From positions 1 through 41,694 of the forward strand of contig LADZ01000020.1 of assembly GCA_000961845.1 (NCBI GenBank): 41,694 bases of DNA. Direction: 5' to 3'. Positions 1 through 41,694 of the stretch are shown here, in pieces. This DNA comes from Flavobacteriales bacterium BRH_c54. GTDB lineage: Bacteria; Bacteroidota; Bacteroidia; Flavobacteriales_E; Vicingaceae. Below the pieces are notes generated by a model, which worked only from the letters and a program-made list of their open reading frames with translations, was not told the origin of the DNA and did no database searches. The number at the start of each line of letters is the position of its first letter. Position 1 is the first letter of the stretch. The position numbers were made by a program, and so were the translations under genes.

Positions 1-1302
1 TCTACCAACGGAATTGGTAAATTGAAAATCTGTTCCAAAACCGAGTACTTCAAAACCGTATTTAAATTGATTATCGCCAGAAAAGCTGGTAAAGTTCATT
101 CCAATATTAAATCCATTAATTTCACTTCTTCTTGGGTTTTCATCGGCTTCACTTAGTGTTATTTCATAATTAGAAATAGCCACAACCCCGTCAATAAGTG
201 TTCTTGAAGAAGCTGGAATAAATACAAAGTTTCCACCACCACCACTAGAGTTCCATCTTAAATTAGAAACACCTGGAAAATCAACACCATCTCGGAAATT
301 AAAACCAAATAAGCTGAACTTGCTACCGTTACTAGCTCCAAAAGTTATTTTACCATATAAATCAGTAAAATTGTAAGGAAGACCAGCAGTATCTATACCT
401 CTTGTATTGTCAGAGCCAAGTGATTCAAAGTAGGGTTTATATAATTCAGATGATTCGTTTAGGTAAGAATGTTTTGCAGATAAAACAAAGGTAGTAGCAC
501 CTCCGTTATCTTTTTTGCTTTTATACATAGGACCTTCAAGAGTAAGTTTTGAACTAAATGTATTAGCAGAAACTTTTCCTCTCAATCTGTTTTTATCACC
601 ATCTTTAGTAGTTATGTCCATTATAGAAGAGATTCTACCTCCATATTCAGCATTAAACCCACCTGTATAAACATCAGCACTTTTAAGAATGTCGGTATCA
701 AAAACAGAGAATAAACCAATAGAGTGGAAAGGGTTATAGATAATCATTCCGTCTAACAAAACTTTGTTTTGAATAGGAGAGCCACCACGAATATAAAGTT
801 GTCCACCCTGATCTCCTGTAAAAGTTACACCAGGTAAAACTTGTAAGTACTGTGCAATATCAGGTTCTCCACCAATTGAAACCATGGATTTTATTTCTTT
901 TGGAGTTACCTTAGAAACAGACATTTTTACTTCAGTTCTTGCTTCTTGTTTTTCAGCCGAAAGTTCAAAAGTATTTAACATTAAAGAGCCTTCTTTTAGA
1001 TATACTTTTTGATTGATAATTTCATTTGCTTTTAGAGAGATGGCAATTTTAACAGTATCAAAACCTAAAGAGGTTACCAATAAAGTATAATTACCTGCTG
1101 GAATTTTAGATATAGAGTAAAACCCATTAACATCTGATGCTGCTCCCATGGTAGTACCTTTTAAATAGGCTGTAGCACCAATTTCAGATTCTCCAGTTTT
1201 TTCGTTATAAATAAAACCTCTAATAGTTCCGTTCTGAGCATTGATGGAAACCAAAAAGGCAAACATCAATATAATGGATAAAGTAAGTCGCTTGAAATTC
1301 AT
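1..1302 (-). CDS. TonB-dependent receptor, N-terminal 434 residues (runs off window)
   Basis: Outer-membrane receptor for TonB-driven uptake; the substrate cannot be told. The reading frame is open from ATG at 1302 to the window edge, so only the N-terminal part is seen. Residues 1-23 form a signal peptide ending in INAQ. Residues about 25-110 match a carboxypeptidase-regulatory-like domain (GTIRGFIYNEKTGE, then DVNGFYSISKIPAGNYTL), typical of Bacteroidota receptors. Residues about 120-230 are the plug domain (YLQVLPGV, QLYIRGGSP, LLDGMIIYNPFH, GGFNAEYGGRISSIMDI). The remainder begins the barrel (DLYGKITFGASNGSKF). No SusD-like partner or DUF4249 gene lies on the visible upstream side; the downstream side is out of view. 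A TAnnTTTG element lies 20 bases upstream. Family confidence is high. Confidence 0.93.
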   Translation of the reverse strand, partial: MNFKRLTLSIILMFAFLVSINAQNGTIRGFIYNEKTGESEIGATAYLKGTTMGAASDVNGFYSISKIPAGNYTLLVTSLGFDTVKIAISLKANEIINQKVYLKEGSLMLNTFELSAEKQEARTEVKMSVSKVTPKEIKSMVSIGGEPDIAQYLQVLPGVTFTGDQGGQLYIRGGSPIQNKVLLDGMIIYNPFHSIGLFSVFDTDILKSADVYTGGFNAEYGGRISSIMDITTKDGDKNRLRGKVSANTFSSKLTLEGPMYKSKKDNGGATTFVLSAKHSYLNESSELYKPYFESLGSDNTRGIDTAGLPYNFTDLYGKITFGASNGSKFSLFGFNFRDGVDFPGVSNLRWNSSGGGGNFVFIPASSRTLIDGVVAISNYEITLSEADENPRRSEINGFNIGMNFTSFSGDNQFKYGFEVLGFGTDFQFTNSVGR

Positions 1303-1322
1303 AGTAAAAATTTAATAAGCGA

Positions 1323-1330
1323 CAAAAATA
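1323..1330 (-). promoter_or_regulatory. Bacteroidota -7 promoter element (TATTTTTG) for the TonB receptor
   Basis: On the minus strand the sequence reads TATTTTTG, an exact match to TAnnTTTG, about 20 bases before the receptor ATG. No TTG-type -33 box is evident at the expected spacing, and such 8-mers arise by chance in AT-rich DNA, so support is moderate. Confidence 0.45.
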
Positions 1331-1469
1331 GCTATATTCCATTAAATATTGAAGATATGTAATTTTTTATGTGATAAATTCATTTGTATTATTTGAATTC
1401 AAAGTAAAATCTTGAAAATATTTTTTTTAACAAAGTGGGTAATATGTTTACTTTTACAACTTTCTTTTT

Positions 1470-3962
1470 ATGATGTTAGATACTCTCTTTATTGATGTAA
1501 TATTGCCTTTGCCTGTCCCCAACTTTTTTACGTATAGGGTACCAAATGAATTGAATGATGATATCATCATTGGTCAAAGAGTTATAGTGCCTTTTGGTAG
1601 AGGCGGAAAATTATATACGGCTTTAGTTAAAGATAAACACCATACTCCACCAAAAGAGTATCAAGCAAAATATTTATATGCTATATTAGATAACCATCCC
1701 ATTGTAAACGAAAAACAATTAAAACATTGGGATTGGATTGCCGATTATTACCTTGCTTACCCGGGTGATATATTTAATGCAGCTATTCCTGGAGCTCTAA
1801 AGTTATCTAGCGAGACAAAATTTGTAATTAATAGAAACACTGAATTTAATTCCAACGATTTAAGTGATGATGAATACCAAGTTTATGAAGCATTAACAGT
1901 CAGAGAAGTACTTACACTTAGCGATGTTTCTGAAATTTTATCGGTAAAAAATATTCATCAAATTATAAAATCGTTGATAGAAAAAAATATCATTATAGTT
2001 GTTGAAGAGATTAATGAAAAATATAAGCCCAAAGTAGTACAGTTTGTTAGACTGACAACTTTTGCTAATAAGGAAGAAAATCTCCCAGCAATTTTTGATG
2101 ATTTATCGAGAGCCAAAAAACAATTGGCAGCATTAATGAGCTTTGTACAGCTTTCTAATCGGTATCAGCAAATTACTTATGAAGTCCCAAAATTAAATCT
2201 CCAAAAAAAGGCTAATGTAAGTAGCAGTATAATTAATCAGTTGGTGGAGAAAAATATTTTTGAGATTTATGATGTAGTTGTAAATAGGTTAGATGATTAT
2301 GGAAAAGAAGTGCAAGATGTTAAATCGCTTAATGAGCATCAGGTTACAGCTTACAATGAAATAAAAACATCCTTTAAACAACACGATACTGTTTTGCTAC
2401 ATGGTATTACTGGCTCCGGAAAAACCGAGATTTATATTCAGCTTATAAAAGAGGTATTAGAACAAGGTAAGCAAGTGTTGTATTTATTGCCCGAGATTGC
2501 TTTAACAACTCAATTAATTGTGCGTTTGCAGAAAGTTTTTGGCGATACTATAGGGGTTTATCACTCTAAATTTAATGAAAATGAACGTGTAGAAGTATGG
2601 AATGAAGTGTTGAACTTTAATTTAGCTGCTAATAAAGAAAATAAAAGGTTTCAGATAATTATGGGCGCTCGTTCAGCAATGTTTCTTCCATACAGTAATT
2701 TAGGATTGATAGTAATTGATGAAGAACATGAGAACACTTTTAAACAGTTCGATCCATCACCAAGATATAATGCTCGAGATGCATCCATAGTGTTGGCGAA
2801 ATTGCATAAAGCAAAAGTGTTGTTAGGTTCGGCAACTCCTGCTATTGAAACCTATTGGAATGCCAAAGAAAATAAATATGGATTGGTAGAATTAAATTAC
2901 CGTCATGGAAAGGTGTTGTTACCAGAAATACTTTGTGCAGACATAAAAGAAGCTACCAGAAAAAAACAAATGAAATCTCACTTTTCTCCGCTACTAATAG
3001 AAAGTATGGAGGAGGCTTTTAAAAATAAGGAGCAAGTTATTTTGTTTCAAAACAGAAGAGGGTATGCACCTTTTATGATTTGCGAAGATTGTGGAAACGT
3101 GCCTGAATGTAACAATTGTGATGTTTCTTTAACCTATTATAAATATACGCATCAGTTAAAGTGTCATTATTGTGGGGTTTCTAAAAATATGCCTTCAAAA
3201 TGCCTTGCTTGTGGAAGTAGTAGAATTTCGCTCAAAGGTTTTGGAACAGAGCAAATAGAGGAGGAGTTGGCATTATTCTTTCCAAAAATTAGAATTACAA
3301 GAATGGATGCCGATAGTACCAAAAGTAAAAATGCATACCAAAAAATTATTAACGATTTTGAGGAACATCAAATAGATGTGTTGGTAGGAACTCAAATGGT
3401 CACTAAAGGATTGGATTTTAATAATGTTTCTTTGGTTGGGATATTGAATGCAGACAACATGCTTAAATTCCCTGATTTTAGAGCGTTTGAAAAAGCTTAT
3501 CAAATGATGAGTCAGGTAAGTGGAAGAGCAGGAAGAACTAAAAGAGGAAAAGTGATTATACAAACTTACGAACCATATCATCCTATTATTAGACAAGTAA
3601 TGGAGAGTAATTATTTGGAGATGTATAATGATGAAATGCTTCAGCGTAAAAAGTTTAACTATCCGCCATATTGCAGGTTAATTAGTTTTACATTAAAACA
3701 TAAAGACCAAAATAAATTAAATATAGGAGCGGATGAGTTTACCAATGCACTTAAAAAGAAGTTTGGAACTCGTGTGTTAGGACCTGAATTTCCAGCAGTA
3801 TCAAGAGTTAAAAATTATTATCAGAAGAAAGTTTTAATAAAGATTGAAAGAAAAATTTCGGTGAGTAAAGCACGAGATTTAATTTTAGAGGTAAAACACC
3901 ATTTTGAAGCTTTTAGCAAATATAAAGCTATTAGAATTTCAATAGATGTAGATCCTTATTAG
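1470..3962 (+). CDS. priA: PriA, primosomal replication-restart helicase
   Basis: 3'-to-5' SF2 helicase that recognises stalled forks and starts reloading of the replicative helicase. The full-length protein has 830 residues, somewhat longer than E. coli PriA (732). The N-terminal 3'-DNA-binding domain begins FIDVILPLPVPNFFTYRVP and includes GQRVIVPFGRGG near residues 36-46. Walker A is GITGSGKT at 312-319 and Walker B is DEEH at 417-420, followed by LLGSATPA. Eight cysteines in four CxxC pairs between about 538 and 580 form the zinc-binding insertion. QVSGRAGR is helicase motif VI. Two consecutive ATG codons occur (1470 and 1473), and either may start translation. The gene diverges from the TonB receptor and converges on the next gene with only six bases between stop codons. 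Confidence 0.97.
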   Translation: MMLDTLFIDVILPLPVPNFFTYRVPNELNDDIIIGQRVIVPFGRGGKLYTALVKDKHHTPPKEYQAKYLYAILDNHPIVNEKQLKHWDWIADYYLAYPGDIFNAAIPGALKLSSETKFVINRNTEFNSNDLSDDEYQVYEALTVREVLTLSDVSEILSVKNIHQIIKSLIEKNIIIVVEEINEKYKPKVVQFVRLTTFANKEENLPAIFDDLSRAKKQLAALMSFVQLSNRYQQITYEVPKLNLQKKANVSSSIINQLVEKNIFEIYDVVVNRLDDYGKEVQDVKSLNEHQVTAYNEIKTSFKQHDTVLLHGITGSGKTEIYIQLIKEVLEQGKQVLYLLPEIALTTQLIVRLQKVFGDTIGVYHSKFNENERVEVWNEVLNFNLAANKENKRFQIIMGARSAMFLPYSNLGLIVIDEEHENTFKQFDPSPRYNARDASIVLAKLHKAKVLLGSATPAIETYWNAKENKYGLVELNYRHGKVLLPEILCADIKEATRKKQMKSHFSPLLIESMEEAFKNKEQVILFQNRRGYAPFMICEDCGNVPECNNCDVSLTYYKYTHQLKCHYCGVSKNMPSKCLACGSSRISLKGFGTEQIEEELALFFPKIRITRMDADSTKSKNAYQKIINDFEEHQIDVLVGTQMVTKGLDFNNVSLVGILNADNMLKFPDFRAFEKAYQMMSQVSGRAGRTKRGKVIIQTYEPYHPIIRQVMESNYLEMYNDEMLQRKKFNYPPYCRLISFTLKHKDQNKLNIGADEFTNALKKKFGTRVLGPEFPAVSRVKNYYQKKVLIKIERKISVSKARDLILEVKHHFEAFSKYKAIRISIDVDPY

Positions 3963-3968
3963 TTGAAG

Positions 3969-6900
3969 TTATCTTATTAAAGTAACCGTACCAATTAATT
4001 CGCCTCGTTTATCGAGTACATCTTTAAAAATTACTTTCCAAACATAAGTGTCGTTTTTTACTAAAGTACCTTTGTAAGTTCCGTTCCACCCGTCTTCCAT
4101 GTTATCAGAATAGAAAAGTTTTTCTCCCCAACGGTCGAAAATATATAATTCAAATTCTTTAATGTCTACACCATAAGCATAGAAAATGTCGTTAATTCCA
4201 TCTCCATCAGGAGTAAAGGAGTTGGGAACATAAATAGCTCCATCAAAAAATACACTTATTGTATCATAACTATAACATCCATTAGCTCCTAAAACCGTTA
4301 AGTAGTAAGTAGAAGATGCTTGAGCATTTACTATTGGATTAGGACAATCGGAGCAAGTTAGTCCTTCTTTTGGTGTCCATGTGTATTGAACTCCATTGGA
4401 ATTGGAATTAAGTTGAACTGTTTCTCCCCAAGTAGCTTCAATATCTTCTCCTAAATCTACTTTTGGATTGCTTAAGGTGTCCACAAAAACAGAAAGAGTA
4501 GTAACGCAGTCATTACTATCAGTTATATCTACATAATAAGTTATGGGTACATAAATTTCAGGAGAGATGGTAGGGCTTGTGTTGTTGTTAAGTCCCATTG
4601 TTGGCGACCAATAATAGCTTTCTCCTCCATTTGCCCACAAGTTAGCTCTGTTTCCAATACAAACAGATGTGTCGTTCACAATATCAGCATGCACTTCTAT
4701 GATGTAAATAGTTAGTGAATCAAAATTATTTCCACAACCGTTAGCTGCTTCTAAAATATAAGTTGTTGTTTGTGTTGGATAAACTAAAGTAGCTGAATCA
4801 GTTGGTGTGGCTATTGTTGAGCTTGGTGTCCATGAATAAGTTTGACCACCGGAACCATAAATAGTAATGGTATCTCCTTGGCATATAGTATCATCATCCA
4901 TAGTAACGGCATTAGGTAAAACAGTATCAATTAATACAGTAGTGGTAGTATCCCAAGTACAATTATTACTATCAGTTATTTCAACAGTGTAAGTAGTGGT
5001 ATTGTTTGGAGTAGCAACAGGATTGGAAATGGCATTGTTATTAAGACTAGTTGCAGGTTGCCACAAATAACTTGCGCCACCATAAGCTGTAAGTTGAGCA
5101 CTTTGTCCCAAGCAGACCATGGTGTCGGGGTTTATATTAATATTCTTTTGAAAAACAGTTACTAATATTTCAGCGGTATCTATTCCACAACTATCATGAA
5201 CTATCACAGTATAAAGGGTGGTAGTGTCTGGCCAAACTAAAGGGTTGTCAATACTATCATTAGAAATATTATAATTTGGAGACCATACATAACTAGCACC
5301 GCCACTCGCATTAAGTTGAATAGAATCTCCTTTACAAATGCCATTTATTGGATTAGTAATAGCTGTAGGGGGAGCAGCGATAAAGACATCTACATAATCG
5401 GTGTCTACTAAAATACACGAAACAGAGTCGAGGGCTATTAACATCACATGATAGGTTCCTGCGGAGTCGAATACATGAGTTGGTTGAAAATCGCTAGAGG
5501 TATATCCGTCATCAAAATCCCAAAAATAGGTTACACCACCATTACTTAAGTTTTGAAATTGAACAGTATCTCCAACACAATAATAGGGTGTAGTAAACAC
5601 TTCTGCATCGGCAGTTAAACTTGATAAATCTAATTTAAAAACACCTAAATTACAATTTGTACTATTATCGGTATTTGACCAAGCTCCCGGAGTAGTTGGA
5701 AAATCTGATGTGGAACCAAAACAGGAGGCACATACGGCTTGGTAAACAATACCTTTTTTATCAAACCTACTAGTTCCACCATCAACATGGTCGAAACTAG
5801 CATTACCACCAAAAAAAGTGGCATACATTAAGCTATCAGCATCTTCTGAAAACATGGCTAAATAATAGTCACTACCGTCTGTTGTTGGTTGTAATGCGTT
5901 AACGGTTATGGGTAAATTGTTGGTGGTACTATTTGTAGCTAAAGCGTTTGAGTTTACAGCACCTCCCCATCCGGAAAGCAGAATGTAATTACATTCATTT
6001 ACTAAAAATGCTGAAAGAGCAATGTCAATAAATCCAGAACCTGTACCAAAAGTTGTTGAAAATACAGTTGTAGATAAGTCGTTAGTAAGTTTATGTAAAA
6101 ACTGACCACTACTAGGGTTGTTATAAACTGTAGCGGGGAAAATAGGATAACCATTTCTTGTTTGTCCAACTACATAGACATTGTCAGCAGTATCTAATTG
6201 TACAAAATAACATTGGTTATAATCGTTTGCTGTACCAATATAAGTGCAAGCAAGAATTGATGTTGCATTATTATTTATTTTCATTAACCAACCGTCAGTA
6301 TTGCCTAAGCTTGCAGGATTTAATGTTCCTAATGTAGTAGGGAAGTCATTACTGGTAGTTCCTCCAGTGACTAAAATATCACCATTACTTGCAAATTGAA
6401 GGGAATAAGCAGCATCTGTTCCTGTGCCTCCAATATAAGTGCTAAAAAGTAACGTATTCAGGTTAGGAGAAAGTTTAAACACACAACCATCATTTCCACC
6501 TGCATTAGCAGATTGTATTGTTCCTGCTGTTACAGGGAAATCTGAAGAAGAAGTTACTGTAGCTACAAAAATGTTATCGTTGGTATCAACAATAATTTCT
6601 CCTCGGTGTTCATCAGCATAATTGTATTTAAGTGGTTGTAGATTGTTTAAACCATCATTTCCCGTTCCTCCAATATAAGTTGAAGCTAATAAAGTTTGTC
6701 CATTAGCACTAAATTTAATCACATAAGCATCATAAGCTCCCGCAAGTGTTGTTGAATAAGCTCCCGGTGTTGTAGGAAAATTGTTTGAGGCTGTTGTTCC
6801 AAAAACCAGTAATTCATCATTGCTATTCACTATCATACTATGAGGATAGTCAGAATTACCTCCGCCAAAATAAGTAGAATATTCTAATGAAGAACCATTT

Positions 6901-7835
6901 GGTGAAAACTTACTAATAGATATATCTAAAGCTCCTCCACCAAAAGTGGTTTGTATTGCCCCGGTGGTAACAGGGTAACCAACTCCAAAACTTACACCTC
7001 CACCGTATAAGTTTCCTAAATCATTAAAAGTTGAGGTGTAGCCCCAATTATCAACAGTAGCACCAGAATAAGAAGCAAAAATAAGAGCCGGATCTATGAT
7101 TAATGGATAGTTGGTATTATATCCTTTTGGAAAATGAAAATTCAAGGTATTGTTTTCTAATTGGAACAAACATTTTACTTCTTTTTCTTTACCATTAATG
7201 TTTTGATAAGCATAAGGTTTTTGTTCAATAATTTCATTTACTGATGTTTTGATATGTAAGTTGCCATTTTTGATGAAAATTTCATCAACACCATCATAAG
7301 TTAGTTGTATGTCTTGTGGGTTGCCACTTGGTTGAACAATAAAATCATATTTAAAAATACCATCTTTTAGATAAAATGCTAAATCAATGTTGTTGTACAG
7401 TTGATGATAAGTCATTTCTTCGTATTTCTTTACATTAGAAGCCCATTTGGAATTATCATTTCCAATAAAGTAATTTTCGTAGTCAGGTCTTATTGATTTA
7501 GGTTGCAGCGTAGCATTTAGAGCGTTTTTAAAATGAACTTTAAAAGCATGTAAATTAATAATAGAATCTGCTGAGGTAGGATTTTTAATAAAGTTATGAT
7601 GTAATTCGTCTATTTTTAGTAAATCAGTTTCTTTAAAAAATTGATAAGTCAAGCTATTTTGTTCTAAAAATAATTCTCCGGCAGGTAGTTTTGCTTTGTA
7701 GAGTACATTTTCGTGCCACTGACCTTTGTTTTCTTTAAACTCAATATAGGGTCGTTGGGCAAGAGCCGAAAAACCTAATAGAAGACTGATTATGAGTAAA
7801 TAGTTTTTCAAAATAGCACCAAAATTATGTTGCAA
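3969..7835 (-). CDS. Secreted SBBP beta-propeller/PKD protein with T9SS type B sorting domain
   Basis: Large exported or surface protein of 1288 residues. After a signal peptide (residues 1-26, ending SALAQ) comes the ENKGQWHENVLYKA region typical of the N-terminal domain I recall as DUF7948. Next are several SBBP-type propeller blades, recognised by recurring STYFGGG or STYIGGTG plus NDEL and DNIFVATVTSSSDFP segments. A PKD domain (YFWDFDDGYTSSDFQPTHVF) follows, then about four Ig/PKD-like repeats with the pattern VCLGQSAQLTAYGGASYLW and TTYTV. The C-terminus (YVPNSFTPDGDGINDIF, then IFDRWGEKLF and DGWNG) is the gliding-motility-associated, type B T9SS sorting domain. No ATG is available: the frame opens after a stop at 7863-7865 and the best start is TTG at 7835. 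Ligand or surface role unknown; adhesin-like function is inference. Confidence 0.93.
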   Translation of the reverse strand: MQHNFGAILKNYLLIISLLLGFSALAQRPYIEFKENKGQWHENVLYKAKLPAGELFLEQNSLTYQFFKETDLLKIDELHHNFIKNPTSADSIINLHAFKVHFKNALNATLQPKSIRPDYENYFIGNDNSKWASNVKKYEEMTYHQLYNNIDLAFYLKDGIFKYDFIVQPSGNPQDIQLTYDGVDEIFIKNGNLHIKTSVNEIIEQKPYAYQNINGKEKEVKCLFQLENNTLNFHFPKGYNTNYPLIIDPALIFASYSGATVDNWGYTSTFNDLGNLYGGGVSFGVGYPVTTGAIQTTFGGGALDISISKFSPNGSSLEYSTYFGGGNSDYPHSMIVNSNDELLVFGTTASNNFPTTPGAYSTTLAGAYDAYVIKFSANGQTLLASTYIGGTGNDGLNNLQPLKYNYADEHRGEIIVDTNDNIFVATVTSSSDFPVTAGTIQSANAGGNDGCVFKLSPNLNTLLFSTYIGGTGTDAAYSLQFASNGDILVTGGTTSNDFPTTLGTLNPASLGNTDGWLMKINNNATSILACTYIGTANDYNQCYFVQLDTADNVYVVGQTRNGYPIFPATVYNNPSSGQFLHKLTNDLSTTVFSTTFGTGSGFIDIALSAFLVNECNYILLSGWGGAVNSNALATNSTTNNLPITVNALQPTTDGSDYYLAMFSEDADSLMYATFFGGNASFDHVDGGTSRFDKKGIVYQAVCASCFGSTSDFPTTPGAWSNTDNSTNCNLGVFKLDLSSLTADAEVFTTPYYCVGDTVQFQNLSNGGVTYFWDFDDGYTSSDFQPTHVFDSAGTYHVMLIALDSVSCILVDTDYVDVFIAAPPTAITNPINGICKGDSIQLNASGGASYVWSPNYNISNDSIDNPLVWPDTTTLYTVIVHDSCGIDTAEILVTVFQKNININPDTMVCLGQSAQLTAYGGASYLWQPATSLNNNAISNPVATPNNTTTYTVEITDSNNCTWDTTTTVLIDTVLPNAVTMDDDTICQGDTITIYGSGGQTYSWTPSSTIATPTDSATLVYPTQTTTYILEAANGCGNNFDSLTIYIIEVHADIVNDTSVCIGNRANLWANGGESYYWSPTMGLNNNTSPTISPEIYVPITYYVDITDSNDCVTTLSVFVDTLSNPKVDLGEDIEATWGETVQLNSNSNGVQYTWTPKEGLTCSDCPNPIVNAQASSTYYLTVLGANGCYSYDTISVFFDGAIYVPNSFTPDGDGINDIFYAYGVDIKEFELYIFDRWGEKLFYSDNMEDGWNGTYKGTLVKNDTYVWKVIFKDVLDKRGELIGTVTLIR

Positions 7836-7839
7836 TGTA

Positions 7840-7847
7840 CAAATGTA
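7840..7847 (-). promoter_or_regulatory. TAnnTTTG element (TACATTTG) abutting the TTG start of the T9SS protein
   Basis: The minus strand reads TACATTTG, ending four bases before the TTG start codon at 7835. If active, transcription would start at or very near the start codon, giving a leaderless or nearly leaderless mRNA. No -33 TTG is seen. Confidence 0.3.
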
Positions 7848-7868
7848 ATTAAAACAGTTGATTTATAG

Positions 7869-7883
7869 ACTGTTTAGAACAGT
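7869..7883. promoter_or_regulatory. 15-bp inverted repeat, possible operator
   Basis: ACTGTT-TAG-AACAGT is a perfect inverted repeat with a three-base centre. Half-site-like ACAGTT/AACTGT copies also occur at 7854-7859. It sits between two minus-strand genes, upstream of the T9SS protein. The loop is short and no T-tract follows, so an operator is more plausible than a terminator. No regulator is identified. Confidence 0.3.
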
Positions 7884-7906
7884 TTTAGTTGCCTTGAAAT
7901 AATGAT

Positions 7907-8323
7907 TTAATTGTAAATTCTTAAGGTAGCACCATCAAAAGAAGTGTTGTATTCTTTTAAAGGCATTACAGCAGGACTTCTTAGAACAGAACCATCTGTA
8001 ATTAAAAATTGAGACCCACAACAATCGTCTATAGCAGAAATATTATTGGTTTCTACACTAACCAATGCACAACTATTTTCCGGTTGGAAAGTACAATGCC
8101 TATCAAACGCTCTAAATTGGTCATTAGAAACTTTATAGACAATAATTCCTCTAGAACCTCCTGTTAAATAAATCCAGCTATTTACAGCATTAAGTTCTAT
8201 AAATTGAGGGTCGGTAGTTTGCATGTAAATATTTACAGGAACATAAGGTATGTTCGCATTATTGTCTTTCTTGCAACCAAGAAAAGAAATGAGTAAAAGT
8301 AATATAAGGAATAATCTGTTCAT
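7907..8323 (-). CDS. Rieske-fold-like lipoprotein with non-canonical cluster ligands
   Basis: Small lipoprotein of 138 residues starting at ATG 8323; a GTG directly before it is less likely. The signal sequence ends FLGC, with lipidated Cys17. The C-terminal half follows the Rieske [2Fe-2S] plan: AFDRHC near 72-77, DDCCGSQF at 99-106, then DGSVLRSPAVMPLKEY at 110-125, which corresponds to the usual G-x-V-x-x-GPA-x-x-PL-x-x-Y. Canonical ligands are CxH and CPxH. Here the positions read D74-x-H76 and D99-D-C-C102, so two cysteines are replaced by Asp and one His by Cys. Cys77, Cys85 and Cys101 may preserve the disulfide of high-potential Rieske proteins. It may not bind a normal cluster. Function unknown; the fold assignment is by motif order only. 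Confidence 0.75.
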   Translation of the reverse strand: MNRLFLILLLLISFLGCKKDNNANIPYVPVNIYMQTTDPQFIELNAVNSWIYLTGGSRGIIVYKVSNDQFRAFDRHCTFQPENSCALVSVETNNISAIDDCCGSQFLITDGSVLRSPAVMPLKEYNTSFDGATLRIYN

Positions 8324-8348
8324 CACTTTTTAAGTAGTTTTTAGAGTG

Positions 8349-8366
8349 TAAAGTTAATTAACTTTA
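8349..8366. promoter_or_regulatory. 18-bp perfect palindrome upstream of the Rieske-like lipoprotein
   Basis: TAAAGTTAATTAACTTTA is perfectly self-complementary and lies between the stop of the THUMP-like methyltransferase and the ATG of the lipoprotein, both on the minus strand. It overlaps a near match to the -7 element (TAACTTTA on the minus strand). It could be an operator for a dimeric regulator or a weak AT-only hairpin; neither is proven. Confidence 0.35.
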
Positions 8367-8387
8367 AGCTTACTCCCAACATGTTAG

Positions 8388-9548
8388 TTAGTTCATTTTT
8401 TTTGTAAGGATTAAAACAGGCTTATTATTTAGATTGGTAGCAGCAAATAAATAGCAGTTTCCGCCATCTTTAAGGTTAAGTTTTTTCTTAATTACAGCAA
8501 CCTCATCAGGAAAGTTGCGAACACTAACATTTGCTTTTGTTATACCTAAATTTTTTATATCTTTTTTCTGATAATCTGCAATATTGTTAATTTCAAAAAT
8601 TCTTCCAGGAAAATCATTAATTAATTCGTCACTAGTATATAGGTGGGTGTGCTGAGCAAGTTTGTCTAATCCAAAACGCTTTCCGATTATTTTAAAAGCT
8701 CCAGCTTTCATTATTGCAGCATTTGGTTCGTATAAATATTTTTTAGGTTGACTAAAATGGGAAGTAGTGTCTTGTTCTTCTTCGTAAGTAAATTTAAAAA
8801 TGTCTTCGTTTTTATCTAAATTATAGGTTATAATTTCAGTAGGCTTATTTTTTTCTTTTTCTACCAAATAGAGGACTTCTTTACAATCGTTTTTTACCGC
8901 AACAATAAAACATTTGCTTACTGTTTTTAATGCTTCTAATGTTTGTTTGATATCTAAAAATGGAGAGGTTTTTATCAATAGTTTATCTGCAGTAGATAAG
9001 ATTGTTGGCAGCAGCTCAATAACGTTAGGAAAACAGTCGCTTAAATTAAAAATACGTTTACTTTCATCACGTCTATCAGGGTCTATATAAGCAACATCAA
9101 AATGTGTTTTGTTTGATCTCAAGAAAGCTTCACTTGTTGTATTGTGGAATTTAATTTTAGTATTTAATAAATTAAAATTATGTTGAACAACCTCTAGTAA
9201 TTCTTTATTTGGTTCTACATAATCTATTGATTTAAAGAAATTAGAGAAAAAATAAGTGTCAACACCAAAGCCACCGGTTAAATCTATCAAGCTATTACCG
9301 TTAATCATTTTTGTTTTTAGCAAAGCGGTTTTTTCTGATGAACATTGTTCCATAGATTTTATGGATGGAAAAATAATTTCAGGTGTATTATAAAAAGTAG
9401 GAAGTTTGTTTTTGGCTTTTTGTAAACCATTTATTTGGTTGATAATAAAATTGGCATCAAGATTTTCTTTTTTACTTAGCAACAAAGCAATATCATTCAC
9501 ATTTTTGTGTTTGTTATCTTTAATAAATGTAATTGTTTCTTTATTCAT
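8388..9548 (-). CDS. THUMP-like class I SAM-dependent methyltransferase
   Basis: Predicted cytosolic methyltransferase of 386 residues. The SAM-binding motif is SLIDLTGGFGVDTYFFS (86-102), an acidic VEPN follows at 111-114, and a catalytic-loop-like DVAYIDPDRRDE is at 151-162. The C-terminal part (about 280-386, ending ATNLNNKPVLILTKKMN) resembles the THUMP-like domain often attached to this methyltransferase in Bacteroidota. RNA is the likely substrate by family analogy, but target and position are unknown. The open frame extends 32 codons upstream to a TTG. I chose the ATG at 9548 because MNKETITFIK looks like a natural cytosolic start and a TAnnTTTG element lies within the upstream extension. 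Confidence 0.85.
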   Translation of the reverse strand: MNKETITFIKDNKHKNVNDIALLLSKKENLDANFIINQINGLQKAKNKLPTFYNTPEIIFPSIKSMEQCSSEKTALLKTKMINGNSLIDLTGGFGVDTYFFSNFFKSIDYVEPNKELLEVVQHNFNLLNTKIKFHNTTSEAFLRSNKTHFDVAYIDPDRRDESKRIFNLSDCFPNVIELLPTILSTADKLLIKTSPFLDIKQTLEALKTVSKCFIVAVKNDCKEVLYLVEKEKNKPTEIITYNLDKNEDIFKFTYEEEQDTTSHFSQPKKYLYEPNAAIMKAGAFKIIGKRFGLDKLAQHTHLYTSDELINDFPGRIFEINNIADYQKKDIKNLGITKANVSVRNFPDEVAVIKKKLNLKDGGNCYLFAATNLNNKPVLILTKKMN

Positions 9549-9561
9549 AGTAATAATGATA

Positions 9562-9569
9562 CAAAAATA
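9562..9569 (-). promoter_or_regulatory. -7 element (TATTTTTG) for the methyltransferase
   Basis: The minus strand reads TATTTTTG, an exact TAnnTTTG match, 13 bases before the ATG at 9548. It supports the shorter protein start. The 125-base region to 9673 is a divergent intergenic region that also serves the plus-strand beta-barrel gene. Confidence 0.45.
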
Positions 9570-9673
9570 AGTAAACAACTTAACAGAAAATAAGCATTTA
9601 TGGAATAGTAATTGATTAACGGCTGTTGATAAAAAAAATTTCAATTCATAAAAAAATGTTATAATTTGGCTCG

Positions 9674-10219
9674 ATGATTAAACAACTAATTTTCATATTT
9701 TTAATAGCTTTCTTATCTGCTACTACAAAAGCCCAAAATATTGGCGTTGGTGCAGATGCTATGTACAATTTCCAAACAGAAAGTTTTGGTTTTGGGGCTA
9801 GGGTAAATTTCTTTCCTAATAGTAGTTTAAGTATTGTCCCTCAGGTGGCTTATTATCCGGGGTTCAATAAAATTAATGAATATTATTTTGGGATGGGTTT
9901 AGAACAAAAAATTATTAGAGGAAACACCTTTAATTTTTATTTACTGGCACATGGAGCTTATAATTTATGGGCAAATCATGAAGAATCTACAATGGATGGG
10001 GCTCAGGCTTCTAACTGGAACGCAGAAGTTGGAGCAGGAATTACAACCAACAGATGCCTTCGTCCGTTCTTAGAGTACAGGTATAATTTTAAATTTCAAG
10101 AGACACATTTAAGACTAGGACTTTTATATATTTTTGGATGTAATTCATCATCAGGGAATGGTGGTAAATACGGAGGTAGAAGAAAAGGAGGAACAACCTT
10201 ATGTCCTGCATATCATTAA
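9674..10219 (+). CDS. Small outer-membrane beta-barrel-like protein
   Basis: Hypothetical exported protein of 181 residues. Residues 1-21 form a signal peptide ending TKAQ. The rest is alternating amphipathic strand with many Gly and aromatic residues (FGFGARVNFFP, YYFGMGLEQKI, WNAEVGAGI, LRPFLEYRYNFKF, HLRLGLLYIFG), as in small eight-stranded barrels. After the last strand there is an unusual 25-residue Gly/Lys/Arg-rich tail with two cysteines (KYGGRRKGG), so the protein does not end in the aromatic residue typical of barrels. A lipoprotein gene starts 11 bases downstream, suggesting a two-gene operon. Specific function not recognised. Confidence 0.7.
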   Translation: MIKQLIFIFLIAFLSATTKAQNIGVGADAMYNFQTESFGFGARVNFFPNSSLSIVPQVAYYPGFNKINEYYFGMGLEQKIIRGNTFNFYLLAHGAYNLWANHEESTMDGAQASNWNAEVGAGITTNRCLRPFLEYRYNFKFQETHLRLGLLYIFGCNSSSGNGGKYGGRRKGGTTLCPAYH

Positions 10220-10230
10220 AAATAACTTAT

Positions 10231-11139
10231 ATGAAAACAAAAATTGGATTATTATCGATAGTAGGAATTTTTATTATTTCTCTTAACGCTTGTAAAAAAG
10301 ATAGAATTGAAAAGTCTAAAAATGAATACGAACCTGTTAACAGCTATTTAGATATGAAAAAGCAGCAAGAACAGGAGTTTGTTATAAATGGACCTTCTAA
10401 TGATACTATTGTTGGAAATCAAGGTACAAAATTGCTCGCAGGTAAAGATTGTTTAATGTTTCCAAATGGAGATTCTGTTCATTATCCATTTTCTGTTAAA
10501 TTAGTTGAGCTTTACACGCCAAAAGATATGATGTATTGGCAAATGCCAACAGTTGCTGCGGGAAATATTTTAGAAACAGATGGAGAAATAAGAGTTAGAG
10601 CAACTAAAAATAATCAAGATTTAGTACTTCGTCCGAATTGTGCTTATGGAGTACAAATGCCAAATGGAGCTCCAAAGAATAATATGAATGCTTTTTATGG
10701 GTTCGATACAGGAAGTTTTTTCGATTGGACAGATAATCCTGCTAGTTTGGGAGTAACTACTTCTGTTAGTCCTACATTCAATATTATCCCTTATGGTTAT
10801 GAAGCATTAATTGCAAGGTTAGGTTGGTTAAATTGCGGTAAGTTGGCTAATAATGGCTCAGGAAATACAATTTCATTTACATCGAGTACAGATTATTTAG
10901 AGAATGTTGGTATTTTTATTTACTTTCCTACAACTAAATCTGTAATGCAAGTTTATAACATGACTTCAGGATTAATTCCAACCGGTACAAGTGTTAAAAT
11001 AGTAATGATTGCTGTTGATGGAGGTGGAAATCTTTTCCATTATTACAATACCATGACAATAAGTGCTAACACTACTTTAGAAGTTAGTCTATCTGTTATT
11101 ACAGATCCAAACTTAACGAATTTACTTGATGGCTTGTAG
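10231..11139 (+). CDS. Hypothetical lipoprotein
   Basis: A 302-residue protein with a lipoprotein signal ending LNAC (Cys21) followed by KKD, a common Bacteroidota lipoprotein N-terminus. I chose ATG 10231; an in-frame ATG at 10201 lies inside the previous gene and would place ten unlikely residues before the signal. The mature part has no domain I recognise. Features are a V-x-G-x-x-G-T-K-L segment near 60-70, a ZU5-like or adhesin-like stretch LYTPKDMMYWQMPTVAAGN, and polar beta-rich sequence to the end. It probably forms an operon with the barrel gene 11 bases upstream, and the two may form a membrane pair (inference). Confidence 0.7.
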   Translation: MKTKIGLLSIVGIFIISLNACKKDRIEKSKNEYEPVNSYLDMKKQQEQEFVINGPSNDTIVGNQGTKLLAGKDCLMFPNGDSVHYPFSVKLVELYTPKDMMYWQMPTVAAGNILETDGEIRVRATKNNQDLVLRPNCAYGVQMPNGAPKNNMNAFYGFDTGSFFDWTDNPASLGVTTSVSPTFNIIPYGYEALIARLGWLNCGKLANNGSGNTISFTSSTDYLENVGIFIYFPTTKSVMQVYNMTSGLIPTGTSVKIVMIAVDGGGNLFHYYNTMTISANTTLEVSLSVITDPNLTNLLDGL

Positions 11140-11189
11140 TATTTACAACCATGTAAAAAGTAAGTTAAAATAGAATCAAATCATTTTCG

Positions 11190-11197
11190 TAACTTTG
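11190..11197 (+). promoter_or_regulatory. -7 element (TAACTTTG) for the SF2 helicase
   Basis: TAACTTTG exactly matches TAnnTTTG and lies 29 bases before the helicase ATG. No -33 TTG stands at the usual spacing. Confidence 0.45.
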
Positions 11198-11226
11198 CAA
11201 CCCACTGTTAATGGCATTGAATATTT

Positions 11227-12759
11227 ATGGCTTTTATTGAAACGGATCAACTAGAACGAACTACAGGTAAGAAACTATATGACTATCAACATGATGCGAT
11301 AGAAAAAATATTTGCAAGTTTAGCTAAAAACCCTTCTAATCATAATTTACTTTACCAACTTCCGACCGGAGGTGGAAAAACTGTAATCTTCACAGAAATT
11401 GCTAAAAGATTTATAGAATCTACAGGTAAAAAAGTAGTGGTACTTACGCATCGTATTGAGCTTTGTAATCAAACTTCTAAAATGTTGGAAGAGTTTAATG
11501 TAAGATGTAAAATTATCGATAGTAATGTTAAATCACTTCCTGACGAACATGACTTTGATTGCTTTGTAGCTATGGTAGAAACGCTAAATAACAGATTTAG
11601 AGATGAAGCCATAGAAATTGATAATATCGGGTTGGTTATAGTTGATGAGGCTCATTATAATTCTTTTCGTAAAATGTTTAAACACTTTACAGATTGTACT
11701 GTGTTAGGTGTTACCGCTACACCATTAAGCTCTAATATTAATCTACCCATGTTTCAAAATTACAAGGAATTGATTGTTGGTGATTCTATTCCCTCATTGA
11801 TTGAAAAAGGTTTTTTAGCTAAGGCAACAACTTATTGCTATGATGTTGGTTTAGGGGTATTAAAAATTGGAGCAAATGGTGATTACACGGTTAAATCGTC
11901 AGAATTACTTTATGGAGATTTTCCAATGTTGGAAAAGCTGTTAAGAGCTTATTATGAAAGATCTTCAGGAAAAAAAACATTGATTTTCAATAACGGAATA
12001 AACACTTCTTTAAATGTTTTTGATACATTTAAAAAAGCAGGTTTAAACATTAGGCATTTAGACAACACTAATACAGGAGAAGAAAGAAGAGACATTTTAC
12101 AATGGTTTAAAGAGACTCCCGATGCTATATTGACCTCTGTAGGAATTTTAACAACAGGGTTTGATGAGCCAACAGTGGAGACTATTATTTTAAATAGAGC
12201 AACTCGTTCGCTTACGCTTTATCATCAAATGATAGGTAGGGGATCTAGGGTTTTACCAAACAAAAAAGATTTTACTGTTATAGATTTAGGAAACAATGCA
12301 GCACGTTTTGGTCCGTGGGATAGTGCAATTGATTGGCATGAAATATTTAGAAATCCGGATTTCTTTTTAAGCAATATTTTTTCTGATGAAGATATAGAAA
12401 AGAAATTTAAATATAAAATGCCGGAAGATGTGAGGGCAATGTTTAAGAATTCTGAAAACATTGATTTTGATGTTGATGCAGCTTATCAGGAGACACTAAA
12501 AAAAGGTCAGAAACCAAAAATAGTGTTAGATAAATCAATAGAGCAGCATTTAAGAATGTGTATAGATAATAGTGAAGATATTATGGATGCTCGTTATTTG
12601 TCTAAATTCTTAAAAGATGATATTGCTTATAGGATTAGATTGTATTCTTACAATATTTGTAAAAGCACTGAAAACTATTTAAAATGGCTCGAAGAAGATT
12701 ATTTTAGAAAACTAAGCAGTAAAATAAATCATTATTACACTCAGGTAGAAGTGGAGTAA
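11227..12759 (+). CDS. DEAD/DEAH-box (SF2) helicase
   Basis: Compact SF2 helicase or translocase of 510 residues. A Q-like DYQHDAIEKI lies near residues 19-28, Walker A is PTGGGKT (46-52), Ia is VVLTHRIEL, Walker B is DEAH (140-143) and motif III is GVTATP. The second RecA fold carries ILTSVGILTTGFDEP and motif VI QMIGRGSR. The layout resembles the XPB/Rad25 or restriction-type group rather than RNA DEAD-box proteins. The last 130 residues are a charged helical region I do not recognise. No methyltransferase or nuclease gene is adjacent, so a restriction or defence role has no support. It converges on the Uup-type gene with 18 bases between. Confidence 0.9.
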   Translation: MAFIETDQLERTTGKKLYDYQHDAIEKIFASLAKNPSNHNLLYQLPTGGGKTVIFTEIAKRFIESTGKKVVVLTHRIELCNQTSKMLEEFNVRCKIIDSNVKSLPDEHDFDCFVAMVETLNNRFRDEAIEIDNIGLVIVDEAHYNSFRKMFKHFTDCTVLGVTATPLSSNINLPMFQNYKELIVGDSIPSLIEKGFLAKATTYCYDVGLGVLKIGANGDYTVKSSELLYGDFPMLEKLLRAYYERSSGKKTLIFNNGINTSLNVFDTFKKAGLNIRHLDNTNTGEERRDILQWFKETPDAILTSVGILTTGFDEPTVETIILNRATRSLTLYHQMIGRGSRVLPNKKDFTVIDLGNNAARFGPWDSAIDWHEIFRNPDFFLSNIFSDEDIEKKFKYKMPEDVRAMFKNSENIDFDVDAAYQETLKKGQKPKIVLDKSIEQHLRMCIDNSEDIMDARYLSKFLKDDIAYRIRLYSYNICKSTENYLKWLEEDYFRKLSSKINHYYTQVEVE

Positions 12760-12777
12760 AAAAGTTACATAATAGTT

Positions 12778-14655
12778 TTAAAACTCAAATTCAGATAAAT
12801 AAAGCCATCTTTCACCTTTCTCATCTAGCTGAGTACTAATTTCGCCAAGTTGGGTGGTAATCTTAATTATTTCCTCATGGTTGGATTGGTTTGCTTCTAA
12901 CACTTTCATGAGTTCAGCTTTTTTATTTTCTAAAGCCTCAATATCTTTATCAAGTTGTTCTAACTCAATTTTTTCTTTGTAGCTAAGTTTGGTTTTAGGA
13001 GTAGCTACTTTTTCGCTTTGTTTTTCAGGAGCTTTGTTGGCTTTAGCAGCTTCTGCTTTTTTATCTGCCAATTGTTGTTGTTTTAGTTCTTCTCGGTAAT
13101 CAGAATATTTGCCTAAGTAATCGTTAACCTTTCCATCACCTTCAAAAATAAAGAGGTGGTCAACTAATTTATCCATAAAATACCTATCGTGAGTAACAAT
13201 TATTAAACAACCTTGAAAGTCTTCTAAAAAGTCTTCCAACACACTTAAGGTCATTACATCTAAATCGTTGGTAGGCTCATCTAAAATTAAAAAATTAGGA
13301 TTTTTAATTAAAATGGTTAGCAGGTAAAGTCTTCGTTTTTCTCCTCCACTTAGTTTTGCAATTTGGTTGTAGTGCATACTTTTATGGAAAAGAAATTTTT
13401 CTAACAATTGAGCTGCAGTAAGGCTTCTACCTTTGGTAAGCGGAATTACTTCAGCAATGTCTTTAATAACTTCTATCACCTTTTTTTCTTCCTTAAACTG
13501 CATTCCTTTTTGCGTGTAGTAGCCATAAACAACTGTTTCACCGGAAACTACTTTTCCACCATCAATTTTTTCTAACCCCAATAAAATATTTAGAAAAGTT
13601 GTTTTACCGACACCATTTTTACCTACAATGCCTATTTTTTCTTGTTTCTTAAACACATAGTTAAAGTCTTCTAGAATTTTGAGGTCGCCAAATGATTTTT
13701 TTACATGGTAGAGTTCTAAAATTTTCCCGCCAAGTCGAGTCATGTTTACTTCCATTTCTACTTTTGAAGTATCTTTCTTTTGTTTGGCAACTTTTTCGGT
13801 GTCATAAAAAGCATCTTCTCTCGATTTAGCTTTTGTACCTCTAGCTTTAGGCATTCTTCGCATCCATTCAAGCTCTTTTCTGTAAAGATTTTTAGCTTTG
13901 TCAACATTGGCTGAAAAGATGCTTTCTCTCTCTTCTTTCTTCTCTAAAAAATAGCTGTAATTACCTTTGTATCTATACAAGGTTTTTTCGTCTAATTCAA
14001 TAATTTCATTACAAACTCGCTCTAAAAAGTACCTATCATGAGTAACCATTAAAATGGTGATGTTATCTTTAATTAGGTAGTTTTCCAACCATTCTATCAT
14101 ATCTAAATCTAGGTGGTTGGTAGGTTCATCTAAAATAATAAAATCAGGTTCTTCAATAAGTACTTGAGCCAAAGCGATTCTTTTTTGTTGTCCCCCCGAA
14201 AGTTCTCCAATTTTTTGGTCTAAATCATGAATTTGTAGCTGACCTAATATTTGTTTGATTCGAACTTCGTAGTCCCAAGCATCTAAAGCATCCATTTGCT
14301 CAAAGGCCTTTTGCATTCTTTCATTATCGTCAGGATTGGCAATGGCTTTCTCGTATTCTAAAATGGCATCAATTTGTTCTGAAGATGTTTTGAAAATAGT
14401 TTGAGAAATAGTTAATTCCTCTTTATAATTGGGAGATTGTTGTAAGATACCTGTTTTTATACCATTTCTAAAAACAACATTGCCTGAATCATAACCTGCT
14501 TCACCTGCTAATATTTTTAATAAAGTGGATTTTCCGGTGCCATTTTTAGCTATAAAAGCTACTTTCTGACCTTTATCTATTCCAAAGGAAATATTTTCAA
14601 ACAACACACGCTCTCCAAAAGATTTTGAGAGGTTTTCAACAGATAGATAATTCAT
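12778..14655 (-). CDS. uup: ABC-F ATPase, Uup type, with C-terminal coiled coil
   Basis: Soluble tandem ABC ATPase of 625 residues; ABC-F proteins act on the ribosome or, for Uup, on branched DNA intermediates and ribosome function. The first cassette has KNGTGKST (37-44), LSGGQQKR and [10 protein letters not shown]. The linker is Arg/Lys-rich (WMRRMPKARGTKAKSREDA), an ABC-F interdomain feature. The second cassette has GKNGVGKTT, LSGGEKRR and [10 protein letters not shown]. Residues about 550-625 form the charged coiled coil (YKEKIELEQLDKDIEALENK) found in Uup-type proteins. Both ATP sites look intact, unlike the YbiT-type protein at 20.8-22.4 kb. Assignment to Uup rests on the C-terminal domain; antibiotic-resistance-type ABC-F is less likely. 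Confidence 0.88.
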   Translation of the reverse strand: MNYLSVENLSKSFGERVLFENISFGIDKGQKVAFIAKNGTGKSTLLKILAGEAGYDSGNVVFRNGIKTGILQQSPNYKEELTISQTIFKTSSEQIDAILEYEKAIANPDDNERMQKAFEQMDALDAWDYEVRIKQILGQLQIHDLDQKIGELSGGQQKRIALAQVLIEEPDFIILDEPTNHLDLDMIEWLENYLIKDNITILMVTHDRYFLERVCNEIIELDEKTLYRYKGNYSYFLEKKEERESIFSANVDKAKNLYRKELEWMRRMPKARGTKAKSREDAFYDTEKVAKQKKDTSKVEMEVNMTRLGGKILELYHVKKSFGDLKILEDFNYVFKKQEKIGIVGKNGVGKTTFLNILLGLEKIDGGKVVSGETVVYGYYTQKGMQFKEEKKVIEVIKDIAEVIPLTKGRSLTAAQLLEKFLFHKSMHYNQIAKLSGGEKRRLYLLTILIKNPNFLILDEPTNDLDVMTLSVLEDFLEDFQGCLIIVTHDRYFMDKLVDHLFIFEGDGKVNDYLGKYSDYREELKQQQLADKKAEAAKANKAPEKQSEKVATPKTKLSYKEKIELEQLDKDIEALENKKAELMKVLEANQSNHEEIIKITTQLGEISTQLDEKGERWLYLSEFEF

Positions 14656-14666
14656 TTAAATAATGA

Positions 14667-14695
14667 GTTTAGAGGTTTATGGGTTTATAAGTTTA
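14667..14695. repeat. Short GTTTA-type intergenic repeat
   Basis: Four GTTTA units recur at 8-9 base intervals (starting 14667, 14675, 14683 and 14691) in the 45-base gap between the TPR lipoprotein stop and the Uup start. Tandem runs of this kind occur between genes in Bacteroidota; no function is evident. Confidence 0.4.
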
Positions 14696-14700
14696 GATTA

Positions 14701-15732
14701 TTAATAAACTCTTTCTAATGCTTTAGCAGCATTAGTGTGTGTAGGGTTAAATTCAAGCACTTTTTGGAAATCTGCTTTAGCTTTCTTTCGGTCTTTCATT
14801 AGTTCATAACAAAGTCCTCTGTTAAAGTAAGCATCTAAATACTTAGGTTCTACATTAATCGCTTTTGTATAGTATTCTATAGCTTTTTCATATTCTTGCA
14901 AATATTCGTGATGAATATATCCCATATTAAAATAAGGTTCTCTATAAGGTTGAATATCTATCGATTTTTGGTAATGTTCCATGGCTTTTTCATATTCACC
15001 TCTTTCTTGATAATAAAGTCCAATATTATAAAGTGCCTCTAAACTATTTGGATCAATACGTAACGCATTTTTAAAGTAGCCTTCACTTATGTTAGATTTA
15101 TCATTGAAATAAAGTACGCCTAATTGAACGTAAGCATCATAATAATCGTTTTCTTGTTCTATAGCTGTTTTAAAGCTTGATTTTGCAAGAGCAGTATCTT
15201 TTTTATCTAAAAATATCATTCCTTTTAAATAGTATGCTTCGGCATTGTACATATCTCTTTTTAGTGCTGCATCAGCATAATCTAATGCTTGCTTATGGTT
15301 AAATGTATAAAGTGCCAACCATCCTAATTCAATTCTTGCTTGTACGTTGTCATTGTCAACATACATACATTTGTCTAATGCTTCTTTAGCTTCTTTGTAT
15401 TTGTCTTGACTTTTAAGCAACTCAGCTTTTAATAAATAAAATTCAGGAATTAAAGAATCTATTTTTATAGCTCTGTTTAAATCATTAACTGCAGCATTAT
15501 AGTCACCATATTTTTGATGTAATCTGGCTCTTTTTATGTACAGCCCAGTATTATTTACATCGGTTTTTAGTTGCTCATTAATTTCTTTAAAAGCACGTTC
15601 TTCTTCCGTTAAGGTAGTGTCTGTCGCAATAGTGGTTCCACTATTGTTATCAACGGAATTGCCATTTTCGCAAGAAGTAAAAAATAGCACCACTAGCGTA
15701 GGAATAATAAAAATAAGTGTTCTATAAATCAT
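14701..15732 (-). CDS. TPR-repeat lipoprotein
   Basis: A 343-residue lipoprotein starting at ATG 15732. The signal sequence MIYRTLIFIIPTLVVLFFTSC gives lipidated Cys21, and the upstream ten codons of open frame overlap the recA tail and are rejected as the start. The mature part is almost entirely tetratricopeptide repeats, about seven to eight units with canonical spacing (for example YNAAVNDLNRAIKIDS, ALYNIGLYYQERGEYEKAMEHYQKSI, YLDAYFNRGLCYELMKDRKKAKADFQKVLEFNP). TPRs mediate protein-protein contact; the partner is unknown. It starts seven bases after the recA stop, so it is probably co-transcribed with recA, though no functional link is implied by sequence. Confidence 0.88.
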   Translation of the reverse strand: MIYRTLIFIIPTLVVLFFTSCENGNSVDNNSGTTIATDTTLTEEERAFKEINEQLKTDVNNTGLYIKRARLHQKYGDYNAAVNDLNRAIKIDSLIPEFYLLKAELLKSQDKYKEAKEALDKCMYVDNDNVQARIELGWLALYTFNHKQALDYADAALKRDMYNAEAYYLKGMIFLDKKDTALAKSSFKTAIEQENDYYDAYVQLGVLYFNDKSNISEGYFKNALRIDPNSLEALYNIGLYYQERGEYEKAMEHYQKSIDIQPYREPYFNMGYIHHEYLQEYEKAIEYYTKAINVEPKYLDAYFNRGLCYELMKDRKKAKADFQKVLEFNPTHTNAAKALERVY

Positions 15733-15739
15733 AGTGAAT

Positions 15740-16738
15740 TTATTTTCCCTCAATAATAGCAATGATTTTTTGTTCTAATTCAGTCATTAATTCAGGATTG
15801 TCTAGTAACAATTGTTTTACAGCATCTCTACCTTGACCCAATTTAGTATCTCCGTAGCTGAACCAACTTCCTGCTTTTTTTATTACTTCATTATCAACAG
15901 CTAAATCTATAATTTCACCTACTTTAGAAATTCCTTCTCCGTACATAATATCGAATTCAGCTTTTTTGAAAGGTGGAGCAACTTTGTTTTTCACAATTTT
16001 TACTCTAGTTCTGTTTCCTGTAATTTCTTCGCCATCTTTAATTTGAGTAGCTCTTCTAATATCAATTCTTATAGAAGCATAAAATTTAAGTGCATTACCA
16101 CCTGAGGTAGTTTCAGGATTACCAAACATAACTCCAATCTTATCTCTTAGTTGGTTGATGAAGATGGTGCAACAGTTAGCTTTTTGTATAGAAGAGGTAA
16201 GTTTTCTTAATGCTTTAGACATTAACCTTGCCTGAAGTCCCATTTGAGAATCTCCCATTTCTCCTTCAATTTCTGCTTTTGGAGTAAGAGCGGCAACAGA
16301 ATCTACAATAAGTAAATCTACAGCTCCTGAACGGATAAGGTTATCAGCAATTTCTAATGCTTGTTCACCATTGTCAGGTTGTGAAATAATTAAACTATCT
16401 ATATCAACACCTAAAGCGGCAGCATAAGTAGGGTCGAAAGCATGCTCAGCATCAATAAAAGCAGCAATGCCACCTTGTTTCTGACACTCGGCAATGGCAT
16501 GTATGGTTAATGTTGTTTTACCTGATGATTCAGGACCATATATTTCAACAACTCTACCTTTAGGATATCCTTTTATACCAAGTGCTATATCTAAAGTTAA
16601 AGAACCGGTTGGAATTACTTCTACATTTTGAACAGGAGAATCTCCCATTTTCATTACAATACCTTTTCCGTAAGACTTTTCAAGTCTATCCATGGTTAAT
16701 TGTAGGGCTTTTAATTTTTCTGCGTTTACTTCTGCCAT
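15740..16738 (-). CDS. recA: RecA recombinase
   Basis: DNA strand-exchange ATPase and coprotease of the SOS response, 332 residues. Walker A is GPESSGKTT (68-76), Walker B is LLIVDS (142-147), and the L2 DNA-binding loop runs from [17 protein letters not shown] (195-211). The protein is shorter than E. coli RecA (353) and ends [12 protein letters not shown], lacking the long acidic tail, as is usual outside gammaproteobacteria. The 30-base gap from the upstream bcp gene leaves no obvious room for its own promoter or an SOS operator, so expression is probably from upstream of bcp. Confidence 0.98.
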
Positions 16739-16768
16739 TGTTGTTTGTTTTAGTAGTTAGTTTTAATA

Positions 16769-17224
16769 TTATGCTGACAGCACTTGAGCTGCGTGATCTT
16801 TGGTTTTTACTTTAGTAATAATGTTTTCTATTATCCCATTTTCATCAATTACAAAGGTAGTTCTATGAATACCATCGTAAGTTTTCCCCATAAACTTTTT
16901 TTCCCCCCAAACGCCATATCGTTTAATGAGTTCTTTATCTGTATCGGCCAATAAGGGGAAGTTAAGGTTTTGTTTTTCAATAAATTTAATATGAGAGTTT
17001 TCGTTGTCGGCACTTACACCAATAATGTGATAACCTGCTTTTTTTAAAAGGTTATGGTTATCTCTTAGGTTGCAAGCTTGAGCGGTACATCCAGGTGTAG
17101 CATCTTTAGGATAGAAGTAAAGCACAATTTTTTTTCCTTTATAATCAGCTAAAGAATGTACTATTCCATCCTGATCTTTTACATTTAATTCAGGAGCTTT
17201 ATCTCCAACTTTAAGGTGCATCAT
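16769..17224 (-). CDS. bcp: Thioredoxin-dependent thiol peroxidase (BCP/PrxQ)
   Basis: Peroxiredoxin of 151 residues that reduces peroxides using thioredoxin. The peroxidatic motif DATPGCTAQAC places the peroxidatic Cys at 46 and the resolving Cys five residues later (51), the atypical two-Cys PrxQ arrangement. YFYPKD and the later FPLLAD and RTTFVIDENG are family hallmarks. Two adjacent ATG codons (17224 and 17221) are possible starts. It is the first gene of a likely bcp-recA-TPR operon. A near match to the -7 element (TACTTTG with one base less spacing) lies about 25 bases upstream. Confidence 0.95.
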   Translation of the reverse strand: MMHLKVGDKAPELNVKDQDGIVHSLADYKGKKIVLYFYPKDATPGCTAQACNLRDNHNLLKKAGYHIIGVSADNENSHIKFIEKQNLNFPLLADTDKELIKRYGVWGEKKFMGKTYDGIHRTTFVIDENGIIENIITKVKTKDHAAQVLSA

Positions 17225-17305
17225 TTCTTCTTTTTTTTAACTTACAAAGTATAAGAAACTTTTGTGTTTTAACAAGTGGTGGGGTTGATTTTTATTAACA
17301 AAAGA

Positions 17306-17767
17306 TTATTTCCAAAATTCATCTTCCCAATCATCATCAAAATAATTTTTATGATGGATTTCGATGTTTTTTAATTCTTCATCAGTAGCAACTTTTTGTA
17401 TCTCTCCAAATAAAACCCGCTCTTCAAAACGTACGTGGTTTTCAAGTTCTTCTTCGATTAAACTAAGGTTTTTGTTGATGTCAGTTTCAGACTCAAATAA
17501 TTTTTTTAAGCTGCGGTGTTCTTCAAGTGCTTTTTTTATTAAATCATGTTCATTTCCTAATACCGGAAAAACATATTTCTCTTCAATGTTAAAATGTGGT
17601 TGAATATGATTTGCCCAAAACCAGTTGCTATAAGATTTTATGCGTTGAGGAGTTATGTTTTTCTTAAAACCGGTTCTAATTTTCCAACAAAGCAATAATG
17701 CCTGATGATGATCTTTGCTTAACGGAACTATACTTTTGTGTCTTTTTAAAGGTTTTGGTTTCTCCAT
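17306..17767 (-). CDS. Haemerythrin-like HHE-domain protein
   Basis: A 153-residue cytosolic four-helix-bundle protein expected to bind a non-haem di-iron centre and sense or buffer O2, NO or iron. Ligand candidates in order are His20/His21 (SKDHHQAL), His54/His58 (WANHIQPHFNIEE), Glu62 or Glu63, His84 (LEEHRSL), His111 and Glu115/Glu116 (ENHVRFEERVLF). It starts three bases after the stop of the 101-residue CxxC protein and is the third gene of an operon with a truncated haemoglobin, which supports a role in oxygen or nitric-oxide handling. Confidence 0.87.
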   Translation of the reverse strand: MEKPKPLKRHKSIVPLSKDHHQALLLCWKIRTGFKKNITPQRIKSYSNWFWANHIQPHFNIEEKYVFPVLGNEHDLIKKALEEHRSLKKLFESETDINKNLSLIEEELENHVRFEERVLFGEIQKVATDEELKNIEIHHKNYFDDDWEDEFWK

Positions 17768-17770
17768 TTA

Positions 17771-18076
17771 TTACAAACGTTCGGTTATTTTAGAAATTTT
17801 TGAACTAGCATACACTCCAAAACCATTAACAACTAAGCCTTTTACATCATGTTGCTTGGAAGAAATGGCAATCACTATCATTTCGTCTCCTGGGTCTGTT
17901 ATTCCCTCAAACCTATATACTTCATCTATTTCAAACTCATCAGGAGACAATCTTAGAGAAGTGCTTTTACATTCTATACATTCCACCTCGGTAAGTAGTG
18001 AAAAATTTGTTGTATAGCCTCTTTTTTGAAGGTCGTTTACTGCTTCGGTAACTGTGTCATAGCTTTTTGGTATCAT
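17771..18076 (-). CDS. Small conserved CxxC protein (often labelled phosphoribosylpyrophosphate synthetase)
   Basis: A 101-residue protein matching, as I recall, a Bacteroidota family that databases often name phosphoribosylpyrophosphate synthetase. It is too small for that enzyme and has no PRPP-binding or ATP motif, so the name is probably wrong. Visible features are the N-terminal YDTVTEAVNDLQKRGYTTNF, a CIEC pair at 33-36, an acidic DEFEIDEVYRFEG block at 46-58 and VIAISSKQHDVKGLVVNGFGVY at 68-89. It lies between the truncated haemoglobin (6 bases upstream) and the haemerythrin-like gene (3 bases downstream), so it probably works in the same gas or redox response. The CxxC may bind metal or be redox-active (inference). 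Confidence 0.75.
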   Translation of the reverse strand: MIPKSYDTVTEAVNDLQKRGYTTNFSLLTEVECIECKSTSLRLSPDEFEIDEVYRFEGITDPGDEMIVIAISSKQHDVKGLVVNGFGVYASSKISKITERL

Positions 18077-18082
18077 GGTTAT

Positions 18083-18478
18083 TTAGTTTAAAGGTTTTGC
18101 AGAATTTTTATTATAAAAATCAATTTTAAGTTGAAATATTTCAGCCATTTTATTTGCTCTCCATTTGGCTTCATCCGCTTTTTCTCCTGTAAATAATTCA
18201 TCAATGGTTGCATTAAATAATAGTAGCCATCTTTTAAAATGAGTTTTATTAACAGGTAAATTTGCATGTGGTGCAAATGGACTACCGCTATAAGTATGTT
18301 CTTCTAACAATACAGTTTGCCAAAATCTATACATTTTTTCTAAGTGTATAGGCCATTTATCTTGAATTACATTATTAAAAATATTTTTTAACAAGTCATC
18401 TTTACGAACTTTTTCGTAAAAAGTATCGACTAGTAATTTAACTTCATCAAGAGATAATATTTCTTTTTTTGTTGACAT
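18083..18478 (-). CDS. Group III truncated haemoglobin
   Basis: A 131-residue 2-over-2 globin, from ATG 18478; a TTG directly upstream is less likely. By alignment from memory with Campylobacter Ctb, the key haem-pocket residues are present: Tyr21 (B10, in DTFYEKVRKDDLL), His45 (E7, WPIHLEKM), proximal His71 (F8, PFAPHANLP) and Trp84 (G8, FKRWLLLF). Group III truncated haemoglobins bind O2 and NO tightly and are linked to nitrosative stress. It is the first gene of the three-gene operon with the CxxC protein and haemerythrin-like protein, preceded by a well-formed Bacteroidota promoter. Confidence 0.92.
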   Translation of the reverse strand: MSTKKEILSLDEVKLLVDTFYEKVRKDDLLKNIFNNVIQDKWPIHLEKMYRFWQTVLLEEHTYSGSPFAPHANLPVNKTHFKRWLLLFNATIDELFTGEKADEAKWRANKMAEIFQLKIDFYNKNSAKPLN

Positions 18479-18501
18479 CAATTAACAATATAAAGCCTAT
18501 A

Positions 18502-18532
18502 CAAAGGTACTTAAAATAGGGAAGAGTAGCAA
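18502..18532 (-). promoter_or_regulatory. Bacteroidota promoter for the trHb-CxxC-haemerythrin operon
   Basis: On the minus strand TTG (18532-18530), then 20 bases, then TACCTTTG (18509-18502), 23 bases before the ATG at 18478. Both the -33 and -7 elements and their spacing fit the Bacteroidota housekeeping consensus, making this one of the two best promoters in the window. Confidence 0.65.
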
Positions 18533-18558
18533 TAGAAAAGCTTGCGTTTGTTCAATAA

Positions 18559-18585
18559 AAAAAGCTACTCTCAGAGTAGCTTTTT
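18559..18585 (-). terminator. Rho-independent terminator after the DUF4249-like gene
   Basis: Inverted repeat AAAAAGCTACTCT / AGAGTAGCTTTTT around a central C. Read on the minus strand, the stem is followed by a run of seven T. It lies 18 bases past the stop of the minus-strand DUF4249-like gene and just before the next minus-strand promoter. Confidence 0.85.
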
Positions 18586-18603
18586 ATAAAGTATTTTATA
18601 TTA

Positions 18604-19698
18604 TTATTGAGGACACATATAGTTTGACGTAGTGCTGTTTCCAAAACAAAAACTAAGCCCCATTGAATAAAGTTTTTCTATAGTTGGAGATGTAAGGTTC
18701 AAGTTACCGGTATTAGGGTCTATGGTTGTAAACCATTTATAAGTTTCTCTTGAAGAAAAAATTCCTAATCCGTTTTCAATATTGGTATAACTAGGTTTGT
18801 TTTGATTTACTGTATTAGATGGCTCTGAAACTTCCATATAAACATTTAGCTCTGTGCCTGCAATTACAAACTCTAAATCAACATTACCTAGTTCTCTGTG
18901 AGATAAATTGGGTAATGTTGTGGGAACAGATGCTGAAATATTATCAAAAAAAGTAGCACCTTCCATTGTCCATTCAATAATTTCATTTCCGGAAACTGGA
19001 TCTTGAGTTTTATTCTCCCCTAAATTCATTACTACTTTTTGAGGTTGAGCAGGTAAACCACTAGAAGCAATAAAATGATTGGTATAATTGAAAATTAATT
19101 TAGCTTGAATTCTACCTGCATTTTTTCCGGTACTTATTGTTATAGTTCTATCGGAAAAACCTCCATTATTAGGAGCTCCAATCCAAAAAGCTATTTTTTG
19201 TTGGTTTGTAGGGCTGGTAACGCTTGTAGTTCCAACAATAAGCGTTTCAGAAGTAATTTCTTTATCTAATTTAGAATTATAGATTTTAAGTTTATAAATA
19301 CTTTCTCTGTTAATAGCAGGTTCAACAAACTTATATAGAACATTAATGGAGTTATCAAAAACACCATCATCTTTAGGGATTTCGTTTTCAGTTCTAATTA
19401 GATTATAAGTTGTTAATATATTGCCATTTGTAGCATGTATTTCTTCAACAGTAGCAGTTAGTTCGTCTGCCGAATAATTAAAGTTTGCTTGGTTGGCGGC
19501 AAGCGTATTAGCGTTTACACCATCATCCGGTAAAAATACTTTGTTTATTTTTATATAATGAAGACTATCATTAGGATTAATTAATCCGTAAACAACAGTA
19601 ATATCTTTGTATTCGGCATTAAGGTCAACTTTAGTTTCACAAGAAAAAAGAAAAGTTGATAAGACGAATATGATATAAATATAAATAGTGTGCTTCAT
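18604..19698 (-). CDS. DUF4249-like lipoprotein
   Basis: Lipoprotein of 364 residues with signal MKHTIYIYIIFVLSTFLFSC (lipidated Cys20). The mature N-terminus (ITVVYGLINPNDSLHYIKINKVF) and the beta-rich body resemble the Bacteroidota DUF4249 group, whose members often accompany TonB receptors, but no receptor is adjacent here. The C-terminus contains GLGIFSSRETYKWFTT and ends SYM-less in a short Cys-containing tail (FCFGNSTTSNYMCPQ). It is a single gene with its own TAnnTTTG element upstream and a strong terminator downstream. Family membership is tentative and function is unknown. Confidence 0.7.
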   Translation of the reverse strand: MKHTIYIYIIFVLSTFLFSCETKVDLNAEYKDITVVYGLINPNDSLHYIKINKVFLPDDGVNANTLAANQANFNYSADELTATVEEIHATNGNILTTYNLIRTENEIPKDDGVFDNSINVLYKFVEPAINRESIYKLKIYNSKLDKEITSETLIVGTTSVTSPTNQQKIAFWIGAPNNGGFSDRTITISTGKNAGRIQAKLIFNYTNHFIASSGLPAQPQKVVMNLGENKTQDPVSGNEIIEWTMEGATFFDNISASVPTTLPNLSHRELGNVDLEFVIAGTELNVYMEVSEPSNTVNQNKPSYTNIENGLGIFSSRETYKWFTTIDPNTGNLNLTSPTIEKLYSMGLSFCFGNSTTSNYMCPQ

Positions 19699-19718
19699 AG
19701 TTTTTAAAATTTAAACAA

Positions 19719-19726
19719 CAAATGTA
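19719..19726 (-). promoter_or_regulatory. -7 element (TACATTTG) for the DUF4249-like gene
   Basis: The minus strand reads TACATTTG, an exact TAnnTTTG match, 20 bases before the ATG at 19698. This 182-base divergent region also carries a panB element at 19848. Confidence 0.45.
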
Positions 19727-19847
19727 GGATTTTTCCATTAAACGAAACGACCATAAGATAAATTTTATCTCATAAGAGAATTATTAATAGTAGGGAGTTA
19801 CATATGACCTATAAAAACAATTAAATAAACATATGAAACAATATTTG

Positions 19848-19855
19848 TAGTTTTG
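19848..19855 (+). promoter_or_regulatory. -7 element (TAGTTTTG) for panB
   Basis: TAGTTTTG is an exact TAnnTTTG match 25 bases before the panB ATG. No clear -33 TTG. Two CATATG palindromes lie just upstream (19801 and 19830) without evident role. Confidence 0.45.
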
Positions 19856-19880
19856 TTATTTAATTTTTAAATATTACAAC

Positions 19881-20699
19881 ATGTCTATCCATTCTAATGA
19901 TGTAAAAAGAGTTACTACGCACATTCTCCAAGAGATGAAGCATAATAATGAAAAAATAAGTATGCTTACAGGCTATGATTTTTCATTAGCAAAAATTATT
20001 GATACTGCAGGCATTGACGTTATTTTGGTGGGAGATTCTGCTTCTAATGTAATGGCTGGACATGAAACTACGCTTCCAATTACTTTAGATCAAATGATTT
20101 ATCATGCTTCTTCTGTAATTAGAGCTGTAAAAAGAGCATTGGTGGTGGTAGATATGCCCTTTGGTTCTTATCAAGGAAACTCTAAAGAGGCACTTTCTTC
20201 TGCTATTAAAATTATGAAAGAATCGGGAGCTCATGCGGTAAAAATGGAAGGTGGCAAAGAAATTTTAGAATCTATTGAAAGAATTCTTTCTGCAGGAATA
20301 CCTGTAATGGGACATTTAGGGTTAACTCCTCAATCCATTTATAAATTCGGGACTTACATTGTTAGAGCAAAGGAAGAAGAGGAAGCTAATAAATTAATTG
20401 AAGATGCTACATTACTTGAAGAAGCAGGTTGTTTTGCTATAGTTTTAGAGAAAATTCCAGCTCATTTGGCTACTAAAGTAGCTCAAGAAGTTAAAATTCC
20501 AATTATTGGTATAGGAGCCGGTAATGGAGTAGACGGGCAAGTTTTGGTGTTACACGACATGCTGGGAATAACGCATGAATTTAGTCCTAGGTTTTTAAGA
20601 CGTTATAACAACTTATACGAAGAAATAAAAGGTTCTGTAGAAGCGTATATTAAAGATGTTAAATCTCAAGATTTTCCTAACGAGAAAGAGCAGTATTGA
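19881..20699 (+). CDS. panB: PanB, 3-methyl-2-oxobutanoate hydroxymethyltransferase
   Basis: First committed enzyme of pantothenate and coenzyme A synthesis: transfers a hydroxymethyl group from 5,10-methylenetetrahydrofolate to 2-oxoisovalerate to give ketopantoate. Length 272, typical for PanB. Mg2+-binding residues expected from the E. coli enzyme are visible: Asp52 ([15 protein letters not shown]), Asp91 ([10 protein letters not shown]) and Glu123 (KMEGG). [16 protein letters not shown] and [24 protein letters not shown] are family signatures. No panC or panD gene lies nearby. Converges on the YbiT-type gene. Confidence 0.97.
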
Positions 20700-20766
20700 T
20701 TAGCTGGTTAAATTGTTTGAAGGTTTACTATTAATAAATAACTATTAACGGTTTTCAAACCTCTTA

Positions 20767-22442
<1,676 letters not shown>

Positions 22443-22464
22443 CTCGATAATCTTTAAAGTTAAT

Positions 22465-22875
22465 TTATTCTTTTTCTAAGGCTTCTTTTTTTATTGGTTG
22501 AGCCGTTGGAGCTTTAGTTCTTTTTTGTTTATGCTCCATTTTTTTGTGATGAATTGCTTTCATTTTTTCTACTTGCTCTTCAGTTAAAACTTCTTTTATT
22601 TCTTCTTTTTCAGCTTTATGCAATTCGTGCATTTTATCTTTTAATGCTTTTTTTTCTTCTGCTCTTTTAGCATGAATTTCTTTAATTTTTGCTACTTGCT
22701 CATCAGTTAGCTCTAGCTCGGCTTTCATTTTTTCTACATGTTCACCTTTTTCATAATGACTAGAATGTGCTTTGTGGTCATGGTCGCAGTCTTTCTTTTT
22801 AGCATCTTGTGCGTTTACCATTGTAGCTCCTGTAACTATTAGTGTTGCGGCTAGCATCATTTTTAAATTTTTCAT
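22465..22875 (-). CDS. Spy/CpxP-like His-rich periplasmic protein
   Basis: Exported protein of 136 residues. The signal peptide ends VNAQ at residue 23. The mature N-terminus is rich in Cys, Asp and His (DCDHDHKAHSSHYEKGEH), a possible metal-binding segment. Two LTxxQ motifs follow, LTDEQVAKIKEIHAKR and LTEEQVEKMKAIHHKK, in a long charged helical region, as in Spy/CpxP periplasmic chaperone or metal-sensor proteins (LTXXQ family). The C-terminus is Lys/Pro-rich. It is a single gene between a terminator and the recG divergent region. Role in envelope or metal stress is inferred from family only. Confidence 0.78.
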   Translation of the reverse strand: MKNLKMMLAATLIVTGATMVNAQDAKKKDCDHDHKAHSSHYEKGEHVEKMKAELELTDEQVAKIKEIHAKRAEEKKALKDKMHELHKAEKEEIKEVLTEEQVEKMKAIHHKKMEHKQKRTKAPTAQPIKKEALEKE

Positions 22876-22993
22876 AATCTTATAATTTTAGATGGTTTGA
22901 ATTAATTTTTAATTATTGTATAAATAACGAATATCATGCCAAGAAATATAGCTTTTAAAGTAATTTTTTAAAACGTCAGATGAATTAAAATAG

Positions 22994-23001
22994 TATTTTT
23001 G
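22994..23001 (+). promoter_or_regulatory. -7 element (TATTTTTG) for recG
   Basis: TATTTTTG matches TAnnTTTG 18 bases before the recG GTG start, in a 144-base divergent region. No -33 box seen. Confidence 0.4.
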
Positions 23002-23019
23002 TTTGATACAGTTTTATAA

Positions 23020-25119
23020 GTGTTTTTAGATACCAAAATAGAATATTTAAAAGGAGTGGGACCACAAAGGGGTGAGTTGCTTAAAAAAGAATTAGGTATA
23101 TACACCTACAAACACTTGTTAGAATATTTTCCTTTCAGGTATGTAGATAAATCTAAAATATATACTATTTCGGAAATTTCATCTGACCAAGCTTATATCC
23201 AACTTAAAGGGAAGATTATTACTAAAAATATTGTTGGAGAAAGGCGTACCAAAAGAATGACTGCCATTTTTAAGGATGAAACCGGAGAGATTGAGTTGGT
23301 TTGGTTTAAAGGAATTAAGTGGTTGCAAAATTCCGTTCAAATTGGTCAGCAATACATTGTTTACGGCAAACCAACCTTATTTAAAGGCAGGTATAACATC
23401 ACCCATCCTGAAATGGATGAAGTTACTCAAGCGTTACCTACCAACGAAATTGCTATGGAAGCGGTTTATTCTACTACCGAAGTACTTTCTGCTAAAGGAT
23501 TGAATTCCAAAGGAATTTTTAAACTGCAAAAAAACTTAGTTGCTCAGGTTAACAAAAATATTCCGGAAACCTTATCCAATGAGTTGCTTCAAAACTTAAA
23601 ATTTATATCAAGAGAGGAAGCATTAATTAATGTTCATACCCCAAAGGATGAAGTATTATTGAAAAAAGCCATTTATCGTTTAAAATTCGAAGAATTGTTT
23701 TTTCTTCAATTACGTTTATTGCGACAAAAAGCTGTAAACACGATTCAAATGAAAGGCTTTGTCTTTAATGAAGTGGGGGAACTATTCAATACTTTTTACA
23801 ATGAAAAATTAACTTTTGAACTGACCAATGCTCAAAAGAAAGTAATTAAAGAAATAAGAAAAGATTTAGGTTCCGGACATCATATGAACCGCTTATTGCA
23901 AGGAGATGTAGGAAGCGGAAAAACCATAGTAGCTTTAATGACGATGTTGTTGGCTTTAGACAATGGTTTTCAAGCTTGTTTGTTAGCACCCACAGAAATA
24001 TTGGCTCAACAACATTTTGCAGGAGTAAAAGAATTAATTGAAGGCTTACCTATAGAAATAGCCTTGCTTACAGGTTCTGTAAAAACTGCCGAACGTAAAG
24101 AAATTCACGAGAAACTAGAAAACGGTTCGTTACATATATTAATAGGCACACATGCTATTTTAGAGGATAAAGTTCTATTCAAACAATTAGGATTGGCTAT
24201 TATAGATGAGCAACACCGCTTTGGCGTGGAACAAAGAGCCAAATTGTGGAAGAAAAATAACGTAGCAGCTCCTCATGTGTTAGTGATGACAGCCACCCCA
24301 ATCCCTAGAACCTTAGCCATGACACTTTATGGCGACTTGGATGTTTCTGTAATTGACGAACTTCCTCCGGGTAGAAAAGAAATTAAAACCATTCATCAGT
24401 ATGATTCTTCTCGCTTAAAACTTTTTGGTTTTATGGAAAAAGAGATTGAAAAAGGCAGACAGATTTATGTGGTTTATCCGCTTATTCAGGAATCGCAAAA
24501 AATGGATTATAAAGATTTGATGGATGGTTATGAAAGTTTATCGAGACAATTTCCAAAACCCAAGTATCAACTTTCTATTGTTCACGGACAAATGAAGCCT
24601 GAGGATAAAGATTTTGAAATGCAACGTTTTGTTAAAGGAGAAACGCAAATAATGGTAGCTACAACTGTTATTGAAGTAGGCGTAAATGTGCCTAATGCTT
24701 CGGTAATGGTAATAGAAAGTGCCGAACGTTTTGGGTTGTCGCAATTACACCAACTTAGAGGAAGGGTTGGAAGAGGAGCAGAGCAATCGTATTGTATATT
24801 AATGACGGGCAATAAATTGAGTAGTGATGCTCGTTTAAGAATGCAAACTATGGTAGGAACTAATGATGGCTTCGAAATTGCAGAGGTAGATTTAAGGTTA
24901 AGAGGTCCGGGCGATATACAAGGAACCCAACAAAGTGGTTTACTAAATTTGAAAATTGCAGATTTAGCTAAAGATAATGTTATTTTAAAAGCAGCTAGAA
25001 ATGTTGCTGTAGATGTGTTGAAAGAAGATATTAATTTACAATTGGAAAAAAACGTACGTTTGCGAACTACTTTAGCAGCTTTAGTAAAAGAAAAAACGAA
25101 TTGGAGTAGGATAGCGTGA
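23020..25119 (+). CDS. recG: RecG, branched-DNA helicase
   Basis: ATP-dependent helicase that regresses stalled forks and migrates Holliday junctions. The protein has 699 residues, the usual length. The N-terminus has YLKGVGPQRGELLKKELGI, then the OB-fold wedge domain (about 50-150). Walker A is GDVGSGKT (295-302), motif II is DEQH (396-399), motif III is MTATPIPRTLAMTLYGDLD, and motif VI is HQLRGRVGRG. The start is GTG at 23020, directly preceded by an in-frame stop, so no ATG start is possible without losing conserved residues. Confidence 0.97.
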   Translation: MFLDTKIEYLKGVGPQRGELLKKELGIYTYKHLLEYFPFRYVDKSKIYTISEISSDQAYIQLKGKIITKNIVGERRTKRMTAIFKDETGEIELVWFKGIKWLQNSVQIGQQYIVYGKPTLFKGRYNITHPEMDEVTQALPTNEIAMEAVYSTTEVLSAKGLNSKGIFKLQKNLVAQVNKNIPETLSNELLQNLKFISREEALINVHTPKDEVLLKKAIYRLKFEELFFLQLRLLRQKAVNTIQMKGFVFNEVGELFNTFYNEKLTFELTNAQKKVIKEIRKDLGSGHHMNRLLQGDVGSGKTIVALMTMLLALDNGFQACLLAPTEILAQQHFAGVKELIEGLPIEIALLTGSVKTAERKEIHEKLENGSLHILIGTHAILEDKVLFKQLGLAIIDEQHRFGVEQRAKLWKKNNVAAPHVLVMTATPIPRTLAMTLYGDLDVSVIDELPPGRKEIKTIHQYDSSRLKLFGFMEKEIEKGRQIYVVYPLIQESQKMDYKDLMDGYESLSRQFPKPKYQLSIVHGQMKPEDKDFEMQRFVKGETQIMVATTVIEVGVNVPNASVMVIESAERFGLSQLHQLRGRVGRGAEQSYCILMTGNKLSSDARLRMQTMVGTNDGFEIAEVDLRLRGPGDIQGTQQSGLLNLKIADLAKDNVILKAARNVAVDVLKEDINLQLEKNVRLRTTLAALVKEKTNWSRIA

Positions 25120-25148
25120 TAGAAATTAGAAACTTAGAAAATAATTTA

Positions 25149-25170
25149 GCGTCTCTGCGTCTTAGCGAGA
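25149..25170. repeat. Three-unit GCG repeat in the recG-porE gap
   Basis: Three 8-base units, each beginning GCG (GCGTCTCT, then GCGTCTTA, then GCGAGATA), form a GC-rich island in an otherwise AT-rich 70-base gap. It resembles the short CTCTGCGTCTCTGCG-type intergenic repeat seen in many unrelated bacterial genomes. Function unknown. Confidence 0.45.
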
Positions 25171-25189
25171 TAATAAAACAAACAACAAA

Positions 25190-27142
25190 ATGAACATCAT
25201 CACAAAAATAATTTTATCGATAGTAAACGTACTTTTTTTAATTAACTGTACGGTAGCACAACCAACCCTCAGTTCCGATAATAAAAAAGCAGTTAAATTA
25301 TTCAACGAAGGTAAGGGTTTATATGATTCTCGTAATAATGACTTAGCGGAAATAAAATTTTTACAAGCTTTAGAAAAAGATCCGAATTTTGCAGAAGCTG
25401 CTTTGTTATTGGCTTATGTTTATACCGAAAAAGCTAACTACGAGCAAGCTATCATTTATTATACTAAATCTATTGAAGCTAAGCATGATTTATTTCCTGA
25501 AGCCCATGCTTCTTTAGGAGCCTTACTTTTAAAAGTTGGAAAATATGAAGAAGCTAAAAAACATTTTATTAACTATTTTAAGTTTACAGATGCTCCACTT
25601 ATGATGAAAAACCTGGCTAACGATGGGTTAAGAGATTGTGAGTTTGCTATTGAAGCATTAAGAAATCCCGTGCCTTTTGAACCCAAAAACATGGGAAAAG
25701 GTGTAAATTCGGAACTTCCTGAGTATTTTCCTGCTCTTTCGGCAGATGGAAAAACCTTGCTCTACACTAGAAGGTTAAACGACCCAAGTACGCCAACAGG
25801 TTTTAATGAAGATTTTTTTGTAAGTTATTTTGATGGTCATAATTGGAAAACAAGTATTAATGTAAAAGGTGTAAATAGTTATAACAACGAAGGTGCTCCA
25901 ACTTTATCGGCTAATGGAAATTTTTTAATTTTCACGATTTGTGCCGACCCTTATGAAGGCTACGGAAAAGGTAAAAATGGCTTTGGAAGTTGCGATTTAT
26001 TTTATTCATTTAAATCAGGAAACGATTGGAGCTTTCCAAGAAACTTAGGAGAACCGGTAAATTCCAGAAATTGGGAAACCCAACCTTCTTTTTCGTCTGA
26101 TGGAAAAACGCTTTATTTTATAAGAGGCTTCGGAAGAGGCCAAGACCGACAACAAGATATTTATATGACAGAAATTCAAGCAGATGGTTCATGGTCTAAA
26201 CCAGCACCATTAAGTAATATTATTAATACAGCATCAACAGAAGAGTCGGTGTTTATTCATCCTGATGGTAAAACCTTATATTTTTCTTCTAATGGACATC
26301 CGGGTATGGGGGGATTAGATATTTATAAATCTACTAAAGATGAAAATGGCGATTGGACTACTCCTGTAAATTTAGGTTATCCCATTAACACGCATAATGA
26401 TGAAAACAGTTTGTTAGTTAGTGCTGATGGAAAGACAGCTTATTTTGCTTCTGATAGAGAAGGTGGTTTGGGGAGCTTAGATTTATATCAATTTGAATTG
26501 CCAGAACATGCCAGAGCAGAGGAAGTTACTTATTTATCAGGTATTGTTTATGATGAAAGTAATAATGATAAATTAGCTGCAAAATTTGAGTTAATAGATA
26601 TAGAAACTGGTAATGTTGTTGTAACCTCATTTTCGGATGGAGCAACAGGAAAATACTTGGTTTCTTTGCCTCCTAATAAAGAATACGCACTGAATGTTTC
26701 TAAAAAAGGTTATTTGTTTTATTCAGAGAATTTTAAATTAACGCATGGAACTTCTTACGATCCATTTAAAAAAGATGTTCCTTTAAGTAGAATTCAGGCG
26801 GGTAAAGAAGTGGTGTTGAAAAATGTATTTTTTGAAACAGCTAAATTCGATTTAAAACCAACATCTAAAGCAGAGTTAAATAAATTAGTAACTTTTTTAA
26901 ATGAAAACCCGAACTTAAAAATTGAATTAGGAGGGCATACCGATAATGTTGGAAATAAAAAAGACAATCAAATTTTATCAGACAATAGAGCAAAAGCAGT
27001 AAAAGATTATTTGGTAAGCAATGGAATTGATGCTAATCGATTGTTAACTAAAGGCTACGGAGATACTTCTCCAATTGCTGATAATGATACAGAAGAAGGT
27101 AGGGCGGAAAACAGGAGGACTGCTTTTAAAGTGGTTGAATAA
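25190..27142 (+). CDS. PorE-like TPR / PD40 propeller / OmpA-type peptidoglycan-binding protein
   Basis: Envelope protein of 650 residues with the domain order known for T9SS component PorE. A signal sequence of about 20-24 residues contains LINC, a possible but atypical lipobox (Asn at -1; Cys20). TPRs occupy about 33-145. A PD40-type beta-propeller covers about 165-440, with repeated SADGKTLLYTRR, SSDGKTLYFIRG, HPDGKTLYFSSN and SADGKTAYFASD. A carboxypeptidase-regulatory-like domain is at about 448-515, and an OmpA-type peptidoglycan-binding domain at about 540-650 (HTDNVG, LSDNRAKAVKDYL, NRRTAFKV). The window also encodes a T9SS cargo, so a T9SS is present in this cell. Many Bacteroidota carry several such proteins, so identity as PorE itself is unproven. 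Confidence 0.85.
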   Translation: MNIITKIILSIVNVLFLINCTVAQPTLSSDNKKAVKLFNEGKGLYDSRNNDLAEIKFLQALEKDPNFAEAALLLAYVYTEKANYEQAIIYYTKSIEAKHDLFPEAHASLGALLLKVGKYEEAKKHFINYFKFTDAPLMMKNLANDGLRDCEFAIEALRNPVPFEPKNMGKGVNSELPEYFPALSADGKTLLYTRRLNDPSTPTGFNEDFFVSYFDGHNWKTSINVKGVNSYNNEGAPTLSANGNFLIFTICADPYEGYGKGKNGFGSCDLFYSFKSGNDWSFPRNLGEPVNSRNWETQPSFSSDGKTLYFIRGFGRGQDRQQDIYMTEIQADGSWSKPAPLSNIINTASTEESVFIHPDGKTLYFSSNGHPGMGGLDIYKSTKDENGDWTTPVNLGYPINTHNDENSLLVSADGKTAYFASDREGGLGSLDLYQFELPEHARAEEVTYLSGIVYDESNNDKLAAKFELIDIETGNVVVTSFSDGATGKYLVSLPPNKEYALNVSKKGYLFYSENFKLTHGTSYDPFKKDVPLSRIQAGKEVVLKNVFFETAKFDLKPTSKAELNKLVTFLNENPNLKIELGGHTDNVGNKKDNQILSDNRAKAVKDYLVSNGIDANRLLTKGYGDTSPIADNDTEEGRAENRRTAFKVVE

Positions 27143-27158
27143 CTAATAATCAGGAATC

Positions 27159-28040
27159 ATTACTAAATACCAATTTTTCATATTAGCGATAGTATTTTCA
27201 GTAAGCAACCGATTGTTTGCTCAACGGGATACTGTTAATAATAAAAGGTTAAAAACGCTTATTGTAGCAGAAACAGTTGGCTATACTGCTACAATGACAG
27301 GGCTTTATACGCTTTGGTATAAAGATGTTCCTAGTTCTTCGTTTCATTTTTTTAATGACAATGACGAGTGGCTCCAAATGGATAAAATCGGTCATGGAGT
27401 TACGGCTTATTATGTTGGGTTTGCCGGTTATGAAGCTTTAAAATGGAGTGGCGTGAGCGAGAAAAAATCGGTATGGTATGGCGGAACGTTGGGGTTATTT
27501 CTTCTTACTTCCGTGGAAGTTTTTGACGGTTTTTCATCCGATTGGGGATTTTCTTGGGGAGATGTAGCTATAAATACTGTCGGATCTGGATTTTTTATAG
27601 CTCAGCAATTGGCTTGGCAAGAACAACGAGTATTACTTAAATATTCTTTTCATCAAAGTGATTATTGGGAAAAACGTCCGAATTTGTTAGGAGAGAATTT
27701 AGCTCAAAATATGCTAAAGGACTACAACGGACAAACCTATTGGATGAGTGCTAATATTGCCTCATTTTTAAGTGAAGAAAGTAAGTTTCCTAAATGGCTC
27801 AATGTTGCTGTCGGTTATGGAGCTGATGGAATGTTAGGAGCGTTTAATAACAATGCTTTTCCGGAGATTGAACGTCAACGCCAATATTACCTTTCATTAG
27901 ATATTGATTTAACTCGTATAAAAACTAAAAGTAAGTTCGCTAATACGGTTTTAGGAACTTTTGGATTTTTGAAATTTCCATTACCTACAGTAGAGTTCAA
28001 TAGTAATGGTACTACTAACTTTTATTGGTTGTATTTTTAA
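27159..28040 (+). CDS. DUF2279-like (YfiM-type) exported membrane protein, probable ATT start
   Basis: Protein of about 294 residues resembling the DUF2279 family (KIGHGVTAYYVGFAGYEALKWSG, then SSDWGFSWGDVAINTVGSG). The body has two or three hydrophobic segments and aromatic-rich strands at the C-terminus (FLKFPLPTVEFNSNGTTNFYWLYF). The TTG at 27213 would give MFAQRD and cut the signal peptide in half. Reading upstream in frame gives a complete signal peptide (TKYQFFILAIVFSVSNRLFAQ) back to ATT at 27159 before a stop at 27147, with no ATG, GTG or TTG upstream of the hydrophobic core; AGGAA stands just upstream. The start is therefore probably ATT (or ATC). It begins 16 bases after the PorE-like stop and is probably co-transcribed. 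Function unknown. Confidence 0.75.
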   Translation: MTKYQFFILAIVFSVSNRLFAQRDTVNNKRLKTLIVAETVGYTATMTGLYTLWYKDVPSSSFHFFNDNDEWLQMDKIGHGVTAYYVGFAGYEALKWSGVSEKKSVWYGGTLGLFLLTSVEVFDGFSSDWGFSWGDVAINTVGSGFFIAQQLAWQEQRVLLKYSFHQSDYWEKRPNLLGENLAQNMLKDYNGQTYWMSANIASFLSEESKFPKWLNVAVGYGADGMLGAFNNNAFPEIERQRQYYLSLDIDLTRIKTKSKFANTVLGTFGFLKFPLPTVEFNSNGTTNFYWLYF

Positions 28041-28083
28041 GGATTAGTTAATAATATGTTTATTAAAACTTTGTTCTAATCTC

Positions 28084-28113
28084 TTGATAATCTTATTCTT
28101 TATTGTACTTTTG
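28084..28113 (+). promoter_or_regulatory. Bacteroidota promoter for the Reg_prop-SpoIIE gene
   Basis: TTG at 28084-28086, 19 bases, then TACTTTTG at 28106-28113, a full -33/-7 match at consensus spacing. It lies 30 bases before the TTG start at 28144 and supports that start. Confidence 0.65.
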
Positions 28114-28143
28114 GTTTGTGTTTTATGCTAATAATTTCATAAA

Positions 28144-31100
28144 TTGAAGTTTATAACTAGTTGTCAAAAAAGGATATTTCGATTCTTAGTAAGCAGTTTA
28201 TTTATATTGCTTACCAATTTTATTGTTGCCCAACATTATCATTTTGACAATTACAGTGTAAAAGAAGGTTTGGCTCAGTCGGGAGTTTATGCCATAACTC
28301 AAGATAAAAAAGGTAAACTTTGGTTGGGTACAGCAAGTGGACTTTCTGCTTTTGATGGTAAGGAGTTTATCAATTTTTCTACTGAAGATGGGTTAGCTGA
28401 AGGTGGAGTGAAATCATTGATATTAGACACTTTAGGGAATTTATGGGTTGGTCATGAAGGAGGAGGAGTCTCCTTAATTCAACAGGGAAAAGCAAGCATT
28501 ATTTTTAACTTTCAGGCAGATATAACCTCATTTTCTTTTACTAAAAATGGTAGTTTGTGGATAGGGACTTATAAAGAAGGAGCTATTCAGGTGCTTAATC
28601 CTTATGAAATTAATAAAGATTCGTTAAAAATTAAACAATACAAAGGTCAGGATGGTTTAAGTGATATTATTTATCAAGTATTGAGTTTAAAAAATGGGAA
28701 TTCCTGTTTTGTTACTGATGTGGGGATAAAGCAATATCAATCACAAAAAAACGAATTCAGCAATTTTCGGATAGAAGGAATGTCTAATTATTTTCAAATT
28801 ACCTGCATGTATGAGGCAAGTAATGGTGATTTATGGTTAGGAACATACAATGGTGGATTGTATCGATATACAGCTGCTCACGAATTTAAGATTTATGACT
28901 TTATGCGAGATGGTATTGCTTCCAATTGGATAACTACCATTACTGAAGATTTAAAAGGCAACTGCTGGATAGGTACTTGGGGAGGAGGAATATCAATGAT
29001 AAATGATGAACAAATTGTAACTATTAATAAAGATAAAGGTCTGTTCGACAATAATATTAGAAGTTTTGCAGTGGATAGAGAAGGAAATTTATTAATTGGA
29101 AGTAAAGAAACAGGTTTACTTATTTTTAAAGGTTTTCAGCTAGTAAGTTATGGTAAGAATGAAGGGTTATTAAATGAACAAACAAAAGCTATTCAGCAAG
29201 ATGAAAACGGTGATTTTTGGATAGGAACAGGAGCTGGAATTAGCGTTTTTAGTAAAACAAACGATAAACTAACATTAAAACAGCAATTCAATGAGAATAA
29301 TGGATTGTTTTATACTGATATTCGTTTTATCAAAAAAGATAACAAAGACAATTTGTGGATAGGAACTTGGGGGGGCGGAATGTTAGAGTATAACCCTAAA
29401 AGTAAACGATTTCAAAGTAATTACCGCATCAATGCTTTTATGAGTCAACCATTTATTACTGCTTTAGAAGTAGATAAATCAAACAACCTGTGGGTTGGTA
29501 CAACAGATGGCTTAGTTTATTATGAAGTTGAAAATCAGTTGGTAGACAGACTTTCTCAATCTCACGGTTTAGGAGGAAATGATATTTCTTGTTTATATAC
29601 TGATAAAAATAATGTGCTATGGGTGGGAGCAAAAGATAAAGGATTGAGTAAAATTGATGGAACTGAAATTCAAAAGATTAAATTAGAAAAGCAGTTTACC
29701 GCTGTTTGTATGATAGAAGATAATGAAGGAAATCTTTGGATAGGGACAGACGGAAAAGGTATTTTGGTTTTTAATGGTAAAAAAATTATACAAGAAATTA
29801 CTGTGGCAGATGGAATGCTGTCTAATTACATTTCGTTTATCAATATAGATAATGAAGACAATATGTGGATAGGGACCAATAAAGGATTGAACAAATACGA
29901 TAAAAAACAGCAACAATTTTATAGCTATACCAATAAAATGGGGTATAAGGGTATTGAATCTAAATTAAACGCAACATATAAAGATAATGCCGGTGATTTA
30001 TGGTTTGGAACCATTGAGGGGTTAATACATTTAAACAAAAAGTATGAGCAACAAAATTTGTTAGAACCAATTACCTTCATTAATAAACTTATGGTAAACT
30101 TAGAAGAAAGAGCTTTAGCAGATGGAATGGAGCTGAGTTATAGAGAAAAGGCTGTTGCTTTTTATTATAATAGTATTTGTATGACTAATCCGGAAGCGGT
30201 AAATTATAAATATATGTTAGAAGGGTTAGATGAAGATTGGCGACCAATAACCAAACAAACATTTGTAACTTATTCACCATTACCTCCCGGAAAATATACT
30301 TTTAAAGTAATTGCCTCTAATAATAACGGAGTTTGGAACACTACACCAACAACTTATAGTTTTGTAATTACACCTCCATTTTGGCAACAATGGTGGTTTA
30401 TTGGTTTATGTGTTGTATTTCTTGTTGTTACTATTGTTGTGGTAATAAAATTTAGAGAAAAAGCACTGGTTAAGGAAAAACATGTGTTAGAAGAAAAAGT
30501 AAAAGAACGTACTGCTGAAGTGGTTCAAAAAAGTAAAGAGGTTGAAATGAAAAATAAGGATATAATTGATAGTATCAATTATGCTAAGAGAATTCAGGAT
30601 GCTATTTTACCTTCTGAGGAAGAGTTTTCTCAATCTCTAAAAAATACTTTTGTGTTGTTTAATCCCAAAGACATAGTGAGTGGTGATTTTTATTGGATGC
30701 AAATTCTCCCCAACTTTCCAGAAGATGGAGCTGTTGTTCTCTTTGCAGCAGCAGATTGTACCGGACATGGAGTTCCAGGGGCTTTCATGAGTATTGTAGG
30801 ACACAACTTATTGGATAAAATTGTTGGTGAATATCATGTAACATCTCCAGCCGAAATTTTGAATTATTTGAATAAAGGTGTTTCGGAAACTTTACGACAA
30901 AGTGCTGAGCAAACTAATATTAAAGACGGAATGGATATTTCGCTTTGTGTTTTTAATACACAAACCAAAGTGTTAGAATTTGCAGGAGCTTATAATCCCT
31001 TATATATAGTTTCACAACATAATATAGAAGGCGTTGAGGTGAATATGGAAAGTGAAACAGGTTTAAAGCTTTATGAAGTTAAGGCAGATAGGTTTCCAAT

Positions 31101-31377
31101 TGGTAATTATACAGATGAAGTAAAACAATTTACCAATCATTTTTTTAATTTGAATGAGGGTGATACAGTATATTTGTTTTCCGATGGATATGCCGACCAA
31201 TTTGGAGGTGCTCATGGAAAGAAATTCCGTTACAAACAGTTTAAGGAACTTCTGCTAGCTATCAATACTCGGACCATGGAGGAACAAAAAGAAATACTTC
31301 AAAAAACATTTACTGAATGGAAAGGCAGTTTGGAGCAAATAGATGATGTAATTATTATAGGAAGTAGAGTAGAATAG
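28144..31377 (+). CDS. Reg_prop/Y_Y_Y sensor with SpoIIE-type PP2C phosphatase output
   Basis: Membrane protein of 1077 residues. It has a signal peptide of about 30 residues (ending FIVAQ), then many Reg_prop propeller blades (recurring NLWIGTxxGG and DxxGxLWxGT), a Y_Y_Y domain around 690-745 (YKYMLEGLDEDWRPI), a transmembrane helix near 752-772, and a charged coiled coil (about 775-810). The C-terminal SpoIIE/PPM phosphatase has intact motifs: GDFYWM, ADCTGHGVPGAF near 868-880, SDGYADQFGG near 1012, and a terminal IDDVIIIG. The propeller and Y_Y_Y normally feed hybrid histidine kinases; here the output is a Ser/Thr phosphatase, suggesting partner-switching control. The start codon is TTG. 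It converges on two TPR-type paralogues. Ligand and target unknown. Confidence 0.9.
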   Translation: MKFITSCQKRIFRFLVSSLFILLTNFIVAQHYHFDNYSVKEGLAQSGVYAITQDKKGKLWLGTASGLSAFDGKEFINFSTEDGLAEGGVKSLILDTLGNLWVGHEGGGVSLIQQGKASIIFNFQADITSFSFTKNGSLWIGTYKEGAIQVLNPYEINKDSLKIKQYKGQDGLSDIIYQVLSLKNGNSCFVTDVGIKQYQSQKNEFSNFRIEGMSNYFQITCMYEASNGDLWLGTYNGGLYRYTAAHEFKIYDFMRDGIASNWITTITEDLKGNCWIGTWGGGISMINDEQIVTINKDKGLFDNNIRSFAVDREGNLLIGSKETGLLIFKGFQLVSYGKNEGLLNEQTKAIQQDENGDFWIGTGAGISVFSKTNDKLTLKQQFNENNGLFYTDIRFIKKDNKDNLWIGTWGGGMLEYNPKSKRFQSNYRINAFMSQPFITALEVDKSNNLWVGTTDGLVYYEVENQLVDRLSQSHGLGGNDISCLYTDKNNVLWVGAKDKGLSKIDGTEIQKIKLEKQFTAVCMIEDNEGNLWIGTDGKGILVFNGKKIIQEITVADGMLSNYISFINIDNEDNMWIGTNKGLNKYDKKQQQFYSYTNKMGYKGIESKLNATYKDNAGDLWFGTIEGLIHLNKKYEQQNLLEPITFINKLMVNLEERALADGMELSYREKAVAFYYNSICMTNPEAVNYKYMLEGLDEDWRPITKQTFVTYSPLPPGKYTFKVIASNNNGVWNTTPTTYSFVITPPFWQQWWFIGLCVVFLVVTIVVVIKFREKALVKEKHVLEEKVKERTAEVVQKSKEVEMKNKDIIDSINYAKRIQDAILPSEEEFSQSLKNTFVLFNPKDIVSGDFYWMQILPNFPEDGAVVLFAAADCTGHGVPGAFMSIVGHNLLDKIVGEYHVTSPAEILNYLNKGVSETLRQSAEQTNIKDGMDISLCVFNTQTKVLEFAGAYNPLYIVSQHNIEGVEVNMESETGLKLYEVKADRFPIGNYTDEVKQFTNHFFNLNEGDTVYLFSDGYADQFGGAHGKKFRYKQFKELLLAINTRTMEEQKEILQKTFTEWKGSLEQIDDVIIIGSRVE

Positions 31378-31413
31378 ATAGTAGAGGTTAAAGAAATTAT
31401 TGTCAAAAAAACA

Positions 31414-33321
31414 TTAGATACGTATTCCAATTACACAAACATCGTCAACTTGTTCTAAGTTTCCTTTCCATTCGTTAAAACGCTGTTCTAATATTTCTTT
31501 TTGGTCGTCCATATCTTTATCTTGAATGGATAAAAGCAAATTTTTAAAAGGTTTATACATAAATTTTTTACCTTTTGGTCCACCAAACTGATCGGCATAT
31601 CCATCAGAAAAAATGTAAATAGTGTCTCCTTTTTTTAGTTCTATTGAGTGAGGTGTAAAAGATGAGTTTTTAAAATGTTTCCCTATAGGTTGTTTGTCAG
31701 GTCTAATATCTATCAGTTCATGGTCTCTAACAATCCAAAGTGGATTATTAGCACCTGCATATTGCAAAATTGCAGTTGTTTGTGAATTTTTACTTTCAAC
31801 TTTATACTTTATACTGCATAAAGCTATATCCATTCCATCTCTAACGTCTTCATCACTTTTTTCAAATTCTGAAATTACAATTTCACGAGTTTTATTTAGG
31901 ATATCACTTGGGTTAATTAGCCCGTATTCTCTTACACTTCTGTTTAGTCCATTATTACATATTACACTTACCATTGCTCCGGGAACTCCGTGTCCGGTAC
32001 AATCTGCTACAGCGAATAATATTGTATCATTTTTACTTTCTAACCAATAGAAATCTCCCGCAACTATATCTTTTGGTTTGTAGAATATAAATGAATTAGG
32101 AAGGTATTCTTTTATGGTTTTAGAGGAAGGTAAAATTGCCGACTGTATTCGTTTAGCATACTTAATACTATCGGTAACTTCTTTACTTTTCACCTCAAGC
32201 AATAGTTTTTGTGCTTTAATTTTAGTGGTTAATTTTTTAGCCCGTATAAATATAATTATTATAAAAAAAATAATTATAATGCATAACAAAATGAAGTAGA
32301 TAAGTTGTGATATTTTTGATTTTGCTTCAAGCGTATTAAGTTGTTCTTTTTTTATTTTTAATTCTTGTTGTGTAATTATTTGTTCTTTTTCTGATAGTCT
32401 AAGTCTAGTTTCAATTTCATTGATTTTGTTTATTTTTTCAATGGTGAATATTTCTTTTTCAATTTTATCGTTTAGCTTTTTAATTTCCAACGCTTTTTTA
32501 AAACGTTCTTGTTTCTCATAAAGTTCAATTAATACAATATAAGCTTCGTTAGCTTCGTGTAATAAATTGTTATTATTAGCAATAGCTATGCTTTCAAGTA
32601 ATGTTGATTCTGCTTTAGTATATTGTTTGAGATTTAAGTGAGTAATGGCTATTAAGGTTAAGCAAGTTGTTTTGCTGTCTATCATTTCGTGTTTATTGGC
32701 TATTGATAGGGCTTTATTGTATTCTTTTATTGCTTCATCATAATTTTTAACATTAAAATAGTATTTACCAAAGTTTTGATGAAAGAAATATTTACTTTTT
32801 TCTTTCATTTTATCATCAAACCTCTTCAGCTTGGATAAGTAATACAAAGCAGAATCATTCTCATTTCTATCTAAGTAATCTAAACTTATATTTGTTAAGG
32901 AGCTTATTATTCCTGTAGTATCTTTTGCTTTAGTATAAAGTGAAATAGCTTTTTTTTGATGAAAGAGTGCTTGTTCAAAATTGGAAACTCGATTTAATAA
33001 AATGCTTTTTAGAGAATAACATTTTGCCAATAATGATAAATTGTTTTCTTTTTCTAAAAGTTTTATTGTTTTTGTTAAAATAATAGAGGCTTCATCAAAT
33101 TTTGTTTTTAGAATTAAATATCGAGATTGACATATATAAATTTCAGCTAATTCGGTATTAGTTTTTGATTCTATTTTTTCTAATTCTTTACAAATTATAT
33201 AAGAAGAATCAGGGTTTGAATAGTAAACTTCATTAGCAATAATTAATTTATCACTCAACTTTGAAGCAAGTGTAAATTGACAATTAAAAAGTATTATGAG
33301 GTATAAAATTAATTTATTCAT
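31414..33321 (-). CDS. TPR sensor with SpoIIE-type PP2C phosphatase (paralogue 1)
   Basis: Membrane protein of 635 residues from ATG 33321, preceded by 15 upstream in-frame codons that overlap the neighbouring gene and are rejected as start. Signal sequence MNKLILYLIILFNCQFTLASK, then about six TPRs in a probable periplasmic domain, a coiled coil (EKINKINEIETRLRLSEKEQ), a transmembrane segment near 340-362, and a linker DSIKYAKRIQSAILPS. The phosphatase has GDFYWL, ADCTGHGVPGAMVSV near 437-450, SDGYADQFGG and QVDDVCVIG, so the metal-binding Asp residues are present. It starts 20 bases after its paralogue and probably shares its mRNA. Target unknown. Confidence 0.9.
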   Translation of the reverse strand: MNKLILYLIILFNCQFTLASKLSDKLIIANEVYYSNPDSSYIICKELEKIESKTNTELAEIYICQSRYLILKTKFDEASIILTKTIKLLEKENNLSLLAKCYSLKSILLNRVSNFEQALFHQKKAISLYTKAKDTTGIISSLTNISLDYLDRNENDSALYYLSKLKRFDDKMKEKSKYFFHQNFGKYYFNVKNYDEAIKEYNKALSIANKHEMIDSKTTCLTLIAITHLNLKQYTKAESTLLESIAIANNNNLLHEANEAYIVLIELYEKQERFKKALEIKKLNDKIEKEIFTIEKINKINEIETRLRLSEKEQIITQQELKIKKEQLNTLEAKSKISQLIYFILLCIIIIFFIIIIFIRAKKLTTKIKAQKLLLEVKSKEVTDSIKYAKRIQSAILPSSKTIKEYLPNSFIFYKPKDIVAGDFYWLESKNDTILFAVADCTGHGVPGAMVSVICNNGLNRSVREYGLINPSDILNKTREIVISEFEKSDEDVRDGMDIALCSIKYKVESKNSQTTAILQYAGANNPLWIVRDHELIDIRPDKQPIGKHFKNSSFTPHSIELKKGDTIYIFSDGYADQFGGPKGKKFMYKPFKNLLLSIQDKDMDDQKEILEQRFNEWKGNLEQVDDVCVIGIRI

Positions 33322-33341
33322 TTTTGTATCACCTGATTTAT

Positions 33342-35627
33342 CTATATCCGCACTCCAATAATACAAACATCGTCAATTTGTTCTAAGTCTCCTTTCCAAT
33401 TTTGAAAATGTTGTTCTAAAATTATTCTTTGTTCTTGCATGCTTTTTTCCTGTATGGAAAGTAGCAGTTCTTTAAAAGGTTTGTACATCATTTTTTTACC
33501 CTTTGGTCCACCAAACTGGTCAGCATATCCGTCAGTAAAGATGTAAATGGTATCTCCTTTTTGTAAACTAACAGTATGGTTGGTAAAATCATTTTGTCTG
33601 AAATGTTTACCAATGGGTTGCTTGTCGGCTTTAACTTCAATAAGTTCAAAGTTTAAAGTTTGAGGTTTGAGGTTGTTAATAGGGCGAACAATCCAAAGAG
33701 GATTATTTGCTCCTGCATATTGTAGTTTAGCTACTGATTCAGTTTTCTTTAAGGTTGAATCATCAAACTTTAAACTGCATAAAGCGATATCCATTCCGTC
33801 TCTAAGTTTAGAATCATCACCGCTTCTGTCGAAAGTTTTAATAACAAGTTCTCTTACTTTATTTAGGATTTCAGCCGGTTGTTTTAGGTTGTATTCCCCA
33901 ATAGCTCTATTTAATGCTCCATTACAAACTACACTAACCATAGCACCAGGAACTCCGTGTCCGGTACAGTCGGCAGCAGCGAAATAGATAATTTCACTTC
34001 CTTTGAAAGAACCAGATGGGAGCTTCTCCATCCAATAAAAATCTCCGGCAACGATATCTTTTGGCTGGTAATAAATAAAACTATTTTTTAAGGTAGATTC
34101 AAATTCTTCTTCTGTTGGTAAAATTGAATTTTGGATATTTTTAGCATAGTTGATACTATCGGTTATTTCTTTAGTTTTTGCTTCAACTATTTCTTTTTGG
34201 GTATTTATTATTTTTTTTTGTTTTTGACTTTCTTTATATTTTTTAAAAATTACACTTCCGAATAATAATAAAACTAAAACGCCACCACTAAGTCCATATC
34301 TTTCAGTAGTCTGTCGTTTTATTTTTTCATCTTTAGCAGCAATTTCTGCTTGTATAATTTTTTCTTTTTCAACATTTTTGATGCTGTCGGCAAGGAGTTT
34401 TTTGTCGTACTCATATTGTAGGTTTTGTTTTACTAAGTCTTTTCTATTTTTTTCGTTTTTAATACTATCTTGCATTAATACAAATAGTTCGTGGTATTTT
34501 AGGCCATCTTTATAATTTCCTTTCCTAGTATTTAATTTATAAAGAATTTCTGCTGAGTTTCTAATGTTTAATGGAGATTCTGATTCTTTTGCTATTTGTA
34601 TACTTTTATTAGCGTAATATTCAGCTTTTTTAAGGTTATTTTTTTTTAAATATATATTTGCTAAATTGGTATAAGCGAAAACTAATCCGTTGTTATCTTT
34701 AATTTTTTCTAAGATGGCTAAACTTTTTTCAAAATAAGAAAAGCAATCTTTTGTTTTTTCTAAGTTGCTATAAATAAAACCAATATTATTTAAACTATAT
34801 GCAATTAACTTTTTGTTGCCCATCGTTTCTCTTATCTCTAAGCATTTTTTATAGTTTTCTAAAGCTGTTTCGTAGTCGGGTAATTTACTATATACATAAC
34901 CAATATTGTTATAAGCAAGAGATATTCCACTAGGGTTATTTAACTTCTTCATGGTTTTTAAGTTCCTCTTAAAATATTTAAGAGCCATTTTATAGTCTTC
35001 TTGTTCGGCATAAATTAAACCTATATTATTAGTTATTAAGCCTATATTTTCTATATCGTTATTAGGTTCAAAAATTTTTAAAGCTAAATAATAATAATCG
35101 AGTGCTTTTGATACTTCTCCTCTTTGAACATAAGCTCTACCAATATTATTGTATGTTTTTCCAACGGAAGTTAGGTTGTTTAGTTTTTTTTGAATTTTAA
35201 CACTTTCTAAGTAGTAATTTATAGCAAGTTCAAAATCCCCTTTGCTGCTATAGAAATAACCTTTGTTGTTTATAGAAGAAGCTAGCTTATCGTAATAAAA
35301 GTTTTTTTCTTTTTTAGTAACTTTATTAGATTTTAAATTAGTTTTTATATAGAGATAGAGGTATTCATTATATTTTGGCCAAACTTCATCGTTCCAACAT
35401 TCTTCAACAATGTGAGATAAAAGTTTTACTTTGGAAGTATCTTCATTTTTATTGAGTAGGTGTAATTTTTTTAAAGTAGTGTCTATTAACTCTCTATCAT
35501 TTTTAGAAAGTGTTTCTAGTTTTAAAGAATCAATTAAGTAGAATTTTTTATCAGCAAATTCTTGTGCATTAAGAAATTGAAAATTTCCAACAAAAAATAA
35601 AAACAATATTAAAGTTAATCTTTTCAA
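33342..35627 (-). CDS. TPR sensor with SpoIIE-type PP2C phosphatase (paralogue 2)
   Basis: Membrane protein of 761 residues with signal peptide KRLTLILFLFFVGNFQFLNAQ, about eight TPRs (YNNIGRAYVQRGEVSKALDYY, YNNIGYVYSKLPDYETALENY and similar), a coiled coil, a transmembrane segment near 443-462 (GLSGGVLVLLLFGSVIF), and the linker DSINYAKNIQNSILPTEEEF. The phosphatase has GDFYWM, AAADCTGHGVPGAMVSV near 547-562, TDGYADQFGG and IDDVCIIG. The start codon is TTG at 35627 and overlaps the stop of the upstream glycosyltransferase in the sequence TTGA, implying translational coupling. It is a tandem duplicate of the following gene at the phosphatase end; the TPR ends differ more. Confidence 0.9.
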   Translation of the reverse strand: MKRLTLILFLFFVGNFQFLNAQEFADKKFYLIDSLKLETLSKNDRELIDTTLKKLHLLNKNEDTSKVKLLSHIVEECWNDEVWPKYNEYLYLYIKTNLKSNKVTKKEKNFYYDKLASSINNKGYFYSSKGDFELAINYYLESVKIQKKLNNLTSVGKTYNNIGRAYVQRGEVSKALDYYYLALKIFEPNNDIENIGLITNNIGLIYAEQEDYKMALKYFKRNLKTMKKLNNPSGISLAYNNIGYVYSKLPDYETALENYKKCLEIRETMGNKKLIAYSLNNIGFIYSNLEKTKDCFSYFEKSLAILEKIKDNNGLVFAYTNLANIYLKKNNLKKAEYYANKSIQIAKESESPLNIRNSAEILYKLNTRKGNYKDGLKYHELFVLMQDSIKNEKNRKDLVKQNLQYEYDKKLLADSIKNVEKEKIIQAEIAAKDEKIKRQTTERYGLSGGVLVLLLFGSVIFKKYKESQKQKKIINTQKEIVEAKTKEITDSINYAKNIQNSILPTEEEFESTLKNSFIYYQPKDIVAGDFYWMEKLPSGSFKGSEIIYFAAADCTGHGVPGAMVSVVCNGALNRAIGEYNLKQPAEILNKVRELVIKTFDRSGDDSKLRDGMDIALCSLKFDDSTLKKTESVAKLQYAGANNPLWIVRPINNLKPQTLNFELIEVKADKQPIGKHFRQNDFTNHTVSLQKGDTIYIFTDGYADQFGGPKGKKMMYKPFKELLLSIQEKSMQEQRIILEQHFQNWKGDLEQIDDVCIIGVRI

Positions 35628-36553
35628 TTAATGATTTCGTTTACGATATAAGTGGGTCTGTTTTTAACACTTTCAAAAATTTTACCTACATATAAACCGA
35701 CCATTCCTAATACAGAAATAATAGCCCCAGAAAAAAAACTTAATAACAAAGCTAAGCTTGCCCAACCATCAGTTCTGTAATCTCCTAATAAATACATAAT
35801 TACTAAGGTTATAGCCGCTATAACGGATAAAAAAGATAATAAGACGCCCATTTTAACGGTAAGTCTTAGCGGTTTGTCGGAAAAAGTAAGAATGGTGTTT
35901 ATGGCTAATTTCAATCGTTTTTTCATAGAGTAAGAGGATTTTCCATCTTCTCGTTCAGCATGTTGAATAGACACTTTTGCATAGTTAAATCCAACTAATT
36001 GCTGTAACATAGGGTAGTATCGGTTGCTATCGCCAATTAATTTCATGGCTTCAACAGCTTTTCTGTTATAACAAACAAAATTAGCAACGGTATTATCCTG
36101 ATTGGTTTCTGTTAGATAGCTCAATACTGCATAAAACCATTTAGAAGCTATTTTTTTTACAAAATCATCTTTTCGGTTTTCTCGGCTGGCAGCAACAATT
36201 TCGTAGCCTTCTTTTGCTTTGTTGAGTAATTTATAAATTTCTTCGGGTTGGTCTTGTAAATCACAATCCATGGTAATAACATATTTACCTTTACTTGCAT
36301 CTAAACCGGCTTGCAGAGCATGTTGTTGACCACAATTTTTACTCAATTTAATCCCTTTTACGAAAGGATATTTAGTACAGTTTTCTTTGATTTTTTTCCA
36401 AGAATTATCAGGACCGTTATCTTCTACTAAAATAACTTCGAAATTATCAGTGAGTTTAGAAACAGATTCGATAATACGTTCAACCAGTTTGTCTATTAGG
36501 TTTTCTGCCTTATAAACAGGGCTAATTATGGATATTTCTATTGTTGAGTTCAA
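35624..36553 (-). CDS. Family 2 glycosyltransferase with two C-terminal membrane helices
   Basis: Membrane glycosyltransferase of 309 residues, resembling DPM1/GtrB/ArnC enzymes that load a sugar onto a polyprenyl phosphate. N-terminal GT-A fold: ISIISPVYKAENLIDKLVERI, ILVEDNGPDNSW, SKNCGQQHALQAGLDASKGKYV and the metal-binding MDCDLQDQPEE. The C-terminus has two helices near 232-257 and 265-290. The best start is TTG at 36553; no ATG precedes the conserved first strand. It is the fifth gene in the minus-strand glycan run, 48 bases after the methyltransferase, and overlaps the next gene by four bases. Confidence 0.9.
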   Translation of the reverse strand: MNSTIEISIISPVYKAENLIDKLVERIIESVSKLTDNFEVILVEDNGPDNSWKKIKENCTKYPFVKGIKLSKNCGQQHALQAGLDASKGKYVITMDCDLQDQPEEIYKLLNKAKEGYEIVAASRENRKDDFVKKIASKWFYAVLSYLTETNQDNTVANFVCYNRKAVEAMKLIGDSNRYYPMLQQLVGFNYAKVSIQHAEREDGKSSYSMKKRLKLAINTILTFSDKPLRLTVKMGVLLSFLSVIAAITLVIMYLLGDYRTDGWASLALLLSFFSGAIISVLGMVGLYVGKIFESVKNRPTYIVNEIIN

Positions 36554-36601
36554 ATGGCTTTTGTGATTTTGCTTAATATTTGTTGTTTCGTTTTAAAATC
36601 G

Positions 36602-37309
36602 CTATATTTTTTCTGCTCTTATGAAATATTGAGCTCCAATTGGCAACCAAGATAGTAAATTTTCTGTAAAATGAAAAACCTTAAATAATTTATGTCGCGG
36701 AAAAAAAATGGTATATTTTATTTCTTTTAAAGATAGTCCACTATTTGTGATTAGTTTTTTGTGATAGCCAGGTTTTAATAAAACAGCATCTCTATCGAAT
36801 TCACATTCATTTACCACTTTTCTTGTAAGTGGGTTGTTTGGGTTGTGCTCAAAGTTATAGAACCTGCCACCTTGTTTTAAAATACGTTTAATTTCTAATA
36901 AAATATTTGCATGCAACTGGTGTTCAATGTGGTGAAAAACCATAGATGTAAATACTAAATCAAATTCCTCATTGTTAAACGGAATTTTTACTCCGTTAAA
37001 TGCAGAAAATGTAGTATTTAGGAGCTCTTTTTTTTCTGCTTGTTTAATACTTTCTTCAGAAACATCAATACCAACAATAGTTGCGTTAGGAAAATATTTT
37101 CGCAAATAGATAGAACTATTACCATCGCCACAGCCAAAATCAAGAATTTTTAATGGTTTTGAATTATCTTCAAAATTTAGTAATTCTAGAATTTTATATT
37201 CACTAAAGAAATCACTATTTGCGCCACTTAAAGCAATAGCTTTATTGTGTGTTTCTCTATAACCCTCTGCAAATTCATCAAAATTATCAAAGTCTCTTTG
37301 TTTGCTCAT
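36602..37309 (-). CDS. Class I SAM-dependent methyltransferase
   Basis: Methyltransferase of 235 residues in the Methyltransf_11/25 group. Motif I is ILDFGCGDGNSS (55-66), followed by IVGIDVSEESIKQAEKK (acidic Asp binding the SAM ribose), FNNEEFDLVFTSMVFHHIE and LKQGGRFYNFEHNP. The C-terminus is a short lid ending IGAQYFIRAEKI. Its place between a Gfo/Idh/MocA reductase (four bases upstream) and a glycosyltransferase suggests sugar O-, N- or C-methylation of the glycan or its nucleotide-sugar precursor, but a lipid target cannot be excluded. Confidence 0.87.
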   Translation of the reverse strand: MSKQRDFDNFDEFAEGYRETHNKAIALSGANSDFFSEYKILELLNFEDNSKPLKILDFGCGDGNSSIYLRKYFPNATIVGIDVSEESIKQAEKKELLNTTFSAFNGVKIPFNNEEFDLVFTSMVFHHIEHQLHANILLEIKRILKQGGRFYNFEHNPNNPLTRKVVNECEFDRDAVLLKPGYHKKLITNSGLSLKEIKYTIFFPRHKLFKVFHFTENLLSWLPIGAQYFIRAEKI

Positions 37310-37313
37310 ATAC

Positions 37314-38273
37314 TTAGTTTGCTATGTCTCTTATTTCTTGAATTAATTTGGCTTGATTTAATATCTCATCATATTTTGGCTTATAATTTTGCTTTCTAAT
37401 ATTTTTCACAAACTCATGTAAGATATTTATAAAATGGTTTTCAGCAGGAACTTCAATATCAAATTTTTCTCCTTGCTGTTCTACTATTATAAGAGGTTTG
37501 AAATCTGGAGCAGGAGTAAAAGCTCTGTGAGCAGTAATTTTTCCTTTACTACCCCAAATTTCATAATTACATTGATAAAAGTTATCAAATCCAAAAGCCA
37601 CTTCACTAAATAATCCATTTTTGTTTTTCAGGAAAGCTCCACCAAAAATATCTACTCCATTTTCATTATAACTAAGAGAAGCAGCTTTAACTTCCAAATC
37701 GTTGCCCAAAAATAATTGGCTGGCTCTAACGGTATAGGCAGCGGCATCTAATAATGCACCGCCTCCTAATTTTTTATTGTACCTAAAGTTATCAGATGGT
37801 AATGGTGGAAATCCAAATGAACTTCTAAAACATCGTATTTTTCCTATTTTATCTTCTGTAATAAGTTGTTTTACAATTTGGTGTTGATTATGATAGAGAA
37901 ACATAAAGTTCTCCATAATTAGTAAGCCTTTTCCTGTTGCTTTTTGAACCATCTTTTCAGCAGAAGAATAGTTCATTGCTAATGATTTTTCAACTAAAAT
38001 GTGTTTACCAGCTTCTAGGGCTTGTAAAACCCATTCTTCATGCAGCCCTGTAGGTAAAGGCATGTAAATAACATCAATATCTTTTCTGTCAATTAGTTTT
38101 TGATATCCTTCTACAGCTTCACATCCAAATAAATGGGCAAATTCTTGAGCTTTTTCTGCTGTTCTACTAGCAACAGCTACTAATTCAAAATCAGGAATAG
38201 ATAAAATTGCGGGAATAACACTTTTTTTTGCAATGTTGGCACAACCTAAAACACCTATTGTTAGTTTTTGCAT
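37314..38273 (-). CDS. Gfo/Idh/MocA oxidoreductase, probable NDP-sugar 3-ketoreductase
   Basis: NAD(P)-dependent oxidoreductase of 319 residues. The Rossmann motif is IGVLGCANIAKKSV (6-19). The family motif is EKSLAM with Lys96 (95-100), and GGGALLDAAAYTV gives Tyr180. The spacing of Lys96 to Tyr180 equals that of the catalytic Lys102/Tyr186 pair I recall for KijD10, a dTDP-3,4-diketo-2,6-dideoxyglucose 3-ketoreductase. It directly follows the NDP-hexose 2,3-dehydratase by seven bases, which yields exactly the 3,4-diketo substrate. Functional call is therefore an inference from homology class plus context. Confidence 0.88.
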   Translation of the reverse strand: MQKLTIGVLGCANIAKKSVIPAILSIPDFELVAVASRTAEKAQEFAHLFGCEAVEGYQKLIDRKDIDVIYMPLPTGLHEEWVLQALEAGKHILVEKSLAMNYSSAEKMVQKATGKGLLIMENFMFLYHNQHQIVKQLITEDKIGKIRCFRSSFGFPPLPSDNFRYNKKLGGGALLDAAAYTVRASQLFLGNDLEVKAASLSYNENGVDIFGGAFLKNKNGLFSEVAFGFDNFYQCNYEIWGSKGKITAHRAFTPAPDFKPLIIVEQQGEKFDIEVPAENHFINILHEFVKNIRKQNYKPKYDEILNQAKLIQEIRDIAN

Positions 38274-38280
38274 AATTAGT

Positions 38281-39702
38281 TCATTTAAACCTTATGGTCG
38301 ATAATAAACTTCTCGACTGGATATTTAAATAGTTATTAAATTTTATAAAATCTTTTAGCTGATTTAATGTCATCCAACAAAATTTTTCAGGTACTTCAAC
38401 CTCAAAATCATTAGCTACCTCAATTAGCATATTTTTATTTTGTTCTTGATAAAATCTTCCGCCTTCTTCTGATTGAAAAGTGTTATATAACACTTTCGCA
38501 TGGTGTTTTTCAGGATTTAAAACAATATCTAAAAATTCTACCTCATATTCATTTTCTCCCTTACGGTAATTACCTGTTAAACATTGTACTGTAGGAGCTA
38601 GTTCAACAATATCAAAATTGCCGGACTCTAATTTTGCTTGCACTAAAAAGTGATAAATACCATTTATCTTTTTAATTAAAAAAGCAATAATTCCTTCTTG
38701 AGCAGATTTTACTAGTGGTTGCGTCCAACTTTTCACTTCTCTATTGCCAATTTCTGCTTTTACAGCCACTACAGAAAAATATTTATGGTCTTTATGATGA
38801 ATAGAAAAATCGTCTTTTTTCCAATCACTTATACTGTTTAGGGGGATTCTTTCTACTTCCAACTCAGCAAAAGATTTTAATCGGGTAATCCAAGAAATAA
38901 TATGTTCTATAGAATGTATTGCTTTTGAATTATCCAACTCCGATATAAGAAAATTATTTAATTTTAAATCCGTATTTTCTTCTTTCTTAAAGCTTTCAAA
39001 AGTGCTTAAATTTCCAAAAGGAATACCTGAAATAACTGTTCTGGTATCCATATTAATGATGTTGTCGTACTTTAGTAATTCTTTTATTTGTCCTAGTGTT
39101 AACCAACAAAAATTGTCTTTGAGTTCAATTTCACTATTAATCTCCACAATCATATTTCTATTTCTCTTTTTTAGAAAACGAGCACCTTGTTCCGATTGAA
39201 GCTGATCTAATAATACAGTTACATCTTTCCGTTCAGATAAAAAATAATCTAAATAAAACGGTGCATTTCCTTGGTGAACTTGCGTGTAATTGCTTTTTGT
39301 CGCTTGCAAAGTTGGTGAAAGTTGTACCACATTAATGTTTCCGGGTTCTATTTTGGCTTGCATTAAAAAGTATAAGGTATTATTAAACTTTTTGGTAATA
39401 ATTCCTAAAAAACCTATTTCAGGTTGGTTGATAATTGGCTGTGACCACTCTGATACTTTTCCCCAATTAGTTTTTATGTTGATACCTTCAATAGAAAAAA
39501 AATTGCCTGAAAAATGTTCTAAATTGCCCGTAGTGGAATTGAATCCCCAATTTTCCATATTAGAAAATGGTATAAATGTAATTTTATGATGGGTTGTTTT
39601 CTTTTTTTCTTCTATCCAATGCAAAAAATCATCATTGCTCATTAATGTATTTTCTGTTGTTAGAGCAGATTTTAGAAAATGATATTTGATGTTGTTATTC
39701 AT
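38281..39702 (-). CDS. NDP-hexose 2,3-dehydratase
   Basis: Protein of 473 residues of the TylX3/SpnO/EvaA-type family that removes water across C2-C3 of dTDP-4-keto-6-deoxyglucose, opening the way to 2-deoxy sugars. The family hallmark is a tandem duplication, seen here: half 1 (about 40-240) has SQPIINQPEIGFLGII, LMQAKIEPGN and QLSPTLQAT; half 2 (about 270-473) has TQPLVKSAQEGIIAFLI, LVQAKLESGN and ELAPTVQC; each ends with a QSEQGARF or QSEEGGRF and CW(L/M)TL element. It is translated from ATG 39702 and followed seven bases later by the reductase. Confidence 0.93.
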   Translation of the reverse strand: MNNNIKYHFLKSALTTENTLMSNDDFLHWIEEKKKTTHHKITFIPFSNMENWGFNSTTGNLEHFSGNFFSIEGINIKTNWGKVSEWSQPIINQPEIGFLGIITKKFNNTLYFLMQAKIEPGNINVVQLSPTLQATKSNYTQVHQGNAPFYLDYFLSERKDVTVLLDQLQSEQGARFLKKRNRNMIVEINSEIELKDNFCWLTLGQIKELLKYDNIINMDTRTVISGIPFGNLSTFESFKKEENTDLKLNNFLISELDNSKAIHSIEHIISWITRLKSFAELEVERIPLNSISDWKKDDFSIHHKDHKYFSVVAVKAEIGNREVKSWTQPLVKSAQEGIIAFLIKKINGIYHFLVQAKLESGNFDIVELAPTVQCLTGNYRKGENEYEVEFLDIVLNPEKHHAKVLYNTFQSEEGGRFYQEQNKNMLIEVANDFEVEVPEKFCWMTLNQLKDFIKFNNYLNIQSRSLLSTIRFK

Positions 39703-39746
39703 TGTGTTATTTGCAAAATAAAAGTAGTGAAATTTTTGATTTCCGC

Positions 39747-40871
39747 TTATCTAATTGTCTTGTTTATGCTTTCCATTACTAATTGAGCAGTTTTCTCCCA
39801 ACTAAATTTTGTAGCTTGAAGGATGCTTTTTGAGCTTAACGCCTCATGAAAATTTTTGTCAGCAGTAATTTTTTGCATTGCTTGTGCAATTTCGTTTTGG
39901 TTAAACGGATTTACTAAAATACCTGCATCTCCAACAACTTCGGGCATTGAAGTTATGTTAGATGTAATTACAGGCACACCGCATTGCATTCCTTCTAACA
40001 ACGGAATTCCAAAGCCTTCAAAAATAGGAATATAAGTTATGGCTTTTGCCGAAGCAGTAAGTTCAGCAAGTTCTTTGTCATTAATTCTACCTGTAAAAAT
40101 AATATCTGTTTTATGTTTTAGTTCATTTAAAAGCTGAGTAGTTTCAGAGTTGCTCCACATTTTTTTTCCGGCAATTAGTAATTTTAGTGAAGAACCGCTT
40201 TCCGATTTATATTGGTTAAAAGCCTTGAGTAACATAGGAACATTTTTTCTTGGATGAATTGTTCCGACAAATAAAAAGTAATCTACTCCTTCAGCAAACT
40301 TATCTTTAATTACTTGTTTTTCAATTTCACTTATTGGCTTGAATTTTTCACTTGCACCATTAAAAACCACACTAATTTTTGAAGCTTCTATCTTGTATGT
40401 CTGAACAATATCATTTTTAGAAAATTCAGAAACGGTAGCTATTTGATTGGCTTGTTGAGCAAACTTTGGAAAGTACTTTTTATAATAGTTTAATACATTT
40501 TTTGGTAATAGTTCAGGGTGATGCTCAAAGTTTAAATCGTGAATAATAGCTAAGGTTTTTATGTTGCTATTGAGCGGAAACATTCCATCAGTAGCAATAA
40601 AAATATCAGGTTTAAGCTTTTTTAATACATTTTTTAATGCAATTTGGTACCAATAAGGAAAAACATAAATGTGTTTGGTAATTGGACGAATAATAATGGG
40701 ATGAATATTTTTTGCGGTAATAAATTCTTCATCAGGCCTTCTGTCGAAAATAAAATAAAAATCTATTTCGGGGTGTTGCTGTGCTAAAAGTGAAAAGGTT
40801 TGCCAAGTAAACAAACCTATGCCGTCCATTTTGTTTGTAATGACTAATCGGGTATTTACGGCAATTTTCAA
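39747..40871 (-). CDS. Family 4 glycosyltransferase
   Basis: GT-B retaining glycosyltransferase of 374 residues, first gene of the visible minus-strand glycan run. N-terminal domain begins KIAVNTRLVITNKMDGIGLFTWQ. C-terminal motifs are FVGTIHPRKNVPMLLKAFNQY, LLIAGKKMW and the E-x7-E region FEGFGIPLLEGMQCGVPVITS. The only plausible start is TTG at 40871, because homologous proteins start at this MKIAVNTR position and no in-frame ATG lies upstream. The start codon lies inside a TACTTTTG sequence that also matches the -7 promoter element, probably by coincidence. Sugar donor unknown. Confidence 0.9.
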   Translation of the reverse strand: MKIAVNTRLVITNKMDGIGLFTWQTFSLLAQQHPEIDFYFIFDRRPDEEFITAKNIHPIIIRPITKHIYVFPYWYQIALKNVLKKLKPDIFIATDGMFPLNSNIKTLAIIHDLNFEHHPELLPKNVLNYYKKYFPKFAQQANQIATVSEFSKNDIVQTYKIEASKISVVFNGASEKFKPISEIEKQVIKDKFAEGVDYFLFVGTIHPRKNVPMLLKAFNQYKSESGSSLKLLIAGKKMWSNSETTQLLNELKHKTDIIFTGRINDKELAELTASAKAITYIPIFEGFGIPLLEGMQCGVPVITSNITSMPEVVGDAGILVNPFNQNEIAQAMQKITADKNFHEALSSKSILQATKFSWEKTAQLVMESINKTIR

Positions 40872-40926
40872 AAGTAGATTGTTTAATATATAATCAGCGA
40901 AAATAATAATATTGACGCAGATAAGT

Positions 40927-40934
40927 TATTTTTG
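40927..40934 (+). promoter_or_regulatory. -7 element (TATTTTTG) for the flippase gene
   Basis: TATTTTTG matches TAnnTTTG 18 bases before the GTG start, in an 81-base divergent region. Confidence 0.4.
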
Positions 40935-40952
40935 TCGCAAATCAATTGAATA

Positions 40953-41694
40953 GTGCAGAAAAAATTTATTACCAATTTAGCTTTACTATTGCTGCTTAAC
41001 CTACTGATTAAGCCTTTTTGGATATTTGGTATTGACCGAACTGTTCAGAATACTTTGCCCGAAGATTATGGGATGTACTTTGTTTTGTTCAATTTTTCGC
41101 TTTTGTTTAATATTATTTTAGATTTAGGAATTACCAATTTCAACAATAAACACATTACCCAAAATAATACTTTACTTACCAAGTATTTTTCTGGGATAAC
41201 CGTATTTAAAATGATGCTGTTTGTAGTTTACCTTGTTATCACTTTTGGTGTTGGATGGGTAATGGGGTATGATAGCAAACGTTTTTTTGTGTTGTTATTT
41301 TTAGCAATCAATCAGTTTTTGGTTTCCTTTATTCAATATTTAAGGTCTAATATAACGGCACTTCAACTGTATAAAACAGATAGTTTTCTTTCGGTACTCG
41401 ATAAAACGTTAATGATAGTTTTTTGTGCTATTTTATTATGGGGAAATGTTTTTGACTTTCCTTTTACCATTATGCACTTTATTTATGCTCAAACATTAGC
41501 CTATGCTATTACAGCGATTATTGTGTTTTCAATTGTAATAACCAAAACCACTCATTTTATTTTCACCATAGATGGTTCTTTCTTAAAGCAAATTTTAATA
41601 CAAACTTTTCCTTATGCATTACTGGTGCTTACTATGGTTTTTTACTATAGAATAGATGCTGTTATGCTAGATATTATGTTGCCTGATGGAGAGC
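40953..41694 (+). CDS. Polysaccharide (O-antigen) flippase, N-terminal 247 residues (runs off window)
   Basis: Multi-pass membrane protein of the MOP/Wzx oligosaccharide flippase group, cut at the window end. The frame starts at GTG 40953 (QKKFITNLALLLLLNLLIKPFWIFGIDR), with repeated hydrophobic helices, YGMYFVLFNFSLLFNIILDLGITNFNNKHI, YLRSNITALQLYKTDSFLSVLDK and FPYALLVLTMVFYYRIDAVMLDIML, all typical of the family. It diverges from the GT4 gene, consistent with export of a lipid-linked glycan made by the neighbouring operon. Confidence 0.88.
   Translation, partial: MQKKFITNLALLLLLNLLIKPFWIFGIDRTVQNTLPEDYGMYFVLFNFSLLFNIILDLGITNFNNKHITQNNTLLTKYFSGITVFKMMLFVVYLVITFGVGWVMGYDSKRFFVLLFLAINQFLVSFIQYLRSNITALQLYKTDSFLSVLDKTLMIVFCAILLWGNVFDFPFTIMHFIYAQTLAYAITAIIVFSIVITKTTHFIFTIDGSFLKQILIQTFPYALLVLTMVFYYRIDAVMLDIMLPDGE

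Follow-up and report, generated by a model that had tools for sequence, protein, structure and literature searches.

Three sensor phosphatases of a Flavobacteriales bacterium resemble SiaA and probably act on SiaC-type proteins encoded outside their locus

The SiaABCD system of Pseudomonas aeruginosa comprises a phosphatase (SiaA), a kinase (SiaB), a phosphoprotein (SiaC), and a diguanylate cyclase (SiaD). SiaC, which has a STAS-like fold and its own Pfam family, is dephosphorylated by SiaA, with SiaB as the kinase. The proteins described here resemble those of the RsbU/RsbV/RsbW and SpoIIE/SpoIIAA/SpoIIAB switches in having a PP2C domain of the SpoIIE Pfam family and an expected balance of kinase and phosphatase on a STAS-like fold. 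They differ in that the phosphatase subfamily, the expected kinase (SiaB), and the expected substrate (SiaC) belong to other families; a canonical RsbU/SpoIIE-type set coexists in the same genome. In the portions of the papers available to us, DUF1987 is described as widespread (PMC8457831), similar PP2C/STAS pathways are proposed in Campylobacterota (PMC9239204), and the SiaABC literature that we found concerns P. aeruginosa. No paper on SiaABC in Bacteroidota appeared by title among the matches listed, and our literature search found none on SpoIIE with Y_Y_Y, propellers, TPR, or partner switching in Bacteroidetes or Bacteroidota.

The window, a stretch of 41,694 nucleotides from Flavobacteriales bacterium BRH_c54, contains three such genes beside a set of sugar genes.

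28144..31377, plus strand: REGSPO, 1077 amino acids; N-terminal hydrophobic segment, two-propeller Reg_prop and Y_Y_Y ectodomain, one transmembrane segment, linker, SiaA-type PP2C
30490..31374, plus strand: coiled linker and SiaA-type PP2C domain of REGSPO; linker core DSINYAKRIQDAIL at 30568-30609
31414..33366, minus strand: TPRSPO1, 650 amino acids; TPR sensor, transmembrane segment, linker, SiaA-type PP2C
31417..32250, minus strand: linker and PP2C domain of TPRSPO1; linker core at 32131-32172
33342..35627, minus strand: TPRSPO2, 761 amino acids; TPR sensor, transmembrane segment, linker, SiaA-type PP2C
33345..34238, minus strand: linker and PP2C domain of TPRSPO2; linker core at 34119-34160
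34430..35530, minus strand: replaced sensor segment of TPRSPO2, mostly 40-64% identical in nucleotides to both sister loci
35624..40871, minus strand: deoxysugar/glycan genes running in one direction into TPRSPO2 (a putative operon), conserved in L045, L046, L262, and L263

The initial annotation described three intact sensor-SpoIIE phosphatase genes at 28144-35627, and this is borne out by open reading frames in all three and by Pfam matches (REGSPO: Reg_prop 2.9e-50, Y_Y_Y 1e-18, SpoIIE 1.6e-16; TPRSPO1 and TPRSPO2: TPR_12 6.5e-14 and 3.4e-39, SpoIIE 5.3e-16 and 5.5e-13, respectively). The GDFYW, ADCTGHGVPGA, S/TDGYADQFGG, and DDV motifs that it listed are present throughout the trio. Each protein has a single predicted membrane segment ahead of the linker, and in two of the three the N-terminal hydrophobic segment also passes the membrane-prediction threshold. 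SiaA, as laid out in the accessible text of PMC7647112, has a HAMP domain and two membrane spans, whereas Pfam finds no HAMP domain in the trio, which has one span ahead of the linker besides this N-terminal segment.

The phosphatase halves were compared with known structures by means of a linker-PP2C profile built from 17 of the genome's 19 domains (excluded were one domain cut by a contig end and L037, which has YAKGLQ in its linker). This profile matched 6k4e_A in the PDB at 5.2e-60, with linker and DQxGG loop aligned; the next match was at 1.5e-6. The 6K4E entry is the SiaA-PP2C domain of P. aeruginosa (PMC7647112, seen in part). Structural models gave the same hit: 6k4e was the top Foldseek match for TPRSPO2 (TMt 0.83) and ranked 29th for REGSPO (TMt 0.84), after propeller structures. 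The best NCBIfam model for all three proteins was SiaA, NF038263 (REGSPO 1.9e-58, residues 780-1077; TPRSPO1 1.6e-51; TPRSPO2 2.3e-46), which the GAF-SpoIIE protein of the same genome reaches only at 9e-6. The trio falls short of the 700-bit whole-protein cut-off of this model (198.5, 175.6, and 158.6 bits) because the match is confined to the last ~270 residues; the three are therefore SiaA-like receptors and not SiaA itself. The residues given as strictly conserved in SiaA in the portion of PMC7647112 at hand (D457, D474, G477, D600, G601, and D653) are invariant columns, as read by eye in the 17-row alignment and the 6k4e alignment. Common to the trio family and SiaA are the DSxxYAxxIQxAIL linker and the DGxxDQxGG loop, a criterion chosen here and not a published definition. 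F612 of SiaA, implicated by simulation in the contact with SiaC (PMC7647112, same portion), is replaced by lysine in most family members according to the alignment, which counts against SiaC as the substrate. On these comparisons, we assign the phosphatase halves to the SiaA class and not to the RsbU/STAS type.

The near-identical linker noted in the trio is indeed present in all three proteins but is not peculiar to them. The genome has 20 SpoIIE matches, 18 of which are complete open reading frames with the linker, the others being the GAF-SpoIIE protein, which lacks it, and a C-terminal fragment truncated where its contig ends; the linker is thus a family signature and not a local one. About 19 receptors in the genome are of the SiaA type. 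Rampant gene conversion among linkers, which we considered, is not indicated, because the output domains of the genome's 18 own copies are far less alike (35-71% pairwise identity, median 48%) than those of reciprocal-best pairs between genomes (80-99%).

Partners for such phosphatases are encoded elsewhere. As initially annotated, no partner is in view: STAS, RsbW-like HATPase, and SiaC matches are all absent from the contig, our own SiaB and SiaC profiles give no match in the window, and no sigma factor occurs among the 23 larger ORFs of the window that the Pfam scan covered. The genome has five SiaC genes above the cut-off and at least one SiaB (159 bits against a cut-off of 85), located on contig C42, where it immediately precedes one of the SiaC genes. 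The earlier expectation of sensory phosphatases with a distant substrate thus agrees with the SiaC candidates outside the window, a Pfam STAS protein not being the expected substrate, whereas its suggestion of a novel substrate gives way to SiaC as the expected class, on the SiaA structure and NCBIfam matches and SiaC co-occurrence. The latter was evaluated in 80 genomes, a non-random set whose SpoIIE matches were known when it was chosen (13 of them lack SpoIIE altogether). SiaA-type domains (E<=1e-15) and SiaC (E<=1e-3) occur together in the same 39 genomes, and neither occurs in the other 41 (Fisher test, 1e-23 when genomes are counted and 2e-7 when 25 unmixed families are). SiaB lies close to SiaC in 29 of 30 best-SiaC loci by our own SiaB profile, two of these loci containing a seed of that profile. 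Runs of SiaA-SiaB-SiaC occur in five genomes (G049, G146, G186, G317, and G321), and runs of SiaA-SiaB-SiaC-GGDEF make up both Clostridia loci retrieved by the REGSPO query (L059 and L060). In L053, a Reg_prop-PP2C relative follows three SiaB-like genes and SiaC at 1.7 kb.

The trio is thus like SiaABCD in its PP2C domain with linker and DQxGG loop, in the SiaB and SiaC of its genome, and in a T68-type phosphosite, the position being threonine in three of the five SiaC proteins. It is unlike SiaABCD in its TPR or propeller sensors with one transmembrane segment ahead of the linker, in the ~19 receptors, in the scattered genes with five SiaC, and in the absence of GG[DE]EF from the 353,492 bases (0.35 Mb) of this genome's loci that were read; the control loci L059/L060 gave three matches to this motif. 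We consider it highly probable that the trio are SiaA-class receptor phosphatases working on SiaC and opposed by SiaB.

Our first hypothesis had been a STAS/RsbW-like pair as partner, and the HATPase-SpoIIE match then seemed decisive; the SiaA structure match and the 80-genome test favoured SiaC. In such classic RsbU-type switching, the trio would act on a lone STAS protein, opposed by an RsbW-like kinase, and so set free a sigma factor or some other target. The genome search proposed at the outset did find one stand-alone gene of each kind, though neither on the trio's contig: a 121-amino acid STAS protein in a fur-STAS-purA locus and a 139-amino acid RsbW-like HATPase encoded beside ybeY, which matched SpoIIAA and RsbW relatives among solved structures. 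In the class to which the window belongs, the sampled genomes with the HATPase (E<=1e-12) are exactly the 22 that have a strong SpoIIE match (E<1e-30). We attribute this 22/22 match to the GAF-SpoIIE type, to which the strong matches of this genome belong. The PP2C halves of the trio are far closer to SiaA than GAF-SpoIIE is. The kinase is present in 39/39 genomes with SiaA-type phosphatases but is not specific to them, occurring also in 20/41 without, as compared with 39/39 and 0/41 for SiaC. STAS profiles across genomes are confounded by SulP transporters and therefore yield no clean co-occurrence figure. Classic switching thus appears improbable, although cross-talk is possible, since the kinase and a STAS protein are present here and the kinase accompanies SiaA-type domains in all 39 genomes.

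A local sensory module had also been suggested. On a reading of this kind, the three genes would have evolved together and would regulate the deoxysugar genes beside them (GT2, methyltransferase, MocA-type oxidoreductase, NDP-hexose 2,3-dehydratase, and GT1) through a private substrate. The first start codon of TPRSPO2 overlaps the GT2 stop by 4 bp in all five genus genomes read (G000, L045, L046, L262, and L263; G301 left out), whichever sensor TPRSPO2 carries, and the REGSPO ectodomain model resembles glycan-sensing BT4663. The glycan link stands to this extent, but the overlap argues for co-expression and nothing more, and the gene after TPRSPO2 varies. In G303 and G305, REGSPO is on another contig than TPRSPO2, which is followed there by a different receptor gene; in L048 and L049, REGSPO is present and the remainder of the contig has no TPR receptor. 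The same output domains, of which the trio has three of ~19, are scattered over the genome. A local module is accordingly very unlikely. Random positions with no neighbour conservation had been named as the mark of a chance tandem duplication without joint meaning. The outcome on this point is mixed: the trio arrangement is kept in three of five genomes read, but its members are not mutual closest relatives. TPRSPO1 is nearest to, and groups with, a C40 copy (70%), TPRSPO2 groups with a C61 copy (FastTree 0.911), and REGSPO falls in a separate clade. Tandem SiaA-type pairs do occur elsewhere in the genome, at C40 (twice) and C61, and the C61 copy leads only narrowly as the nearest paralog of TPRSPO2 (68%, against 66% for TPRSPO1). 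These relationships indicate that the trio is not a tandem duplication, and chance duplication is the least plausible of the explanations.

With SiaC as the expected substrate, the trio would be membrane receptors bearing a SiaA-class PP2C phosphatase in place of a kinase. Sensing would take place outside the inner membrane, in REGSPO by a propeller domain of the kind seen in hybrid kinases that sense glycans and in TPRSPO1 and TPRSPO2 by TPR superhelices, and ligand signals would pass, perhaps within a dimer, through the membrane helix and coiled linker (DSxxYAKRIQxAIL) to the metal-dependent phosphatase. The active phosphatase would strip phosphate from the threonine of SiaC-type proteins, and the SiaB-type kinase of C42 would add it. 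The balance of the two may set the amount of unphosphorylated SiaC free to bind its target. A single small set of control proteins is the probable substrate of all ~19 related receptors, which would converge on a few SiaC nodes. Such fan-in is not general, since SiaC outnumbers SiaA-type domains in G327 (15 against 13), G332 (4 against 2), and G306 (3 against 2), and receptors may pair with particular SiaC proteins. A switch known from Pseudomonas has probably been multiplied in this bacterial group and given new sensors. For the whole family and its class relatives, we tentatively entertain SiaABC as a main trans-membrane signalling hub. Up to ~30 receptor phosphatases per genome, with exchangeable sensors that include ectodomains of the type found in glycan-sensing hybrid kinases, would act on a few SiaC proteins with no c-di-GMP output, and a conserved SiaC clade that has lost the phospho-threonine would be a phosphorylation-blind partner; we give this reading less weight because SiaC is as numerous as SiaA-type domains in several genomes. 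The SiaC assignment, if correct, provides a testable substrate and kinase for Bacteroidota proteins whose only match is to SpoIIE-family phosphatases in general. The question then narrows to the binding target of SiaC in Bacteroidota, for which the one-receptor operons of G049, G146, and G186 offer a simple system and a TerB-ABC protein encoded beside SiaC is the leading candidate.

Structural alignment of the modelled REGSPO ectodomain gives TMt values of 0.74-0.76 with 4a2m and 0.70 with 3v9f. With its propeller and Y_Y_Y ectodomain, REGSPO is like the HTCS glycan sensors BT4663 and BT3049 of Bacteroides, but unlike these it has a SiaA-type phosphatase and, by Pfam, no histidine kinase, receiver, or DNA-binding domain. 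We predict from the model that REGSPO joins a glycan-sensor ectodomain resembling that of BT4663 to a SiaA-type output.

The output half is conserved while receptors are gained and lost; 5 of the 19 own receptors have no reciprocal-best partner in G296 and 3 have none in G297, one cut gene being among each. In TPRSPO2 the sensor was replaced in this lineage, while the phosphatase half is orthologous throughout (to L162, L148, L262, and L263). Between themselves, the sister loci are 81-100% identical over 34430-35295 and 65-77% identical further upstream, and they are mostly 81-100% alike to the window in the 0.6 kb flanking each side of 34430-35530. We considered a chimeric assembly, which the intact reading frame and domain plan of TPRSPO2 make somewhat less likely. 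No donor was found for the sensor: the best identity among the compared loci is 38%, and in 41 genomes no whole-protein match exceeds the orthologs. Sensor replacement as a general habit is unsupported at short range, TPRSPO2 (45%) being the sole case with a sensor below 77% among 14 reciprocal-best pairs with G296 and 16 with G297. Between G296 and G297, L154_6683 and L135_948 are 27% identical in the sensor and 80% in the output; this low pair probably brings together two paralogs by mistake, since L136_1, which would be the better partner, is truncated at the end of a contig.

The window's three phosphatase genes have the following positions, and for each the domain plan proposed in the initial annotation was upheld by Pfam.

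28144–31377, plus strand: REGSPO, intact gene for a Reg_prop/Y_Y_Y propeller receptor
31414–33366, minus strand: TPRSPO1, intact gene for a TPR receptor
33342–35627, minus strand: TPRSPO2, intact gene for a TPR receptor

Their contig, C55, belongs to a 2.9 Mb assembly that is 95% complete. Genes for a GT1, an NDP-hexose 2,3-dehydratase, an oxidoreductase, a methyltransferase, and a GT2 lie 5' of the TPRSPO2/TPRSPO1 pair, and the GT2 stop overlaps the first start codon of TPRSPO2 by 4 bp. The closest named relatives of REGSPO come from MAGs of Flavobacteriales and Vicingaceae. In other members of the genus, a ~780-amino acid TPR protein, caspase-like by eye at its C-terminus, is encoded directly 5' of REGSPO (L046:7636–9978, L047:7192–9531, and L050:215–2554).

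The phosphatase domains resemble that of Pseudomonas aeruginosa SiaA. A profile of 17 linker-plus-PP2C domains from this genome matched the SiaA-PP2C structure (6k4e) at 5.2e-60, with the following matches among solved structures at 1.5e-6 and weaker. As read from the alignments, the strictly conserved SiaA residues D457, D474, G477, D600, G601, and D653 align with invariant columns. SiaA is also the top NCBIfam model for each of the three proteins, covering the last ~270 residues and scoring far under the full-length cut-off. The predicted model of TPRSPO2 (mean pLDDT 80, pTM 0.52) has 6k4e as its top PDB match; for that of REGSPO (pLDDT 76, pTM 0.51), the glycan-sensing sensor BT4663 comes first and 6k4e ranks 29th (TMt 0.84).

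This genome has 20 SpoIIE matches, 18 of them complete ORFs with a DSxxYAKRIQxAIL-type linker, and the linker shared by the three proteins is thus a family signature. One match, a GAF-SpoIIE protein on C52 (L028:2642–3865), has no linker, and the remaining one, where C12 ends (L034), is a C-terminal piece. That piece and a further linker-bearing ORF truncated by the start of C40 (L031) are probably one SiaA-type gene broken by assembly, which would bring the linker-type receptors to 19. Other genus members each have between 9 and 25 SpoIIE matches, some being pieces of one gene. Across the 25 genomes of the family, the linker-type profile gave 2 to at least 31 matches per genome, counts that are lower bounds, with no more than 31 candidates scored in each.

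Profile searches of C55 gave no STAS, HATPase_c_2, or SiaC match, and the SiaB and SiaC profiles built here found nothing in the window. Elsewhere in the genome, a stand-alone STAS protein (L021, fur-STAS-purA) and an RsbW-like kinase (L023, HATPase-ybeY) are encoded at housekeeping loci, and these two are likely the partners of the GAF-SpoIIE protein. A second STAS protein occurs at L047 (~127–441), ahead of a gene that looks by eye like RNase Z; the STAS profile found no counterpart in this genome.

According to two papers (PMC7647112, PMC8457831), SiaA acts at T68 of SiaC, the kinase is SiaB, and unphosphorylated SiaC activates the cyclase SiaD. This genome has five SiaC matches, on C42 (one), C23 (one), and C4 (three), and all exceed the Pfam cut-off. 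One of the five (C4:90915–91268) adjoins a SiaA-type receptor, and one, on C42, has a SiaB-family kinase directly 5' (159 bits, cut-off 85). Among solved structures, SiaC found its Pseudomonas counterparts 6kko and 6k4f, and SiaB found 6kko. The residues at the T68 position of the five are T, T, V, T, and D. Among 85 SiaC rows, left after removal of two duplicates and partly hand-picked, so that proportions are not a census, this position holds T in 56, S in 10, V in 6, I in 6, L in 3, D in 3, and A in 1. The 15 rows with V, I, or L form a single clade (FastTree 0.868), comprising L254:6528–6932 and 14 more, for example in L271, L274, L277, L284, and L285. D occurs in L033:9901–10290 and in rows of L272 and L276.

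SiaA-type domains and SiaC were searched for in 80 of 101 listed genomes: this genome, 39 relatives (G049 not among them), and 40 class genomes chosen for their SpoIIE matches (21 with a strong one, 6 with a weak one, 13 with none). At cut-offs of E≤1e-15 for SiaA-type and E≤1e-3 for SiaC, both were present in an identical set of 39 genomes, and the other 41 had neither. To allow for the non-independence of genomes within a family, 25 unmixed families were also taken as units; 12 had both and 13 neither (Fisher 2e-7). In the mixed family, f9, three of seven genomes had both and four neither. The RsbW-like HATPase was found in 39/39 genomes with SiaA-type domains and 20/41 without (cut-offs 1e-12 and 1e-10; G339 passes the laxer one only). 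Within the window's class, it occurred in exactly the 22 sampled strong-SpoIIE genomes (E<1e-30) and in none of the eight weak-SpoIIE genomes; we read it as partnering the GAF-SpoIIE type. SiaC and SiaA-type matches number 5 and 20 here, 15 and 13 in G327, 4 and 2 in G332, and 3 and 2 in G306. These numbers do not scale simply; we read the funnelling of many receptors into few SiaC proteins as a feature of this genome and those like it, not as a general rule.

In 29 of the 30 best-SiaC loci (all but L239), SiaB and SiaC are no more than 1.5 kb apart, as judged with a profile seeded by four SiaB-like proteins, two of them from those 30 loci. G049, G146, and G186 each have a single SiaA-type domain, within a SiaA-SiaB-SiaC run. 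Such regions from other genomes were mostly chosen for a SiaC near a receptor or for few receptors in the genome, and serve as examples, not a count. Both Clostridia loci, retrieved solely through similarity to the REGSPO C-terminus, are SiaA-SiaB-SiaC-GGDEF runs. Locus L053, from a MAG labelled Draconibacterium, has three SiaB-like genes and a SiaC gene, followed by one gene and then a propeller-Y_Y_Y-SiaA-type receptor.

We infer that REGSPO, TPRSPO1, and TPRSPO2 act on SiaC, that their signals would pass through the linker, and that SiaC nodes may be common to several receptors. The SiaC target here may not be a cyclase: GG[DE]EF was absent from the 353,492 bases scanned in loci of this genome, and occurred three times in two control loci. 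A lead to an output partner is a ~1000-amino acid TerB-ABC-ABC2 fusion (ABC ATPase and ABC2 membrane part) encoded next to SiaC in G049 (L264:7042–10110). Its domains were assigned by Pfam on that copy only; ORFs of similar size and start occur in G146, G186, G326, and G045 (L265–L268), and the SiaC-adjacent ORFs span genomes of three families.

The sensor of TPRSPO2 appears to have been replaced in this lineage. Compared with the closely related L045 (G296/G304) and L046 (G297/G302), its output is 84–85% identical and its sensor 45%, with neighboring genes at 94–96% (medians). From ~35530 to 34430 of the window, nucleotide identity to both loci is mostly 40–64%, while L045 and L046 are mostly 81–100% alike to each other over this segment (65–77% at the 5' end). 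The L045-type sensor is also carried, at 67–71%, by the more distant L107 and L109, and the window's sensor reached at most 38% identity with any of the loci compared; on these sequence comparisons, it is the window's sensor that seems to have arrived later. In the output-domain tree, TPRSPO2 and its four orthologs stay together (FastTree 0.983). The gene following TPRSPO2 in L262 and L263 encodes a different propeller receptor, whose output domain groups with a TPR clade (0.887) and not with REGSPO; fusion of a propeller ectodomain to a SiaA-type output seems to have happened at least twice. Pfam matches SpoIIE in two separate parts in the TPRSPO2 orthologs of L107 and L109 (G303 and G305), suggesting that their PP2C domain carries an insertion.
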